Of a DNA stretch of 64,000 bases, positions 1-64,000 are shown in pieces. The notes beneath the pieces were generated by a model, which made no database searches, was not told the origin of the DNA, and saw nothing but the letters and a program-made list of their open reading frames with translations. The DNA comes from Ornithinibacillus bavariensis. Its GTDB lineage: Bacteria > Bacillota > Bacilli > Bacillales > Amphibacillaceae. The stretch spans positions 992,001-1,056,000 of the forward strand of contig NZ_BORP01000001.1 in NCBI RefSeq assembly GCF_018333235.1, written 5' to 3'. The position numbers and the translations under genes are program-made. Position 1 is the first letter of the stretch. Each line of letters begins with the position of its first letter.

Positions 1-394
1 TCAAAAAAATTAAAACCTACTTTTTTATTCTTTGCCAAATTATATTCCCCCCTGTATAGAATATTTACCAGTCGACAAAGAGGGACTATTTTCCAGCTTT
101 TTTGTAAAAGCGCTTACAAAAGAAACGTATGTTTCTATGTTATCATTATAAATATCTCCTGTATATACTTATAGGAAAAATTATTTAAAAAGCCCTAACT
201 GCTTACGCAGCCGGGGGTTATTTGTTTGCAAAGGAATCATGCAGATTCTTATCCAAACAAAGTTTCTTTTTGATATGTTTTTCAAGGAGAAAAGCATATC
301 AACACTAATTTTGTTAAATTATGTCGAATTATTAAAAATATATTGTTTTTTTAAAAAAACATTGTATATTTATAATGGAAAGGAGAGGATATTC
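1..394. other. AT-rich leader without a gene
   Basis: No convincing coding region is seen here. The upstream part of the long open frame that begins at 239 has no ribosome site and is rich in Phe/Leu/Lys codons of AT-rich DNA, so it is not treated as coding. Three structured elements stand out: a near-palindrome at 101-120, an inverted repeat GAAAC-gtat-GTTTC at 122-135, and a G/C-rich hairpin at about 193-217 (CTGC-ttac-GCAG flanked by CCC and GGG). On the minus strand that hairpin is followed by CTTTTT and could be a weak terminator. Confidence 0.4.
101..120. promoter_or_regulatory. candidate catabolite-responsive (cre) operator
   Basis: TTTGTAAAAGCGCTTACAAA is a near-palindrome. Aligned to the CcpA cre consensus TGWAANCGNTNWCA it gives 13 of 14 matches on either strand. 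It lies about 275 bases before the amidase-like gene and could equally serve a gene to the left of the window. Sequence match only; no promoter was fixed nearby. Confidence 0.35.
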
Positions 395-1408
395 TTGAAA
401 AAATATACAATTTTTATTAGTTTCTTCAGTTTAATACTATTCTTTGGATTCATGAGCAACGATGTAATGGCTGAAAAAAAAGCTCGCAATGATTATACGT
501 TTGGCGAAATAGAGCAAATGCTAGTGAAATATCTGGACAATAATGGATACCATTTAGAAATTGGAACTCCAGAGTTTACTGATTTTGTTAATAAACAGAT
601 GCTTTATGATGCTGACCAAAAACTAGCAAATTTATCGGAATATCATTTGTTTGTTGCTTACTTTGCCGAGTATCTTCATCGATTAACTTTATTTGAAACT
701 GAACTAATGTCAGAATATGATTCATTTACTTACAGCACAGATTTATCGAACACAGATAAAACTATCTTAGAAATCTCAGGTGAAAAATTTAGTATGTCTA
801 ATTTAAAAGACATTACTCTCGGTGAGATGGAGGAAGAAATTTTACAAGAAGAAAACGAGTTAGCAAAGTTACAAGAAATTAAACAACTTAATCCTGAATT
901 AATGGCTGTAAATACAATTAATATTACAAAAGCAAGAGCATATGCAACAAAGTTTTATAACTCCTTTAATGGACTTTACCCGAAATATAGTGCCGATTGT
1001 ACTAACTTTGTATCACAAATCCTTGAGGCTGGCGGAAAGAAACAAGTTAGCCCAGGTACAGTAACTACTTTAGTTTATGATACCAAATATTGGTTTGTTC
1101 AGAAGAGATATTCAGATGCTGTATGGACTAGAAGTACTTCATGGACTGTAGTTGAAGATTTATATAAACACTTATATCGAAATCATGCTACTTACACAAG
1201 TACAAGTAAGAAAAACATTGTTGCCCAAGCTAAAACTGGTGATGTAATACAATTTAAAAAGCCAGGTGCACAGAGATTTAGCCATTCAATGTGGGTATAT
1301 ACAAAATATGATGGTGATATAGCTTTATCGGGGCACTCTGATCCCGCCTTAACTAAAAGATTAACTTATATAACCAGTTTTACTACGTTTCGCATTATTA
1401 AAATGTAA
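395..1408 (+). CDS. secreted amidase-domain (Amidase_6-like) protein
   Basis: Predicted exported protein of 337 residues. The start chosen is TTG at 395, seven bases after a good ribosome site (GGAAAGGAGAGG, 377-388). It gives a classical signal peptide: MKKY, a hydrophobic stretch of about 18 residues, then a likely cleavage near VMA-E. An upstream ATG at 239 has no ribosome site. The middle is acidic and helical. The C-terminal half carries the features of the putative amidase family PF12671: an ARAYA..FYNSFN segment, the DCTNFVSQ motif (likely catalytic Cys), and a late HSMWVY (likely catalytic His). Such proteins resemble NlpC/P60-type papain-like hydrolases that act on peptides or cell-wall amides. 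The substrate is unknown. It stands alone, with no operon partner, next to the prophage. Confidence 0.7.
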   Translation: MKKYTIFISFFSLILFFGFMSNDVMAEKKARNDYTFGEIEQMLVKYLDNNGYHLEIGTPEFTDFVNKQMLYDADQKLANLSEYHLFVAYFAEYLHRLTLFETELMSEYDSFTYSTDLSNTDKTILEISGEKFSMSNLKDITLGEMEEEILQEENELAKLQEIKQLNPELMAVNTINITKARAYATKFYNSFNGLYPKYSADCTNFVSQILEAGGKKQVSPGTVTTLVYDTKYWFVQKRYSDAVWTRSTSWTVVEDLYKHLYRNHATYTSTSKKNIVAQAKTGDVIQFKKPGAQRFSHSMWVYTKYDGDIALSGHSDPALTKRLTYITSFTTFRIIKM

Positions 1409-1656
1409 AATTCCTCAATATTTTACATTTAATATCAAGCTTAATCCTCTTACGACCTTTCTATAGATTCGTAATAGTTAGGTCGTAATGCTTATTTAAT
1501 GTATCACATTAATTAGCAACAATGTTAAAAATTTTGAATTTTGAAATCCCTAACCATTCTCCTTCCAAATTTGGGACTTATCAATTTATTCTCTTTGTTG
1601 AATCAGTCTACGATAACTAACATTATTAATTCTATCTACAGAAAGAAGTGTGGGAA

Positions 1657-2004
1657 TTGAAAAAAAAGATTAGATGGAAATATACATTATTAGCAGCTCT
1701 TATAGGGCTTGGTATTCTTTACTATCTTATATCACTATTTTATTACGAACAAGCAGAGGATCTATATGATTTTCCAGTTCCCTTTACTGCAAAACTTATA
1801 AAAGAAGATGAGCATGGGATAAGTTATTATTGGTCTAGAGCATCCGAAGAAAATGGCATACCCTTTTCTTATGAAATGGTTCTCAAATCTAATGGATGGG
1901 AAAAGGTTAAACGTGAAGGAGCATCGGTTCTTTACAGAAAAGGTAGTCACGAAATAGATTTGACTTCAACTACTAATCATTTATATATTATTAAAATAAA
2001 ATAA
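1657..2004 (+). CDS. small membrane-anchored protein, unknown function
   Basis: Protein of about 115 residues. TTG at 1657 is preferred because GAAAGAAGTG (1641-1650) sits six bases ahead; the GTG at 1648 would lie inside that site. The N-terminus is KKKIRWK followed by one hydrophobic segment (about 20 residues, LLAALIGLGILYYLIS), giving a single-pass anchor with the rest outside. The outer part is mixed alpha/beta with no Cys and no motif I recognise. A shared terminator at 2056-2087 follows. It may belong to the host or to the left margin of the prophage. Confidence 0.5.
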   Translation: MKKKIRWKYTLLAALIGLGILYYLISLFYYEQAEDLYDFPVPFTAKLIKEDEHGISYYWSRASEENGIPFSYEMVLKSNGWEKVKREGASVLYRKGSHEIDLTSTTNHLYIIKIK

Positions 2005-2055
2005 GATACAAATCAATTCACAATTATTTCTGACTTAAAAGATAAAGAAGAAAAC

Positions 2056-2087
2056 AAAGCCCTCTTGATTCCGCAAGAGGGCTTTTG
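2056..2087. terminator. bidirectional Rho-independent terminator
   Basis: Perfect 12-bp stem AAAGCCCTCTTG / CAAGAGGGCTTT with a six-base loop, T-rich on both sides. It separates the plus-strand small membrane gene from the minus-strand HNH gene and roughly marks the left edge of the prophage remnant. Confidence 0.85.
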
Positions 2088-2132
2088 TATTAAACTCCTA
2101 ATAGAATTTGTTAGTCATTTATTTGTTCTACA

Positions 2133-2843
2133 TTATAATAGTTTATTAATTTCTGCTCTTACCCTTCCGAAATACTTTAATTCGTTTTCCATTCGACTTT
2201 TAATTGCTTCTTCTTTGGTATCGTAAACTCCTAAATGTATCCTTTTACCATTGACTGTAATTCGAGATCTCCACCTATCTCCATGTCGACTAACTCCGGG
2301 ATACCCAGAAGTGTTAGATGAGAATACGCCCCTGTTTAAAGATTGCTTTGAGTAGTCTGAGAAAATACAATTACTTGGTTCGTAGTTACCATAATAGTCT
2401 ATTCTGTCTAACGTTAAATTTTCGCCATCCTTCCAGTTACTTTCTGTTTCAATCCAGTTTATGAATTTTCTAGGATGGTTTCTCCACTCGCTACATACTT
2501 CGATCCCCCTGCCACCGTAACGATGGTAGTCTCTATGATTTGGGTAGTAGCAACGCTCAATCATACCTCTCCATCTACTAAAATGTGAATGATTTTTATA
2601 CTCACCATACTTCGAACTTTCTTTGTTTCTTTTAATAGTTTTCTCCCTACTTACACATCCGCATGACCTCGTATTCCCCGACCTAATAGCATTTAATACT
2701 GCTTCAATCTCGTTACCACAATCACACTTACACAAATACCTTCTTGCTTTATAACTACGACTGGGTGGTATGTAGGGTTCAACCTCTTTAATTAAAGTTA
2801 ATCGACCGTATTTATCGCCTGTATAATCTTTGGGGTTAGTCAT
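2133..2843 (-). CDS. phage HNH/AP2-domain homing endonuclease-like protein
   Basis: Intact 236-residue protein with a strong ribosome site (GGAGG before ATG at 2843). The N-terminal third has a zinc-ribbon pattern, CKCDCGNEI ... SCGC, found in many phage HNH proteins. The central part (about residues 90-165) holds a divergent HNH-like region with YRRYGGRGI-type HRYGGRGIEVC and LDRIDYYGNYEPSNC. The last 60 residues form an AP2-type DNA-binding domain (SGYPGVSRHGDRW ... HLGVYDTKEEAI). Such proteins are free-standing homing endonucleases or self-spreading genes in phages. It lies just after the broken endolysin, a common site for such intruders. Of the prophage genes it is among the few that are fully open, in line with later entry or selfish upkeep. 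Confidence 0.85.
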   Translation of the reverse strand: MTNPKDYTGDKYGRLTLIKEVEPYIPPSRSYKARRYLCKCDCGNEIEAVLNAIRSGNTRSCGCVSREKTIKRNKESSKYGEYKNHSHFSRWRGMIERCYYPNHRDYHRYGGRGIEVCSEWRNHPRKFINWIETESNWKDGENLTLDRIDYYGNYEPSNCIFSDYSKQSLNRGVFSSNTSGYPGVSRHGDRWRSRITVNGKRIHLGVYDTKEEAIKSRMENELKYFGRVRAEINKLL

Positions 2844-2923
2844 ATAAAACCTCCAATACTTTCATGTGTCCTTACTGGTATTATATCATGTATAACTTTA
2901 AGGATGCAGGAGATTTAGCGTTA

Positions 2924-3673
2924 TTATGACATTAATTGATTAACTCTTTCTCTTACTTTTTTATACGTTGCGTTATCAATTCCTAACCATTTACGACACG
3001 CCTCGTGTCCTGTCGGAGCATTAGTATCAATGATAATCCTATTTGCCATTTGTTCAATGGATTGGGTAATGCTTTTTGGAGTGCTTAAGCGCCTGTTTAC
3101 TTCCGCCCTCACCTTTTGATATGTCGGATTATCTATCCCTAGCCATTTGCGCCTATTTTCATGACCATTCGGTGCTTTGGAGTTATTAATTATCATGTCG
3201 GCCATTTGAGATACTGTAGGCTTATCTGCAGCATAATATTCCTTAACATACTGAGTAGGATCCAGAGTCCTTGCTTTTGGATTATCAACCCAACAAAGAG
3301 ATGGGCTAGACTTTTTACGTACCTCATAATGCAAATGAGAGCCAGTTACTCTTACACCTGTAGCTCCCTGTTTGCCGATAATGTCACCTTTCTTAACAGT
3401 TTGTCCTAATTTAACGGATACACTAGCAAGATGAGCATAGACATGAGCTCGATTGTTTTTATCTTGAATAACGACCACATTACCATAGCCCCCAACACCT
3501 GTACCAGATACTCCATTACCAGCATAAAGCACCTTACCAGGGATAAATGCACCAATCGGCGCTTGATGACTTTAAACTAGATCAATACCATCATGGAATG
3601 TATTCTTTTGACCTGTGATTGGGTTTGTACGGTACCCATATGGACTTGTGACTCTATATCCTTCGAATGACAT
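2924..3673 (-). pseudogene. phage endolysin, M23 endopeptidase plus CW_7-like repeats, one stop codon
   Basis: Reads as 250 codons from ATG 3673, preceded by AGGAGGCGGTAG. Codon 34 is TAA (3572-3574); the same frame then continues without a break to 2924. The M23 metallopeptidase signatures lie on both sides of the stop: FHDGID (residues 26-31, zinc His/Asp) before it, and GSHLHYEV (HxH) after it. Two repeated C-terminal units of about 45 residues, each with RKWLGIDN.TY.KVR..VN, resemble the Cpl-7 (CW_7) wall-binding repeat. In the parent phage the protein would have cut peptidoglycan cross-bridges to free progeny, with the holins just upstream. A GTG at 3532 could start a shortened product, but it would lack the first zinc ligands. 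One base change would restore the gene. Confidence 0.88.
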
Positions 3674-3684
3674 TCTACCGCCTC

Positions 3685-3921
3685 CTATTTTTTTGTAACG
3701 ATTTTACTTTGGTCAAATAACCCTGCTGCAGACAATCCAATCATTAATCCATACATGATTTGCTCCTGCAAAGTACCTCCGACATAAAAAACACCTGCTA
3801 ACAATCCTAAAATCAAGGATGCTACAGGCAAGTATTTTTTGGATACAACAAGTTGTTTAAGTAACTCTGTGAGCGCCAAGACAACTGCAATAATTAACGC
3901 AATTTCAAACATAGCTTTCAC
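3685..3921 (-). CDS. phage holin
   Basis: 78 residues with two strong membrane segments (about 3-20 and 30-50) and a third hydrophobic stretch (about 56-70), then a basic tail QSKIVTKK. Ribosome site AAGGGAGGTGAAAGCT precedes ATG 3921. It sits directly between the BhlA-like gene and the endolysin (gap 11 bases), the classical lysis-cassette position. It would form the membrane lesion that lets the lysin out. Family assignment rests on size, topology and place; the lysin it serves is now broken. Confidence 0.75.
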   Translation of the reverse strand: MKAMFEIALIIAVVLALTELLKQLVVSKKYLPVASLILGLLAGVFYVGGTLQEQIMYGLMIGLSAAGLFDQSKIVTKK

Positions 3922-3931
3922 CTCCCTTCAA

Positions 3932-3968
3932 AGAAAAAAGAGCGTCTACCGAGGTGGCAAACGCTCTT
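3932..3968 (-). terminator. hairpin with T tract at the 3' end of the bhlA-like gene
   Basis: AAGAGCGT / ACGCTCTT, an 8-bp stem with a 15-base loop, followed on the minus strand by TTTTTTC. It overlaps the last codons of the BhlA-like gene and lies 11 bases ahead of the holin start, so it may act as an attenuator that partly separates the two. Confidence 0.6.
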
Positions 3969-4164
3969 CAATATCTTCTAATTTTGTAATGACAATATCG
4001 TATTTTGTACTGAATCCTTTAAGGGTTTCGTTTTGAGCATCTATTGTTTTGTATAACTGTTTCTCACGTTCGTTTGATTCTTTCCTGCCTGAATAAAAAA
4101 GCCAAACGAAAAGGACCGCAAATGGTCCTTGTGTGAGAAAATATTGAATTAATGTTTCATCCAT
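3946..4164 (-). CDS. BhlA/UviB-family holin-like protein
   Basis: 72 residues, start ATG 4164 after TTAGGAGGCAGTC. The N-terminus holds a single membrane segment in the family pattern YFLTQGPFAVLFVWLFY, followed by a charged helix rich in Glu/Lys (ESNEREKQLYKTID) and a second helix ending IEERLPP. This is the layout of BhlA of B. licheniformis and clostridial UviB, small membrane-acting proteins of prophage lysis or bacteriocin release modules. First gene of the lysis group; its 3' end forms a terminator-like hairpin. Confidence 0.85.
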   Translation of the reverse strand: MDETLIQYFLTQGPFAVLFVWLFYSGRKESNEREKQLYKTIDAQNETLKGFSTKYDIVITKLEDIEERLPPR

Positions 4165-4191
4165 GACTGCCTCCTAATTTATGACATAATA

Positions 4192-4216
4192 AAAAGCACC
4201 TCGTGTGAGATGCTTT
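4192..4216 (-). terminator. Rho-independent terminator
   Basis: Minus-strand stem AAAGCATCTC / GAGGTGCTTT (one mismatch or wobble) followed by TTTATT. It sits at the end of the unknown 155-residue phage gene and ahead of the BhlA-like gene. Confidence 0.65.
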
Positions 4217-4682
4217 AACTGTTTTCTAATTCACTTTTTGCTTTAGAGATATCATCCTTTAATGAAGATAAATAATTATCGATCATCACACCAATGTATT
4301 TTATTCCCGTAATTGCATCATTATAAAATCCGTTTTCAACTAGTTTAGCAATTCGATACCCTTTTTCTTCGTGGTCATATAAATTTACTGACACAATGAC
4401 TTCCCTAGTAATGTCATAGGTAATTAGTGAGTTATTATCCTTATCATAACCTAAGATAGGACCTTTTGAAGTCTGGTAATTCAGAGTAGGGTGTGTAAAT
4501 AAAAAATCATTTTCATAAATCTTCTTCATTATAGGTTTGTACAACTTAATTGTTTCCAATAATTTATCCTGTTGTTTCTTTTGTAATTCTTTTAGTTCCT
4601 CTAGTTCTCTATTGTATATTTCTGTTTGTCCTTCGACATGTATTAAGAGCATATCAGGATCATACAATTTAATATTAGACAT
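4215..4682 (-). CDS. phage protein of unknown function
   Basis: 155 residues starting at MSNIKLYD (ATG 4682), six bases after GGGAGGTG; an in-frame ATG at 4703 lies upstream of that site and is not used. No membrane segment. Residues 25-50 are strongly charged and helical (ELEELKELQKKQQDKLLE), the centre contains strand-like ITYDITREVIVSVNLYD, and the C-terminus is a helix rich in Lys/Glu. It lies between tail-side genes and the lysis module, where phages often carry small uncharacterised or chaperone-like genes. No function is claimed. Confidence 0.6.
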   Translation of the reverse strand: MSNIKLYDPDMLLIHVEGQTEIYNRELEELKELQKKQQDKLLETIKLYKPIMKKIYENDFLFTHPTLNYQTSKGPILGYDKDNNSLITYDITREVIVSVNLYDHEEKGYRIAKLVENGFYNDAITGIKYIGVMIDNYLSSLKDDISKAKSELENS

Positions 4683-4688
4683 AATTTC

Positions 4689-4740
4689 CACCTCCCTTCC
4701 CATCTACTTAATTCGACAGAAGAGAGGGGAATCCTTTAAT
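4689..4740. repeat. imperfect direct repeat, left copy
   Basis: About 52 bases that match 7130-7182 at roughly three of four positions by eye, sharing CACC-CCTCC-TTC, TTAATTC-ACA and GGGAATCCTTTAA. Each copy covers the ribosome site and leader of the next minus-strand gene and abuts the stop codon of the gene before it. Confidence 0.65.
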
Positions 4741-5786
4741 TAACCCTTATTCTTGATATTCTTTATAATAAAATAAGGATTACATAAAGGATTAGTTATT
4801 TTCACAAAAAGTTTTGAAGCTAATACATAACAGATAAGCGTTGAAATAAATATACAAATTACAATCTGTGTATTAGGTTTGACTAATGAAAGCAATTCAT
4901 GCTTTTGTATAATGAATACGAACACTGGATGAAACAAAAAGATTGTGAGGGATGCGTCTCCCCAATAGCTTAATGCTGTATTTCCTTTAGATACCCAATT
5001 TAATATAAGTATACATAGAATAGTGGCAATTAAATAGTGCGCTAATACGACTACGGAAAAAGCACCTAGATTTTGTTCATCTAAAAACATTACTCCACCA
5101 AAGCTACCTCTAAAGGCATTTTCTATTCTGTTGGTGTTTTCAATGAATACAAATGCAAAAGTGATAATGGCAATGCTTCCAATAACTTTTAAAGTTTGAT
5201 TTCTAAGTAGATTTGATATTTTATCGAACCATTCCTTATTGATAAAAAATCCAGCAAAGAAGAATGGAGCAAAGGATAACGTTCGTTGGTAACTAAGAGT
5301 ATATGTATCAAATCCTACAAATAAATTATTTTTTACTAAAACCAAAATTTCAGAAGCGTACCATCTGGAAATAAAACTAATTGCCACTATTACAATAAAT
5401 ATTACCCACTTAACACACTTGGTTAATTTTAATTTAAGCAATAAAAATGCAGCTGCATACCATATCCCCAGACTAACTAAATACCATAAATGAAATTGTG
5501 GAGTTCCGTAGTGAAAAGGAATAGTTTCATACGTACCCATCAAATACCTAAAGTAATTAAATATAGTTTGAAATATTAGATACAGTAATATAAGATTGAT
5601 TATTTTACTTACTTTTACTCTTTTAGCCAAATAGCCACTAATAAATATAAACAATGGCATATGGAACGCATAAATAAATACAAATAATTCATAATTACTA
5701 TATTTGCTAAGTTCTATTAAATGTCCAAAAACTACTAAAAAAATCAATAATCCTTTAGCATTACTGATTCGTAAGTCTCTTTCCAT
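4740..5786 (-). CDS. membrane acyltransferase 3 family protein
   Basis: 348 residues, ATG 5786 after GGGGGTGTAAT. It starts with RDLRISNAKGLLIFLVVFGH, matching the family's opening pattern R..... KG..I..VV.GH with the catalytic-type His, and then shows about nine or ten membrane segments, including FHMPLFIFISGYL, the usual second motif. These proteins move acetyl or other acyl groups from the cytoplasm onto cell-surface sugars or lipids. Here it is a prophage accessory gene between the lysis region and a DUF2971 gene, flanked by direct repeats. A role in changing the host surface, for example receptor masking after lysogeny, is inference. The frame is intact in a region where structural genes are broken. 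Confidence 0.85.
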   Translation of the reverse strand: MERDLRISNAKGLLIFLVVFGHLIELSKYSNYELFVFIYAFHMPLFIFISGYLAKRVKVSKIINLILLYLIFQTIFNYFRYLMGTYETIPFHYGTPQFHLWYLVSLGIWYAAAFLLLKLKLTKCVKWVIFIVIVAISFISRWYASEILVLVKNNLFVGFDTYTLSYQRTLSFAPFFFAGFFINKEWFDKISNLLRNQTLKVIGSIAIITFAFVFIENTNRIENAFRGSFGGVMFLDEQNLGAFSVVVLAHYLIATILCILILNWVSKGNTALSYWGDASLTIFLFHPVFVFIIQKHELLSLVKPNTQIVICIFISTLICYVLASKLFVKITNPLCNPYFIIKNIKNKG

Positions 5787-5831
5787 ATTACACCCCCATT
5801 TACAAATACTAGGGTAATATTATGAATTTTA

Positions 5832-5856
5832 CAAGGGTTCCTTTTTAGAACCCTTG
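5832..5856. other. perfect inverted repeat between accessory genes
   Basis: CAAGGGTTC / GAACCCTTG, nine paired bases with a seven-base loop, in the gap 5787-5944. No long T tract follows on either strand, so it is a weak terminator or an RNA-stability hairpin for the DUF2971 transcript. Confidence 0.45.
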
Positions 5857-5913
5857 ATTTCTAACTTGCCCCTAACTTTGAATAAGTGTTCTACATAGCA
5901 TTTAGAAAAAGGA

Positions 5914-5948
5914 CAACAATAAAAGAAGTCCTCTAATGAAGGACTTAA
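5914..5948 (-). terminator. weak terminator after the DUF2971 gene
   Basis: Minus-strand AAGTCCT-tcattag-AGGACTT followed by CTTTTATTG. The stem overlaps the last codons of the DUF2971 gene. Confidence 0.5.
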
Positions 5949-6802
5949 AAAGCTGGAAGTGGTGTAGGGTTCCCGTTGTACCAATGCATTCTAGATACTT
6001 CAATTTTATATTTTTCCTGAAACTCACTAAATACACTGTCATATTCTCGTGGAGTCTCAACACCAAGTATTACAGCTCTCAATGAACTATCAATAGATAC
6101 ATATTCATAGTCTTGACTGGATTGTATGACCCAACGGAATTCATTTTCATCTCTCCAATCCGGAGCCTTTCTTAAATACAAAGTTTTATAATATCGAGTT
6201 ACGTGGTCGTTTAGCAGTTCATCTATTTCCTTACTTATCATATCTTTTTGATTTATATTAAATGCCTCATAATCATCCACATTAATTGGATAATATGAAT
6301 TGTAATCTACTCGACCAAAGTAAATTTGTTTTAGTCTATCTAATTCAGTAATAATTGTATGATGTAATTCTCTTTTATCAAACACCAAACAAACTCCTCG
6401 ATGGTTACTTGCGTACTGAGCCCACATTCTTGAATGCGCAAATCCTCTACCCCCATAATTAATTTGATTATAAGAATTCTTATCTTCATCAGTCATGCAG
6501 AGGATCTTTATATCTTTTTTCAGTTTTCTATTAAATTTTTCAACTATTTCTAGTAAGCTTTCAGTACTAATTTCAATACCATTTGTATGAGTAATGGAGA
6601 CGTTCCAGTCTTTTGACTCCCGAGGATCATTAGTTTGAATGAAAGGACTAAACCTTAACCTTCCCTCAAATAGAATATTCTCAATGGCAACTTCTAAAGA
6701 AGTATAGTGATAAACATAGTCTTCTGAAAGAGTAACTTCCTGATTAAATAATGACAAATTTACACATCCTAACCTTTTATTTTCTTTAGAAAAGTGTACC
6801 AA
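5945..6802 (-). CDS. DUF2971 family protein
   Basis: Up to 285 residues. The open frame begins with TTG 6802, which has no ribosome site; TTG at 6757 (MSLFNQEVTL), eight bases after AGGTTAGGATG, is the better start. Family marks: DYVYHYTS near the N-terminus, LRFSPFIQTNDPRESKDW, AHSRMWAQYASNHRGVCLVFD in the middle and APDWRDENEFRWV toward the end. The conserved His/Tyr-Thr, Asn-Asp-Pro-x-Glu, Met-Trp..Tyr and Glu-x-x-x-Arg positions are all present, so the protein looks functional. The family's biochemical role is not established as far as I know; members are common in phages, islands and near defence genes. Cytosolic, no membrane segment. Confidence 0.8.
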   Translation of the reverse strand: MVHFSKENKRLGCVNLSLFNQEVTLSEDYVYHYTSLEVAIENILFEGRLRFSPFIQTNDPRESKDWNVSITHTNGIEISTESLLEIVEKFNRKLKKDIKILCMTDEDKNSYNQINYGGRGFAHSRMWAQYASNHRGVCLVFDKRELHHTIITELDRLKQIYFGRVDYNSYYPINVDDYEAFNINQKDMISKEIDELLNDHVTRYYKTLYLRKAPDWRDENEFRWVIQSSQDYEYVSIDSSLRAVILGVETPREYDSVFSEFQEKYKIEVSRMHWYNGNPTPLPAF

Positions 6803-6840
6803 ATTATCATTTTTTTGAGTAGCATCATTTAATATAAGAC

Positions 6841-6870
6841 AAAAGTAAAAGCACCCATAAAGAGTGCTTT
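6841..6870 (-). terminator. Rho-independent terminator
   Basis: Minus-strand AAAGCAC-tctttatgg-GTGCTTT followed by TTACTTTT. It overlaps the stop of the decayed small gene at 6869 and precedes the DUF2971 gene. Confidence 0.65.
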
Positions 6871-7126
6871 ATACTTTTTCAAGTTCATATATAACAGATG
6901 TTCTATTAGGTATTAGATACGTTTGACTAGTCCTGTCTAATTGATGAATGTACTTTTCTAACCTGCTTCTCACCCTATACTTAACGTCATTATTATCTGC
7001 AATAATGACCTTCGTCAGTTAATATTATTACATTTCTACTCTCATACAAAAAATTTGGACTTGTCTTGAGGTATACACTTCACCTATGGTAAGTTCTTTT
7101 AGTATCTCATCCTCAAAATATGACAT
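6869..7126 (-). pseudogene. small decayed phage gene, two frameshifts
   Basis: ATG 7126 follows AAGGAGGGGTGACA. It reads MSYFEDEILKELTIGEVYTS and stops after 32 codons, but the other two frames continue the message: SRNVIILTDEG and then VIIADNNDVKYRVRSRLEKY through to LIPNRTSVIYELEKV with a stop at 6869-6871 and a terminator just behind. Two single-base shifts would explain this. The original product would have been about 85 residues; I do not recognise the family. Confidence 0.6.
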
Positions 7127-7129
7127 TGT

Positions 7130-7182
7130 CACCCCTCCTTCTCCTATATTAATTCTACAAAAAGGAAGGGAATCCTTTAAAT
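7130..7182. repeat. imperfect direct repeat, right copy
   Basis: Partner of 4689-4740. It carries the ribosome site of the decayed small gene on one side and abuts the stop of the lipoprotein GDPD gene on the other. The two copies bracket the acyltransferase, DUF2971 gene and decayed gene. Confidence 0.65.
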
Positions 7183-7184
7183 TT

Positions 7185-7997
7185 TTATTGCTTAGAAATG
7201 TCTTGCGACATTACCTCTACAGTGTTATCAAGAAAGTCTGTAAATACTGCATCTACACCATAAGACAATACCTTTGGCATAAACTCTTTTTCGTCTTTAT
7301 TGTCAAACCACACATAAACTTCTAATCCTACTTCATGCATTCTTTCAACAAATTCCTTATCAATCGTTGGAGCGTATGGACCTACTCCGGTAGCATATTC
7401 TTTTACTTCATCTTCTCTTACTTCTTTAGTAAGATTCACATATAGTAACTGCACTAAAGGTATTTCGCTATTTTGTTGATGAATTTTTTTGAGGCTATCC
7501 CTGGAGAATGATTGAATAATAACGTAATCCTTTAATCCTTTTTCTTCGATAAGTCTTAATAGCTCATCTTCCATCACAAGCTCACCATTCATTGGGCGTG
7601 TCTCAATAAAATAATTTGTGTTTTTACCAAAGGTATCAAATATTTCTTCAAGTGTGGGTATCTTTTCGCCCTGATACTCATTGCTAAACCATGAACCTGC
7701 GTCCAGCTGTTCTAATTCTGCTAGAGTAAACTGTGACACTTCTCCCTCCCCATTTGTTGTTCGATCAACCGTTTCATCATGAATCGAAATAAGTTGGCCA
7801 TCTTTTGTCATTCGCAAGTCAATTTCAATAAAATCAGTACCAAGTTCTACTGCTTTATTATAAGCAGTCAATGTATGTTCAGGCGCTAAATTTTTTGCCC
7901 CTCTGTGAGCAATGAGGGTAACTTTTTCTTCCTGTGATTCTGACTGTGAACAGCCCACTAATAATAAGATTAATAGGATAATAATGTACTTTTTCAT
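7185..7997 (-). CDS. glycerophosphodiester phosphodiesterase, lipoprotein
   Basis: 270 residues, ATG 7997 after GTTAGGAG. The N-terminus is a lipoprotein signal: KKYIIILLILLLVGC with Cys at residue 16, so it should be anchored outside the membrane. The GDPD domain is complete: LIAHRGAKNLAPEHT (His-Arg and Glu), FIEIDLRMTKDGQLISIHDE (Glu-Asp metal ligands and second His), then IETRP and VYVWFDN. It should hydrolyse glycerophosphodiesters or poly-glycerophosphate to glycerol-3-phosphate plus alcohol. It follows directly on the broken tail gene that itself carries a GDPD domain (five bases apart), so it may be a phage lysogenic-conversion gene acting on teichoic acid, or a captured host gene. 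No repeat or IS is seen at its 5' side. Confidence 0.88.
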   Translation of the reverse strand: MKKYIIILLILLLVGCSQSESQEEKVTLIAHRGAKNLAPEHTLTAYNKAVELGTDFIEIDLRMTKDGQLISIHDETVDRTTNGEGEVSQFTLAELEQLDAGSWFSNEYQGEKIPTLEEIFDTFGKNTNYFIETRPMNGELVMEDELLRLIEEKGLKDYVIIQSFSRDSLKKIHQQNSEIPLVQLLYVNLTKEVREDEVKEYATGVGPYAPTIDKEFVERMHEVGLEVYVWFDNKDEKEFMPKVLSYGVDAVFTDFLDNTVEVMSQDISKQ

Positions 7998-8001
7998 ACT
8001 C

Positions 8002-9616
8002 CTAACTTATCACAATATTCCCGAAAGTACCACCTGACCATTTACGTCCAAAATGTAAATAACCTCCCCTATATGTGCTGTCTGATAAAATTTTTGATAC
8101 ACCAGTGTCTTTTCTTGTTATTGTAATGGTAGTAGGGTATACGTCTATTTTTATTGGTATGATGTTGTTACCAACTGTTCCACCATTTAATAAGGAATCT
8201 ATTCTTGTTGACGTACCATTGATATTTCTATAAACATCTATGTTTCCCATTGTTTGCGAGAATAATATTATATCCTGTAGATAGGCTGCCAAAATCATCA
8301 AAAATATCATTCTGCGTACATATTTGTGTCGCTAACCATCCACCTGTTATGTGATTTGTATATTTAATCAAATTCCAAAACAAATGATTCTGATAGTTCT
8401 CCAACCCAACCTTGCAAAACAAAGTCCCTTCCACCATTAGGAAAACTGGAATCAATAGTATATATATCCCCACCGATTTCCACCAGTAAAATCTCCTCTA
8501 TTAGTCAAAGATTTCACCATGCCATGATAGAACACTTGATTATTAAATGGATCTTTTGATAACTGATCTACAGCCTCAGATAAATAAAAAGGTTCGTCTG
8601 TAAAAAACCCACTACCACCTTTTGCCAAAAATATGTCCCTTTCATAGCGATGGTTTACAGTAAATAATATTACCTTTATTCCATACGCAATACAAGATTG
8701 AATGTATTCATCAGTTACAGCAGTCTTAGAGACTCCAACATATCCAATTCCGTTATCTAAAAGAGTTTCGGGAGGTACGCTACTTGTTAATAACAATACT
8801 TGATAGTCTTTAGATACTGCGTATTGCAACACATTCATATCGACAGATTGAACCAATGCATATTCTCTTAAATCATACCTTTCGAGCGTATCAACAATTT
8901 TTCTTACAGATTTTTTATCTTTTGATTCCGAACAATAGATTGCTGATTTTCCAAATGTAGAAACAATATCTTCTAACAATGGAGCATTCACATTTTTGTA
9001 CCCAGGAAGGAATATCAACATTTAGGTTTCTAAAACCCATTGCAGAATAATTTGAAACACTTCCATCTTTATCAGTTGTCCAATCCACTGTTAAATCGTG
9101 CATAACACCTAAACTACCATCTGCTAAAGTTTGTACATCCATTTCTATGAAAGAATTGCCAACCGCTAAACATCCTTTATAAGCTTCAAGTGTATTCTCG
9201 GGAAAAATAATAGCCCCCCTATGACAAATATAAAGTGGTTCTTCTAAATCTACTAACTTAGTACGTTCAGTTTTATTTTCAACTTCTTCAATTTCTTGTT
9301 GTTGAGCATCTAATTGTTCATCTATATACTTCCTATTATCTCTTATTCCTTGTTCTGCTTCAGATAGCCTAGGAGCATATTCTGTTTCTAAGTTATTTAA
9401 CCTCTGTTTAATATGAGTATTTAGCTCTCCTGTATCAAAGCTTCCATCAATTAACTGCTGGGTAACTTCCTTTGCTTCATTTGCTGTAACTTTAGCTTCA
9501 TCTGCTACATTTGCAGTTATTTCCATGGATTCTGCTATTGATTCCCCTACTTCTTTACCGTAAATCGCTGTCCTCACCTAGTGTGCTAGTTTCTTTATCT
9601 TCTCTGGTACCGCCAT
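8002..9616 (-). pseudogene. phage tail/baseplate protein with GDPD domain, heavily broken
   Basis: The start MAVPEKIKKLAH (ATG 9616) is typical of the protein that follows the tail endopeptidase in Bacillus siphophages. Codon 13 is TAG (9578-9580), after which the frame goes on: RTAIYGKEVGESIAESMEI, a long helical stem (about residues 20-110), and a GDPD domain starting YICHRGAIIFPENTLEAYKG and FIEMDVQTLADGSLGVMHD. A frameshift near 9010 moves to PGYKNVNAPLLEDI ... FTDEPFYLSEAV. Further shifts or stops near 8465, 8350 and 8250 lead to a beta-rich C-terminus ending WSGGTFGNIVIS. In the phage it would have been a tail-tip or receptor-binding protein that cuts wall teichoic acid (inference from the GDPD domain). 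Confidence 0.85.
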
Positions 9617-9707
9617 GATCCACTTCACTCCTATTCAGAAGTTCCTCTGATTTTATTCTTACTTGTTCTGCTAGTATTCTAGCTCTGCTTTTTTTAGCTT
9701 CTTGCAC
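9555..9707 (-). CDS. possible small phage protein overlapping the tail gene start
   Basis: A 50-residue frame from GTG 9707 (after GGTGGAGGCGTTGGAGA) that is strongly charged: AKKSRARILAEQVRIKSEEL then NRSEVDHGGTRED. It starts just before the stop of the tail endopeptidase remnant and overlaps the next gene's first codons in another frame. Its position between tail endopeptidase and the MAVPEKI-type protein is one where phages often have a short gene. Evidence is limited to the open frame and its place. Confidence 0.35.
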   Translation of the reverse strand: MQEAKKSRARILAEQVRIKSEELLNRSEVDHGGTREDKETSTLGEDSDLR

Positions 9708-10578
9708 TCTCCAACGCCTCCACCTTTGCAACTAAAGCATCTAAATCTATTGGATTAATCACAGAAATTAAGTCTAATTTCCTCTTATCAACTGTGCTCA
9801 TTAATCCATCCTTCGTTGGAGTTGCAACTTCATAAACTGGAATATCTTCAATTGCAGCAATAAGATTATCAACAGCTTGGTTTAGGTTTTCGATTGCATC
9901 TTCAAGTGCTGGAAAGTCACTATCTTCTAATGCCCGTTGAATGTCGCCAACAGAATTGTCTATTTGTGTTAATTCAGTTTTTAGAGTACTGATTGTTTGC
10001 GATTGACTAGCAACAGTCTGCTCTTATTGCGCCACGCTTTTAGTCTTTTTATTTGCTTCAATTTGGTAGTGAGTTAATGACTTATATTTTTCTCCGATAG
10101 TTAAACTAGCGTTTTGTGGCACGTTAATATCAATGGTCTGTTCGATAATCTGCAATGGCTCGTCTATTTCAAAAACAGGGTTGATGATTTGATGCCAATT
10201 CCCACATTCAAAAGCTTCGAATGATGAATCAATAAGTGATACATCAACTGGATTTACATCGTAGCTTGTTTTAGAAGCCTTTTGACTATTTAAAAATTGT
10301 TGGCCACGAGTTTTTAAAATATTTGGTTGGGTTACATCATCAAAGATTACCTCACCCTCAACAATTCCAAATTCTTCTTGTAGATCTAAATCATCGAGAT
10401 AATCAAGACCACCATTAACAGAAGCAATTGTTAACCTAGCTTGTGAAATATCTGCTGCGTTTTCATCTTCACTCTCAATCCGAGTTCCCAATGGAATTAA
10501 ACGAGTAATTACATCAAGTGGATCTATTTCTCTTTGCATATTTTTCATTCCAGGTTTAGGCAGTTGGAAAATAAACAA
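9694..10578 (-). pseudogene. phage tail endopeptidase/minor structural protein, C-terminal part
   Basis: The C-terminal half of a siphophage tail-tip (Tal-like, prophage endopeptidase tail) protein, recognisable from EIDPLDVITRLIPLGTRI, RLTIASVNGGLDYLDD, EFGIVEGEVIFDDVTQPNIL and ASLTIGEKYKSLTHYQ. The N-terminal half has been deleted at about 10570, where integrase sequence of the opposite strand begins. An in-frame TAA at 10024-10026 cuts the frame, but 109 further codons follow in the same frame (EQTVASQSQTISTLKTEL ... VAKVEALESARS) as a coiled-coil tail to a stop at 9694-9696. Confidence 0.85.
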
Positions 10579-11215
10579 ACTAGAACATCATCATATAGAA
10601 TCATTTTTAAATGAACTCAATCACACCAAGTTGCCAAATAGCGATAAAAACATATCGCAAAGAACTAGAAAAGACATTTATAGAATTCTCTCAAGCGCTT
10701 TAAAGACTGGAAGACGGCATGGTATCAAAGAAGGCATCATGGTGGATATAGAAGCAAAGGATGATAATGGAAAATGGAATTTATCACCTCAACTTAAAAC
10801 CTCAACTAGCTACCGAACTTTAGACATCGATGATGACACCATCGAATTGCTAAAAAACCATAAAAAGCAACAAGAAAAGGGTAAAATGAAATGCAGTCCA
10901 GATTATGAGGAAAACAATCTAGTATGTTGCACTTCAACGTGTGGTGTTATAAGACCAACCTATTTAAGGACTGTATTTAATCGCACGATTGAAAAAAGTG
11001 GTGTAAAATGAATTAGCTTCCATGGTTTACGGCACACTCATGCAACTTTATTATTGAGAGCTGGCATTCATCCAAAAGTTGTTCAAGAAAGATTAGGTCA
11101 TAGATCAATACAAACAACTTTAGATACTTATTCTCATTTAATTCCAGGTATACAAGAAATAGCTGCAACAAGTATTCAAGCTTCACTTTATGGAAAGAAA
11201 GAGAGAAAGAAATAG
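10571..11215 (+). pseudogene. phage tyrosine integrase, truncated, internally deleted, one stop codon
   Basis: The frame reads INKLEHHHIESFLNEL (SAM-like core-binding domain), then ALKTGRRHGI, then a jump to KTSTSYRTLDIDDDTIELL. The segment that would carry the first catalytic Arg is missing. After VEKSGVK-type IEKSGVK there is an in-frame TGA (11009-11011), and the same frame goes on with FHGLRHTHATLLLRAGI, VVQERLGHRSIQTTLDTYSH (box II His-x-x-Arg, His and the nucleophile Tyr) to a TAG at 11213. The N-terminal arm-binding domain is lost at the junction with the tail gene. It points toward the tRNA-Arg, as expected for the enzyme that inserted this prophage. Confidence 0.9.
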
Positions 11216-11313
11216 TTCCTGATAATGTCGTTTCAAACAGTAAAAAATAACTTTTAAAAATTACTTCGAAACTCGAAGGTTTGCATTCCGTATGCAATTG
11301 GGTATTTTTGCAG

Positions 11314-11353
11314 AAAAATAGCAAGGGAAGAAATCACTTTCTAACCCTTGCTA
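11314..11353 (-). terminator. Rho-independent terminator of tRNA-Arg
   Basis: Minus-strand stem TAGCAAGGG / CCCTTGCTA with an inner AGAAA-gtga-TTTCT stem, followed by TTTTTC. It lies 18 bases beyond the tRNA 3' end and could have come with the phage arm. Confidence 0.8.
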
Positions 11354-11370
11354 CATTTGACTTTCAACGA

Positions 11371-11446
11371 CGCGCCCAGAGGGATTCGAACCCCCGGCAA
11401 ACCTGGTACCGGAAACCAGTGCTCTATCCAGCTGAGCTATGGGCGC
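11371..11446 (-). tRNA. tRNA-Arg (anticodon CCG)
   Basis: Cloverleaf by eye: acceptor GCGCCCA / TGGGCGC, D-stem GCTC/GAGC, anticodon stem CTGGT/ACCAG with loop TTCCGGT (anticodon CCG, reads CGG), T arm GGGGG-TTCGAAT-CCCTC (one G-T pair), discriminator G. The 3' CCA is not encoded. The tRNA 3' half is the likely attachment site of the neighbouring prophage. Confidence 0.92.
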
Positions 11447-11487
11447 ATGATATGATTTTTATCATCCATTACTTGGACACATAGGCT

Positions 11488-11516
11488 ATTATAACGCCTA
11501 CAGATTGATTTAACAA
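11488..11516 (-). promoter_or_regulatory. sigma-A promoter of tRNA-Arg
   Basis: Minus strand TTGTTA, 17-base spacer, TATAAT, ending 41 bases before the mature tRNA 5' end. Confidence 0.75.
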
Positions 11517-11617
11517 GTATTTTCAGTGCAAAAAGGTTTAATTCATCATGCTTCCGGGCAAGATGTAATATGTGTTTTTTTGAAAAATATGACTGCAATA
11601 TTCGTCGAAAGTTTTTG

Positions 11618-11634
11618 TTTGACCTTCATTGACC
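11618..11634 (-). promoter_or_regulatory. CtsR operator upstream of clpP
   Basis: Minus strand GGTCAATGAAGGTCAAA against the CtsR consensus RGTCAAANANRGTCAAA gives one mismatch. It covers the -35 box of the clpP promoter, which fits repression by CtsR of the Clp regulon. Confidence 0.85.
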
Positions 11635-11647
11635 ATTAGTATATGAT
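11619..11647 (+). promoter_or_regulatory. sigma-A promoter of clpP
   Basis: TTGACC (11619-11624), 17-base spacer, TATGAT (11642-11647); the start of transcription would be near 11654, giving a leader of about 47 bases. Confidence 0.75.
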
Positions 11648-11701
11648 GATAATATCCAAAGATTGGATATATCTTTAGAATAGAATTAAGGAGGAATTCC
11701 A

Positions 11702-12289
11702 ATGAATTTAATCCCTACAGTTATTGAACAAACAAACCGTGGTGAGCGCGCATATGATATCTATTCTCGTTTATTAAAAGACAGAGTTATTATGCTAGGA
11801 AGTGCCATTGATGATAATGTAGCGAATTCAATCGTTGCTCAGCTACTATTCCTAGAAGCAGAAGATTCAGGGAAAGATATCTCACTTTATATTAACTCAC
11901 CTGGTGGGTCTATTACAGCAGGTATGGCAATTTATGATACAATGCAATATATTAAATCAGACGTATCAACAATTTGTACTGGTATGGCTGCATCAATGGG
12001 TGCTTTCCTACTTGCAGCTGGTGCAAAGGGTAAACGTTATGCTTTACCAAATAGTGAAGTAATGATTCACCAACCATTAGGTGGGACACAGGGGCAAGCT
12101 ACAGATATCGAAATTCATGCAAGACGTATATTACAAATGAGAGAAAACCTAAACAAAATTCTTTCTGAACGTACTGGTCAACCAATTGAGGTAATCAACC
12201 GTGACACAGAGCGTGATAATTTCATGACTGCAGCAGGTGCTGTAGAATATGGATTAATTGACAAAGTATTAGAACGTAAGCCAGATTAA
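11702..12289 (+). CDS. clpP: ATP-dependent Clp protease proteolytic subunit
   Basis: 195 residues, the usual length. The serine protease triad is in place: Ser98 in GMAASMGAF, His123 in MIHQPLGG, and Asp172 in the [10 protein letters not shown] region. The N-terminus [20 protein letters not shown] is the standard gating loop. ClpP forms a 14-mer that degrades proteins unfolded by ClpC, ClpX or ClpE. Monocistronic: strong AGGAGGAATTCC ribosome site, its own promoter with a CtsR operator, and a terminator right behind. It is the first conserved chromosomal gene beyond the prophage and tRNA-Arg. Confidence 0.98.
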
Positions 12290-12305
12290 AATATACTTAA
12301 TTGCT

Positions 12306-12340
12306 AAGAGGATGAATGATTAGTTCATCCTCTTTATTAT
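12306..12340 (+). terminator. Rho-independent terminator of clpP
   Basis: Perfect 11-bp stem AAGAGGATGAA / TTCATCCTCTT, seven-base loop, then TATTATTTATTTT. Confidence 0.85.
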
Positions 12341-12385
12341 TTATTTTATTTATAATTGTTATCTATTTCACAAATGGGAATACTA

Positions 12386-12643
12386 TTAATTTCTTTTCGT
12401 CACAAATGATGTCAAATGATTTAATGCTATTTCCTCATCGGATCCATCTGCAATAAGTTTAATTGATTCGCCAGTTGTAATTGCTAAGCTCATTAGTCCC
12501 ATAATGCTTTTTGCATTTACTCGTTTACCATTTTTCTCTAAAAATAAATGCGCACTATAGCGGTTCGCTTCCTGCACAAATTGTGCAGCTGGTCTTGCTT
12601 GTAACCCTGTCTCAAGCTCAACTGTGACAACCCTCTCAACCAT
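12386..12643 (-). CDS. crh: HPr-like catabolite repression protein Crh
   Basis: 85 residues of the HPr fold. Residue 15 is Gln (GLQARPA) instead of the phosphocarrier His, and the regulatory Ser46 (KSIMGLMSL) is kept. That combination defines Crh, which HprK phosphorylates on Ser46 so that it can act as a CcpA co-regulator; it cannot carry phosphate for PTS transport. Last gene of the yvcJKL-crh-type group after whiA (gap 116 bases), as in B. subtilis. HprK is encoded 11 kb away in the same window. Confidence 0.96.
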   Translation of the reverse strand: MVERVVTVELETGLQARPAAQFVQEANRYSAHLFLEKNGKRVNAKSIMGLMSLAITTGESIKLIADGSDEEIALNHLTSFVTKRN

Positions 12644-12759
12644 TGTCTCCTCATCCTCCTCAAAATTAAAGCGGTAACATTTTATTTTATACTAAAAAAA
12701 TGTAAAAAAATATCCATGATAAACTATTATACCATGGATTCTGAAAATTAGAAGTAAAG

Positions 12760-13707
12760 TTATGATAAAATTTCGCCTTGTTTAATTTTTTCTGCAAATT
12801 CATCAATTTTCTTTAAACGATGATTAATTCCCGACTTTGATATTTTTCCACTTGATACAAGCTCGCCTAACTCCTTTAAGGAAACATCCTCATGCTGTAC
12901 TCGTAAAATTGCGACCTCTCGTAGCTTTTCTGGTAGCGACTCAAGTCCTACTGTTCGTTCAATTAGTTTTATATTCTCAATTTGGCGAAAGGCTGCACCA
13001 ATTGTTTTATTCAAATTTGCCGTTTCACAATTAACAAGTCTGTTTACAGAGTTTCGCATATCTCGAACAATCCGAACATCCTCAAATTTAAATAGTGCAT
13101 TATGTGCACCAATAATATTTAAAAACTCCGTTATTCTCTCCGCTTCCTTCATATATACAATATAGCCTTTTTTTCGCTCCAAAACTCTTGACCGTAAATC
13201 AAATGTATTCAGTAATTCACATAATGCCTGATTATGGTCTTCATTAGAATTAAAGATCTCTAAATGATAGGAAGAGGTTTCTGGATTATTAATGGACCCT
13301 CCCGCAAGAAAAGCTCCACGAAGATAAGCTCTCTTACAGCAATCCTTTTCTACAAACTGTTCCGGTATTCCACGAAAAAAAGAATATCCGTCCTTCATAA
13401 TTCCTAGCTCTGTTAATATCCCTTGGACATTTTGTTTTAACCGAACGATATATACATTATTTTTCTTTAGCTTCATTTTCTTTCGTACTAAAAGTTCCAC
13501 AGGAGTAAGAGAGAAACCAGCCTTAAGTAATGTATAGATACGTCTTGCTATAGCTGCGTTTTCTGTTTGGATATCTAACGTATACTGCATTTGCGATACC
13601 GAAATGGTTCCGTTCATCCTTATTAATGCAGCTAGCTCCGCATTCGAGCAACAAGGATCTGACTCCACAGTTGTTAATTCCTTTTTAATCTCTGAAGCAA
13701 AGGACAT
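12760..13707 (-). CDS. whiA: DNA-binding protein WhiA
   Basis: 315 residues with the family layout: LAGLIDADG-like N-terminal two-thirds ([37 protein letters not shown]) and a C-terminal helix-turn-helix ([41 protein letters not shown]). In B. subtilis it binds DNA and affects cell division and chromosome segregation. It starts at ATG 13707 after AGGGGGGAG and follows yvcK by 18 bases, so it is co-transcribed with rapZ and yvcK. Confidence 0.97.
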
Positions 13708-13725
13708 AATACTCCCCCCTTCATT

Positions 13726-14685
13726 TTATTTCGCAATCAAAGAATATAGTAATTTGGCAATCTTTCCTGTATCATGGCGTATGGTTGTTTTTGAATGATC
13801 AATAATATCCCCTTCAATAATTTGAAGCCCCATGTCTAATAATCTTTCAATATCATATTCAACAGGTTCCGAATTCTCCCCAGCATATCGATCACGAACT
13901 TTAGGATCGATTTTTTCACTGTGAACTACGATTGCATCGATAATATCTTCTCCTATATGGTTTATGATAGCCTGAACATGGTCACCAGCAGAAAAACCGG
14001 TAGTTTCACCTGCTTGTGTCATTACATTACAAACATAAACTATTTTAGCTTTAGCACTACGTAATGCATCAGCTATTTGAGGAATAATTAAATTCGGCAT
14101 GATACTAGTAAATAGACTCCCAGGAGAAATAACAATTAAATCTGCTCTTTCTATTGCAGTTAAAGCGTTTGGCAATGGTTTTACATCTGTAGGCTCTAAA
14201 TATACTCGGTGTATTTCTTTACCTGCTAATGGGATATTGGATTCTCCTACCACAAATGATCCATCTGCCATTTCTGCTCGTAACGAAATATTTTCATTCG
14301 AGATTGGGTATATTTTACCTTTCACATTTAAAACTCTTGAGATTTCTTTAATCCCTGTATAAAAATCTCCAGTAATGGAAGTCATCGCTGCCAAAAGCAG
14401 GTTTCCAAGCGAGTGTCCCGATAACTCATTTCCAACTGAAAAGCGATGCTGAAAAAGCTGGATAAGCATTGGTTCAACCTCAGACATTGCTGCAATAACA
14501 TTTCGAATATCTCCTGGTGCCGGTATAGCCATATCCTGCCGTAATCTTCCCGTACTACCACCATCATCTGCTACAGTTACTAGAGCCGTTAATAGAATCG
14601 GATAATTTTTTAATCCACGGAGTAGAACTGGCATCCCAGTTCCTCCTCCAATTACGACGATTCTTGGCTGGTTATTATCTGACAT
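13726..14685 (-). CDS. yvcK: gluconeogenesis factor YvcK (CofD-like)
   Basis: About 319 residues from ATG 14685 (MSDNNQPRIVVIGGGTG), only one base after the rapZ stop and with AGAAAGGG ahead of it. The longer frame to 14763 lies within rapZ. CofD/2-phospho-L-lactate-transferase fold: VVIGGGTGMPVLLRGLKNYP, VADDGGSTGRLR, GDIRNVIAAM, FSVGNELSGHSLGNLLLAA and DLIVISPGSLFTSIMPNLI. In B. subtilis it is needed for growth on gluconeogenic carbon sources and for correct localisation of PBP1; it binds UDP-sugars. Middle gene of the rapZ-yvcK-whiA-crh operon. Confidence 0.96.
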   Translation of the reverse strand: MSDNNQPRIVVIGGGTGMPVLLRGLKNYPILLTALVTVADDGGSTGRLRQDMAIPAPGDIRNVIAAMSEVEPMLIQLFQHRFSVGNELSGHSLGNLLLAAMTSITGDFYTGIKEISRVLNVKGKIYPISNENISLRAEMADGSFVVGESNIPLAGKEIHRVYLEPTDVKPLPNALTAIERADLIVISPGSLFTSIMPNLIIPQIADALRSAKAKIVYVCNVMTQAGETTGFSAGDHVQAIINHIGEDIIDAIVVHSEKIDPKVRDRYAGENSEPVEYDIERLLDMGLQIIEGDIIDHSKTTIRHDTGKIAKLLYSLIAK

Positions 14686-14686
14686 A

Positions 14687-15574
14687 TTAATGGCCCTTTC
14701 TCTTATCAATGTCACGGTGACTAACGTGTGTAATATAATTCGCTTCAGCAAGCTTTTTAGCAAAATATTCCGCTAAAGCTACTGAACGATGCTGCCCTCC
14801 AGTACAACCGATAGCAACAACTAGCTGTGATTTTCCTTCTTTTTTATATTGTGGAAGCATGAACTGTAACAAATCAAGAACCTTCTCTTGGAACTTTTGT
14901 GTTTCAGACCATTTAAACACATAAGAAGAGACATCCTGATTAAGCCCTGTCAATGGTTGCAACTGTGTTACATAATGTGGATTAGGTAAAAACCGCACAT
15001 CAAATACTAAATCAGCATCAATCGGTATTCCATATTTAAATCCAAAAGAAATCATATTAACGGAGAAAATCTCCTGTTTTTCCTCAGAATAATACTTGAG
15101 AATTTTCTCTCGAAGCTCACGTGGCTTTAAATTACTTGTATCAATAACTCGATGTGCACGGCCACGCATTTCATCTAACAATTTCCGTTCCTGCTTAATT
15201 CCTTTTAAAGGTAGGTCACCAACAGCTAATGGATGTGATCGTCTAGTTTCTTTATATCGGTTTACGAGCTTCTCATCATTTGCATCAAGAAATAAGATAT
15301 GCTCCTCCAACCATTCTTCATCGCCTACTATATCAAGCGCTTCAAATAATGAATCAAAGAATTCACGTCCCCTTAGATCCATCACAAGCGCTACCTTGTG
15401 GATACTATTGGTAGAATCTCGCATCAGCTCAAGAAGCTTAGGTAATAAAGCAGGTGGTAAGTTATCCACACAGTAATAGCCTAAATCCTCAAAACTTTGA
15501 ATTGCAACTGTCTTACCAGCACCAGACATACCAGTAATAATTACCATTTTTGTCTCTTGTTCAATATTTCCCAT
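14687..15574 (-). CDS. rapZ: RNase adapter / nucleotide-binding protein RapZ (YvcJ)
   Basis: About 295 residues from ATG 15574 ([22 protein letters not shown]), placed six bases after GAGGTG; longer frames upstream have no ribosome site. P-loop [23 protein letters not shown], Walker B-like [11 protein letters not shown], and the C-terminal [13 protein letters not shown] loop that recalls a phosphofructokinase fold. It hydrolyses GTP/ATP. In E. coli RapZ directs RNase E to GlmZ; in B. subtilis YvcJ affects competence. First gene of the operon with yvcK. The gap upstream (15575-15809) shows no other gene. Confidence 0.95.
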
Positions 15575-15809
15575 CTCCATCACCTCTTCATGGTTACCTA
15601 TAATTATGCTAGATACGTGATATTCACCTACGAAAGGTGTACCATATTTAGATTGTGTCATTTATCCAAAATACTATATCTATTATACATGTAATTAATT
15701 TATTGCTACAAGGAAATGACTATACTTTCCTTTATTATAGAATTATGTAAAGCACATTGGATTCATGTAGATAATTTTCCTTTGCCAGCAACTTATTTTA
15801 TAGAAGCAA

Positions 15810-15838
15810 AAAAATACGCAGATGCAATTACATCTGCG
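15810..15838 (-). terminator. Rho-independent terminator of trxB
   Basis: Minus-strand CGCAGATG-taattg-CATCTGCG followed by TATTTTTTTG, 106 bases beyond the trxB stop. Confidence 0.8.
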
Positions 15839-15943
15839 CCAATAACTAATCTATCTATTAAAAAGGGGGTCAATTAGTTATTTTTATTGTACTTCATTAA
15901 TATTTCGTACGTGTTACAGCTACGTTAAGATGCCTTTACTTTA

Positions 15944-16927
<984 letters not shown>

Positions 16928-16976
16928 CTATGTTTAGCGTATCGGATTTCCTATTTTACGTCTAACTTTCTGCTCA

Positions 16977-17978
16977 TTAATGCCAGGGGCCTTCTTCCTC
17001 GGATAGCTTAGGATGTCGACGGCAGCCCTCTTCCCATAATGCAAGTGCCTTCGCTGGTTCACCCAATCGATAAGCAGTCATGCTATACCAGCGATAATAA
17101 GAAATATGACTTTTTACAACCCCTTTATCAAGCATTCGAAATCGAATATTTGCTTCCTTTAGAAAGCCTGTCCTAGCTAATGTAGTTGCTATTCTAAGCT
17201 TTTGCTGTTCGTGAATTGGATATATGTTTAGTAATGCTCGAATATGCCTTTGATATTCCTCATATTCCTGTATCTCAAAGTAAAATAGTGCGAGATTCGT
17301 ATGACTATAAAGGTTATTAGGATCTTCCTCGAGCAACTCCAACTCTTTCTGAATGGCTTCTTCCCGTTTCCCAGTAAAGAATAAGGCATGTGTATACTCA
17401 TGATGGGCTGTTTTATAATCTGGAAATAGAAGAATCATCTCTTCAAGTAGTACTAGTGCCTGATTCCATTCATTATTTTCTAAATGGTGGAATACAGTTT
17501 CCTGATAAACAAGAAGCTCATCCTCTTCATCAAGCTCCCAATCTTCCTCGTCATAATCATCTATTTCTATTAAATCCAATAATGTTTTTGCATCTTCGCT
17601 AAAATCACCATCTGGTTCTTTATCTAAATATGAAATAGCAAATTTCCTTGCATCATTTAGTAAACCTAAATGTGCATAATTGTTTGCTAGTAAATAGTAA
17701 CAATCCACATATTGATCTCCTGTCGACTGAAGGACATTAGTCAATAGTTGATTTGCTTTATGATAAGCACCTGTTTCGGTGTAAATAATGGACATTTGAC
17801 ATTGATATAGAGGATTATTCGGCTCTGTATCGACTGCTTTTTTTAGCCACTTTAATGCAGTATCAAATCTTCTTTTACGAAATGATTCAACACCCTTCGC
17901 AAAATAAAAATCACCTGTTGGGATAAAAGGGATAACATTATTAGTTTTTACTATCTTTTCATTTTTTTCTAGTTGCAT
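16977..17978 (-). CDS. TPR-repeat protein (YvcD-like)
   Basis: 333 residues, ATG 17978 after ATAGGGGGATTAG. It is built from tetratricopeptide repeats, seen as ALKWLKKAVDTEPNNPLYQ, LLANNYAHLGLLNDARKFAI, ALVLLEEMILLFPDYKTAH, LYSHTNLALFYFEIQEYEE and AYRLGEPAKALALWEEG. An acidic linker (IDDYDEEDWELDEEDE, about residues 134-149) splits the repeats into two groups. Cytosolic scaffold or adapter with no enzyme motif. Its place before trxB matches B. subtilis yvcD, of unknown function. Confidence 0.85.
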   Translation of the reverse strand: MQLEKNEKIVKTNNVIPFIPTGDFYFAKGVESFRKRRFDTALKWLKKAVDTEPNNPLYQCQMSIIYTETGAYHKANQLLTNVLQSTGDQYVDCYYLLANNYAHLGLLNDARKFAISYLDKEPDGDFSEDAKTLLDLIEIDDYDEEDWELDEEDELLVYQETVFHHLENNEWNQALVLLEEMILLFPDYKTAHHEYTHALFFTGKREEAIQKELELLEEDPNNLYSHTNLALFYFEIQEYEEYQRHIRALLNIYPIHEQQKLRIATTLARTGFLKEANIRFRMLDKGVVKSHISYYRWYSMTAYRLGEPAKALALWEEGCRRHPKLSEEEGPWH

Positions 17979-18116
17979 GCTAATCCCCCTATTTTTTCAC
18001 ATATCGACAAAAGTATACCATATTTAATGGGGGAATTATATACTTATTCATTAGAAAAGCGAAAGGAGCCTAGTACGAAGGCATCTTTGAAATTTATATT
18101 TTGTACTACTTAACAA

Positions 18117-18128
18117 GGGTCTGACCCC
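18117..18128. other. GGGTCTGACCCC element downstream of glpD
   Basis: A short near-palindrome in the 205-base gap between glpD and the TPR gene. The same core (GGGTCAGACC) forms the terminator after secA at 42605-42630. Here the matching half-stem is poor, so it may be a worn terminator of glpD. Confidence 0.35.
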
Positions 18129-18183
18129 AAAAACAAAGCAAATAATGCTGTTTTCAAGGACAAACCCTTCGTAAATAAATAGC

Positions 18184-19845
18184 CTATTTAGTTGGTGTAA
18201 CTGCCTCATTCAACAGTAAATCAAGCTCATTACGATATTCTTCTTCCTGATTTTCATCCCATGCAAACTTCTTCTTCATATACGCAATAACAGGATTCTT
18301 ATGCGTCTTCACCCAAGCAATATCGAAGAATAAAGCCCCAGTTCTGCGGATAAAGAAGTCCACAGGCTTATATACAAGCTCATGTTCTATTCCATAACAT
18401 AGCTGGGCAAATACGATTGGATCGATGCTTTCCGCTTCCGCTTCTTGCTTTCTTTCTGCATATATTTGATAAACCTTATCAACATTTGCTCCATACTTTT
18501 GGACAAGCTTTACGGCATTTTCTTCACTTATCCCTATTTCTTTCCCATAATCCGTTTTTTCTTGTTTAAATTTTACGAATCCCTGAGTTCCTCCTACCTC
18601 ACCACCAGAGATAGGTAAATTAACAGTTTCAGAAGGAGAATATAGAATTCCTTCTTCGCTCTTTAATTGATTAACCACTGTGTCGACTGCTTGTTCTGCC
18701 ATTTTACGGTAACCAGTAAGCTTTCCACCAGCCATCGATATGAGTCCAGAATTGGATATAAATATTTCATCCTTCCGTGATATTTCACCAGGCTTTTTCC
18801 CTTCCTCAGCTATTAATGGCCGTAGTCCTGCCCAGCTAGACTCCACATCATCAGCCGTAATATTCAAGGAAGGAAACATATAGTTTATCGAACCTATAAT
18901 ATAATCCCGATCTTCAATTGTCATCGTTGGATGAGCGATGTCTCCTTTATAGCTCGTGTCCGTTGTACCTACATAAGTTTTTTGATCACGTGGTATAGCA
19001 AAAACCATTCTCCCATCAGGGGTATCAAAGTATATTGCCTGTTCTAATGGAAATCTCTCCTTATCAAATACAAGATGAACACCCTTAGTCAAATAAAGAT
19101 GCTTTCCTTGTTTAGAGCCGTCTATTTCACGAAGGTCATCCACCCAAGGACCACATGCATTAACTATTTTTTTTGCATAAATTTCATGCTTCTCGCCATT
19201 TGTTTGGTCCTCTACGACAACTCCAATTACTTTTTTATCCTCGCTATAGATAAATGATATTACCTTCATATAATTAAGAGCATGTGCACCTTTTTCAACC
19301 GCTTTTTTAATAACTTCAATCGTTAGCCTAGCATCATCTGTCTTATATTCCACATAATACCCTGCACCCTTTAGCCCTTCCTTTTTTATAAGTGGCTCCA
19401 TTTTTAATGCTTTCTCAGGTGATAGCATTTTCCTTCGCTCCTGACGTTTTACACCTGCCAAGAAATCATATACTCTTAATCCTATATTTGTGGTGAATGG
19501 TCCAAATGTGCCGCCTTTATGAAATGGTAAAAGCATCCATTCCGGTGTTGTTACATGAGGCCCATTCTCATACACAATAGCCCGTTCCTTTCCTACTTCT
19601 GCAACGACTTTCACTTCAAACTGTTTTAAGTATCGAAGTCCACCATGAACTAACTTTGTTGAACGGCTAGATGTACCAGCAGCAAAATCCTGCATTTCGA
19701 CAACAGCTGTTTTTAAGCCTCTCGTTACAGCATCTAGTGCAATCCCAGATCCTGTGATCCCCCCACCAATCACTAATAAATCCAGTTTCTCCCTTTTCAT
19801 TGCATCAAGAATGGTATTTCTTTCATAACTAGAAAATGTCACCAT
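18184..19845 (-). CDS. glpD: aerobic glycerol-3-phosphate dehydrogenase
   Basis: 553 residues, the usual length, ATG 19845 after AGGGGGACTAAGGC. FAD site LLVIGGGITGSGIALDAVTRG, then AAGTSSRSTKLVHGGLRYL (substrate and FAD contacts), CGPWVDDL and GGKLTGYRKMAE near the end. A peripheral membrane flavoenzyme that oxidises glycerol-3-phosphate to dihydroxyacetone phosphate and feeds quinones. It stands alone without glpF or glpK in this window. The leader carries a promoter followed by a strong terminator hairpin, the layout used for GlpP antitermination in B. subtilis. Confidence 0.97.
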   Translation of the reverse strand: MVTFSSYERNTILDAMKREKLDLLVIGGGITGSGIALDAVTRGLKTAVVEMQDFAAGTSSRSTKLVHGGLRYLKQFEVKVVAEVGKERAIVYENGPHVTTPEWMLLPFHKGGTFGPFTTNIGLRVYDFLAGVKRQERRKMLSPEKALKMEPLIKKEGLKGAGYYVEYKTDDARLTIEVIKKAVEKGAHALNYMKVISFIYSEDKKVIGVVVEDQTNGEKHEIYAKKIVNACGPWVDDLREIDGSKQGKHLYLTKGVHLVFDKERFPLEQAIYFDTPDGRMVFAIPRDQKTYVGTTDTSYKGDIAHPTMTIEDRDYIIGSINYMFPSLNITADDVESSWAGLRPLIAEEGKKPGEISRKDEIFISNSGLISMAGGKLTGYRKMAEQAVDTVVNQLKSEEGILYSPSETVNLPISGGEVGGTQGFVKFKQEKTDYGKEIGISEENAVKLVQKYGANVDKVYQIYAERKQEAEAESIDPIVFAQLCYGIEHELVYKPVDFFIRRTGALFFDIAWVKTHKNPVIAYMKKKFAWDENQEEEYRNELDLLLNEAVTPTK

Positions 19846-19950
19846 GCCTTAGTCCCCCTAAATAGTGGTTTATTATTAATATTATTTACTCTTTCATTTA
19901 TTTTAGAATTAATTTCTAGGGGAAAAGTAATTGTATTAGTAAAAATACCT

Positions 19951-20001
19951 AAATAAAAAAACCACAATCAAACTAATGACTTCATTAGTTTGATTGCGGT
20001 T
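19951..20001 (-). terminator. leader terminator of glpD (GlpP-type antitermination)
   Basis: A 20-bp almost perfect stem, AACCGCAATCAAACTAATGA paired with TCATTAGTTTGATTGTGGTT (G-U wobble in the RNA), two-base tip, then TTTTTTATTT. It lies downstream of a good promoter and about 105 bases upstream of glpD, so it should stop leader transcripts unless antiterminated. It could also serve to end the hprK-yvoF transcript. Confidence 0.75.
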
Positions 20002-20037
20002 CTCCATTTCTCCGTCCGAAATTATTCTATTAAGCTA

Positions 20038-20065
20038 ATCATACCATAATTATTCTATTTTACAA
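20038..20065 (-). promoter_or_regulatory. sigma-A promoter of the glpD leader
   Basis: Minus strand TTGTAA (20060-20065), 16-base spacer, TATGAT (20038-20043), placed between the yvoF stop and the leader hairpin. The leader then carries CGGACGGAGAAATGGAG, a purine-rich stretch just before the stem that could be the GlpP contact (inference). Confidence 0.6.
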
Positions 20066-20075
20066 GAATTTTTAC

Positions 20076-20585
20076 TTAAATCTCCTTGCGTTTTTCCATC
20101 TCTTCCTTTGTATAGATAATCTTCATCGGATTACCTCCAACAAAGGAACCTGCTGGTACATCTTTATGAACTAATGTTCCTGCAGATACAATAGCCCCAT
20201 CACCAATTGTAACACCGGGTAGGATCGTACTATTTGCACCAATCATTACTTCATTCCCAATTACAACTTCTCCTAGACGATATTCCTTAATCAAATACTC
20301 ATGTGCAAGTATTGTCGTGTTATAACCGATTACCGAATTATTTCCTACAATAATTTTTTCAGGAAACATAATATCTGGCATTACCATTAGCGCAAAAGCA
20401 GTTTTCTTGCCCACCTTCATACGAAGAAAAACTCGATATAACCAATTCTTCACACTTAAAAAAGGTGTATATCTTGCAATTTGAATGATGATAAAATTTT
20501 TAACAACTTTAAAGAATGATACCGTCTTATAGATTTGCCATAGGGAATTAGCATCTGTTACCGGATGGCGCTCTGTTCTTCGCAT
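20076..20585 (-). CDS. yvoF: hexapeptide-repeat acetyltransferase (YvoF-like)
   Basis: 169 residues, start ATG 20585 three bases after the ppaX stop. The second half is a left-handed beta-helix of the LbetaH acyltransferase type: IIVGNNSVIGYNTTILAHEY, VVIGNEVMIGANSTILPGVT, IGDGAIVSAGTLVHKDVPAG, ending in FVGGNPMKIIY. It should transfer an acetyl or other acyl group from CoA; the substrate is unknown. Last gene of the hprK-lgt-yvoD-ppaX-yvoF run, identical in order to B. subtilis. Confidence 0.88.
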   Translation of the reverse strand: MRRTERHPVTDANSLWQIYKTVSFFKVVKNFIIIQIARYTPFLSVKNWLYRVFLRMKVGKKTAFALMVMPDIMFPEKIIVGNNSVIGYNTTILAHEYLIKEYRLGEVVIGNEVMIGANSTILPGVTIGDGAIVSAGTLVHKDVPAGSFVGGNPMKIIYTKEEMEKRKEI

Positions 20586-20588
20586 GTC

Positions 20589-21224
20589 CTACACTCCAAT
20601 GATTTCTAATAAATCAAACATGTCATATAGCATATAAGTTGGTTCGTATCCTTGCAAGAATTCTTCTCCCTTAAGAGACCATGCAACTGCAGCAGTTTTG
20701 ACACCGGCATTATGGCCAGCCTTAATATCGTGCCAATTATCACCAACCATGAGGGTAGTTTCGGGATCAGCATGAAGCACTTTCATGGCATTTAAAACGG
20801 ATTCTGGGTGTGGTTTAGCATTCGACACATCATCCAGACCTACAATGGTATCAAAATATGCTTCGATTCCTGTTACCTTTAAGCCTCTTATCGCCGTATC
20901 TCGCATTTTTGTGGTGACTATACCTAATGAAATGCCCCTATTTTTCAAGGCTTTAAGTGTCTCTTTCACATTTGGAAAAGCCTTCACATAGTCATCATGA
21001 TGCACTAAATTATGTTCCCGATAAGTGGTTATCATAGCCTCCGATTGGGCTAAATCAATATTTTGAAAGGTTTCCACTAATGGTGGTCCATTAAATGCTA
21101 GAATTTCATCATGTGTAAATTGATAACCAAATTTTTGAAAAGTGTGGTAAAAGGATAAATTAATCAATTCATTAGTGTCAATTAATGTTCCATCTAAATC
21201 AAATAGTATTGTACGAATGCTCAT
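20589..21224 (-). CDS. ppaX: pyrophosphatase PpaX
   Basis: 211-residue HAD-superfamily hydrolase. Motif I TILFDLDGTLIDT, motif II region LGIVTTK, motif III/IV KPHPESVLNAM and MVGDNWHDIKAGHNAG. In B. subtilis PpaX hydrolyses the pyrophosphate released when HprK dephosphorylates Ser-P-HPr with inorganic phosphate, which explains its place in the hprK operon. Its start (21224) overlaps the end of yvoD by 26 bases, a sign of translational coupling. Confidence 0.94.
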   Translation of the reverse strand: MSIRTILFDLDGTLIDTNELINLSFYHTFQKFGYQFTHDEILAFNGPPLVETFQNIDLAQSEAMITTYREHNLVHHDDYVKAFPNVKETLKALKNRGISLGIVTTKMRDTAIRGLKVTGIEAYFDTIVGLDDVSNAKPHPESVLNAMKVLHADPETTLMVGDNWHDIKAGHNAGVKTAAVAWSLKGEEFLQGYEPTYMLYDMFDLLEIIGV

Positions 21225-22158
21225 TGGTGTGTCCCTTTCTTTTTCGTTCTGCTAGTCTTCTCCAAATAAAAGCAATGATGATAGTTAACACGATTGCCGT
21301 TATTAAACGAATTAGTAGTAATGGCCAGACAGGAATTCCAAGTGGCAGGAAGATTAATGTATCCTCAACAACCGCATGACAGGCTACAAGGAATATCAAT
21401 GCTAACGTCATATCACGCTTGGAAACATTATCTTCTTTTACAGCTTGAATCATCAGTCCTGCTCCGTATGCAAGTCCAATCGTTAAACCAGCTACCAGCG
21501 TCATCGAAGTGTTTTTTTCCATTCCTAATACTTTGGTAAATGGTGCGAAACCATTAGATAGCTTCGTTAACCATCCTTTTTCTCGTAAAATTTGCATAAT
21601 AATCATTAATGGAATAACAATAACTGCTAGTTGAATAACAGCAATAATTGCTGTTTGCAGTCCCGCTACAATAATCTCTTTCCAACTGGTTAAAGCCTCT
21701 GCTTCATGAGAGATCAGCCCATAATTGGCTAGTTCCTCTCCACCAGTCCACACGAAATTGATGATCGTTGCAGCTACTAGTGCTAGCCCAACACGAACTC
21801 CAACAATAATCCACCATTTTATGCCTACCTTCGATGCTACTGCGGATTCAATAAAAAGATTATGAGAAAACGATAGCATAATCGCCATAATAAAAACTTC
21901 TTTAATGGTAAAATCAAAAGAAATAATTGCTCCAATTCCCGCATATAGATTAAGCGCATTTCCTAAAACAATTGGAACCGCAGCTTCACCTGATAATCCA
22001 ATTAACTCCATTAGCGGACTAATTTTATCGATAATCCAAGGTAATACTGGTGTATATTGTAGTATGGTGACAATTAATGATATAGGAAAAATAACTTTTC
22101 CTAATGTCCATGTTGTTTGTAGGCCTTGCTTCAGCCCTCTCTTCAGAATTCCAGACAT
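21199..22158 (-). CDS. yvoD: nucleoside-recognition (Gate) domain membrane protein YvoD
   Basis: 319 residues, about eight membrane segments, start ATG 22158 after AGAGAGGAAG. Two Gate-domain halves are visible: SGEAAVPIVLGNALNLYAGIG and TLVAGLTIGLAYGAGLMIQA, with VACHAVVEDTLIFLPLG near the end. The family is related to spore maturation SpmA/SpmB and nucleoside transporters; the transported compound is unknown. Between lgt and ppaX as in B. subtilis. Confidence 0.9.
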   Translation of the reverse strand: MSGILKRGLKQGLQTTWTLGKVIFPISLIVTILQYTPVLPWIIDKISPLMELIGLSGEAAVPIVLGNALNLYAGIGAIISFDFTIKEVFIMAIMLSFSHNLFIESAVASKVGIKWWIIVGVRVGLALVAATIINFVWTGGEELANYGLISHEAEALTSWKEIIVAGLQTAIIAVIQLAVIVIPLMIIMQILREKGWLTKLSNGFAPFTKVLGMEKNTSMTLVAGLTIGLAYGAGLMIQAVKEDNVSKRDMTLALIFLVACHAVVEDTLIFLPLGIPVWPLLLIRLITAIVLTIIIAFIWRRLAERKRKGHTNEHSYNTI

Positions 22159-22181
22159 CCAGTACTTCCTCTCTATCGTTG

Positions 22182-23048
22182 CTATTTTTTCTTTTTCGTA
22201 TTCTTTTTCTTATTTATCGGTCCTATTTTATCAACATCTTCGTAGCGCTTTGAAACAGTCTTCCAGCGGTATAAAATCAAACCCACCGCAACGACGATCA
22301 ATAAAATAGAAATAAATTGAGCTGTACGTAGATTGCCAACGATATATAGACTATCTGTCCGCATTCCTTCAATAAAGAATCGGCCAACAGAATAGGTTGC
22401 TATATATGTTAAAAATACTACACCACGAATTGGATTTCTACGTCTTAACCATAAGAGTAGAATTAAAACGAGTACATTCCATAATGATTCATATAAAAAG
22501 GTTGGGAAGTAATAAATTCCCTGAATACACATTTGATCCATGATAAAATCTGGAAGCAAGTTGTAGTGCATATCAATGACACTCTGATTCATGATTGGAC
22601 CACCATGTGCCTCTTGATTCATAAAGTTTCCCCAACGACCGATCGCTTGTCCAAGGATTAAACTTGGTGCTAATACGTCAGCTAACTTCCAAAATGAAAT
22701 TTTTTTAACTCGAGTAAACACTATTGCTGTTAGCATTGCTCCAATTAATGCTCCATGAATAGCAATGCCACCTTCACGGATTGCGAAGATATCCCACCAT
22801 GGACCACCTGCATAGCGCTCCCATTCAAATATAACGTAGTAGAGACGGGCACATATAATTGAGATCGGTATTGCATATACTACTAAATCAATTACCAAAT
22901 CTTTTTTCATTCCTACACGATCTGCTTCACGCATTCCGATCAGCAGAGCCAAAAAAGCGCCTGTCGCAATAATGACACCATACCAATAAATCGGTAAAGA
23001 GCCAATTTGCAAAAACACGCGGTCTAATGCTGGTGCATCACAGCTCAT
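22182..23048 (-). CDS. lgt: prolipoprotein diacylglyceryl transferase
   Basis: 288 residues with seven membrane segments. The Lgt signature is clear: [19 protein letters not shown], preceded by [12 protein letters not shown] with the essential His. It moves the diacylglyceryl group of phosphatidylglycerol onto the lipobox Cys of prelipoproteins, for example CccB and the GDPD in this window. The C-terminus ends in a Lys-rich tail ([11 protein letters not shown]). Start ATG 23048, 12 bases after the hprK stop; co-transcribed with hprK. Confidence 0.97.
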
Positions 23049-23060
23049 ATACTTCCACCC

Positions 23061-23999
23061 CTATTCCATCTCATCATTTTCTAGTTTTATCATATCTGTT
23101 AAACGCTCCGAAAACTCCTCTGCCGCATTTACTCCCATCCGCTTCAAACGAAAGTTCATCGCTGCAACTTCAATAATTACCGCCAAATTTCGGCCAGGGC
23201 GAACTGGAATAGTAGCTTTAGGAACATCTACATCCATAATCTTCATTTTGTCTTCATCTAAGCCTAAACGATCATATTGCTTAAGGGGATCCCATATCTC
23301 TAAATCGATAATAAGGGAAATTTTCTTGTTGCTACGAACTGCACCTGCACCAAATAAAGTCATTACATTAATAATTCCTAAACCACGGATTTCTAATAAA
23401 TGCTCAATTAATGGTGGAGAATTTCCAATAAGGGTGTCATAATCCTCTTGGCGAATTTCCACACTATCATCTGCTACTAAACGATGTCCTCTTTTAACGA
23501 GCTCAAGTGCTGTTTCACTTTTACCAACACCACTTTGACCAGTAATGAGGACACCAACCCCATAAACATCCACAAGTACCCCATGAATTGCTGTAAAAGG
23601 GGCAAATTTTACCTCTAAGTAATTCGTTAGTCTGCTGATAACCCTAGTTGTCTTTCGAGGAGAATGTAAAATAGGTACGCCTGAATTATTGGCAGCATCG
23701 ATAATAATCTGTGGAACTGCCATTCCCCTAGTTATAACGATTCCAGGTGTAACATCAGTACAGAGCTTTGTAATTCGATCTAGCTGATCTTCTGGACTTA
23801 AATCAAGGAAATATGTCATTTCCGTTCTTCCAATTAGTTGAAGTCTTTCCTTTGGATAATATTTAAAGTAACCTGTCATTTCAATTCCTGGACGGGAGAT
23901 ATCACTAGTTGTAATTTCCCTATGAATACCTTCTTCTCCAGCAACGAGTTCCAAATTAAAATTCTCGAGTAAATCCTTCGTACGAACAATGGTAGTCAT
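23061..23999 (-). CDS. hprK: HPr kinase/phosphorylase
   Basis: 312 residues from ATG 23999 ([11 protein letters not shown]) after TGGAGGGAAATTA; the frame to 24044 lacks a ribosome site. P-loop [14 protein letters not shown] with the following [11 protein letters not shown], and the HprK signature [11 protein letters not shown]. It phosphorylates Ser46 of HPr and Crh when fructose-1,6-bisphosphate and ATP are high and reverses this with phosphate. First gene of the hprK-lgt-yvoD-ppaX-yvoF operon; its target Crh and the pyrophosphate remover PpaX are in the same window. Confidence 0.97.
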
Positions 24000-24155
24000 T
24001 AATTTCCCTCCATTACGAGCCCTAACTGTTACCCATTGTAGCATATTTTTCTAGCAGGTAGGAATAAAGATGTATTAAGAGAAGAACGCGTATTTGGGTT
24101 AGGAAATTACGATTACTTGGATTTCTGAAAGTAAAATATTCTAGTGAATATCAGT

Positions 24156-24527
24156 TCAAGCCTTTTTTGAGGATAATGGATCTTTTACTAATTTGGTTAA
24201 TATTAGGTTTAAGATGGATAGGATTACTGCTGCAAGTAACGCCGTTCCAAATCCCTCTATGACAAACGAATCCCCAATAACAGCCTGCGTAATCATTAAC
24301 GTTACTGCATTAATGACAAATAAGAATAGGCCCAAAGTAAAAATAGTTAGTGGCAATGTCAAAATTATTAGGATAGGCTTAACGATAATATTTAGCACAG
24401 ACAAAATGAGAGCTGCCAATAAAGCTGTACCAAAACCTTCTAACCGAAATGAGTCAAACAATTCCGCTACAATAACTAAAGCAACCGCATTTAAAACTAA
24501 AGATAATATCCAACGCATAAACATCAA
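24156..24527 (-). CDS. yvlD: phage-holin family IV-type membrane protein (YvlD-like)
   Basis: About 120 residues, nearly all membrane: four hydrophobic segments in two related halves, each containing EGFGTALLAA.ILS.LN. The start is either TTG 24527 or one of two nearby ATGs (24524, 24518) after AGAAGGGATGG. B. subtilis yvlD, next to hprK, belongs to the same family. Despite the family name, it is not part of a phage here. In B. subtilis the yvl genes belong to envelope-stress regulons. Confidence 0.85.
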   Translation of the reverse strand: MMFMRWILSLVLNAVALVIVAELFDSFRLEGFGTALLAALILSVLNIIVKPILIILTLPLTIFTLGLFLFVINAVTLMITQAVIGDSFVIEGFGTALLAAVILSILNLILTKLVKDPLSSKKA

Positions 24528-24740
24528 CCATCCCTTCTATCCTACTATATTATTCGACGTATCAACTTTCTTTTCCTTCTTTATACAAATTGGGTACCTT
24601 AAGGAAAGCCAGCGTATTTTATATTTATCTTTTTGGAATGAGGAGTATTTTCCCGCAGTTCAGAATTACTCTTTCTATGATTGGGATACTCCCGTAACAC
24701 TTTTTTATACACAACCAGGATATCCTAGTTCGTAAATTTA
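24528..24740. other. gap without a recognised gene
   Basis: A plus-strand frame enters from the antisense side of yvlD and ends at 24735 (DWDTPVTLFYTQPGYPSS), but it has no start or ribosome site of its own and no recognisable family. I regard the stretch as non-coding. Confidence 0.4.
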
Positions 24741-24786
24741 TAAAACAAAACCCAAACGATAGAAACGATGTTTACTAACGTTTGGG
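24741..24786 (-). terminator. Rho-independent terminator of bshB2
   Basis: Minus-strand CCCAAACG / CGTTTGGG with a 20-base loop that holds a second pairing, followed by TTTTGTTTTA. Confidence 0.7.
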
Positions 24787-24816
24787 ATTGGAATTTACAA
24801 TTGCTAAGTTAAAAAA

Positions 24817-25485
24817 TTATTCATACTTCCAAATATAAAATTGCTCAACACCTAAGCGTTTTTTAGCCTGTTCCTTTAAGTCATCTGAAATACCTTCACT
24901 TTGATTCCAGCTTCGGATGACTCCATTTGCTTGTGATTTGTGACATAAAATTGCTTCCATTTTTGTATCGAAGTTTTCACGAACATCATTAATGATATCA
25001 GGTTTTCCAAGGTCCTCGATATACGTGTTCGTAATAGCCTGTGCCCAAACAACTGGACGACTTTCTGGATCCATTAAGCGTACAGCTTCGACTGTTGCAG
25101 CACCTAACGCATTATGGTCTGGGTGAACTGCATGCTCCGGATAGTGAGTAATTACTAGGCTAGGATTAATTTCCTCTAGGATTCCCTTCAAATGCTGTGC
25201 GACTTCATTTCGATTCTCATATTCTAAAGTTTTGTCACGGTAGCCTAAAAGTCGTAATTCCATATCTAACGTCCTGCAGGCAGCCATCAGTTCTTTTTTG
25301 CGAATCGCTGGTAAAGTTTCACGATTTGCAAAGGTGGGATTTCCCATATTCCTCCCCATTTCACCTAATGTCCCACAAAGATAGGTCACTGGTACTCCTT
25401 GCTCTCGAAATTTTGCAATGGTTCCTGCAGCACCAAATGACTCATCATCAGGATGCGGATATATGACAACAACATGCTTTTCCAT
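24817..25485 (-). CDS. bshB2: bacillithiol biosynthesis deacetylase BshB2
   Basis: 222 residues from ATG 25485 (MEKHVVVIYPHPDDE), after GGAAGGTG; the GTG at 25494 falls inside that site. LmbE-type zinc deacetylase: PHPDDESFGAAGTI (zinc His/Asp and catalytic Asp) and the later HAVHPDHNALGAATVEA (zinc His). It removes the acetyl group from GlcNAc-malate in bacillithiol synthesis or acts on bacillithiol conjugates. Partner of yojF just upstream, the B. subtilis yojF-yojG pair. Confidence 0.92.
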   Translation of the reverse strand: MEKHVVVIYPHPDDESFGAAGTIAKFREQGVPVTYLCGTLGEMGRNMGNPTFANRETLPAIRKKELMAACRTLDMELRLLGYRDKTLEYENRNEVAQHLKGILEEINPSLVITHYPEHAVHPDHNALGAATVEAVRLMDPESRPVVWAQAITNTYIEDLGKPDIINDVRENFDTKMEAILCHKSQANGVIRSWNQSEGISDDLKEQAKKRLGVEQFYIWKYE

Positions 25486-25505
25486 AATTTTCACCTTCCT
25501 TACTA

Positions 25506-25859
25506 TTAGTAACTAAATGGCGTTTCACTAATTTGTAGTGCTACCATTAATCTTCCTTCACGGTCATGACCTGCCATTAAGAGCTTTTCTCCTTCGAAAA
25601 TTTCCCAATCGGTAAGTCCCTCCGCATAAATCCAGCCAATATCCATTTTTAACCCAGCTCGATAGGATTTTCCATCACCAACAATTTTAGCTTGGTTAAA
25701 ACGTACCTTCGCATTCCGGATATAAACACCAACATTATATGCTTTCTCATTTACATGACTTGCATATGCACCATTTGTCGTTTCCAAATGAACATAAACA
25801 TCTTTATTGATAAAGCCTTCTAGCTTTTCTTGTACTTTTTCTAGTTCTATTGGTTTCAT
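25506..25859 (-). CDS. yojF: YojF family protein (DUF1806)
   Basis: 117 residues from ATG 25859 (MKPIELEKVQEKLEGF) after AAGGAGGTTTACGC; upstream frame lacks a ribosome site. Marks: FINKDVYVHLETTNGAYASH, VGVYIRNAKVRFNQAKI and DIGWIYAEGLTDWE. Small cytosolic protein always seen next to bshB2, so a bacillithiol link is likely but unproven. Confidence 0.88.
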   Translation of the reverse strand: MKPIELEKVQEKLEGFINKDVYVHLETTNGAYASHVNEKAYNVGVYIRNAKVRFNQAKIVGDGKSYRAGLKMDIGWIYAEGLTDWEIFEGEKLLMAGHDREGRLMVALQISETPFSY

Positions 25860-25933
25860 TGCGTAAACCTCCTTACATTCTATTTTTAGATTACCGAAAC
25901 GGAAAAGCTTCGTCAAAAGTTTGAACTTCAAGA

Positions 25934-25970
25934 CCAAATAAAAATAGGCAGCAATTTACTTGCCGCCTAT
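25934..25970 (-). terminator. Rho-independent terminator of uvrBA
   Basis: Minus-strand ATAGGCGGCAA-gtaaa-TTGCTGCCTAT (one G-U) followed by TTTTTATTTGG. It starts right at the uvrA stop. Confidence 0.85.
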
Positions 25971-25973
25971 CCT

Positions 25974-28850
25974 TTAGCTCGACTTAATTTTTTCCTTTTT
26001 CTTAAGTTCTTCTGTTTGACGTTTAGCATCCCGCTCTAAAATAGGTTTTAAATAGTGACCAGTATAAGAAAGCTCCTCTTTAACTATTTTCTCCGGAGTT
26101 CCAGTAGCAATAATCTGTCCACCTCTTGCTCCACCTTCTGGACCTAAATCAATAATATAGTCCGCTGTCTTAATTACATCTAGATTATGCTCAATAATCA
26201 AGACAGAGTCACCATTTTCCACTAAACGATGTAAAACCTTAAGGAGACGACTTACATCATCCACATGAAGTCCTGTAGTCGGTTCATCTAAAATATAAAG
26301 AGTTTTCCCATTGGAGCGACGATGTAGCTCACTAGCAAGCTTGACACGTTGTGCTTCCCCACCAGATAGGGTGGTTGCTGGTTGTCCAAGCCTAATATAT
26401 CCCAAACCAACATCTACAATCGTTTGTAGCTTTCGTTTGATTTTTGGAAGGTTTGCAAAAAATTCTACCGCTTCCTCTATTGTCATTTCCAATACATCGG
26501 ATATACTCTTCCCTTTATATTTTACTTCCAATGTTTCACGGTTATAACGTTGTCCATGACAAACCTCGCAAGGTACATAAACATCTGGCAGGAAGTGCAT
26601 CTCAATTTTTATGATTCCATCACCTTTACAAGCTTCACAGCGGCCACCTTTGACATTGAAGCTAAAACGACCCTTCTTATAGCCTCTTACCTTTGCTTCA
26701 TTTGTTGATGCAAAGACGTCGCGAATGTCATCAAATACACCGGTATAGGTAGCTGGATTTGAACGTGGAGTACGTCCAATTGGTGATTGATCGATATTAA
26801 TAACCTTCTCCAAATATTCTAGACCTTTTATTTCCTTATGTTGTCCTGGCAAATGCTTACTACGGTTGAGCTCACGTGACAATGTCTTATAGACAATTTC
26901 ATTAACAAGTGAGCTTTTTCCAGAACCAGAAACTCCTGTCACAACAGTAAATAGACCAATTGGAATTTTTGCGGAAACATTTTTCAAATTGTTTTCCGAT
27001 GCGCCAATTACCTCAATATATCGTTTATCCGGTTTTCTCCTTTTGGCTGGTAATGGAATAAACTTTTGTCCAGATAGATATTGTCCTGTAAGGGAAGCCT
27101 TATTCTTCATTACTTCCTCTGGTGTTCCACTGGCAATTATTTGCCCACCGTGCTCACCAGCACCTGGTCCAATATCAATTAACCAATCTGCAGCCATCAT
27201 GGTATCTTCATCATGCTCAACGACGATTAACGAATTATCCAAATCTCGCATTTCCTTTAATGTATGGATTAAGCGATCATTATCCCGTTGGTGTAAACCG
27301 ATAGAAGGTTCATCAAGAACATAAAGTACCCCTGTTAAAGATGAACCGATCTGGGTTGCTAAACGAATGCGCTGTGCCTCTCCACCTGATAAGGAACCAG
27401 CTGCCCTTGATAATGTTAAGTAATCTAGACCAACATTGTTTAGGAATTCTAAGCGATTATTAATCTCCTTCAATAAAAGCCTTGCTATCTGTTTTTCCTT
27501 CTCGGTTAGGTCCAAGCTATGGAAAAAGTTCATGGCTTCGGTAATTGAAAACTCTGTTACATTACTAATATGAAGTCCATTGATTAATACTGCTAGTGCT
27601 TCTTCCTTCAAGCGATTTCCTTTACACGTTGGACAGTCTTTCTGCATCATATATTTTTCTAGACTTTCCCGAACATAATCTGATGAAGATTCCTTGTAAC
27701 GGCGTGCAATATTATTTAGTACACCCTCAAACTCTATCATGCTATTTCGGACATTGCCAAATTCACTTTCATAATAAAAATGAATTTTTTCCTTACCACT
27801 TCCATATAAAATCTTATCCATTTGCTCTTTCGGAATATCCTTCACTGGGATATCCATGTCAATTTTATAATGATCGCATACACTTTTTAATAGCTGTGGA
27901 TAATACTGTGAACTTATTGGTTCCCAAGCAGCAATAGCATGCTCATTTAAGGTCTTCGTCCAATCTGGAATAACAAGATCTAAATCGACAACTAAATTTG
28001 TACCTAAACCATCGCAACTAGGACAAGCGCCAAATGGACTATTGAAGGAGAATAATCTTGGCTCCAGATCACCAATGGAGAATCCACAAATAGGACAAGC
28101 GTGATTTTCACTAAAGACCAGTTCCTCTTCCCCCATTACGTCAACGATTATTTTTCCTTCACCAATATTCAATGCGGTTTCAATCGAATCACTTAATCTT
28201 GCCTCAATGTCAGGTTTTACTACCACACGGTCAATAACTACTTCAATGGAGTGTTTTTTATTTTTATCAAGCTTAATTTCTTCTGTAACCTCTCGCATTT
28301 CTTTATCCACGCGAATTCGGACATAGCCTTCCTTCTTAAGTTTCTCTATTACTTTCACATGCTCCCCCTTACGTCCAGAGATTACTGGTGCTAGGATTTG
28401 CATTTTTGTCCTTTCAGGGTATTCCGTAATTCGGTCTACCATCTGTTGAACTGTCTGGGAAGAGATTTCAATACCATGCTTTGGGCAGGTTGGGTGACCA
28501 ATTCTTGAATATAGTAATCTAAGATAATCATAAATTTCCGTAACGGTACCAACTGTGGAGCGGGGATTTCTGCTAGTTGTTTTCTGATCAATGGCAATGG
28601 CCGGTGATAGCCCTTCTATCGTATCGACATCTGGTTTATCCATTTGCCCCAAGAACTGGCGGGCATATGCAGATAAGGACTCGACATAACGCCTTTGTCC
28701 CTCGGCATAGATTGTATCGAAAGCTAATGATGATTTTCCCGATCCAGACAAACCAGTTATAACTACTAGTTTATTCTTTGGAATGGATACATTAATATTC
28801 TTTAAATTATGTGCTCTTGCACCTTTTACAGTAATCATTTTCTCAGCCAT
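25974..28850 (-). CDS. uvrA: excinuclease ABC subunit A
   Basis: 958 residues from ATG 28850 ([20 protein letters not shown]), eight bases behind the uvrB stop with the ribosome site inside the uvrB end. Two ABC ATPase halves: [20 protein letters not shown] with a later [14 protein letters not shown], and [14 protein letters not shown] with [16 protein letters not shown]. Zinc modules CPICGF, CPSCDG, CPTCKG and CEACKGDG...CEVCHG. It scans DNA with UvrB for bulky lesions in nucleotide-excision repair. Second gene of the LexA-controlled uvrBA operon. Confidence 0.98.
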
Positions 28851-28857
28851 ACATTGG

Positions 28858-30843
28858 TCATCCTTCCGCCTTAAGTTCAAACACGATATCACGAAGCTCA
28901 GCAGCTCTCTCGAAGTCAAGCGCTTTGGCAGCTTCTCGCATTTCTTTTTCCATGTTTTCGATTACGTTTTCCCGTTCTATTTTGGTTAATTTTGAATAGC
29001 TCTTTGTCTTGCTTTCCAATTCTGGTTGTTCCTCTGCCACTGATGTTGCTCGAATAACATCACGGACATCCTTCTTAATTGTTTTAGGAGTGATATGATG
29101 TTCCTCATTGTATGCCATTTGTTTTTCACGACGACGCTCTGTCTCTTCGATGGCACGTTGCATGGAATCGGTTATCTTATCTGCATACATAATTACCTGA
29201 CCGTTCTCATTACGTGCTGCACGTCCCATTGTCTGGATTAACGAACGTTCTGAACGAAGGAAACCTTCCTTGTCAGCATCCAATATAGCTACTAGAGATA
29301 CTTCAGGAATGTCTAAGCCTTCACGTAGTAGGTTAATTCCAACTAATACATCATATTTCCCTATCCGCAAATCACGAATAACTTCAATTCTTTCTAGCGT
29401 TTTAATTTCAGAATGTAAATATGCGACTTTAATCCCAATGTCCTTTAAATAGTCAGTTAAATCCTCTGACATCTTTTTCGTTAATGTCGTAATCAGTACA
29501 CGTTCATTTCGCTCTGTCCGCTTATTTATTTCTCCAATCAAATCATCAATCTGTCCTTCGATTGGTCGCACCTCGACCTTTGGATCTAATAATCCAGTAG
29601 GACGTATAATTTGCTCTGTCATGACTGGTGTATGTTCCAATTCGTATGGTCCAGGAGTTGCCGAAACAAATATGATTTGCTGAACCTTTGATTCAAACTC
29701 CTCAAACTTTAAAGGTCTATTATCTAAAGCAGATGGTAAGCGGAACCCATGATCCACTAAAACCTGTTTTCTAGCTTGGTCACCATTATACATTCCACGT
29801 ATCTGTGGTAACGTAACATGGGACTCATCTATTACGACGAGAAAGTCTTTTGGAAAGTAATCCAATAGTGTATAAGGTGTTGCACCAGCTTCTCTTAGGG
29901 TTAGATGTCTAGAGTAATTTTCAATTCCTGAACAAAATCCCATCTCACGCATCATTTCCAAATCGTAATTTGTACGTTGTTCTAAGCGCTGTGCTTCTAA
30001 TAATTTATTTTGACTACGTAGTTCCTTTAATCGCTCTTCTAGTTCTTTTTCAATATTAGCGATAGCTAGCTTCAACTTCGCTTCACGAGTAACGAAGTGA
30101 GATGCCGGAAAAATTGCCACATGGTCACGGTCACCGATAATTTCCCCTGTTAATGCATCAACTTCTCGTATTCGATCTATCTCATCTCCAAAAAATTCAA
30201 CGCGAATACAATGCTCTTCATGAGAAGCTGGGATAATTTCAACAGAGTCTCCACGTACACGAAATGTTCCACGTTGAAAGTCAATATCATTCCGTGCATA
30301 TTGAATATCAACTAATTCTCGCAGAAGCTGATTTCGGTCCTTCTCCATTCCCATTCGAAGCGATAATACCTGGCTTCTATATTCCTCAGGAGAACCTAAT
30401 CCATATATACAGGATACGCTTGCCACAATCAATACATCATTTCGTTCAAAGAGCGAAGACGTTGCAGAGTGACGAAGCTTATCAATCTCATCATTTATAC
30501 TTGCATCTTTTTCAATAAACGTATCTGTAGAAGGAACGTATGCTTCTGGTTGATAATAATCATAGTAGCTGACAAAATACTCTACCGCATTGTTTGGAAA
30601 AAACTCTTTAAATTCACTATATAATTGTCCAGCTAGTGTCTTATTATGGGCAATAACTAATGTAGGTCTATTTATTTCTTTTACCACATTGGAGACAGTA
30701 AATGTCTTACCTGTTCCAGTCGCCCCTAATAATGTTTGATGACGTTGTCCAGCTAATATCCGTTCTACCAACTCATCAATTGCTCGCGGTTGATCCCCAC
30801 GTGGTTCATATTTTGAAACTAATTCAAACTTGTTATTCTCCAT
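28858..30843 (-). CDS. uvrB: excinuclease ABC subunit B
   Basis: 661 residues. Helicase motif [17 protein letters not shown], the damage-probing beta-hairpin [20 protein letters not shown], motif [19 protein letters not shown], motif [14 protein letters not shown], and the C-terminal UVR domain [20 protein letters not shown] that binds UvrC. Loads onto lesions with UvrA and then recruits UvrC. Start ATG 30843; a LexA-type box lies 67 bases upstream. First gene of uvrBA. Confidence 0.98.
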
Positions 30844-30909
30844 ACCTTCGCCTCCGTTCCTAAATCTTTTATTAGTTTATCACAGAATAAATCTATTTTA
30901 ACATAAATA

Positions 30910-30923
30910 CGAACTAACATTCG
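30910..30923 (-). promoter_or_regulatory. LexA (DinR) box upstream of uvrB
   Basis: CGAAC-TAAC-ATTCG against CGAACNNNNGTTCG, one mismatch. It overlaps the spacer of a weak promoter whose -10 would be TAAAAT at 30896-30901 (minus strand). This fits SOS control of uvrBA. Confidence 0.75.
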
Positions 30924-30970
30924 ATTATTTTGCATTATATTCTTACTATTATTTTATCCAATCTTTTAAA

Positions 30971-31003
30971 CACAAAAACAACTGCCAATACGGTTAGCAG
31001 TTG
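30971..31003 (-). terminator. Rho-independent terminator of the YkoN-like gene
   Basis: Minus-strand CAACTGCTAA-ccgta-TTGGCAGTTG followed by TTTTTGTG. Confidence 0.8.
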
Positions 31004-31012
31004 AAATCTTGA

Positions 31013-32119
31013 CTACAGGCAAATTTCCTGCAATATTTCTGGTAAAGATTTTTTATCTAGATGACGATGAAAAACATTTACAGCTTCCTCATACAACGTT
31101 TTTGCTTCCTTATTTTGAAAGAAATCTTTAATATGTGATTCGACATTTCCTAATCCTATATCAATTGGATAGATTACTCCTAATTCTTTTAATTCAAGCT
31201 CATTCACCTTTTCCTGGCCTGGTAGCGCGGAGCAAGTGAAAATAGGTTTACGCTTCATCAAACACTCACTAACTGTCACCCCACCTGGCTTTGTAACAAC
31301 GGCATCTACTTGATCATAAATTCCATTCATTTTTTCTTTATTTTCGATATAATTTATTGGGGTAATCAAAGGATCATTTTTTTGCTGTAATCTTTGATAC
31401 AGTTTCTCATTTTTCCCACATAGAACGATATAGTGAATCGTTGGTTTCGTAGGAATTAGCTTCTCAATTGCACCCATTCCAAGACTTCCTCCTGTTATCA
31501 GAACAGTTAACCGTTTATTCCTTGAAAGACATTGGCTTGTTTTCTTAAAAATAGGATGGATAGGAATACCAGTAACGTAAATAGTTGATTCATCAACACC
31601 TAGTTCTAGTAAAAAATTCTTCATCCTTATAGAGGGTACTAAGTGATAATCAATCCCTGATATTCCCCAAACACGGTTAACAAAGAAATCGGTATATACA
31701 TTTACAGTAGTCGCTTGCAGTTGATTTTTTTGCTTTAAGACACTTGCTAGATTGGAGGGGAGGGAATGGGTGCAAAAAAGAATTCTAGGCTGATTTTTTT
31801 CCATTAACCTCTTAAAAAATGAAGTAAACAATACTTCATAGACTAATTGTCTTGAACGGTTCGTTTGGTTGTTAACTGCAAGATACTGATACAATTTATC
31901 ATAAGCTTTTGGCATTATCTTAATCCAGCTTATATAAGCTGTAGAAACAAGTCTCTCTATTGGTCCGTAACTATAAGAGAGTATATCTACCTTTTCACAA
32001 TTCAGCGTTTGAAAGGTATTTTGTAATTCCTTCATGACAGCATCTGCCACATGATGGTGACCAGTAGGAAGCTTTAGAAATGGTAGGAATAGAGCATTTT
32101 CTTTTTGCCTAATTTCCAT
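31013..32119 (-). CDS. MGDG synthase-family glycosyltransferase (YkoN-like)
   Basis: 368 residues from ATG 32119 (MEIRQKENALFLPFLKLPTG) after GAAGGGATTG. GT28-type transferase of the plant MGDG-synthase/UgtP family: LPFLKLPTGHHHVADAVM near the N-terminus (acceptor side), ILFCTHSLPSNLASVLKQK, LITGGSLGMGAIEKL and the donor-site VDAVVTKPGGVTVSECLMKRKP. Members move glucose or galactose from a nucleotide sugar onto diacylglycerol or a related lipid at the inner membrane face. Divergent from the phosphoesterase gene at 32195, with 75 bases between the starts. With that gene and the one at 33027 it matches the uncharacterised B. subtilis ykoN-ykoP-ykoQ group. Confidence 0.85.
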   Translation of the reverse strand: MEIRQKENALFLPFLKLPTGHHHVADAVMKELQNTFQTLNCEKVDILSYSYGPIERLVSTAYISWIKIMPKAYDKLYQYLAVNNQTNRSRQLVYEVLFTSFFKRLMEKNQPRILFCTHSLPSNLASVLKQKNQLQATTVNVYTDFFVNRVWGISGIDYHLVPSIRMKNFLLELGVDESTIYVTGIPIHPIFKKTSQCLSRNKRLTVLITGGSLGMGAIEKLIPTKPTIHYIVLCGKNEKLYQRLQQKNDPLITPINYIENKEKMNGIYDQVDAVVTKPGGVTVSECLMKRKPIFTCSALPGQEKVNELELKELGVIYPIDIGLGNVESHIKDFFQNKEAKTLYEEAVNVFHRHLDKKSLPEILQEICL

Positions 32120-32194
32120 ATTTTCAATCCCTTCAATTACCAATGCCACAAAGAACTTTAACATGTTATAATCCTTCTCGAAGGAGGATTACCA

Positions 32195-33016
32195 ATGATA
32201 TATATTATTTCTTTGCTAATATTGCTATTTATACTTTTGAGTATTTTCTTATATAAAGCTAATCAGAATACAAAGGACATAAAGCTCAATAAAATCCAAT
32301 TATCTACCAAGCATTCATCCAACCATTCTTATCTATCTATCCTACATTTATCCGATTTGCATTTAGAGAATATCTCTATAACTGCTAATGAACTGGCAGA
32401 AAAACTTCAGTATGAAAAACCTGACATCATTGCATTAACAGGTGATTTTCTCGATCGAAAACGTTCCATACCTAAGCTCGAGGCTTATTTAAAGGTCCTA
32501 CAACAAATAAAGCCAAAACACGGTATTTATGCTGTTCTCGGTAACCATGACTATGTACTAAATCAATACAATTTACAGAAGCTTATTCAATGCTTAACTC
32601 GATATGGCTGTCATGTGATGCAAAATTCGAGTTTAACGATTGAAATCAATAAACAGCTCATTAATATTATTGGAGTAGATGATTACAGTACTAATCGTAG
32701 TGACCTAAAAAAGTCTTATCAAAGTATCCAAGAAGGTATAAACCTTGTTTTAACCCATGACCCAAATTTAGTATTAGAAATGGATAACTATCCGTTTGAT
32801 TATTTGTTAGCAGGTCATTTCCACGGAGGTCAAATTCGGTATCCAAAGGCCTATCATCTTGCTAAAATGGGTAAGCTGCCTCGCCTTAACATGATTAAAG
32901 GCATGCAGATGCATAATGATTCCCCATTTTACATTAGTGAAGGATTGGGCCAAACAGGAATTAATATTCGAGTTGGTAGCCGTCCAGAAATCACCTTTCA
33001 TGAAATTGCAATTTAG
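32195..33016 (+). CDS. membrane-anchored metallophosphoesterase (YkoQ/YkuE-like)
   Basis: 273 residues, ATG 32195 after GAAGGAGGATTACC. One N-terminal membrane segment (residues 1-20), then a calcineurin-type phosphoesterase: ILHLSDLHLEN (metal Asp, His), IIALTGDFLDRK (Asp), AVLGNHDY (Asn, His), NLVLTHDPN and LLAGHFHGGQI (His-x-His). It probably cleaves a phosphodiester or pyrophosphate at the membrane; UDP-diacylglucosamine pyrophosphatase-like or lipid-phosphate substrates are possible. Between the YkoN- and YkoP-like genes. Confidence 0.88.
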   Translation: MIYIISLLILLFILLSIFLYKANQNTKDIKLNKIQLSTKHSSNHSYLSILHLSDLHLENISITANELAEKLQYEKPDIIALTGDFLDRKRSIPKLEAYLKVLQQIKPKHGIYAVLGNHDYVLNQYNLQKLIQCLTRYGCHVMQNSSLTIEINKQLINIIGVDDYSTNRSDLKKSYQSIQEGINLVLTHDPNLVLEMDNYPFDYLLAGHFHGGQIRYPKAYHLAKMGKLPRLNMIKGMQMHNDSPFYISEGLGQTGINIRVGSRPEITFHEIAI

Positions 33017-33026
33017 TCCCTCTTTT

Positions 33027-33566
33027 TCATAATCCATATCTACTGATTAGCTCATCCTTTGACATAAATAAATAGACTGGCTCTTGATGAAGGGATGAGC
33101 TAGCAAGATAATTTATCGGTGAAAATGTTAGTCTTTTATAATTGCGATACAATGCGTTTGAAATGTTTACATTATCAAAACCGAGCCTTGCTGAACCCTT
33201 GTGTAAAGTGGTAATTCCAATGATGCCTTTAATTTCATTTGCTCGTTGATGATTATTTACGTACTCCGCGAGCATGGGAAGTGCTTTTTTCACCATGTGA
33301 TAAATATACACAGCTCTTTTCGTATCACTAGTAACCGCATAAAGTTCATTCATTATTTTGACGTTATGTAGATGAATCTTAATCAATAGGTCATCTTTAT
33401 AAATAACTGTGCCATCCTGTAGAATTGTACTTCTCCCTTTGTATTTTGTTAACCGCACGCGAAACAAGGTGCGTCTCTGTTCTTCATCCATAACATATCT
33501 TAGTCTTGTTAATGAATAATAAACAGGATCTAATACACGCCAAACCCCTAATAAATAGCTTTTCAT
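33027..33566 (-). CDS. YkoP-like protein
   Basis: 179 residues, start ATG 33566 after GGAAGGATAATCGT. Opening pattern LLGVWRVLDPVYYSLTRLRY, then FRVRLTKYKGRSTILQDGT, DDLLIKIHLHNVKIMNEL and a final YRNYKRLTFSPINYLASSSL. This matches my recollection of the B. subtilis YkoP domain. No enzyme motif and no clear membrane span. Convergent with the phosphoesterase gene (10 bases between stops). Its regular company with a glycolipid transferase and a phosphoesterase suggests a shared envelope-lipid task (inference). Confidence 0.75.
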   Translation of the reverse strand: MKSYLLGVWRVLDPVYYSLTRLRYVMDEEQRRTLFRVRLTKYKGRSTILQDGTVIYKDDLLIKIHLHNVKIMNELYAVTSDTKRAVYIYHMVKKALPMLAEYVNNHQRANEIKGIIGITTLHKGSARLGFDNVNISNALYRNYKRLTFSPINYLASSSLHQEPVYLFMSKDELISRYGL

Positions 33567-33711
33567 TCATACGATTATCCTTCCTGTAAAAATTTACATA
33601 TTTAGTTTGTGTGAAAAACAATAAATTATGACTAGAGGAGTACACAATTTAAAATCTTATCTATCCTTAAGCTTAATAAGTTTTATAGGAAGGAAAGCTA
33701 TATTTCACTTT

Positions 33712-33752
33712 ACTAAAAAATCCGTATCACAATGAATGTGGAACGGATTTTA
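33712..33752 (-). terminator. Rho-independent terminator of minJ
   Basis: Minus-strand AAATCCGT ... ACGGATTT with an inner CCACA/TGTG pairing, then TTTTAG. It sits just beyond the minJ stop. Confidence 0.75.
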
Positions 33753-33762
33753 AGAATACTAC

Positions 33763-34938
33763 CTACTTATTAAGTTTTCGATAAGGTTCTCCAGCAAAAA
33801 TCAGCCCTAATTCATGATGATCGCCTTCATACATAGCACTTTGAACAAAGCGAATTTCTCCATCCAAATCAAATAGCTCCATTTTGAAAAATGAACCAGT
33901 TTGCTGTAAAGCTTCGTAGAGCTCTTCTTCACTTTGAATTTTTATACCATTCACTTTCGATATTGTTTCACCTATCAATATGTTTAATCGGTCTGCTGGT
34001 GAGCCTGGAATAATTCCAAGGACCCTTAAACCATCATTCGTATGGTTGAAAAAGGGACTTTTCTGAAGATCCTTCACACGTTCTCGATAATTAATCCATT
34101 CTCTTCCTACAATAGCTACCATAATTGAAACGCTGGATAACGCTGGGATAAAGATACTGCCTACTGCAATTCCGAAGACAACCATTGCTAAGCCCAGCAT
34201 AGACATGGATAACTTTTGTGCAACCTTATGTGGGAGCCCACCTCTTATACCATGCTCTATTCCAAGTAAGAATGGAAAAAGAATTAGAGCATAATGTTCA
34301 TCTCCGAATGAAAGATATGGCCAGTAGGAGGCAAATGGTTCAATGAGTCCGGTTGGAACTAATAAAAATACGGGTATTATAGCTGTTTTCTTGATAAAAT
34401 GCTTACCAACCCAGCCTCCACGCTTTCCCTTTACAAGTGTTGGAAACGTACCATTTCGTTTAACCCTATTGATAAAATGGGCCTCTACAAATAAGAATAA
34501 CCCTCCTAAAATAGCCAGTCCGATAAAATTAACCTCTCCATCCATCTGTAAGAAACGAAAATACTCTGGATAACTAGATATAATAAGTAAAACAACATAG
34601 GTTATCCCTATCGTATAACTTGGGGAAAGGAATGAAAATCGAAAAGATAGGCTAAGTAATATCATTACTACACTCAATATGAGAATCGTTTCATATGTAA
34701 AAACCATACCAAAACCGACAATAAGAATGGAGTATACAATCCCTATTAAAATTGAGAAACTCCATGTATCCTTCCATTCAAAAAGTATATCAAATACCTT
34801 CGTACCAAAGTACTTTCGCTCTTCTTTAATACGCTTTATCCCCGACAAAATTATAAAAATAATTGCCCAATAGAATAGTGGATTTACAAATAATTTACCA
34901 ATCCCTTTTCCTATTTCTATTAACCACTCCTGTAACAT
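33763..34938 (-). CDS. minJ: division-site topological determinant MinJ
   Basis: 391 residues, ATG 34938 after GGAAGGTGATTAGC. Seven or so membrane segments in the first 270 residues, then a cytoplasm- or membrane-near PDZ domain (LRVLGIIPGSPADRLNILIGETISKVNGIKIQSEEELYEAL in outline: GSPADR and the later NG). In B. subtilis MinJ links DivIVA to MinD and keeps division away from poles. Gene position beside ctpB is conserved. In B. subtilis swrA lies between the two; here a tandem-repeat array takes that place. Confidence 0.88.
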   Translation of the reverse strand: MLQEWLIEIGKGIGKLFVNPLFYWAIIFIILSGIKRIKEERKYFGTKVFDILFEWKDTWSFSILIGIVYSILIVGFGMVFTYETILILSVVMILLSLSFRFSFLSPSYTIGITYVVLLIISSYPEYFRFLQMDGEVNFIGLAILGGLFLFVEAHFINRVKRNGTFPTLVKGKRGGWVGKHFIKKTAIIPVFLLVPTGLIEPFASYWPYLSFGDEHYALILFPFLLGIEHGIRGGLPHKVAQKLSMSMLGLAMVVFGIAVGSIFIPALSSVSIMVAIVGREWINYRERVKDLQKSPFFNHTNDGLRVLGIIPGSPADRLNILIGETISKVNGIKIQSEEELYEALQQTGSFFKMELFDLDGEIRFVQSAMYEGDHHELGLIFAGEPYRKLNK

Positions 34939-35190
34939 AGCTAATCACCTTCCGATGTACATACCTAAACCTAATTATAACCCTATATATTCTCCATTTG
35001 TCGAATTTTTTCCTGCTTTTTTGGAAAAGATTTCGTAAAAGATACTTGTTTGTATAAAGAATCGTTAAAAAATGAGTTGCCAGCGAGGTTTTTTTCTTTT
35101 GGATTTTCATTTATGATTACAATTTAAGTTTGTAAGTGATATATTGGTTTAAAACTGATTTTAGGCTATTGATATTGTTCGTGGGGCTTA
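34939..35190. other. gap between minJ and the repeat array
   Basis: About 250 bases of AT-rich DNA. The minus-strand frame here (stop within minJ) has no ribosome site. It should hold the minJ promoter, but I could not fix one. Confidence 0.4.
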
Positions 35191-35828
35191 TTTTGGGGAG
35201 GTAAAACAGCTTTTGATTACCGTTTTCGCCAGTAGCACATGTTTTGGGGAGCTAATACGAGCTTTTGATTACCGTTTTTGCTAGCGGCACAGGTTTTCGG
35301 GTGCTAATACAGATTTTGGTTACCATTTTTGCTTGCAGCTCATGTTTTCGGGTGGCAAAACAGCTTTTGGTTACCATTTTTTATTGCGGCACATGTTTTC
35401 GGGTGGAAAAACAGCTTTTGGTTACCGTTTTTGCCAGTGGCACAGGTTATCGGGAGCCAATACCAGCTTTTGGTTACCACTTTTGCCAGTAACACATGTT
35501 TTCGGGTGCTAAAACAGATTTTGCCTACCGTTTTTGCCAGTAATACACGTTTTCGGGAGCTAATACAGATTTTGGTTACCATTTTTGCTTGCAACTCATG
35601 TTTTCGGGTGGCAAAACAGCTTTTGGTTACCATTTTTTATTGCGGCACATGTTTTCGGGTGGCAAAACAGCGTTTGGTTACCGTTTCGCCAGTGGCACAG
35701 GTTTTCGGGAGCCAATACCAGCTTTTGGTTACCACTTTTGTCAGTAACACATGTTTTCCGGCTGTAAAACAGCTTTTGATTACCGTTTTTGCTAGCGGCG
35801 CAGGTTTTCGGGAAGCAATACTACCTAG
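35191..35828. repeat. 51-bp tandem repeat array with 5-unit higher-order period
   Basis: Twelve full units of 50-52 bases and one partial. Unit starts: 35191, 35242, 35294, 35345, 35396, 35447, 35499, 35550, 35601, 35652, 35702, 35754, 35805. The unit core is TTTTCGGG...AA.ACAG..TTTTGGTTACC.TTTTTGCC.G..CACA.G. Units 4 and 9 (35345-35395, 35601-35651) are identical, and units 3-6 match 8-11 one for one, a repeat period of 256 bases, so a five-unit block was duplicated. The array is richer in G/C than its flanks. Open frames across it on both strands follow from a unit length divisible by three and carry no starts with ribosome sites; no protein is claimed. Confidence 0.93.
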
Positions 35829-35873
35829 TCTATTGATTTTACTCTCGAACTTAGTTATCAGGTGACTTAGTTT

Positions 35874-35908
35874 AAAAAAAAGAGACTGACCCTCTGGGTC
35901 AATCTCTT
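35874..35908 (-). terminator. Rho-independent terminator of ctpB
   Basis: Minus-strand AAGAGATTGACCC-aga-GGGTCAGTCTCTT (one G-U) followed by TTTTTTT. Confidence 0.9.
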
Positions 35909-35919
35909 GTCAATAAGCA

Positions 35920-37383
35920 TTATTTATACAATTCTTGTTGTGCTTTTTCTAGTTGGAGGTCGTCTTCTCCGGTGCGGATTTTTTCAATTACTTTTGCTTC
36001 TATTAATCCGCCGGTTTCTTTGTCCACAGTACCTGTAACCTTCAGATTATTTTTCTTTTGAAATTCCTTAACAGCTTCTTCTGTAGATTTACTGAAATAG
36101 CCATCTTTTCTATCTGTCTTATATCCAAGACCATTTAACATCAGTTGTATATTTTTGATTTTAACATCTGACTCATCATATGCAAGTGGCTCTTCTATTT
36201 GTACCGGGTTTGTATAATAATATTCTGGTTCCTTTACTTTAACAGTTGGCTCGACACCTTTTTTATGAATCCAATTTCCTTCGGGTGATAACCATTTAAA
36301 GAAGGTTAGTTTAAGAGTACTTCCATCTCCTAGTGGTACTGTTTGCTGAACGGTACCTTTACCAAAGCTATTCATACCAACTATATCATAACCAACCTCT
36401 TTCATCGCTACTGCTAAAATTTCCGATGCAGATGCACTACCCTCATTAATTAACACACTAATTGGGTATGATTTTTTCTTTTTCAAGTCTGAATAATAAG
36501 GCGTTTTATTCCCTTCTTGATCCTCTATTTGAACATATGGTACATCTTTCGGAATGAAATTCGCTAAAATCTCTTCTACAGAGCTTAATAAACCACCTGG
36601 ATTACCTCGAACATCAATGATTAATCCTTCCATACCATCATCTTCTAAAGCTTTTAATTGTGTATTAAAATCCTTCGATGTCGTCTCTGCAAAATTTGTA
36701 ACTTCAATTATACCTGTCTTCTTTCCATTAATTGTTTCCATTTTAGAATAAACCGTTTCAATTGGAATAGTATCTCGTACAATTGTTACATCAAATGGCT
36801 CGCTTGAACCACCTCTTAAAATAGTTACGACAACCTCTGTGCCTTTTTTACCACGTATTTTCGAAACGGCTTGATTTAAATCAAGCCCCTCAAGTGATTT
36901 GCCATCTACCTTTAATACTTGATCGTTTGGTCGTAATCCCGCTTTTTCTGCTGGAGAATCTTTTATTGGGGAGACAATTGTAACTACGCCATTAACCATA
37001 CTTACTTCTGCACCGATGCCTTCAAAAGAGGACTCAATTTGCTCATTAAACTGTTTCATCGTTTCGACATCCATGTAAGTACTGTATGGATCTTCTAAGG
37101 TCGAGAGCATTCCTTCAATTGCACCTGTCATTAGTTGTTGTTCATCTGCACCCTCTAAATAATTTTCTTTTATTAAGTTGTATGCTTGTGCAACCTTCGA
37201 CCATTCTGCAGGTAAATTTGCGTTCTGATCAGTAGAATCCACCTTCTCTTTAGAAGAGCTATCGTCTATCTTCTGTTCTGCTTGATCTGGATTTGCTATA
37301 AGTACTCCTACATAGGCCCCCACAAATCCAAGTACAAGTGCACCGACTAATATGAGCACAATATGTATTTTATTTAATCTCAT
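35920..37383 (-). CDS. ctpB: carboxyl-terminal processing protease CtpB (S41)
   Basis: 487 residues, ATG 37383 after GGGGTGATCGC. N-terminal membrane anchor (about residues 7-27), PDZ domain (SFEGIGAEVSMVNG, SPAEKAGLRPNDQVLKVDG), S41 catalytic core with EGSASASEILAVAMKE (catalytic Ser) and SFGKGTVQQ (catalytic Lys), and a C-terminal peptidoglycan-binding domain (IQLMLNGLGYKTDRKDGYFS, EFQKKNNLKVTG). In B. subtilis CtpB cuts SpoIVFA and so times sigma-K activation between mother cell and forespore. Last gene before its own terminator. Confidence 0.93.
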   Translation of the reverse strand: MRLNKIHIVLILVGALVLGFVGAYVGVLIANPDQAEQKIDDSSSKEKVDSTDQNANLPAEWSKVAQAYNLIKENYLEGADEQQLMTGAIEGMLSTLEDPYSTYMDVETMKQFNEQIESSFEGIGAEVSMVNGVVTIVSPIKDSPAEKAGLRPNDQVLKVDGKSLEGLDLNQAVSKIRGKKGTEVVVTILRGGSSEPFDVTIVRDTIPIETVYSKMETINGKKTGIIEVTNFAETTSKDFNTQLKALEDDGMEGLIIDVRGNPGGLLSSVEEILANFIPKDVPYVQIEDQEGNKTPYYSDLKKKKSYPISVLINEGSASASEILAVAMKEVGYDIVGMNSFGKGTVQQTVPLGDGSTLKLTFFKWLSPEGNWIHKKGVEPTVKVKEPEYYYTNPVQIEEPLAYDESDVKIKNIQLMLNGLGYKTDRKDGYFSKSTEEAVKEFQKKNNLKVTGTVDKETGGLIEAKVIEKIRTGEDDLQLEKAQQELYK

Positions 37384-37574
37384 GCGATCACCCCAATGTA
37401 ATTAATATGTGTCTGAAACGCTTTAAAACCTAAGTGAAATTAATGAAATCACCTTCATCGAAAATCTATTTACTCTTTTGGTCTTCTATAAAACGTGTAT
37501 ACACTATTCTATTATCATAACGAAAAATTCTTACTTACGCCAAATTTTTTCTCTTTTCATTTTTTTGAAAGCCC

Positions 37575-37626
37575 CAAAAAATAGGAGGAGCAAAGGAATT
37601 GCTTGTACTTGCAATACCTTTGCTCC
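37575..37626 (-). terminator. Rho-independent terminator of the M23 gene
   Basis: Minus-strand GGAGCAAAGG ... CCTTTGCTCC with an inner ATTGC/GCAAT pairing, followed by CCTATTTTTTGG, 14 bases beyond the stop. Confidence 0.85.
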
Positions 37627-37639
37627 ATTCATTTAATCT

Positions 37640-38998
37640 TTATGGTAAATAATCTAACGGATTAACAACATTTGAGTTAGGTGGATAAAAACCATTCCAA
37701 CCACCTTTATGTACTTCAAAATGTAGGTGAGGTCCTGTTACTCTTCCAGTAGCACCCATATAACCAATTAACTGACCTTGTTTGACTACTGTACCATCTG
37801 CAACTGCAAACCCACTCATATGGGCATATAGTGTAGTGTAATCAACGCCATTAATTGTCGTAACAATTAATATATGGTTACCATATGTACTTGATAAATT
37901 TCCACGTACTGCAACACCATTAGTTGCTGCATAAATTGGTGTTCCAACAGGTCCTGAGATATCAACACCTAAATGGAAGCTCTTCGAATTATTAATTGGA
38001 TCTACACGCCAACCATAGTTAGATGCACGATATCCTGCTGCTGGCCAAATGAATCCTGTGCTACTAGTACCTCCAGCGTTCCCGTTGTTGCCACTACTAT
38101 TTGATAATTGGTCTAATTTTTGTTTTGCAACCTCTTTTGCCTTGGCAACAGCCTGCTGCTGTGCACGTAGCATAGCTTGCTCATCCTCTAAAGTGAACAT
38201 ATACTCTTCCAAATGCTGATGTTCCTTTTCAAGCTTTGCTAGCAAGGTCTGGCGTTCTGCCATTTGATTATCCAGTTGACCTTGTAGTGCTAGTAGTTCC
38301 TGCTTTTGGCCCTCTAGTGCTATTTTCTTCTTTTCAACCTGGTCTTTATTTTCTTCTACTTTCTTTTTGTTACCCTCAACCGTTTGTTTTTTTGTTTCTA
38401 CTTCCTTTTTATCACGAACTAATGAATCTATGATAGTCTTATCCTGGTCCATCATAATATTGACAGCTGCTGTTCTCGTAATAAAATCGGAAAAACTAGT
38501 AGAACCTAAGAGGACTTGCAAATATACCATCGGTCCTCCACTTTTTTGAATCGCTCTGAGGCGCTCAGCAAGTAATGCCTCGCGATCCTCAATGCGATCT
38601 AACAGTATTTCAATCTCTTCTTTTAGTTGTTCAATCTCTTTTTTTAAAGCATTTATTTTTGCTTTTAAATCATTAATCTCATTATTAGTGGTATCAATTT
38701 CACCTTGCTTACTTTGAATCGATGCCTTCGTTTCGGCTAGCTTTTCATCAAGTGAATCAATTTGACTTTGAACAGATGCCTGTTTATCTAAATTTTCTTC
38801 AATTTTTCCTTCTGTCTCGCTTTTTGAACTCTGTATATCCTTATTCTGTTCCTTTAATTGTAACTGTTCCTTCTCTAAATCTTTTAATTCCTGCTCATAT
38901 TCTTCCTTTGTCTTCGCGGATACATGGATCCCGTTAACTGGTACAGATCCTAGGATGATAAGACCAATTAACATACTTATTCCTAGCTTCTTCCTCAA
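37640..38998 (-). CDS. EnvC-like coiled-coil M23 peptidase, likely FtsEX partner
   Basis: 452 residues from TTG 38998 after GGGCAGGGGAA. Signal peptide (RKKLGISMLIGLIILGSVPV, cleavage near VSA). Residues 28-300 form long coiled coils (KEEYEQELKDLEKEQLQLKE and later heptads), with the joint ILLDRIEDREALLAERLRAI typical of EnvC/PcsB-type proteins. The C-terminus is a complete M23 domain: FHLGVDISGPVG (zinc His/Asp), YAHMSGF and HLHFEVHKGGW. It lies 43 bases behind ftsX, so it is probably the extracellular wall enzyme or activator that FtsEX works on, in the role CwlO has in B. subtilis (inference from structure and neighbours). Confidence 0.88.
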   Translation of the reverse strand: MRKKLGISMLIGLIILGSVPVNGIHVSAKTKEEYEQELKDLEKEQLQLKEQNKDIQSSKSETEGKIEENLDKQASVQSQIDSLDEKLAETKASIQSKQGEIDTTNNEINDLKAKINALKKEIEQLKEEIEILLDRIEDREALLAERLRAIQKSGGPMVYLQVLLGSTSFSDFITRTAAVNIMMDQDKTIIDSLVRDKKEVETKKQTVEGNKKKVEENKDQVEKKKIALEGQKQELLALQGQLDNQMAERQTLLAKLEKEHQHLEEYMFTLEDEQAMLRAQQQAVAKAKEVAKQKLDQLSNSSGNNGNAGGTSSTGFIWPAAGYRASNYGWRVDPINNSKSFHLGVDISGPVGTPIYAATNGVAVRGNLSSTYGNHILIVTTINGVDYTTLYAHMSGFAVADGTVVKQGQLIGYMGATGRVTGPHLHFEVHKGGWNGFYPPNSNVVNPLDYLP

Positions 38999-39041
38999 TG
39001 AAAATTCCCCTGCCCTTCAAGTAATCTATCTATATAGTCTT

Positions 39042-39935
39042 TTAAACTTTAAGGAACTTACGAACACTCATGAGACTTCCCCAAATTCCAATTCCTGCAC
39101 CAACGATTAAAATAATGGCAGATAGTTCCCAAGCGAATGGGTTAAACGGTAGTATTTCAACAAATCCTATCGAACTTACCCCAGTGATACTATTTTCAAC
39201 CAATTTGTAGCCTGCGAGAACACCAACTATTGGTATGATGGAGCCTAATACTCCAAGCAGCAATCCTTCAACAAAGAATGGTCCACGAATAAATCCATTA
39301 GTTGCACCAACTAATTTCATAATCCCAATTTCTCTACTTCTTGCCATAATGGTTAGTTTAATAGTATTAGAGATTAAGAAGATCGCAGTTAATACTAGTC
39401 CAGCAATCAAAATAATTCCTATTGTTCTAGCATAACTCGTAAATTTAAATAAATTTTGGGCTACTTCTTGTCCATAGGTAACGGAATCTACATGGGCCAA
39501 ATTTGTAACCTGTTTAGCGATGTTTTCTGTTTCCTGTGGTTTATCAGCCTTTACAATATAAGCATTATTGAGTGGATTTTCCTGCTCGTACAGCTTCCAT
39601 ACATCTCCACCTTGCCCCATGCTATTTATTAAACTTTGTAGCTCATCATCCTTGGAGGAGAATACGACTGTTTCTACCCCTGGTAGCTTTTTGATTTGAT
39701 CACCTAGACTAATCACATCATCATCTGTTGCTGTCAAATCAATAAGAACCTTTACAACAACATCATCTTCTATTTTTTCTGCCATATGATTCAAGTTTAA
39801 AATTAAGCCTAAAAAGGCACCAACTAATAATAATGTCATGGTTACTGCACCAACAGAAGCTACAGTCATCCATCCATTACGGAATATGTTCTTAATACCT
39901 TCACGGAAATGTCTTTTAATTGTTCTAGCTCTCAT
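39042..39935 (-). CDS. ftsX: cell division ABC transporter permease FtsX
   Basis: 297 residues from ATG 39935 (MRARTIKRHFREGIKNIFRN) after GAGGTGATTACGG; this start overlaps the ftsE end by 11 bases. Four membrane segments (about 22-45, 170-195, 220-245, 270-290) and an outer loop of about 120 residues (VVVKVLIDLTATDDDVISL ... VDSVTYGQE) that in homologues binds the wall hydrolase. Motif ARSREIGIMKLVGATNGFIR near the third segment. With FtsE it drives peptidoglycan cutting in elongation or sporulation. Confidence 0.96.
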   Translation of the reverse strand: MRARTIKRHFREGIKNIFRNGWMTVASVGAVTMTLLLVGAFLGLILNLNHMAEKIEDDVVVKVLIDLTATDDDVISLGDQIKKLPGVETVVFSSKDDELQSLINSMGQGGDVWKLYEQENPLNNAYIVKADKPQETENIAKQVTNLAHVDSVTYGQEVAQNLFKFTSYARTIGIILIAGLVLTAIFLISNTIKLTIMARSREIGIMKLVGATNGFIRGPFFVEGLLLGVLGSIIPIVGVLAGYKLVENSITGVSSIGFVEILPFNPFAWELSAIILIVGAGIGIWGSLMSVRKFLKV

Positions 39936-40611
39936 ATCCGTAATCACCTCGATGTTCGTCTCTAACAATTAAGCCATCCTCAATTGCAATAACACGTTTC
40001 TTTATTGTATTAACTATTTCTTTACTATGAGTTGCCATGATAATGGTTGTCCCACTATTATTTATTTCTTCAAAAGCGCGCATGATTTCCCATGATGTAT
40101 CTGGATCAAGGTTACCAGTTGGTTCGTCAGCAATCACAATCTTCGGACGATTGACAATCGCACGAGCAATTGATACACGTTGTTGTTCACCACCAGATAA
40201 CTCATTAGGGAAAAATCTCGCCTTGCTTTTTAGTCCTACTAGATCTAGTACTTCCATTACACGTCTACGAATATTCTTCGGAGGCTCTTCAATAACTTCT
40301 AAAGCGAAGGCAACATTTTCATAGACTGATAGTTTTGGTAGCAATCGGAAATCTTGGAAGATAACCCCGATATTACGTCGTAAATATGGTACTTCTTTTT
40401 CCTTTAGTTCACTTACATCCTTATTACTGATAAAAAGTGTGCCACGAGTTGGCTTAATTTCGCGATACATTAATTTAATAAATGATGATTTACCTGCACC
40501 ACTTGGGCCAACAATATAGACAAACTCACCCTGTTCAATCTCAACATTAATTCCATTTAATGCAGTAACACCATTTTCGTATGTCTTATATACATCCTTC
40601 ATTAAAATCAT
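39925..40611 (-). CDS. ftsE: cell division ATP-binding protein FtsE
   Basis: 228 residues, ATG 40611 after AAAAGGTGATTAATT. ABC ATPase: Walker A VGPSGAGKSSFIKL, signature ELSGGEQQRVSIARAI, Walker B PKIVIADEPTGNLDP, and H-loop MATHSKEIV. Powers FtsX. First gene of ftsE-ftsX-M23. In the 251-base gap upstream I saw no gene. Confidence 0.97.
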   Translation of the reverse strand: MILMKDVYKTYENGVTALNGINVEIEQGEFVYIVGPSGAGKSSFIKLMYREIKPTRGTLFISNKDVSELKEKEVPYLRRNIGVIFQDFRLLPKLSVYENVAFALEVIEEPPKNIRRRVMEVLDLVGLKSKARFFPNELSGGEQQRVSIARAIVNRPKIVIADEPTGNLDPDTSWEIMRAFEEINNSGTTIIMATHSKEIVNTIKKRVIAIEDGLIVRDEHRGDYGYES

Positions 40612-40805
40612 AATTAATCACCTTTTAAATTTATAGTCAAAAAGTCTGAGTCTAGATACATTTCCTATATATTATAACATTATTCAACAATTTTTTTAGA
40701 CAAAATTATATTACAATTATATTTCAAAGGAGAAATATTAATGGGTTATGTAGTTATTTGTCGAATTTTTTGAAAAGTAGGCAAAAAGAAGTGGGTCAAT
40801 AGTAG

Positions 40806-40848
40806 GAAAAAGGACAGTCCCATGTATAAATCATACTGGAACTGTCCT
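40806..40848 (-). terminator. Rho-independent terminator of cccB
   Basis: Minus-strand AAAAGGACAGTTCCAGTAT ... ATGGGACTGTCCT followed by TTTTCC, 15 bases beyond the cccB stop. Confidence 0.85.
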
Positions 40849-40862
40849 TTTATTCAACCATA

Positions 40863-41207
40863 TTATTTTTTTGCAGCTAACCAATCAGCAATCTGTTGAG
40901 CTTCATCATCAGAAACTCTATTACCTTGTGCTGGCATTCCGCCTTGACCATTTAGAATGATATTTTTGATATCATCAGCAGAATGATCAGCACCAACTTT
41001 TTGAAGGTTAGGTCCTGCTGCACCAGATAAATCTGCACCATGACATGCTGCACAGTTTGCCTCAAATAAGTCTTCAGCTGCAGATGCTGTTTCGCCACCA
41101 TTGTCACCTGTATTATTAGTTGCGCCATTGTCGTTATTATCATCATTACCACAAGCACCAAGAACTAATACAGAGCCAAATAATACAGCAAATAGCCATT
41201 TTTTCAT
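40863..41207 (-). CDS. cccB: cytochrome c551 lipoprotein
   Basis: 114 residues from ATG 41207 ([19 protein letters not shown]) after GGGGGAG; the longer frame to 41285 has no ribosome site. Lipobox VLGAC with Cys19, an Asn/Asp/Gly-rich linker ([17 protein letters not shown]), then a class I cytochrome c: CAACH haem site and a Met ligand in GGMPAQGN. A membrane-tethered electron carrier outside the cytoplasm. Gene order ftsE-cccB-prfB as in B. subtilis. It needs Lgt, encoded in this window. Confidence 0.95.
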
Positions 41208-41371
41208 TTGAAAACTCCCCCAATCATTGTAAAGTTTAGAACTGTCATATATAGTATATCCTTTACACAAAAATATAAAAGCCACAGAAATGCCACAATT
41301 TGGTTAAACATGAAGTATTATCTAGGTTCTTGGCACTTTTTGACAATTTCATTAACTTTTGAGGAGATATT

Positions 41372-42470
41372 TTAAAGCTGTGAACGAAGATATGCATCGA
41401 TAAATGGATCCAGGTCACCATCCATCACTGCCTGTGTATTACCTACCTCTACATTTGTTCGATGGTCCTTAACCATAGAATATGGATGGAATACGTAAGA
41501 ACGAATTTGGCTACCCCAACCTATTTCCTTATGCTCCCCACGTATTTCAGCTAGCTCTTGCTGTTGTTTTTCAATTTCCAGCTGATAAAGCTTTGATTTT
41601 AGCATTTTCATTGCTGCTTCACGGTTCTTTATTTGCGAGCGCTCATTCTGACAGGTCACCACAATATTAGTTGGAATATGTGTAATACGTACTGCCGAAT
41701 CAGTCGTGTTAACATGCTGTCCACCTGCACCACTAGATCGATACGTATCCACTTTAATATCCTCTGGACGGATTTCGATATCAACATCATCTGTCATCTC
41801 TGGAGTCACATCACAGGAAACAAAGGAAGTATGTCTTCTGCCAGAGGAATCAAAAGGAGAGATACGAACCAAGCGGTGTACGCCCTTTTCTGCTTTTAAA
41901 TAACCATAGGCATTATGTCCTTTAATCATTAGGGTAACACTTTTTACTCCTGCCTCTTCACCTGGTAAGTAATCTAAGGTTTCGACGGTATATCCTTTAT
42001 GATCCGCCCAACGTTGATACATTCGTAAGAGCATACTCGCCCAATCCTGTGATTCCGTTCCGCCTGCACCAGGATGTAATTCCAATATTGCATTATTAGC
42101 ATCATATGGTTCACTTAAAAGCATTTGCAGTTCAAAATCACTTATATCCTTTTTAAGGGCTGTGATTCCTTCTTCTAATTCGTCAGATAGCTCAGGGTCA
42201 TTTTCTTCTCTCGCAAGTTCATAGGTAACTTCTAAATCTTCATACCGATTATTAATCCCCTCAAAGCTATTCACAAAGCTTTTTAGTCCATTCGCTTCAT
42301 TAATGACAGCTTGTGCTGCTTGTTGATCATCCCAAAATCCAGGAGCTGTCATATCATGCTCTAGCTCACTAATCCGAGCCTTTTTCGTATCTAAGTCAAA
42401 GAGACCCCCTAAATTCCGATATACGGTTATTTATTTTCTCTAACTCATTTTTAATTTCTGCAAACTCCAT
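41372..42470 (-). CDS. prfB: peptide chain release factor 2 (programmed +1 frameshift)
   Basis: 365 residues made from two frames: 24 codons from ATG 42470 ([14 protein letters not shown]) to CTT, then a +1 shift over the U of TGA into GAC TTA GAT and on to 41372. SPF tripeptide region [10 protein letters not shown] recognises UGA and UAA, and the GGQ motif is in [17 protein letters not shown]. The start follows GAGGTGAAAGAT. Release factor 2 ends translation at UGA/UAA; the shift lets RF2 level set its own synthesis. Sits directly behind secA. Confidence 0.97.
42396..42410 (-). promoter_or_regulatory. prfB frameshift site
   Basis: AGGGGG TCT CTT TGA C on the minus strand: internal Shine-Dalgarno-like AGGGGG three bases ahead of CTT-TGA-C, the classical autoregulatory slip site of RF2. 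Confidence 0.96.
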
Positions 42471-42599
42471 ATCTTTCACCTCTATATAATATTATGCTTC
42501 ACTTTTTATTTTTCTCATCGTTCAAAACCAATGGGCTTTTCGAATGTCAATTAGTGAATAATGAACAGCTAAAGACATTTGAAAGACTTTCCTTCACCT

Positions 42600-42630
42600 A
42601 AAAAGGTCTGACACCCAAAGGGGTCAGACC
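42600..42630 (-). terminator. Rho-independent terminator of secA
   Basis: Minus-strand GGTCTGACCCC-ttt-GGGTGTCAGACC (minor bulge) followed by TTTTTAGG, 17 bases beyond the secA stop. Shares its core with 18117-18128. Confidence 0.8.
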
Positions 42631-42646
42631 CTCCTAACTTAATTTC

Positions 42647-45166
42647 TTATTCGTTCTTTCCATGACAATTCTTATATTTTTTACCGCTTCCACACGGACA
42701 AGGATCATTTCGGCCAACTGTTTCCTTCTTAACATAAGGCTTTCGTTTTTGGGCTTTTTCTTCCCCACCACCTGAAACAGCTTGGGTATTTTTTGCAACA
42801 GCTTGTCGTTGCATATTTTCTCGTACTTGTGCTTTCATAATATAACGAGATACCTCGTCCTCGATGCTTTCAATCATGCTTTCAAACATGGCGAAACCCT
42901 CAAACTGATATTCCCGTAATGGATCATTTTGTCCATAAGCGCGTAAATGAATTCCTTGACGGAGTTGATCCAATTGGTCAATATGATCCATCCACTTCGT
43001 ATCAACGGTACGAAGAAGAATAACTTTTTCAAATTCACGGATATGCTCTGGAGAAATTTCCTGTTCTTTTTTATCATAGCGTTTCCGGACTTTTTCTAAA
43101 ATTAGTTGCACCATTTCCTCTTGTTCTTTTCCTTGAAGATCCGAGATAGTCAGATCTTCTTGTTCAAGAAGATTACCATGGACATATTCAATGATCGCCT
43201 GTAATTCCCACTTATCTTCATCATCATCTTGTGTATGCGTATTAATTACTCGTTGTAATGAAGACTCGATCATTTTCTCAATTATTTCTCTAAGCTCATT
43301 TCCCTCTGAGTCAATAACTTCAAAGCGTTGCTTATAAATGATTTCACGTTGTTCCCTTAAAACATCATCATAGGATAATACGTTTTTACGTGCATCATAG
43401 TTATTACCTTCAACTCGTTTTTGAGCTGATTCTACTGCTCGAGAAACAAATTTGTTAATAATCGGTTGGGAATCATCCATACCCATTTTATCCATCATTG
43501 ATTTCAAATTATCAGAGCCAAATCGGCGCATTAATTCATCTTCCATGGATAAATAGAATTGTGACATACCTGGGTCACCTTGACGACCTGAACGACCACG
43601 TAGCTGATTGTCAATACGTCTTGATTCATGACGTTCTGTACCAATTACCGCAAGTCCTCCTAGCTCTTTTACACCTTCACCTAGCTTAATATCAGTACCA
43701 CGACCGGCCATGTTTGTTGCAATTGTAACTGCACCTTTTTGACCTGCCTGCTCAATAATTTCGGCTTCACGATAATGATTTTTTGCGTTCAGTACATTGT
43801 GTTTAATTCCAGCTTTTTTAAGTAGCTGGGAAATTAATTCTGACGTTTCTACAGCAACTGTACCTACAAGTACAGGTTGACCTAATTTATGACGTTCTTT
43901 AATTTCTTCTACAACGGCAGTAAATTTACCATTCATCGTACTGTAAATCTTATCTGGATGGTCCTCACGAGCAACTGGTCTATTGGTCGGTATGGCAACC
44001 ACATTCATATTATAAATTGCCCGGAATTCCTCTTCCTCAGTTTTTGCAGTACCAGTCATACCGGCAAGTTTTTTATACATTCTGAAATAGTTCTGGAATG
44101 TAATAGAAGCAAGTGTCATGCTTTCATTTTGAATTTTCAAGCCTTCCTTAGCCTCAATTGCTTGATGTAGACCATCACTATATCGACGGCCCTTCATCAA
44201 GCGACCGGTAAATTGGTCTACAATAACTACTTCGCCATCCTCAACGACATAATCTGTATCACGATGCATAGCAACATGAGCACGTAATGCTTGACCAATA
44301 TGATGTGTTAATGTCACATGATCTAAATCAAATAAGTTCTCTACATTAAAATATTGCTCTGCTTTGTTGATTCCCTCTTCGGTAAGCTGAGTTCCTTTCG
44401 TTTTCTCATCATACGTATAATCTACTTCTCGCTTCAATGTTGTAACGAAGGAGTTTGCCTGAGTATATAATGAAGCTGACTTTTGTGCTGATCCGGAAAT
44501 AATTAATGGTGTTCTCGCCTCATCAATTAAAATAGAGTCAACCTCATCGATAATGGCAAAATTTAAAGGACGTTGAACCATTTGTTCCTTATAAAGGACC
44601 ATATTATCCCGTAGATAGTCAAAGCCAAATTCGTTGTTTGTACCATAGGTTATATCTGCAAGATAAGCTTCCCGTTTTTCTTCCTTGGTCGAGCCATTTG
44701 TATTCAGACCAACAGTTAATCCTAAATATTCAAATAACTGACCCATTTCCTTAGAGTCACGCTCTGCTAAATATTCGTTCACCGTTATAATATGAACGCC
44801 TTCACCTGCAAGAGCATTTAAGTATGCTGGCATTGTAGAGGCTAATGTCTTACCCTCACCGGTTTTCATTTCTGAAATATTTCCTTCGTGAAGTACAATT
44901 GCACCCATTAATTGCGCTGGGAATGGACGCATACCAAGTACTCTCTTAGATGCCTCACGAACAACGGCATAAGCTTCTACCAATAAGTCATCAAGACTTT
45001 CTCCGTTCGAGTATCGTGTTTTAAATTCCTCAGTTTTCTGTTTTAGTTGTTCATCCGTTAGTTTTTCAATATCTGGCTCCAATGATTCGATTTGGTCAAC
45101 CATACCTTGAAGTCGATTTAATTGTTTTTTATTACCATCAAATAATTTTTTAAGAATTCCTGCCAT
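42647..45166 (-). CDS. secA: preprotein translocase ATPase SecA
   Basis: 839 residues, ATG 45166 after GAGGAGCGTAACAT. NBD1 Walker [29 protein letters not shown]-type [17 protein letters not shown], the preprotein cross-linking region, NBD2 [19 protein letters not shown] and [18 protein letters not shown], and a C-terminal zinc motif [20 protein letters not shown] that binds SecB or lipid. It drives unfolded exported proteins through SecYEG. Followed by prfB as in B. subtilis. Confidence 0.98.
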
Positions 45167-45363
45167 ATGTTACGCTCCTCAATCCTTTAGTGGAACATGA
45201 ATAATTGTTATTCGTACTATACTGTTCACTAAACAAATTCATGAAACTCTTTCTACCATTTTTTACTTTTTTACATATATTAAATAATAACACTACTTAA
45301 TTCGATATGCCAATATCAGATATATGCTATAAGTCTTGATTCCATGTAGGTTTACAATTCAAA

Positions 45364-45387
45364 GGCGACCTCATAAAAGAGATCGCC
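45364..45387 (-). terminator. weak terminator of hpf
   Basis: Minus-strand GGCGATCTC-ttttat-GAGGTCGCC (G-U) followed by only TTTG; likely but weak. Confidence 0.5.
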
Positions 45388-45400
45388 ATAGATGGTGTTA

Positions 45401-45946
45401 TTAATTATTTGGTTCAATCAAGCCATATCTACCATCTTTACGTCGGTATACAACATTCGTATCCCCTGACGTAGCGTTTTGGAATACATAGAACGCATGC
45501 CCTAGCATATCCATTTGTAATACAGCTTCTTCTGAATCCATTGGCTTTAAGTCAAAACGTTTTGTTCTTACAATTTCTATATCATCAGATTCGTCAAAAT
45601 CATTTCCTTCAACTTGTAGGTCCTCTATCCCTTTAGGAATTCCATTCTGACGAAATTTGCGATTTACTTTTGTTTTATATTTCCTAATCTGCCGTTCAAG
45701 CTTATCCACAACTAAATCAATTGCTGCATATAAATCAGTGTGCTCTTCCTCAGCTCTTAATAGAAGGCTAGTCATTGGTATCGTTACTTCGATACGCTGT
45801 TTTTCATTATAGACACTTAAATTCACATGTACATCAGAGGTAGGTTTACTCTCAAAATACTTATCTAGCTTACCAATCTTTTTTTCTACGTAATCCCTAA
45901 TTGCCTCGGTAACCTTTAGATTCTCACCACGAATGTTGAATTTCAT
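45401..45946 (-). CDS. hpf: long-form ribosome hibernation promotion factor
   Basis: 181 residues, ATG 45946 after AAAGGAGGACACTTT. N-terminal RaiA/HPF domain (FNIRGENLKVTEAIRDYVEKKIGKL in outline; AIDLVVDKLERQIRKYKTKV), a linker, and the C-terminal dimerisation domain (KRFDLKPMDSEEAVLQM, LGHAFYVFQNATSGDTNVVY, RRKDGRYGLIEP). The long form pairs 70S ribosomes into inactive 100S dimers. Upstream a sigma-B-type promoter is visible, in line with stress control of B. subtilis yvyD. Confidence 0.97.
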   Translation of the reverse strand: MKFNIRGENLKVTEAIRDYVEKKIGKLDKYFESKPTSDVHVNLSVYNEKQRIEVTIPMTSLLLRAEEEHTDLYAAIDLVVDKLERQIRKYKTKVNRKFRQNGIPKGIEDLQVEGNDFDESDDIEIVRTKRFDLKPMDSEEAVLQMDMLGHAFYVFQNATSGDTNVVYRRKDGRYGLIEPNN

Positions 45947-45987
45947 AAAGTGTCCTCCTTTTCTATCTTTATATATATTATACTATG

Positions 45988-46013
45988 TTTCCCTGTAAAA
46001 TTCCTGCTTAAAC
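45988..46013 (-). promoter_or_regulatory. sigma-B-type promoter of hpf
   Basis: Minus strand GTTTAA (46008-46013), 14-base spacer, GGGAAA (45988-45993) against GTTTAA-N12-15-GGGTAT. The -35 is perfect and the -10 matches four of six. It ends about 40 bases before the hpf start. Confidence 0.6.
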
Positions 46014-46106
46014 GTTTATATTTTGTAAATACTTAGAAGAATATTCATAAAAGCTTCAATCAAGACATGTTTCGTCCCATAACTCATTATTTTTATTGTG
46101 TAAATT

Positions 46107-46149
46107 AAAAATGTCTCTATAAGAGAAATTCCCCTATAAAGACATTTTT
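46107..46149 (-). terminator. Rho-independent terminator of the fliD-fliS-fliT transcript
   Basis: Minus-strand AAAAATGTCTTTATA ... TATAGAGACATTTTT (one G-U) followed by AATTT. It lies between the fliT stop and the hpf promoter. Confidence 0.75.
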
Positions 46150-46167
46150 AAATCTACTATATATCTA

Positions 46168-46521
46168 TTATTTCTTCTTATCCATAAACATACCGTCTAT
46201 GGTATGAATATTTTCATATGGATTAATATATTTACGATTAGATTGCTTTTGTTTTTTTACTTGCTTCATTTCATCTTTTATTTCTGCAAAAATAGCTTCC
46301 ATTTTTCTTTCAATTACTTGATTAATAGGTAATAGTTTTCTCCCGAGCTCCAGTTCTTCTTTTGTAAATGGTTCAGAAGCGTGCTCCATATATGTACCTC
46401 TTTCAAGCAATAGAGTGTTTATTTGATCAATAACCTCTTGTCGCATATTGGCAGAGATGTCACCTTCAAGTATCCTCTGTATTTTTATTGTAATATCATA
46501 AATTGGTTGAACTCGATTCAT
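46168..46521 (-). CDS. fliT: flagellar chaperone FliT
   Basis: 117 residues from ATG 46521 (MNRVQPIYDITIKIQRIL); the ATG overlaps the fliS stop (TAATG), so translation is coupled. Helical throughout, with RQEVIDQINTLLLERGTYME, ELELGRKLLPINQVIERKME and a basic C-terminus (KQVKKQKQSNRKYINPYE). FliT binds the filament cap protein FliD before export. Place and size match the B. subtilis gene; sequence in this family drifts quickly. Confidence 0.85.
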   Translation of the reverse strand: MNRVQPIYDITIKIQRILEGDISANMRQEVIDQINTLLLERGTYMEHASEPFTKEELELGRKLLPINQVIERKMEAIFAEIKDEMKQVKKQKQSNRKYINPYENIHTIDGMFMDKKK

Positions 46522-46922
46522 TATACATGCTCGCCTTGTGTATATTGCATTTGTCTCGTCTTTTGAATAACCTGTTTCCAAGTATCCCTGAATTCTACAA
46601 CAAAGCCTTGAATCTCTTCTAAAATCGCGACATCATTCTTGATATTTGCTTCCATTAGACGGCGGTACATATAATCGTATAAAGGCAAGATTTGCTGTGA
46701 AATATCTACCTCTTGGTCTAGCGTAAGCATTAATTCTTGGATAATTGCTTGTGCCTTTTGGATATTGGTATTTTTTGCTTCCATATTTTTGTCTTGTATA
46801 TCCTTCTGAGCATGCTTGATAAATTTTAAACAGCCGTTATAAAGCATAAGGGTCAATTCCCCGCCAGTTGCAGTATTAACTGCATTATTCTGGTATGCCT
46901 GAAATGGTTTATTAATAGCCAT
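46521..46922 (-). CDS. fliS: flagellin chaperone FliS
   Basis: 133 residues from ATG 46922 (MAINKPFQAYQNNAVNTATG) after AAAGGAGTTTTACC. The FliS pattern YQNNAVNTATGGELTLMLYNGCLKFI is clear, followed by three helices (AQAIIQELMLTLDQEVDIS, LPLYDYMYRRLMEANIKND). It keeps flagellin unfolded for export. It is kept although the flagellin gene hag is not in this cluster. Confidence 0.96.
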   Translation of the reverse strand: MAINKPFQAYQNNAVNTATGGELTLMLYNGCLKFIKHAQKDIQDKNMEAKNTNIQKAQAIIQELMLTLDQEVDISQQILPLYDYMYRRLMEANIKNDVAILEEIQGFVVEFRDTWKQVIQKTRQMQYTQGEHV

Positions 46923-46952
46923 TTGGTAAAACTCCTTTATCATTTATTGGAT

Positions 46953-48494
46953 TTACATTCCACCGCCAAATTGGGAAAGTAACTGAGACGATTGATTGTT
47001 TAAACGCGCAATAGCTTGTTCCATTGCACTGAATTGTCTCCAATATCGACTCTCAATCCGTAATAAACGATCCTCAAAATCAGATATTCTAGTATTAAGA
47101 TCCTTGATACTCTTTCCTAAGGTATAATTTTCAAGTGTACTCGTAGTTTTACCGGCACGTTCTTCGATTTTTTTCATTGTTGATTCGATGGAATCTTCTA
47201 ATCGATTAATTAATCCACGGCTCTTATCATTTTTATCTTCCGTATTATTAGAGAATAACTTATAAACTCCCTCAGGGTCATTTCTTAAAGCTTCTTTCAG
47301 TTTCTCCTCGTCAATTACAAGCTTTCCACCATTCATATAATCGGCTGATGTTTTTATACCTACTTGCGTAATCGAAGTGATTTCCCCACCTGTTTCAATC
47401 TTGGAGAACCATGATTGTCGCATATCAAAGAGACCAGAAGATAAAATTGAATCACCACGTAGAATTCCACTTTTTGCTTTTTCTTCCCATAGCTGGATTT
47501 CCCTATCTTCCATTCCCTTTTTCTGAAGATCTGTTAATGGCTTATAGTCACGATATCTTTCTTCTGTTTGTGTCTTATTGATCATTTCAACTATTTCGTT
47601 ATATTTGTCAACAAAATTCTTGATGGCGTCAAATGCGGCATCGACATCATTGCTGACTGTTAAATTCACGTTTTGACCGTTGGTAACATTTTTAAATTCA
47701 AACGTTATTTCTCCTAATTTATAGCTATTAGATTTTGAAGTAAGGGTGAGACCATTATAAACAAACTCAGCGTCTTCTCCACCCTTCTCCTGGTCAACTT
47801 TAAGCCCTAATACATCTGTAAAAAAGCTATTAGAAGTACTATCAAATCCGATTTCAGCCCCACCAAATTCTGTAGTAGTATTATTGTTTCCCGTTTTGGT
47901 AGATTCTAAAATAATTCGACCTGAAGTATTATCATATAAAGCTCTTACATCACCATCGGCAGAAATTTTCTTTAACACATTATTTAACGAATCGCCCTCA
48001 GCAATTGAAAATTTATGTGTTTGCTTTTCTCCCTTTTCATTCCATGTATAAAATTCGTAATCTCCAGGAGCAAAAGCATCACCATTCACGAGATTAGCTT
48101 TCTGCTCACTTAATGGCTTACTCGGATCAAACGTTTCCCCAGGCTTAACGATACTGCTTTCACTAGAATTGATTGCTGCTGTAGCTAGCTTGTTTACCTG
48201 AATACTGTAAGTCCCATTAGAAGCACTAGAATTAGCCGTAGCTGTAACTGCATTCTCCATAGAAGAGCTAACAAATTTTGGCTTATATGTACTACTCATT
48301 TTCATGTTTAAAAACATATTCGTATCCATGTCATACATTTTTTGATAGATTTCTCTAAATCCATCACGTTGCCACTCTAAAAGGGTACGACTCTGCTGCA
48401 TTCGGTCAAGAGGCAGTCTTTCTGCTGACATTAATTTTTCTATTAACTCATCTGTATTTATACCGGACGCTAATCCACCTACACGCATTACCAA
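46953..48494 (-). CDS. fliD: flagellar filament cap protein FliD
   Basis: 513 residues. TTG 48494 lies seven bases after GAGGTG and gives MVMRVGGLASGINTDELIEK, which fits the family opening MV.R..GLASG; the ATG at 48488 is too far from the site. N-terminal helix LMSAERLPLDRMQQSRTLLE, central variable domains with GDGDVRALYD-type SADGDVRALYDNTSG, and the C-terminal coiled coil (LNTRISDFEDRLLRIESRYW, FSAMEQAIARLNNQSSQLLS). It caps the filament and folds flagellin subunits. Followed by fliS-fliT. Confidence 0.95.
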   Translation of the reverse strand: MVMRVGGLASGINTDELIEKLMSAERLPLDRMQQSRTLLEWQRDGFREIYQKMYDMDTNMFLNMKMSSTYKPKFVSSSMENAVTATANSSASNGTYSIQVNKLATAAINSSESSIVKPGETFDPSKPLSEQKANLVNGDAFAPGDYEFYTWNEKGEKQTHKFSIAEGDSLNNVLKKISADGDVRALYDNTSGRIILESTKTGNNNTTTEFGGAEIGFDSTSNSFFTDVLGLKVDQEKGGEDAEFVYNGLTLTSKSNSYKLGEITFEFKNVTNGQNVNLTVSNDVDAAFDAIKNFVDKYNEIVEMINKTQTEERYRDYKPLTDLQKKGMEDREIQLWEEKAKSGILRGDSILSSGLFDMRQSWFSKIETGGEITSITQVGIKTSADYMNGGKLVIDEEKLKEALRNDPEGVYKLFSNNTEDKNDKSRGLINRLEDSIESTMKKIEERAGKTTSTLENYTLGKSIKDLNTRISDFEDRLLRIESRYWRQFSAMEQAIARLNNQSSQLLSQFGGGM

Positions 48495-48508
48495 TTTAAC
48501 TCACCTCT

Positions 48509-48862
48509 TTAAATCTTTTTATCAATCAAAAAACCCATATAGTCTGCCATAGCCGCATACATATCCAACATTTTCTTAGGAGGTATTTCTTTAATTACCT
48601 CATTTGTAATTGGATTCACTATCGCAACATAATACTCATGAAGCTCCTCATGAAATTGGAATTTTAGATTTGTTTCTAATGGTTCAATAAAGTCATTCAT
48701 TTTTTTTATGGCCGTTTCCACCTTTGAAACGGTTACTTCTTTAGTATTACCTTCTTGTATTTGGTATGAATCTTGCACAACAGTTCTATTCTCTGTTAGT
48801 AATCTATCGCTGTTGCTGTTTTGCAAGGTCTCTATTCCAACTGAAAACGAATCAACTCGCAT
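48509..48862 (-). CDS. flaG: flagellar protein FlaG
   Basis: 117 residues from ATG 48862 (MRVDSFSVGIETLQNS) six bases after AAGGGGTG; the GTG at 48871 overlaps that site. The conserved C-terminal FlaG domain reads LKFQFHEELHEYYVAIVNP, TNEVIKEIPPKKMLDMYAAM. It affects filament length or number. It directly follows csrA, and a textbook sigma-D promoter lies in the 77-base gap where hag stands in B. subtilis. Confidence 0.9.
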   Translation of the reverse strand: MRVDSFSVGIETLQNSNSDRLLTENRTVVQDSYQIQEGNTKEVTVSKVETAIKKMNDFIEPLETNLKFQFHEELHEYYVAIVNPITNEVIKEIPPKKMLDMYAAMADYMGFLIDKKI

Positions 48863-48893
48863 CCAATTCACCCCTTACAAACATTTTTTTTTA

Positions 48894-48920
48894 TTATCGG
48901 CATAAAAACCAAAAAGTTTA
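48894..48920 (-). promoter_or_regulatory. sigma-D promoter upstream of flaG
   Basis: Minus strand TAAA (48917-48920), 15-base spacer, GCCGATAA (48894-48901) against TAAA-N14-16-GCCGATAT; all but the last base match. It should drive flaG-fliD-fliS-fliT under FlgM/sigma-D control. Confidence 0.9.
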
Positions 48921-48939
48921 GTGATAGATATGGTCTACT

Positions 48940-49161
48940 CTATCCATTTTTCTTTAGTATTTTTAATAAATCGAAAGGCATATTTGCCGCTTCATTATTT
49001 TGATTTTGAATATCTTGATAAATTTCCTTACGATAAATCTCTACTGACTTTGGGGCATTAATTCCAAGTTTAATTTGATCTCCTTCTATTGCCAGCACTT
49101 TTATTTCTATTTCATCCCCTACTTGGATTGCTTCATCAAGTTTACGTGTAAGTACTAGCAT
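48940..49161 (-). CDS. csrA: carbon storage regulator CsrA
   Basis: 73 residues from ATG 49161 ([20 protein letters not shown]); the fliW stop TAG is two bases upstream. Typical CsrA core with [33 protein letters not shown]-binding dimer that blocks hag mRNA translation in B. subtilis and is held off by FliW. fliW-csrA coupling is kept, while hag is not next to it here. Confidence 0.96.
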
Positions 49162-49163
49162 CA

Positions 49164-49604
49164 CTATACCCCTTTCCCAACAGTAGGTTTAATCGAAGCC
49201 TTACTTGGATATACATCCGTGTTAAGTATATATTGTTTACCAAGCATTTTCTTTTGATTAATGACTAGAGGTGCTTTTAAATTGATTGTACTTGTCTCAA
49301 ATGGATCCTTCAGTGTAACAATACTTACTATTAAAACATCGTTCACACTTTTAATTTGTAGTGACTCTAATGTCCCCTCATCTAGTTCAAAAGAATAGTC
49401 CTGATAAAAATGGTATGGATTTGTTACAACGAAAGCTAATGGAACTGTATTTACTGATTGTAAAAACTGAAAGACTGGATTTCCTGGTATATCTAACAGC
49501 ACAAATTCGGACTGTTCCAAAAATCCAGGTATTCCTCCTGGAAAGTGAATAATCATTTCATCATCAATTGTAACTTCACCTAAGTATTTCGTTTGTATGT
49601 TCAT
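49164..49604 (-). CDS. fliW: flagellar assembly factor FliW
   Basis: 146 residues from ATG 49604 ([21 protein letters not shown]) after TTAGGGTGAC. Family marks: [42 protein letters not shown] and the closing [17 protein letters not shown]. It binds either flagellin or CsrA, and so links flagellin level to hag translation. Overlap or near contact with csrA shows one transcript. Confidence 0.95.
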
Positions 49605-49625
49605 ATCTGTCACCCTAACATATAA

Positions 49626-50198
49626 TTATTTTTCTTCCGGAAACAGATTAATAAAGTCTATCTCTAAGCTCTGATATTGTGCCATAGATATATCAACAGA
49701 ACCTGGGACATAAGTGACTTCCGGTTTGTTTGATTGAGCATGAATAATCGGCTTTTTAGGTTGTATATCTATCTCAACATTAGATGGTTGATAATGAGTT
49801 TTTACTGAAAACGGAGATGGTACAAACTTAATTCCTAATTCCCGCATCGGCTCATATGCATTTTGGAACGACTGACTTATTAAAGGTTTACCCTTGTTTT
49901 CAATTTTCATAAGTTCCGTACCTTGGGAAGACCTTCTCCCTATTCCCTCTAAAACAGCCTGTTTTCCATCCTGGGCATATTTTTCATTTAACCGTTCCAC
50001 AGATAGTAAATTCATTTCTTCCCATGCCTGTGTTTGATCAATGGTTAATTTCGCTGGGATAGTCCTCATCGAAATTTCTGCATGTGGCTGCTGAATGGAT
50101 AAATCTGCTTTTGGTTGTCTAATCGCTTGTCTGGCTGGTTGAGAAACCATATAGATTTTTGCCATTTGAGATTGCATTCGAATTTGAGGTAGCTCCAT
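49626..50198 (-). CDS. yviE: YviE-like protein (DUF6470)
   Basis: 190 residues, ATG 50198 after ATAGGGGGATTGGG. Begins MELPQIRMQSQMAKIYM and repeats short strands with alternating I/S and Q/P (ADLSIQQPHAEISMRTIPAKL), later VEIDIQPKKPIIHAQ and PGSVDISMAQYQSLEIDFI. No enzyme motif or signal. Position between flgL and fliW as in B. subtilis; function unknown, presumably flagellar. Confidence 0.88.
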   Translation of the reverse strand: MELPQIRMQSQMAKIYMVSQPARQAIRQPKADLSIQQPHAEISMRTIPAKLTIDQTQAWEEMNLLSVERLNEKYAQDGKQAVLEGIGRRSSQGTELMKIENKGKPLISQSFQNAYEPMRELGIKFVPSPFSVKTHYQPSNVEIDIQPKKPIIHAQSNKPEVTYVPGSVDISMAQYQSLEIDFINLFPEEK

Positions 50199-50252
50199 CC
50201 CAATCCCCCTATAAAGAAAAATCCCTGAACCCTAATTCGGGCCAGGGTCAAA

Positions 50253-51131
50253 TTAACGTAGAAAATCTAATAATGTTGGCTGAATAATTCGTGATCCAGC
50301 TGATAATGCTGCACGATGGATACTTTCTTGGGTAATCAATTGTGTAATTACCTTTTCATAATCGATGTCTTCATTTTTAGACATCATATCTGTAGCAGAA
50401 ATCTCCTGTGAATCTAAACGGTTTTCTATTAAGTCTAGACGATTCATTCTTGCACCAAGATCCGCACGAGCGTTTAGGACATTATTAATATTCCCATCGA
50501 TTGCATCGATACTTGCTTGAATAGCACTTTGATCGTCAGAATCTAAAGCACCAAGTAGATCATCGATATTGTTAAAAAGATTACTACTAGGTCCAAAAAT
50601 ATTTTCTGCATTGACATTTGCCTGAATTTGTATTCCTGAAGAAACTTCAATATTCACAGGACTTTGATTGAAGCCTGTTATGTTATCTGGATCAGTAATT
50701 GGTGGTGTGTCTGTTTGTGTTCCATTAAATATATATCTATCATTTACCTTCGTGTTAGCGATATCAACTAAATGTTGTTTTAATTGCTCGATTTCTTCTT
50801 TTATATTTTTTCTTTCCGTTTCATCGTATGTGTCGTTACTTGCTTGAACTGTAAGCTCTCTAATACGTTGAAGCGCTTTAGTAGCTTGGTCAAGTGCATC
50901 ATCTGTATTATCCATCCAATTATGCACTTCACTTGTATTACGCTTATATTGTTCTACTTGTAATACCTGGCTTCGATAATCCATCCCTTTAACTGCAACT
51001 ACTGGGTCATCTGATGGACGGTTAATTTTTTTGCCTGTTGTAAGCTGGTCCATATATGTACCTAGGTTTTTGTAGCTATTCGATAGATTAGTTAGCATGC
51101 TATTTGATAACATAGACTGTGTTACACGCAT
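50253..51131 (-). CDS. flgL: flagellar hook-associated protein 3 FlgL
   Basis: 292 residues, ATG 51131 after GGTAGGATGTAG. Flagellin-like ends: MRVTQSMLSNSMLTNLSNSY, TGKKINRPSDDPVVAVKGMDYR at the N-terminus, and the C-terminal helix VITQLITQESIHRAALSAGSR. It joins hook and filament together with FlgK. Eight bases behind flgK. Confidence 0.95.
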   Translation of the reverse strand: MRVTQSMLSNSMLTNLSNSYKNLGTYMDQLTTGKKINRPSDDPVVAVKGMDYRSQVLQVEQYKRNTSEVHNWMDNTDDALDQATKALQRIRELTVQASNDTYDETERKNIKEEIEQLKQHLVDIANTKVNDRYIFNGTQTDTPPITDPDNITGFNQSPVNIEVSSGIQIQANVNAENIFGPSSNLFNNIDDLLGALDSDDQSAIQASIDAIDGNINNVLNARADLGARMNRLDLIENRLDSQEISATDMMSKNEDIDYEKVITQLITQESIHRAALSAGSRIIQPTLLDFLR

Positions 51132-51138
51132 CTACATC

Positions 51139-52614
51139 CTACCTCCCAACAATTCCCATACTGTTAATAATTTTATCAAGAATCTCATCCATTGCAGTCA
51201 TGCTTCTTGCAGCCGCATTATATGCATGTTGAAATCTAATCATGTTCGTCATCTCTTCATCTAGTGAAACAGAGCTAACTGACATACGCTGTACCTCAAC
51301 CTGTGACTTTAATACTTCAGTATTTGCAGCCATTCGATTTGCTTCTTGTGCGGCGACTCCAAGCCTTCCAATTAATCCCTCGAAAAAGTCTTTAATGGAA
51401 GTGTTATCGAGACCGCCTAGTTTATTTTCAAATACATTAGCTAAATTCAATGCATTTTTACCATTACCTTTTGCATTTGCATCATCACTAGCGGCAATTA
51501 AATTTGGATTATCAACTATAGCTGAAGAGACCACCATATTACCTTGACTATCAAATTCAAAAAATGCTTGACCTGGATCTCCATTGAAATCAAAGCCTAA
51601 TGTATGAACTCTATTAAATTCGTCTACAAATTCTCTTGCCAGTTTATTCATATCTTCTTGTACATTTGCAAAAGAAACTTCCTGATTTCCATAGACTTTT
51701 AATAAAGAACTTAATGAACCATTAGTAGAAGATGCTACAAAGTTTTCATTATAATTACCAGCTACACCAATTTTAATCTGGTTCACATCTGTAGCAGTAT
51801 CATCTAAATAAAACTGTTTATAACTAGGGTCATCTAATGGACTTACCAAATCTACAGTTGTTCCATCATCATTCACTAATGTAATCTTAGCTAGTCCACC
51901 AGCAATATCTAGTGAACTCTCAGCACTTTTTACTCGTTCTACCTTTATATTTACAATCCCTGAAAGTTTATCAATCAACATATCACGCTCATCGTACAAA
52001 TCATTAGGAAGTAAACCATGAGGTTCCACTCTTTTAATTTGTTCATTCAAGTCATTAATGCGCCTTAAAATTGAGTTTGCATCGTCAATGGTTACATCGA
52101 TTTGCTTTCGAGTATCTGATTGCATCTTTTCAAGATTATTTCTTATATAATTGAATGTATCTGCTACAGCTTGCCCCCGCTGAACAACTACTGATCTAGT
52201 TGCACTACTATCTGGGTTTACTCCTAAATCTTGAAGTGATTGCCAAAGCTTATCCATCGTATTGGCTAATCCACTATTAGATGGTTCATTAAGTAAACTT
52301 TCCATACGATAAAGGGAATCAGCCATGGTTTGCCAGTAGCCATTCTTACTATTTTCCGCGCGAAATTGTAAATCTAGAAAACTATCACGAATACGTTCCA
52401 CTGTTCCAGCCTGAACACCTTGACCAATTTGTCCGGGTATTTGTGGACGATTACGTGATCCCGCAGGGTATGCTGGTAAAGTTTCAAAATTAACACGCTG
52501 TCTAGTATACCCTTCCGTATTTGCATTTGAAATATTATGACCAGTTGTATATAGTGCAGATTGTTGGGCAAATAGCGCTTGCTTCGCCATTTCTAAACCA
52601 TGGAATGTACTCAT
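51139..52614 (-). CDS. flgK: flagellar hook-associated protein 1 FlgK
   Basis: 491 residues, ATG 52614 after GAAGGAGATAATC. N-terminal rod/hook motif LYTTGHNISNANTEGYTRQR, GQIGQGVQAGTVERIRDSFL, FRAENSKNGYWQT; C-terminal SSVSLDEEMTNMIRFQHAYN and the final AARSMTAMDEILDKIINSMG. Structural junction of hook and filament. In the run flgM-flgN-flgK-flgL-yviE-fliW-csrA. Confidence 0.96.
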   Translation of the reverse strand: MSTFHGLEMAKQALFAQQSALYTTGHNISNANTEGYTRQRVNFETLPAYPAGSRNRPQIPGQIGQGVQAGTVERIRDSFLDLQFRAENSKNGYWQTMADSLYRMESLLNEPSNSGLANTMDKLWQSLQDLGVNPDSSATRSVVVQRGQAVADTFNYIRNNLEKMQSDTRKQIDVTIDDANSILRRINDLNEQIKRVEPHGLLPNDLYDERDMLIDKLSGIVNIKVERVKSAESSLDIAGGLAKITLVNDDGTTVDLVSPLDDPSYKQFYLDDTATDVNQIKIGVAGNYNENFVASSTNGSLSSLLKVYGNQEVSFANVQEDMNKLAREFVDEFNRVHTLGFDFNGDPGQAFFEFDSQGNMVVSSAIVDNPNLIAASDDANAKGNGKNALNLANVFENKLGGLDNTSIKDFFEGLIGRLGVAAQEANRMAANTEVLKSQVEVQRMSVSSVSLDEEMTNMIRFQHAYNAAARSMTAMDEILDKIINSMGIVGR

Positions 52615-52645
52615 TGATTATCTCCTTCTCAAAACGTCTTATCAT

Positions 52646-53140
52646 TTATGCCTTCGAATCGAAAAGAGAACGATTCGCTGATGATTTGTCCATATCTGTT
52701 TTATTACTGTAGTTAATATTTGCTAAGGACGGACTTAATAAATCAATAGAAAGCTGAACAAATTGCATGGATTGCTGAATTAATGCAACATTTAACTGTT
52801 CTTGTTGTTTTAAGTTGATGAGTGCCTCTGCTAAACGTACTGCACTTGCTTCAAGTGCTTGCTGTTCTCCCTCATCTTGTAAATGCTGTAACATAGTAGT
52901 AATAGTAGTATCATCTAGTGACAGCCCATTATCGATAAACCACTTTTCCACTTCTTTTTCCCGTGCTGCTTCTGCCTTTTCTAGTTGCTGAACAAGTTTA
53001 CGCTCTTTGACTAAATGTGACTGTAGTTTGTCAACTTCACCATTTTTTACTATCGTTGTTTTTTCCAATGAAAACTGGATTAATTGTTGATGAATTTCCA
53101 CCAACTGTTCTAGCTTATCTATAATCGAAATTACGGACAC
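52646..53140 (-). CDS. flgN: flagellar export chaperone FlgN (YvyG-like)
   Basis: About 164 residues from GTG 53140 (V-S-V-I-S-I-I-D-K-L), nine bases after AGGAGGAGG; the frame above it runs into flgM. FlgN pattern: IIDKLEQLVEIHQQLIQFS, KLQSHLVKERKLVQQLEKAE, then a helical C-terminus. It guards FlgK and FlgL before export. The C-terminal DKSSANRSLFDSKA is disordered. Downstream of flgM by 16 bases. Confidence 0.88.
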   Translation of the reverse strand: MSVISIIDKLEQLVEIHQQLIQFSLEKTTIVKNGEVDKLQSHLVKERKLVQQLEKAEAAREKEVEKWFIDNGLSLDDTTITTMLQHLQDEGEQQALEASAVRLAEALINLKQQEQLNVALIQQSMQFVQLSIDLLSPSLANINYSNKTDMDKSSANRSLFDSKA

Positions 53141-53156
53141 GAGTGCCGTCCTCCTC

Positions 53157-53420
53157 CTAATATCTTGACCAAAAATCAATCATTTTCTGTGCTGTTTTTT
53201 CGTAATTAATTTCATATTCACCAGTTTCAATACGGTTCTTAATTTCCTGTACATAAGCATCTCGCTTCGCATTGGATTTCGTATTCTCTTGTAGCTTTAA
53301 TGCCTGTGACGAGATTTCTAATTGGTCCTGCTGCTTTAGTGCTTTTTTATATTCCGCTTGTTTTTGAATTTGGTTTTTATATGGATTAAAATTTGCTTGA
53401 TTTGGACCATTAATTTTCAT
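53157..53420 (-). CDS. flgM: anti-sigma-D factor FlgM
   Basis: 87 residues, ATG 53420 after GAGGTGATCTC. MKINGPNQANFNPYKNQIQK, then LEISSQALKLQ and KRDAYVQEIKNRIETGEYEIN, the C-terminal helices that hold sigma-D. When hook assembly is complete it is exported or removed and late genes are switched on. First of the flgM-flgN-flgK-flgL run. Confidence 0.94.
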   Translation of the reverse strand: MKINGPNQANFNPYKNQIQKQAEYKKALKQQDQLEISSQALKLQENTKSNAKRDAYVQEIKNRIETGEYEINYEKTAQKMIDFWSRY

Positions 53421-53474
53421 GAGATCACCTCTATTTCAAACAAAAATTTCTATTCGTACATCGTTCTATAATTA

Positions 53475-53502
53475 ATATCGACAGGTTTTCACTTTTCTGT
53501 AG
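53475..53502 (-). promoter_or_regulatory. possible sigma-D promoter upstream of flgM
   Basis: Minus strand GTCGATAT at 53475-53482 matches seven of eight bases of the -10 consensus GCCGATAT. A good -35 TAAA at the right distance is not seen (CTAC at about 16 bases), so this stays tentative. Confidence 0.35.
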
Positions 53503-53505
53503 CAT

Positions 53506-53928
53506 TTATCTACGATGTTTATCAATTGCGTAATAAATTTCTTTTTTGGACTCAACCTCTTTATTTCGTGCGTTTACTTTTTCAATTTCCTTTAGCATAG
53601 TTAAATCCTGCTGAATTTCATTTGCACAGTTTCCACAAAGTTTACCAGTTACAATAGTAGATCCACATTTTTCACATGGATACCCTAATTTTGGGAACAT
53701 TGATGTACGCAGGCGGCGTTCCTTAATGAACTTTGTAATAAGCGTTTCCTCTACACCAGTTGCCTCAACCACTTCCATTAATGTGGCTTCTCTATTTTTC
53801 TGTTGCTTTAAAAAAGCATATACGATTTGAAAATCGGCTTCTTCCTTTTTATAACAATCTTGGCATACGTCTCGTAAATGTTTCACAAAAACCTTTCCAC
53901 ATCGTGAGCAATTTGCTAAATCCGCCAT
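53506..53928 (-). CDS. yvyF: YvyF family flagellar-operon protein
   Basis: 140 residues, ATG 53928 after AGAGGAGAAGCGAAA. Two zinc pairs: NCSRCGKVFVKHLRDVCQDC and CEKCGSTIVTGKLCGNC, separated by a helical region with a helix-turn-helix look (ATLMEVVEATGVEETLITKF). The family (TIGR03826) is always found next to flgM. It may be a regulator; in B. subtilis YvyF is not well characterised. Confidence 0.88.
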   Translation of the reverse strand: MADLANCSRCGKVFVKHLRDVCQDCYKKEEADFQIVYAFLKQQKNREATLMEVVEATGVEETLITKFIKERRLRTSMFPKLGYPCEKCGSTIVTGKLCGNCANEIQQDLTMLKEIEKVNARNKEVESKKEIYYAIDKHRR

Positions 53929-53971
53929 TTTCGCTTCTCCTCTTTAACAAATTAATTGATAACATGAATTC

Positions 53972-54652
53972 TTACCCTCGTACTAATGTATACGAAAACA
54001 CCCTTGGACAGCCATTCATTTGTAATAGCTTAGCTGCGTGGCGCAATGTTGTACCTGTTGTATATATATCATCGACAAGAATAGCATATTTGTTTAGATT
54101 TTGTTGGATAGAAAACGGATTCTTTGAAATTATCCGCTCTTGTCGTGTCTTTTTTGACTGTTTCTCCCCGTGAACTCTTGTTAAAATATCCACTTTAGGA
54201 ATTTGCAGGAAGTCAGCGAGCATTTCAGCCTGATTGAAACATCGCTCTTCTAATCTTTCTCTACTTAGAGGGATTGGGACTACTACCGCATTCTTAAGAT
54301 GACTAAATTTTTTTACAAACTCTTGTTTAAATGTCTCATTGAAGATGTTTCCTAGTTCGTAATCACCACGATATTTCCACTTGGCAATGATTTTTTTGAT
54401 ATGTTCATTATACTGGAAAATAGAATAATTAAATTCAAGTACATCATAACCCTGATAATACTTTTCCCATTTGGTACAATCCTCACATACTTCGATATTG
54501 GCTATTCTACTACATTTTCTACAACGTTTTCCATTAATTTTTTCAAGATTGCTTGCACATGTATCACATAGATTACGAGGTACAGATGGAATTAGTATAT
54601 TCAACCAATTTACATCTAAGATTATCGCTTCATGACACCAAAGACAATTCAT
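53972..54652 (-). CDS. comFC: competence protein ComFC
   Basis: 226 residues from ATG 54652 (MNCLWCHEAIILDVNW) after GAGGGGG, two bases behind the comFA stop. N-terminal zinc finger CLWC ... CDTC and CRKCSRIANIEVCEDC, then a phosphoribosyltransferase fold with VVVPIPLSRERLEERCFNQA and the PRPP loop ILVDDIYTTGTTLRHAA. Needed for DNA uptake in transformation. Directly follows comFA; comFB, which stands between them in B. subtilis, is absent. Confidence 0.95.
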   Translation of the reverse strand: MNCLWCHEAIILDVNWLNILIPSVPRNLCDTCASNLEKINGKRCRKCSRIANIEVCEDCTKWEKYYQGYDVLEFNYSIFQYNEHIKKIIAKWKYRGDYELGNIFNETFKQEFVKKFSHLKNAVVVPIPLSRERLEERCFNQAEMLADFLQIPKVDILTRVHGEKQSKKTRQERIISKNPFSIQQNLNKYAILVDDIYTTGTTLRHAAKLLQMNGCPRVFSYTLVRG

Positions 54653-54654
54653 AA

Positions 54655-56061
54655 TCAAAATCCCCCTCTCCTGTTCATCATTTCAATAGAACGAACAGCA
54701 CTAGCCATAGCTTCCGTTTTGCCATCATGAAGGAAAATTACTTCTCCAGTAGGGTCAGCGGAACTTCTTCCTGCCCTACCAGCAATCTGTACTAGTGCAG
54801 CTTCATCAAAAACAGTATGTCCGGCATCCACAATAATGACATCTACGGATGGAAATGTAACGCCTCTTTCTAATATTGTCGTTGTCACAAGAAGGTCAAT
54901 TTCTCTAGAACGGAATTGATTAATCTTTTCAATACGTAAAGGATCTTCCGAATGAACAGATGTTATCGAAATAAAACCTAGTTGTTGAAATTCCTCGTGC
55001 TTTTCCGCAAAAGCATTCGCTAATGAAATGGTTGGAACAAAAATAAGCACCTGGCGGTTAGGATTCGCCCTTAACGTTAACCATTCTTTCAATATTTCTG
55101 GTATCTGGTTTTGTTTTAAATCTTTTTTTAGGGAAAAACATAACCTAAGCTTTGGGACTGGCAATGGCTTCCCATGGTATCGAACGGGTACAAATATATG
55201 TGGTAATCTGTGGAAGGCTACTTTCATCTGAAGATTTTTTCGTGGAGTTGCAGTTAGATATATCGTTGTACTTTTTTCTTTTTTTGCCCGGTTAACAGCG
55301 AATAGAAGCGTAGAATCATGATGATAGGGAAAAGCATCTACCTCGTCGATAATCATGATATCAAATGTCTTAACGTATCGTAAAAGTTGATGGGTAGTGG
55401 CTATAATTACTGGTGCTGACCCCGCTCTTTCATCACTTCCAGCAAATAAGGCCTGAACAGGCACCTCTTGAAATGCAGCCTGAACCCGTGGCTTTAATTC
55501 CCGAACTACATCTGCCCTAGGTGTTGCAATACAAATTCTTTTTCCTTGTTTTAGACCTGCTTCAATCCCATGAAACAGCATCTCTGTTTTTCCAGATCCA
55601 CAAACTGCCCATATGAGGAGTTCCTTCTCAAGACGATTAACGGCTTGTACAATACGCTTGGAGGCTTCTAGTTGGTATTTTGATAAGGTCCCCCTCCAAG
55701 TTAAAGGAGAATCGAAAACGGGCCAGATGGGCTCTTTGCCTATCCAATAATAAAGTGGCTCACATTCTAGCACTCTACCCATCTCGATACAATTACGACA
55801 ATAGGAATGTATTTTATTACAGCCTGCACAGGGAATTTTTCCAAATAGGTGGGATTGACGATTGCCACAACGAAGACATTCTTGATAAAAAAGAGTACGT
55901 TTGATAGAAGGAATCTTCGTGAAGTTTTCCTGCAATAGTGGAGTATTAAGAGGAAGCTCTTTCGCAAGTAACAGTTTACCAGCATATTCATATAAAACCT
56001 TTGAATCTAACCTTGATGGAATATATGGGATATTATTCGGTGGGGACATTATCTCACTCAC
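54655..56061 (-). CDS. comFA: competence DNA-uptake helicase ComFA
   Basis: 468 residues from GTG 56061 or ATG 56049 (MSPPNNIPYIPSRLDSKVLY); GGAAAGTGA lies ahead of both. N-terminal four-Cys zinc site ECLRCGNRQSHLFGKIPCAG and CRNCIEMG, then a DEAD-box core: Walker A AVCGSGKTEMLFHGIE, DEVD-type IIDEVDAFPYHHD, STTIYLTATPRKNLQ, and motif VI ALVQIAGRAGRSSADPTGE. It pulls single-stranded DNA through ComEC during transformation. Operon with comFC. Confidence 0.96.
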   Translation of the reverse strand: MSEIMSPPNNIPYIPSRLDSKVLYEYAGKLLLAKELPLNTPLLQENFTKIPSIKRTLFYQECLRCGNRQSHLFGKIPCAGCNKIHSYCRNCIEMGRVLECEPLYYWIGKEPIWPVFDSPLTWRGTLSKYQLEASKRIVQAVNRLEKELLIWAVCGSGKTEMLFHGIEAGLKQGKRICIATPRADVVRELKPRVQAAFQEVPVQALFAGSDERAGSAPVIIATTHQLLRYVKTFDIMIIDEVDAFPYHHDSTLLFAVNRAKKEKSTTIYLTATPRKNLQMKVAFHRLPHIFVPVRYHGKPLPVPKLRLCFSLKKDLKQNQIPEILKEWLTLRANPNRQVLIFVPTISLANAFAEKHEEFQQLGFISITSVHSEDPLRIEKINQFRSREIDLLVTTTILERGVTFPSVDVIIVDAGHTVFDEAALVQIAGRAGRSSADPTGEVIFLHDGKTEAMASAVRSIEMMNRRGGF

Positions 56062-56076
56062 TTTCCAAAATAATAG

Positions 56077-56107
56077 TTGACTGCCAGGTTTTTAAACTGA
56101 CAGTCAA
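56077..56107 (-). terminator. terminator of degV
   Basis: Minus-strand TTGACTGTCAG-tttaaaaac-CTGGCAGTCAA followed by CTATTATTTTGG; weak T tract, 27 bases beyond the degV stop and just ahead of comFA. Confidence 0.6.
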
Positions 56108-56133
56108 ACAGAATAATAATAAATTATAATTGC

Positions 56134-56976
56134 TTATTTATAGTACCAACAAACTCCGATTGCACCTTCCCCAACATGGGTACCAATAACCGGACCAAAA
56201 TAACTAATTAATGCTTCTGTATCTGGATATTTTTGCAGAAATTCATCTCGTAGATCCAACGCATCTTGTTCATGGTTAGCATGTACAAAAACTACCTTTG
56301 CAATCTTGCCTTCTCTAGCATCTTCCTCCAGCATACCCATAACTCGATTAATAGCTTTTTTGCGCGTGCGAATTTTTTCAAAAGGAACAATCACTTTATC
56401 TACAAAATGAAGAACAGGCTTTACTTGCAGAAGACTTCCTATAATTGCCTGTGCACCGTTCAGTCTTCCTCCACGATGAAGATTAGTTAAATCATCCACA
56501 ACAAAATAACCATGCATCGTCTTTTTAATTTCATTTAGACGTTCCATTATCTCTTCAGGCGATTTGTTTTCCTTTGCCATTTCAGCAGCCTCTAGCGCAT
56601 AAAACCCTTGTGCCATACAGCTTATTTCGGAATCAAACGCAAAGACCTTGATTCCCTCAACCATATCCCCTGCACTAACTACTGCTTGATATGTTCCACT
56701 AATACCACTCGATAAATGAATGGATACTACTGCATCGAATTCTTCACTTAGTTCCTCTAATTTTTCCGTAATTAGTCCGATAGCAGGCTGTGAAGTCGTC
56801 GGAAGCTCTTTCACATTTTTAATTTTTTGGTAGAATTCCTCTGTTGTAATGTCGACTTCCTCTTGATAGGTTTCGTCCTCAAAGTTAACACTAAGAGGAA
56901 TCATATGTATTCCATAAGCGTTCCGCATATCCACCGGGATATACGCCGTGCTGTCTGTCATTACAGCAACCTTCAT
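56134..56976 (-). CDS. degV: DegV family fatty-acid-binding protein
   Basis: 280 residues, ATG 56976 after GAAAGGAAGGTATTC. Opening KVAVMTDSTAYIPVDMRNAY, the fatty-acid contacts TTSQPAIGLI and VVSIHLSSGISGTYQAVVSA, DLTNLHRGGRLNGAQAIIGS and the closing FGPVIGTHVGEGAIGVCWY. FakB-type protein that carries a fatty acid for phosphorylation by FakA. Next to degU as in B. subtilis. Confidence 0.95.
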   Translation of the reverse strand: MKVAVMTDSTAYIPVDMRNAYGIHMIPLSVNFEDETYQEEVDITTEEFYQKIKNVKELPTTSQPAIGLITEKLEELSEEFDAVVSIHLSSGISGTYQAVVSAGDMVEGIKVFAFDSEISCMAQGFYALEAAEMAKENKSPEEIMERLNEIKKTMHGYFVVDDLTNLHRGGRLNGAQAIIGSLLQVKPVLHFVDKVIVPFEKIRTRKKAINRVMGMLEEDAREGKIAKVVFVHANHEQDALDLRDEFLQKYPDTEALISYFGPVIGTHVGEGAIGVCWYYK

Positions 56977-57205
56977 GAATACCTTCCTTTCTCTATTTAT
57001 TTAACTGTTGTTTCAAGCATGCTTCTTTATATTTTACATGAATGTTATAAAAAATGCACCCTCCTAAGTGGGAAAGTCTTATCGTTAAGTATAATTACAC
57101 AACATTAAGCAATCTCCCATTCCCCTATAATTGGAAGGGTATTATAACATTGGTGGAAAAATCAATAGAAAAATAAACGCTAACATAAAGACCACCTTTA
57201 CAATA

Positions 57206-57267
57206 AAATAGAGGCAAGAATCAGTCCCTCCTATTCCTGGTGAGGTACAAGATTCTTGCCTCTATTT
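57206..57267 (-). terminator. Rho-independent terminator of degU
   Basis: Minus-strand AAATAGAGGCAAGAATC ... GATTCTTGCCTCTATTT, 17 paired bases with an inner CCTC/GAGG, followed by TATTG, right behind the degU stop. In the rest of the gap to degV no gene is seen. Confidence 0.9.
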
Positions 57268-57273
57268 ATGTGC

Positions 57274-57966
57274 TTATAGTACTTCAACCCACCCTTTACG
57301 TATAGCGGAAACGACCGCTTGTGTGCGATCATTTACATTCATCTTTTGTAAAATATTGCTCACATGGTTCTTAACCGTTTTTTCACTTATGTAAAGAGCT
57401 TCTGCCACGGCACGGTTACTTTTTCCATCTGCTAAGAGTTGTAGCACTTCACATTCACGCTTCGTTAGCAAATGCAGTGGACGATGGTATTCAACACGGC
57501 TTCCTCCACCAACTGTAATTGCTTCTTTTGCAAGTCGTCGGTATTCCTGAACTAGATTATGTGTAACTTTAGGATGAAGATATGAACCACCTTCACTTAC
57601 AACCTTGATAGCCTCAATAAGTGAATTAGAATCCATTTCTTTTAATAAATAGCCTTGAGCACCTGTCTTTAATGCATGGGTTACATAGCTTTCATCATCA
57701 TGAATCGATAAAATAATAACCTTTGATTTTGGGAAATTACGAACTAACTCTGCTGTTGCCTGTACACCATTCATATTCGGCATATTTATATCCATTAGTA
57801 CAACATCAGGATTATATTCCTTAACTAGCTGTGAAGCCATAATGCCGTCGTCACCTTCTGCAACTACATTGAAGGATGGCTCAAATTCCAAAATACGTTT
57901 AACCCCTTCACGAAAAAGCTTATGATCATCAATTAGTACAATCGATATGGTAGTATCCAAATTCAT
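57274..57966 (-). CDS. degU: two-component response regulator DegU
   Basis: 230 residues, ATG 57966 after GGGGAGGAATTGTC. Receiver domain: acidic pair [10 protein letters not shown], phosphorylation site [13 protein letters not shown] (Asp59), [10 protein letters not shown] and the Lys in GYLLKEMD. LuxR-type helix-turn-helix: [40 protein letters not shown]. It controls secreted enzymes, competence, motility and matrix depending on its phosphate level. Transcribed behind degS. Confidence 0.97.
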
Positions 57967-58056
57967 GACAATTCCTCCCCAATACGTAATATCTTAATCT
58001 ATATCTATTTCCCCTATTACGTTCAAATGATAGACCGACTTTCTCTCTCTATTATA

Positions 58057-59202
58057 TTAAACAAGTGCCCGCTTATGGGGAACTTGGATAATGATCTTCG
58101 TTCCTTTTCCGATAGCAGAGTCTATTTCCATCACGCCATCGAACATTTCAACACGCTCGCGCATCCCCATCAATCCAAACGACTTATCTCGTTTAATCGT
58201 AGGATCAAAGCCTTTTCCATTATCCTGAATGATTAAATTTAAATTTCGTGTACAAATTTCTATCTTTACACTAATTAATGTTGCTTCTGCATGTTTGATT
58301 GCATTTTGAATCGCTTCTTGAGCTAATCTAAAAAATGCAATCTCGTACTTTTGATTTAATCTTTTTACCTCACCGATAGATTTAAAATCTATTTTAACAT
58401 TATTGTACTCAGCTGTTGTCGAAATATATTTTTTAATAGTTGGTATAAGCCCCAAATCATCTAACGCCATTGGTCTTAAATCATAGATAATACGTCTAAC
58501 CTCATATAGAGAGCCACGTACCATCTTACGAACATTTTTGATTTCCTCTAGTGCATCTTCTGGACTGCCTTCACGGAAAGTACGATCAACTAGTTCAGAC
58601 CTCAGTAATATATTGGCTAGCATTTGCGCAGGACCATCATGAATTTCTCTGGAAATACGTTTTCTTTCCTCTTCCTGAGCTTCGATTATTTTCAATCCAA
58701 ATTCTTGCTTTTCTTTGGCTTCTTCAATCATTTCATTTACTTGTCTAAAGTCATCTGTTAAGTAAGTTAATATTACTGCTATTTTATTTGCAAGGTTCTC
58801 CGCGCGTCTAATCGTATGTTCTAAATTCTGTAGTCTTCTTTCAAGTTCATCTCGTTTAGTACGCAATATTCTCTCTTCTTGCCTAAGCACTGCTAGTTTA
58901 GTTTGTAGCTCATGAGTAGATTCATAGACTTCCCGTATCTCATCTTCCGTGTAGCGATCAAAGTATTTACTGACCTCAGATAAACGTCTTCTTGAATAGC
59001 GAACATTATGTTCAAGCTTGTCACCGTCTTCAATATACTGTAGCACTTTCGCCTTTGTATATTCTAGCTCACGTAGCAATTGTTCATGTTCGGAACGAGC
59101 TTCTTCACTAATATTAAATATTTCGTCTTTACTATTCTCAACAACGTCAACCATTTCATCAAGTATGTAATCTAAATCTTTTTCCCTAGTTTTCACTACC
59201 AT
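58057..59202 (-). CDS. degS: sensor histidine kinase DegS
   Basis: 381 residues from ATG 59202 (MVVKTREKDLDYILDEMVD). Soluble kinase without membrane segment. N-terminal coiled coil (EELVREL-type EHEQLLRELEYTKAKVLQYI, RDELERRLQNLEHTIRRAEN), HisKA_3 phospho-site EEERKRISREIHDGPAQMLA, and the ATPase LAQEAIQNAIKHAEAT, IIQDNGKGFDP, SFGLMGMRERVEMFDG. It phosphorylates DegU. Gap of 90 bases to degU. Confidence 0.97.
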   Translation of the reverse strand: MVVKTREKDLDYILDEMVDVVENSKDEIFNISEEARSEHEQLLRELEYTKAKVLQYIEDGDKLEHNVRYSRRRLSEVSKYFDRYTEDEIREVYESTHELQTKLAVLRQEERILRTKRDELERRLQNLEHTIRRAENLANKIAVILTYLTDDFRQVNEMIEEAKEKQEFGLKIIEAQEEERKRISREIHDGPAQMLANILLRSELVDRTFREGSPEDALEEIKNVRKMVRGSLYEVRRIIYDLRPMALDDLGLIPTIKKYISTTAEYNNVKIDFKSIGEVKRLNQKYEIAFFRLAQEAIQNAIKHAEATLISVKIEICTRNLNLIIQDNGKGFDPTIKRDKSFGLMGMRERVEMFDGVMEIDSAIGKGTKIIIQVPHKRALV

Positions 59203-59400
59203 TAGCACTCACCAACCTATGGTATAATTATACGTGCTCAATCTTTATTTTTATAGGGTTTTAAAGAAATATTTCCTAAAAATTCTTCATTTGATACTAT
59301 TTTATCAATATTTGTTAGTTACTTCTACCCATTATTTACTTTACTCAAACCTTCTTTTTACTTATTATATACTAAAACAATCTCTAGAGGGGGAAAAGCC

Positions 59401-60051
59401 ATGTTATCTAGCTATTTTACAGTCAATCAAGATTCCGGCTCCCATGAAATAGTCATTCAAAAGTCTAGGTTCATTGGCACTATCAAGCGAGTTGAATCGG
59501 AAACCGAAGCACAGCAATTTATTCAAGGTATGAAAAAGAAATACCATGATGCTACTCATAATTGTTCGGCATATATTATTGGTGAACATGATCAAATCCA
59601 AAAAGCAAATGACGATGGTGAGCCAAGTGGAACAGCTGGAGTACCTATTCTAGAGGTTCTAAAAAAGCAACATCTTAAAGACACAGCTGTAGTTGTCACA
59701 CGATATTTTGGAGGAATTAAGCTTGGTGCTGGTGGACTAATACGCGCCTATGGAAGCTCAACAACTGAAGCCTTAAAGGCGGTTGGAATTGTCAAGCGCC
59801 AATTAATGAAAGGTTTTTCTGTGACAGTAGACTATTCTCTTTTAGGAAAATTTGAAAATGAACTAAGAAATTCTGAGCATATAGTAGAAACCATAAACTA
59901 CTTAGAAAACGTTGAATTTATCGTTTATGTAGAAGCTGGTACCGAAAACAATTTCGAAGAGTGGATCATCAACCTCTCAAATGCGAAAGCAACCGTTCTA
60001 CCATTAGAAGTAAAATATATCGAAATTCCAGTAGAAAGTACAAAAGAATAG
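59401..60051 (+). CDS. yvyE: YigZ/YvyE family protein
   Basis: 216 residues, ATG 59401 after GAGGGGGAAAAGCC. IMPACT/YigZ family: KSRFIGTIKRVESETEAQQF, ATHNCSAYIIGEHDQIQKAN, DDGEPSGTAGVPILEVLKKQ, VTRYFGGIKLGAGGLIRAYG. The C-terminal DUF1949 domain follows. Probably interacts with ribosomes or nucleic acid; function not settled. Divergent from degS, conserved order. Confidence 0.95.
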   Translation: MLSSYFTVNQDSGSHEIVIQKSRFIGTIKRVESETEAQQFIQGMKKKYHDATHNCSAYIIGEHDQIQKANDDGEPSGTAGVPILEVLKKQHLKDTAVVVTRYFGGIKLGAGGLIRAYGSSTTEALKAVGIVKRQLMKGFSVTVDYSLLGKFENELRNSEHIVETINYLENVEFIVYVEAGTENNFEEWIINLSNAKATVLPLEVKYIEIPVESTKE

Positions 60052-60085
60052 AGAGTAGAAAAAGCAGCCATCTTCTATACTTACA

Positions 60086-60116
60086 AAAAACTGGCAACCG
60101 TATGGTGCCAGTTTTC
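60086..60116. terminator. bidirectional terminator between yvyE and nagB
   Basis: AAAACTGGCA-accgtatgg-TGCCAGTTTT, ten paired bases, T-rich on both strands. Confidence 0.85.
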
Positions 60117-60124
60117 CCAATATG

Positions 60125-60853
60125 CTAATTTAATTTAGAAAGTGCTGCCTCATCAGCAATAATCGTAACATCTTGATGTTTTTGTAATATCGAAGCTGGA
60201 AAATCTTCAGATACTTCACCATTCACCAATCTTGCTATGGCATCCGCCTTATTCTCACCAGAAACTAACAAGACTATTTTCTTGCTTTCCATAATCGTTT
60301 CAATGCCTGTAGTAATAGCTTGTGTTGGTACCTCATCCATGGATGCAAAAAATCGAGCATTCGCACTTCGAGTAGATTCATCTAGCTCAACAATATGAGT
60401 ACGACTTGTAAATGGTGTACCAGGTTCATTAAATCCAATATGACCATTAAGCCCTATTCCAAGAATTTGCAAATCAATCGACCCATGAGAACGTATTAAC
60501 TCCTCATAGGAAGCACATTCTTCTTCTAATTTAGCAGCAACCCCATTCGGTACAAATGTGTTTTCTTTGCTAATATCGATATGATTGAAGAGCTTTTCAT
60601 CCATAAAATATCGGTAACTATTTGGATCATTGGCAGCTAGACCAACATATTCATCCAAATTAAAGGTTGTCACATTCTGAAAAGAGACTTGTTTATCTTT
60701 ATTGTTCTCAATCAAGCATTGGTAAAGTCCTTCCGGTGTAGAGCCTGTAGCAAGTCCTAGTACTGGCTTTTCCAATTCTTTTACTGTTTTCACGACTATC
60801 TCACTAGCCTTTTTACTCATTTCCTGGTAGTCTTTCACAGAGATAATATTCAT
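60125..60853 (-). CDS. nagB: glucosamine-6-phosphate deaminase
   Basis: 242 residues from ATG 60853 (MNIISVKDYQEMSKKASEIV) after GGAGAGGAATAAA; one base behind the nagA stop. LGLATGSTPEGLYQCLIEN (phosphate loop), TFNLDEYVGLAANDPNSYRY, ILGIGLNGHIGFNEPGTPF with the catalytic His. Converts GlcN6P to fructose-6-phosphate and ammonia, joining amino-sugar breakdown to glycolysis. Operon with nagA. Confidence 0.97.
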   Translation of the reverse strand: MNIISVKDYQEMSKKASEIVVKTVKELEKPVLGLATGSTPEGLYQCLIENNKDKQVSFQNVTTFNLDEYVGLAANDPNSYRYFMDEKLFNHIDISKENTFVPNGVAAKLEEECASYEELIRSHGSIDLQILGIGLNGHIGFNEPGTPFTSRTHIVELDESTRSANARFFASMDEVPTQAITTGIETIMESKKIVLLVSGENKADAIARLVNGEVSEDFPASILQKHQDVTIIADEAALSKLN

Positions 60854-60854
60854 T

Positions 60855-62036
60855 TTATTCCTCTCCTTCATACGCAATTGTTCCACGACACAATGTATAT
60901 TTTATAGTAAATTGATCGTCTACAACTAATAAATCGGCATCTTTTCCAATTTTTATACTACCTTTTCTATCAAAGACACCTATTTGTTTAGCGGGATTCA
61001 TACTAGCCATGGCTATAACATCCTCAAACGATACGCCATCAAGTTTTAACATTTGCTTTACGCCATTACCCATTTTCAAAATGCTACCTGCTAGAGTTCC
61101 ATCTTCCAGAACAGCTCGAATCCCATCTACGAAAACATTTTGGCCACCAAGATCATAGTTCCCTGCCTGTAGACATTTAGCACGCATCGCATCAGTAATT
61201 AAAATTAAACGTTCACTACCTACATTTTCATAAATTAGTTGAAGCATTTCAGGTGCAACATGAATACCATCCGCAATTAATTCTGCACGTAGTTCCTCTA
61301 ATAGAAAAGCTGCACCAACAACTCCAATATCACGATGATGTATTCCTGACATAGCATTACATAAATGAGTAACTTGTCGAACTCCGCGTGATACTGCTTC
61401 TTTCATGCCAGCAAAATCTGTTCCCGTATGACCAGCAGACACATTTACTCCTGCATCCGCTAAATGACGAATAAAAGAGCCATCCTCATCATGCTCAGGT
61501 GCCATCGTAATAGTCTTTATTTTATTATTGGAAAGTGCTTGCCACCTCTCGAAAAGGTCAATATCTGGTTTTTTAATATGCTCTAGTGGTTGAGCACCTT
61601 TTTTACTTGGCTCAATAAATGGGCCTTCCAGGTGCACCCCAATAATATCAGCAAAACCATCCTTATTTCGGTAACTTGCAACATTCCGAAGGGCACGTTC
61701 AATATTCTCAGTAGACTGTGTAATCGTAGTTGCCAAGAAACTAGTTGTACCCTCTTTCGGTAGAACCTTCGCTATCTGATCCAGCGCTTCTTCCGTAGCA
61801 TCCATAACATCGGAACCATTTGCTCCATGGATATGACCATCAATAAATCCGGGGACAACATTTAATCCTTGTCCATCAAGAATTTTAAATCGACTAGGGT
61901 AGCTCTCTGGTTTTTCTTTATCAGTAAAAATTTTCGAAATTCTACCTTCTTCGATCATTAAACCGCCATTTTCTATCATCCTGTCTTCTGCATATATTGT
62001 TACATTTTTAATATAAAGTGATAGTTGATTATTCAT
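60855..62036 (-). CDS. nagA: N-acetylglucosamine-6-phosphate deacetylase
   Basis: 393 residues, ATG 62036 after GGGAAGGGAAATTAC. Amidohydrolase: VVPGFIDGHIHGANGSDVMD (metal His-x-His), GVHLEGPFIEPSKKGAQP, VSAGHTGTDF and THLCNAMSGIHHRDIG (metal His), LITDAMRAK (catalytic Asp). It releases acetate from GlcNAc6P, giving the substrate for NagB. The regulator nagR (yvoA), third gene in B. subtilis, is not here. Confidence 0.97.
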   Translation of the reverse strand: MNNQLSLYIKNVTIYAEDRMIENGGLMIEEGRISKIFTDKEKPESYPSRFKILDGQGLNVVPGFIDGHIHGANGSDVMDATEEALDQIAKVLPKEGTTSFLATTITQSTENIERALRNVASYRNKDGFADIIGVHLEGPFIEPSKKGAQPLEHIKKPDIDLFERWQALSNNKIKTITMAPEHDEDGSFIRHLADAGVNVSAGHTGTDFAGMKEAVSRGVRQVTHLCNAMSGIHHRDIGVVGAAFLLEELRAELIADGIHVAPEMLQLIYENVGSERLILITDAMRAKCLQAGNYDLGGQNVFVDGIRAVLEDGTLAGSILKMGNGVKQMLKLDGVSFEDVIAMASMNPAKQIGVFDRKGSIKIGKDADLLVVDDQFTIKYTLCRGTIAYEGEE

Positions 62037-62110
62037 TGATGTAATTTCCCTTCCCTAACTATTTTATATAATTTCAAGTTAGCACAAGGAAATTTTTATG
62101 TAAAGAATTA

Positions 62111-62133
62111 GAGGGTGTCCAAAATGTACCCTC
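62111..62133 (-). terminator. weak terminator of the small orphan gene
   Basis: Minus-strand GAGGGT-acattttggac-ACCCTC-type hairpin followed by TAATTCTTT; weak. Confidence 0.4.
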
Positions 62134-62142
62134 CTCCAATAG

Positions 62143-62298
62143 TCAATTCGCAATATGTTTGTTTTTCGTAATAATATTTTGGTCGTTTATTTCCTTTATA
62201 AGCGTTTGAATTAACTCATCAGATGAGCGAATCTTATTTTTTTCAGTATCATCAATTACCCTTTTCATCATATTTTTAAATAACTCACGTTCAACCAT
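62143..62298 (-). CDS. small protein of 51 residues, unknown
   Basis: ATG 62298 follows AAGGCGGTAATTAA. The sequence is charged and helical: MVERELFKNMMKRVIDDTEK, then SSDELIQTLIKEIN, ending in KNKHIAN. No Cys and no membrane segment. The ribosome site, ATG start and codon use look real, and the gene is too short for common cutoffs. It sits between nagA and sinR. A regulatory or antirepressor-like role is possible; nothing specific is claimed. Confidence 0.5.
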   Translation of the reverse strand: MVERELFKNMMKRVIDDTEKNKIRSSDELIQTLIKEINDQNIITKNKHIAN

Positions 62299-62646
62299 TT
62301 AATTACCGCCTTGATTTAGTATTTGGTTTGTACAGCCTATCATATCATAATTTTTAAAATTTGCATTTTTAAAATCACATTACAAATTTATATCGCTCAT
62401 TATTACTTAGACAATGATATATAGTGAACCTGCTATATTATTATATTCGTTGTTATACATCCCCAAAAGGAGGCGTTAATTTGATATTAGCTTAGAATAT
62501 ATCCATTTGTAGTAGCATATGTCGTAAGGAAACAAAACGATTCGATTTCCAATTGAGTGATGTAATAACCTCTAGAAAAACTGTTTATTGCTTGTCCATA
62601 AAATATGAATTCGTATTTCTTCAATACTTTTTTCTGGCAGTAAAAA
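62299..62646. other. gap without a recognised gene
   Basis: AT-rich. A plus-strand AAAGGAGGCG at 62465-62474 is followed by TTG and a stop after three codons, so it is not a gene unless a leader peptide. Nothing else stands out. Confidence 0.4.
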
Positions 62647-62664
62647 ACCGTAGTCTCCTACGGT
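62640..62664 (-). terminator. Rho-independent terminator of sinR
   Basis: Minus-strand ACCGTAG-gaga-CTACGGT followed by TTTTTA, touching the sinR stop codon. Confidence 0.9.
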
Positions 62665-62994
62665 CTAGTTTCGTTGTTCATTTCTCCATTTATTAAATTC
62701 AAGATATTCTTTAAATTGCTCCTTTGATACACCTGATTCCATAGCTTCCTTCACTATTTGAAGCCATTCCCCATCTAATTCTTCTAGTCCTTCATTTGCA
62801 TCGGCATTAACAAGTTCATTAACAGAGACACCTAATACAAAACTAATCTTCTCAATAAACTGGATCGATGGATTGGATTGGAGGTTTCGTTCAATAGAAC
62901 TTAAGTAGGACTTTGCAACATTTGCTTTCTCTGCTAATTCCGAAATAGACATCTTGCGTTCCTGCCGTAATAGTTTTATTTTTTCACCGATCAA
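62665..62994 (-). CDS. sinR: SinR-like XRE transcriptional repressor
   Basis: 109 residues from TTG 62994 (seven bases after GAGGTGAG). N-terminal helix-turn-helix: IGEKIKLLRQERKMSISELA, KANVAKSYLSSIERNLQSNP, and then VLGVSVNELV. The C-terminal SinR/SinI dimerisation domain is present: LDGEWLQIVKEAMESGVSKE, FKEYLEFNKWRNEQ. SinR represses matrix genes and is freed by SinI. A sinI gene lies 80 bases upstream and a matrix-like gene before that. An extended -10 (TGATATAAT, 63018-63023 for the hexamer) suggests its own promoter. Confidence 0.9.
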   Translation of the reverse strand: MIGEKIKLLRQERKMSISELAEKANVAKSYLSSIERNLQSNPSIQFIEKISFVLGVSVNELVNADANEGLEELDGEWLQIVKEAMESGVSKEQFKEYLEFNKWRNEQRN

Positions 62995-63074
62995 GTTGTC
63001 TCACCTCTTTCAAGCGAATTATATCACAAACAGGTGAGCAGTTCTATATAAAGGACACTTTTGCTACTAAAGTA

Positions 63075-63206
63075 TTATGTATGCTGTCTTGCCTCAAGAA
63101 GGAAAAGGCGTATTTCCTCAATCGACATCCCAAGTTTCTTCGCTTCTATAATTAAAGCTACCCATTCGTAATCAAGTTCAGTCTTACTTACTGTTTTATT
63201 CAACAT
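63075..63206 (-). CDS. sinI: SinI-like anti-repressor (43 residues)
   Basis: ATG 63206 follows GGAATGGGGGCGTA. MLNKTVSKTE then LDYEWVALIIEAKKLGMSIE and EIRLFLLEARQHT. This has the SinI dimerisation pattern (LD.EWV.LI.EAK..G.S.EEIR.FL), which pairs with the same domain of SinR and takes it off DNA. Too short for usual ORF cutoffs. Order on the minus strand is matrix-like gene, sinI, sinR, the last two as in B. subtilis. Confidence 0.88.
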   Translation of the reverse strand: MLNKTVSKTELDYEWVALIIEAKKLGMSIEEIRLFLLEARQHT

Positions 63207-63300
63207 TACGCCCCCATTCCTAATATACACTAATTTCAACCACTAGCTTTCTTTCTCCATATAGTATGTCTATTTCTTTATGGAATTTATTTCAAGTATA

Positions 63301-63346
63301 ATTATACTAAATATCTAAGGCATTTTGTGTGTCTTGTTTTGTCAAA
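63301..63346 (-). promoter_or_regulatory. candidate sinI promoter with possible Spo0A box
   Basis: Minus-strand TATAAT at 63301-63306, with no clear -35. About 34 bases further upstream TGTCAAA (63340-63346, plus strand) differs by one base from the Spo0A box TGTCGAA. B. subtilis sinI is activated by Spo0A-P, so the site is plausible but unproven. Confidence 0.35.
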
Positions 63347-63401
63347 ACGAAACTAGTTTTGTAGGAGAAAAGTACTAATATTATCGAAAATAATAATATG
63401 T

Positions 63402-64000
63402 TCATTTTCGTATCCATTTTATATTTTTGTTAGTAGTTATTTGTTTAGCCAATAGTATAATTAGTGCACCAGTAATGATTAATGTTACGCCAATAAATAA
63501 GAAATTGAATAAGCTTGTAGCAGTACTAGGAAGGGTGGAACCACCTTGGGAATTACTCCCACTATCAATAATCCCTTCTACCACTTCTTCATCCTTTTCA
63601 CTAGAGTTTTCATTTTTAGGGTTTTCTTCTTTATTATTCTCTTCTGGATTTTCACCTCCAGGATTTGAGGTTATATCTTCAGCAATAAACAAAAAGCTGA
63701 AGTTCGAACCTAATCCTTGATAGTCATTACCCAAATGTTCGGGGAATCGTATGGTTATAGCTAAGTCTTCTTCACCGTTTCTATATAATTTTCTTTCAGG
63801 TAGCATATCAAAATCTGACAACTTACCATTGTAGATAACTATATTTGCATCCTTTACCTCTAATAATAGTTCATTAAAAAGTTTATCTATGCCTTTATTT
63901 TGGACTTTCATAGTATAGGTAAAATCTCTCTTACCTACATTTTTGACTGTGATACTTCTAGGCGCCCAATCTCCAGGCTTCATATTTGATACATCAAATA
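63402..64000 (-). CDS. TasA/CalY-like cell-wall-anchored protein, 3' part
   Basis: The frame is open through the right edge (FDVSN before MKPGD), so this is the C-terminal part of at least 199 residues. FDVSNMKPGDWAPRSITVKN and VGKRDFTYTMKVQN recall the camelysin/TasA fold, in which a PGD motif starts a strand. Then an acidic linker (NPEENNKEENPKNENSSEKD) and a sorting signal: LPSTAT, a 20-residue hydrophobic segment and a basic tail KQITTNKNIKWIRK. LPxTA recalls the class D sortase motifs of B. subtilis. The product would be a wall-bound, matrix-type surface protein. Its place next to sinI-sinR suggests it is a SinR target (inference). Confidence 0.75.
   Translation of the reverse strand, partial: FDVSNMKPGDWAPRSITVKNVGKRDFTYTMKVQNKGIDKLFNELLLEVKDANIVIYNGKLSDFDMLPERKLYRNGEEDLAITIRFPEHLGNDYQGLGSNFSFLFIAEDITSNPGGENPEENNKEENPKNENSSEKDEEVVEGIIDSGSNSQGGSTLPSTATSLFNFLFIGVTLIITGALIILLAKQITTNKNIKWIRK

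Follow-up and report, generated by a model that had tools for sequence, protein, structure and literature searches.

A putative sigma-H-type promoter-hairpin element at the head of accessory-gene cassettes in temperate Bacillales phages

The locus is part of a dead prophage of Ornithinibacillus bavariensis, placed between its tail genes and its lysis genes, within a 64,000-nucleotide stretch of contig NZ_BORP01000001.1 (the window), and all of its features are read on the minus strand. It is flanked upstream by a GDPD gene (7185..7997), which has a homologue in a related locus, L185. Next comes an element copy (copy 2, 7126..7176) composed of a -35-like AGGA (7176-7173), a spacer that forms the left arm of a hairpin, GTAGAATTA (7158-7150) with GAATTA in the loop, a Shine-Dalgarno (SD) sequence at about 7140-7132 and a start ATG (7126-7124). 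The small gene led by this copy (6870..7126) is broken, as its reading frame, followed from 7126, meets a stop after 32 codons, and the sequence 3' of it forms a terminator-like hairpin, AAAGCACTC..GGGTGCTTT (6848..6870). It is followed by a DUF2971 gene of 285 aa (5945..6802; PF11185, 2e-11) with a second terminator-like hairpin in the sequence 3' of it (5926..5946), and by an acyltransferase-3 gene of 348 aa (4740..5786; Acyl_transf_3, PF01757, 2e-25). These two genes are open frames with matches above the curated cut-offs, in agreement with the earlier note, which had called them intact and the small gene decayed.

The stop of the acyltransferase gene abuts the other element copy (copy 1, 4682..4735), with AGGA at 4735-4732, GTCGAATTA at 4717-4709 and again GAATTA in the loop, SD at about 4697-4690 and ATG at 4682-4680. 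Copy 1 leads a gene of 155 aa if read from the SD-spaced ATG (4215..4682), or 162 aa if an ATG further upstream, within the hairpin, is used. This gene gave no PHROG, Pfam or PADLOC match and lies just outside the interval first singled out. It ends in a stereotyped cassette terminator, GCATCTCACACGAGGTGC plus a T run (4193..4216), which is the sole match to the strict pattern in the window; with this and the two other terminator-like sites the locus has terminators of its own, as morons do. Downstream lie a BhlA holin-like gene (3946..4164), also with a homologue in L185, and a holin gene (3685..3921). Two element-led cassettes bracket the DUF2971 and acyltransferase genes. The earlier picture of bracketed cargo holds in that both genes lie between the copies, but each copy directly leads a small gene of its own, with the big genes further inside.

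Both copies sit between a stop and a start codon (the GDPD stop at 7185, then ATG at 7126, for copy 2; the acyltransferase stop at 4740, then ATG at 4682, for copy 1). The description of an imperfect direct repeat at 4689-4740 and 7130-7182, at the junction of one gene's stop and the next gene's ribosome site, was correct in position and kind, with 80% identity over 45 bp (blastn). Aligned locally, window 4683-4743 and 7126-7186 score 45, far above chance: the maximum of 2000 dinucleotide shuffles was 33 (0/2000 as good), and the highest score among 6362 other 61-base window stretches was 26. A hairpin model (R1), whose training set includes both copies, gave 48.1 bits for copy 1 (4728-4689) and 40.6 bits for copy 2 (7169-7130), the next best match in the window reaching 14.5. 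The 13-bp core GGGAATCCTTTAA alone is unremarkable in the window (five matches at up to two mismatches, 2.6 expected).

The sigma-H consensus consists of a -35 box (R)AGGA(WWW) and a -10 box GAAT at proper spacing. Both window copies read AGGA-N14-GT(C/A)GAATTA and so contain these boxes with their spacing. The same layout, AGGA-N14-GTAGAATT, precedes spoVG, which we take to be sigma-H dependent, in 11/11 genomes of the genus. The motif was also found, in single genomes, upstream of a regulator with a Response_reg domain that we named spo0F-like by sight (an aldolase-like gene adjoins), of two T2SSE ATPases, presumably comGA and likewise named by sight, and of coiA (PF06054), so that some element matches precede host genes. 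Across 156 genomes of the family, AAGGA-N12-15-TGTCGAATTA occurred 81 times versus nine for a reversed control (tallied by hand from the table), and the window's own genome encodes sigH (360 bits). A consensus scan for sigma-A promoters gave no excess in the region (41 versus 38.6 +/- 6.3 expected), and this candidate was rejected.

The -35 box was also recovered where it had not been asked for. Among the matches listed, which are part of the total, 20 viral contigs, some of which are related to one another, include 14 in which AGGA stands exactly 13 nt before TGTCGAATTA. A model of the hairpin without the -35 box returned 44 new sites among the 52 best matches inspected, and 43/44 carry AGG(A/G/T) at a fixed distance (37 AGGA, six AGG(G/T), one neither). 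The one match without the box, G087, is among the four left out when 48 of the 52 were kept for cargo analysis on the basis of a start codon after the SD; that subset gives 40/40, and 43/44 is therefore the figure relied on. Other observations point away from sigma-H. GAAA, GAAG or GAAC replaces GAAT in 14 of the 52 matches inspected, and spoVS, which we also take to be a sigma-H gene, has only a looser AGGT..GAAT pair in 5/11 genus genomes, which counts against the sigma-H reading. Among the patterns tried and set aside, TGTAGAATTA..AAGGGAGG was found in six contigs, with the -35 box in place in only one. The element is taken to carry a promoter of sigma-H type, with conserved boxes and predicted activity.

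The SD pairs with the sequence that separates the two promoter boxes, so that the -10 box comes to lie in the loop of the hairpin. In 27 sites whose selection took no account of the arms, the own-arm duplex had -12.9 kcal/mol versus -10.6 +/- 0.4 for permuted arms (0/20,000). Arm pairing at spoVG was -5.7 (9/11 loci scored). An earlier set of element sites was partly chosen by folding energy, and for this reason the 27-site set is relied on. A far-start comparison gave -3.9, which is not like for like with the own-arm figure because the right arm there often excludes the SD. Stem cells were paired in 88% of cases versus 55-68% in slid registers. Arm covariation against column shuffles was moderate, with 16/500 for paired cells in one alignment, and 0/500 for paired cells and 52/500 for pairs changed on both sides in a second. 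A wobble-based strand test, meant to tell an RNA role of the hairpin from a DNA one, was uninformative. Several early-region copies are antisense to their operon, where sense read-through is not expected, and insulation is therefore not the obvious explanation of their hairpin.

Further genomic analysis showed that the element heads 98 different cargo proteins, mostly unknown, in which Pfam detected 13 families with one or two members each. As to the suggestion that the site could be a hotspot for defence genes, the DUF2971 protein alone has a candidate match (PADLOC PDC-S31, 4e-14), and the 98 cargo proteins gave four weak PADLOC matches (best 2e-4). Element-led cargo often lies upstream of lysis or terminase genes, as judged from family tallies of profile scans covering 107/110 neighbour proteins (three doubled L360 rows were left out). 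A keyword count around 48 elements assigned 18 neighbours to lysis and three to terminase and left 27 unassigned, which is too crude for a per-element share. A terminator-like site follows 38/48 cargo stops, versus 5/48 after one base shuffle each and 32/81 after neighbour genes. The stereotyped terminator stands at 14/48 cargo ends, which account for 14 of the 18 occurrences counted over both strands of 412 kb. The repeat looks like a composite control element and not a bare scar. It was found in 129/397 genomes of the order and is nearly absent from cultured phage records (one record; a second search gave two, both from the same Lactococcus phage, whose E of 0.4 suggests a chance match). An exact spacer pattern search in phages found nothing, and distant blastn of window 4000-7300 against phages gave a single clear match, located at the BhlA end, the remaining ones being short. 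The spacer does recur, as the earlier note had supposed for one phage family, but as a putative promoter, hairpin and ribosome binding element found far outside a single family.

Comparison of relatives, which are not independent samples, revealed different cargo after the same spacer between homologous flanks in three pairs (L185 versus the window, L205 versus L216, and G031_L319 versus G034_L322). In L185 the homologous GDPD and BhlA-holin flanks enclose one element and an unrelated 76-aa gene without the DUF2971/acyltransferase block; an extra gene thus differs in relatives between conserved phage genes, as in morons. In close relatives DNA similarity ends at the element's end and unrelated cargo comes next, which suggests that cassettes are the unit in which cargo is swapped. 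Between distant relatives, conservation of the element would by itself produce a match that stops at the SD, and only pairs with long shared flanks speak for exchange. Five to seven cassettes are sometimes stacked in one locus; cassette rows and breakpoints alone do not make an integron cassette array. With different cargo between homologous flanks at recurring sites, the terms moron and hotspot fit, and that idea was largely borne out. As for entry of the block by recombination at the spacer, cargo exchange at the spacer is seen in relatives; the gene after the L185 element is unrelated to both window genes, and entry of the window block between two copies is therefore only inferred.

It is extremely improbable that the copies are merely a duplicated or convergent ribosome binding region with no further meaning. 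The purine-rich SD, common to many genes, makes up part of the similarity, but chance resemblance of this kind was rejected as contradicted by the shuffle test and by the gap between the copies and the next model match, and the -35/-10 spacing is kept in dozens of unrelated loci. The hairpin could also be an RNA operator whose loop is read by a phage or host RNA-binding protein that controls translation, the promoter likeness being secondary. Such an operator would suit a stem that varies in sequence while structure and loop (GAATTANNTA) are kept, a 3' arm that is the SD, and the matches that depart from GAAT. It is nevertheless unlikely, given that the conserved part of the loop is largely the sigma-H -10 box, that the -35 box outside the hairpin keeps its distance unprompted, and that both boxes are present at host spoVG, where no comparable hairpin is seen.

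Sporulation-type sigma factors encoded by Bacillus phages act on host genes, according to passages of PMC9429907, and a phage factor rather than host sigma-H might read these promoters. We consider this quite unlikely, as boxes and spacing are the same as before host spoVG, the motif also precedes coiA and comGA-like genes, and the window prophage is a remnant while its genome has sigH. Another candidate is a folded single-strand recombination site in integron-like arrays, which would accord with a structure conserved despite variable stems, with multi-cassette loci and with breakpoints that fall at the edge of the element. Promoter and SD functions already explain the conserved positions, and homologous recombination across some 50 bp, with identity of up to 96%, would be enough, which makes a dedicated site very unlikely.

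We regard as likely that a control element of about 50 bp heads exchangeable accessory-gene cassettes (morons) in temperate Bacillales phages and works as follows. At AGGA-N14/15-GTCGAAT, as before spoVG and taken as sigma-H type, host sigma-H RNA polymerase would start a short transcript just past the loop, and lysogens would therefore produce cargo on entry into stationary phase, competence or sporulation. In transcripts begun further upstream, such as late-operon read-through, the promoter spacer could pair with the SD, a structure supported above, and silence translation; protein would then come only from the element's own promoter. A terminator often appears to close the cassette. Because the element is conserved, recombination within it may swap or stack cargo at fixed phage sites, in keeping with the breakpoints seen in several pairs. 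The element thus probably turns on swappable extra genes when the host starves or begins sporulation. More tentatively, one such element could be host-timed promoter, translational insulator and crossover point at once. Hundreds of uncharacterised lysogen genes would then be exchanged and stacked as cassettes anchored by this promoter; sigma-H would switch all of them on as the host stops growing, and the element alone would serve to collect them genome-wide.

If right, this provides a short searchable signature for otherwise anonymous phage accessory genes, predicts that cargo acts at the lysogen's entry into stationary phase, competence or sporulation, suggests how cargo could be located within late operons yet not be produced during lysis, and offers a concrete mechanism for its exchange at fixed phage sites. 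The moron and hotspot idea was the earlier reader's; new are the promoter-hairpin-terminator architecture and its spread through the order. No prior description of the element was found in the open-access literature searched.

Several known systems share parts of this architecture. In the leaders of T4 gene e and the IS10/IS50 transposases, the ribosome binding site of read-through mRNA is masked by a hairpin, one arm of which is missing from transcripts that start at the gene's own promoter. On the proposed reading the element resembles them in both respects, but they have no link to sigma-H or cassette exchange. In Staphylococcus aureus prophages, a conserved 40-bp region directly before the SD of int genes is read by host sigma-H, as shown in PMC2869324. 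The position directly 5' of the SD is alike; the sequence differs, the stem-loop lies on the region's other side from the SD, and the gene served is a single core gene, int, instead of exchangeable cargo. SAS/ESAS of Cluster K mycobacteriophages are likewise recurring sequences at the translation starts of different gene families, with function unknown and, in about half of SAS, inverted repeats (passages of PMC3203893). Unlike the window element, SAS are a 13-bp GGGATAGGAGCCC from a different host phylum, their inverted repeat lies upstream of the start-associated sequence whereas that of the window element includes the SD, and those passages mention no promoter boxes. By eye, the SAS consensus given there was not seen in the aligned elements A3/A4. 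Phage morons, described in passages of PMC6316719 and PMC2147016 as promoter-gene-terminator insertions, come close: they too are individual accessory genes that lie among conserved genes of the phage, are missing or different in relatives, and have promoter-like and terminator sequences of their own. What sets the present cassettes apart from them is one recognisable promoter-hairpin element, of predicted sigma-H type, before 98 different cargo proteins in many genera, with exchange breakpoints at its edge in close relatives.

The imperfect direct repeat that the earlier note had described around an acyltransferase-3 gene and a DUF2971 gene was confirmed, with similarity between its two copies (window 4682-4735 and 7126-7176, minus strand) well above chance. 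Each copy is an element of about 50 bp which comprises a -35-like AGGA, a hairpin with a -10 box in its loop, and an SD; the gene behind it is termed its cargo, and the two together a cassette. On the coding strand both copies read AAAGGATTCC-N-GT(C/A)GAATTA-N-SD-ATG, and exactly 14 nt separate AGGA from GTCGAAT or GTAGAAT. Identical boxes and spacing (AGGA-N14-GTAGAATT) were found at spoVG in 11 of 11 genomes of the genus. The sigma-H consensus and the dependence of spoVG on sigma-H are known, and a sigma-H gene is encoded by the window's own genome. spoVS, checked as a second example, has just a looser AGGT..GAAT pair in 5/11 genus genomes. By hand count, AAGGA-N12-15-TGTCGAATTA occurs 81 times in 156 family genomes versus 9 times for the reversed pattern. 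Some of these sites precede competence or sporulation genes, namely coiA, two T2SSE ATPases (taken as comGA, named by sight) and a spo0F-like regulator (also named by sight). Moreover, a pattern of -10 box and SD that did not require the -35 box was found on 20 contigs, and in 14 of them, several being related, AGGA lies exactly 13 nt 5' of TGTCGAATTA.

For both window copies and many relatives, the bases that separate the two boxes are complementary to those around the SD, and the -10 box falls in the loop. A non-circular test of this hairpin used at least 143 viral-contig sites found by the boxes alone. Of these, 51 are followed within 60 nt by an SD and a start codon, and 41 of the 51 differ in their downstream protein. 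Arm pairing averaged -12.9 kcal/mol at the 27 of these 41 whose start codon lies 18-32 nt beyond the -10 box, versus -10.6 ± 0.4 kcal/mol when arms were swapped between elements, and 0 of 20,000 permutations matched the true pairing. Neither the 14 sites with a farther start (-3.9 kcal/mol) nor the 92 that lack SD and start (-5.4 kcal/mol) form a strict control, because their arms often exclude the SD. Stem counts in two alignments reached 83% and 88% in the true register versus at most 66% and 68%, respectively, when slid; the excess of stem pairing over column shuffles was moderate. A hairpin-only model (R1), built from 24 sequences with no -35 columns, gave matches at E <= 0.05 in 64 of the 156 family genomes, against about 8 expected by chance, and in the window's own genome it found the two copies only. 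The best 52 matches were inspected, of which 8 were training sequences and 44 were new. At the fixed distance, the new matches carry AGGA (37), AGGG or AGGT (6) or neither (1), while the -10 box of the best 52 is GAAT in 38 and GAAA, GAAG or GAAC in 14. Separately, the hairpin of copy 1 contains an in-frame ATG at 4703, seven codons ahead of the SD-spaced start at 4682, and gene callers would likely choose the former.

Searches with the full model (R2) gave matches in 129 of 397 genomes and 62 of 135 genera of the order at E <= 0.001. In a phylum-wide sample, 22 of 398 genomes matched at E <= 1e-4, including the window's own and another of its order; the E-values, from a short calibration, are rough, and the matches outside the order were inspected in part. 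Carriers include Paucisalibacillus globulus, Lentibacillus populi, Parageobacillus phage NIIg3.2 and an Anoxybacillus plasmid.

The proteins behind the element differ nearly every time. After removal of near copies, 98 cargo proteins (median 105 aa) remained, with BLAST links confined to a few small groups. Thirteen Pfam families were matched by one or two members each, including CoiA, Cse60, a proteasome-type protein, DUF2513 and DUF2441; since CoiA is a host gene, the cargo set is not purely phage. PHROG assigned 34 families, the 25 listed all being without function, and PADLOC gave four weak matches. Endolysins, holins and terminase subunits are the best represented families among 107 downstream neighbours, and therefore two recurring sites can be named, one in the tail/lysis region, as in the window, and one just 5' of terminase. 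At a third, within the early region, the element is antisense to it. A terminator-like hairpin follows the cargo stop in 38 of 48 cases, compared with 5/48 for base-shuffled sequence and 32/81 for neighbour genes. A stereotyped form, GCA(T/C)C(T/C)C..G(A/G)GGTGC, was found at 14/48 cargo ends (22/48 with a looser pattern), and these 14 are among only 18 strand-occurrences in 412 kb of these loci. The copy-1 gene ends in this terminator (4213), its sole strict match within the window.

Several further likenesses were noted by sight. Members of one small protein family, with an IPH-G(W/Y)GAGSG-like start, recur in different phages (L032, L185, L333, L350), encoded either by the cargo gene or by a second gene, close to holin genes or to a proteasome-like one. 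Proteasome-like proteins themselves appear as phage cargo or second gene (L351 4078-4707; L333), and one of the 98 cargo proteins matched the Pfam proteasome family. Element-like hairpins stand 5' of transposase-looking genes at L267 2913 and L271 7841; RBS-hiding hairpins are familiar in front of IS-element transposase genes. In L381 and L391 a similar box pair and a longer hairpin precede a 130-aa membrane protein resembling a host stress gene, so the hairpin design may also be in use in hosts.

Comparison of loci located the breakpoints. L185, part of an IMG/VR contig, has GDPD and BhlA-holin genes 70% and 86% identical to those of the window, and these flank a single element with an unrelated 76-aa gene. 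At the DNA level, L185 and the window are similar as far as 7149, inside element 2, and again from 4218, in the terminator of the copy-1 cassette; element 1 likewise matches L185 (86%). Another phage group includes L205 and L216, with 3 kb at 96% identity that stops where the SD ends, at +45 from AGGA; beyond that point they carry unrelated genes of 81 and 202 aa. Four pairs from the window's family whose cargo differs and whose upstream DNA matches over more than 100 bp (G031_L319/G034_L322, with 1.35 kb at 84%; G097_L315/G098_L335; G031_L319/G034_L347; G034_L322/G034_L347) all lose similarity at +41 to +43. L202 and L222, compared with 3-kb flanks, have in common only the element and an 82-aa gene (374 bp, 96%). 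L222 matches L216 (48 bp, 92%) and L201 (57 bp, 95%) over essentially the element alone, with different cargo, and L208 over the element (96%) and a 69% stretch further up. Many more pairs in the window's family match over the element only, ending at about +37 to +67; such pairs are evidence of a conserved element and not of exchange. Cassettes can also be stacked: L393 has five element copies on the same strand in 2.7 kb, and L401 has seven, the majority lying between genes of the opposite strand. In L399, two near-identical elements lie 187 bp apart (6382 and 6569); no gene of the same strand directly follows the first, which may be a cassette in the course of being lost or duplicated.

The window's cassettes lie in a prophage remnant which occupies its first 11 kb, for the most part on the minus strand. 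This remnant holds a baseplate/tail piece (10578-10024), a broken tail spike that includes a GDPD part (9577-8002), a GDPD gene (7997-7185), a 155-aa gene between the repeat-bounded block (4689-7182) and the BhlA and holin genes (4164-3685), an apparently broken M23 lysin frame with a late start, and an HNH gene. On the plus strand, a broken integrase (10631-11214) adjoins tRNA-Arg. The window annotation has no packaging genes between the tail piece and the integrase, and therefore the label of a dead prophage, given in the earlier note, fits. The 3' half and flank of tRNA-Arg (11343-11418) have a 76-bp inverted copy, 92% identical, 4.8 kb left of the window (G000:C1, about 987138-987212), so that a rearrangement of the remnant since its integration is possible. 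The DUF2971 and acyltransferase genes sit between two cassettes, and a terminator-like site of its own lies behind the DUF2971 gene. DUF2971 is a PADLOC candidate, and a predicted role of this block in defence or cell-surface change is plausible.

The boxes, hairpin, terminators and breakpoints are the parts seen directly at the sequence level; the following scheme would join them. Host sigma-H would initiate a transcript just 3' of the -10 box, and this mRNA would therefore lack the left arm and leave the SD free, while in a longer read-through mRNA the SD would be hidden. Cargo would thus stay silent while the lytic late genes are transcribed and be made in lysogens as they leave growth. This scheme does not by itself explain the hairpins of the antisense early-region copies, which may simply guard against stray transcripts.

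No prior description of the element was found in searches of an open-access library. Its cassettes probably work like phage morons: like these, they place an extra gene that differs between relatives among conserved phage genes, and they often end in a terminator-like site. The closest analogues of the element are the SAS/ESAS of Cluster K mycobacteriophages, whose sequence and layout are different, and the promoter read by sigma-H at prophage integrase genes of S. aureus.
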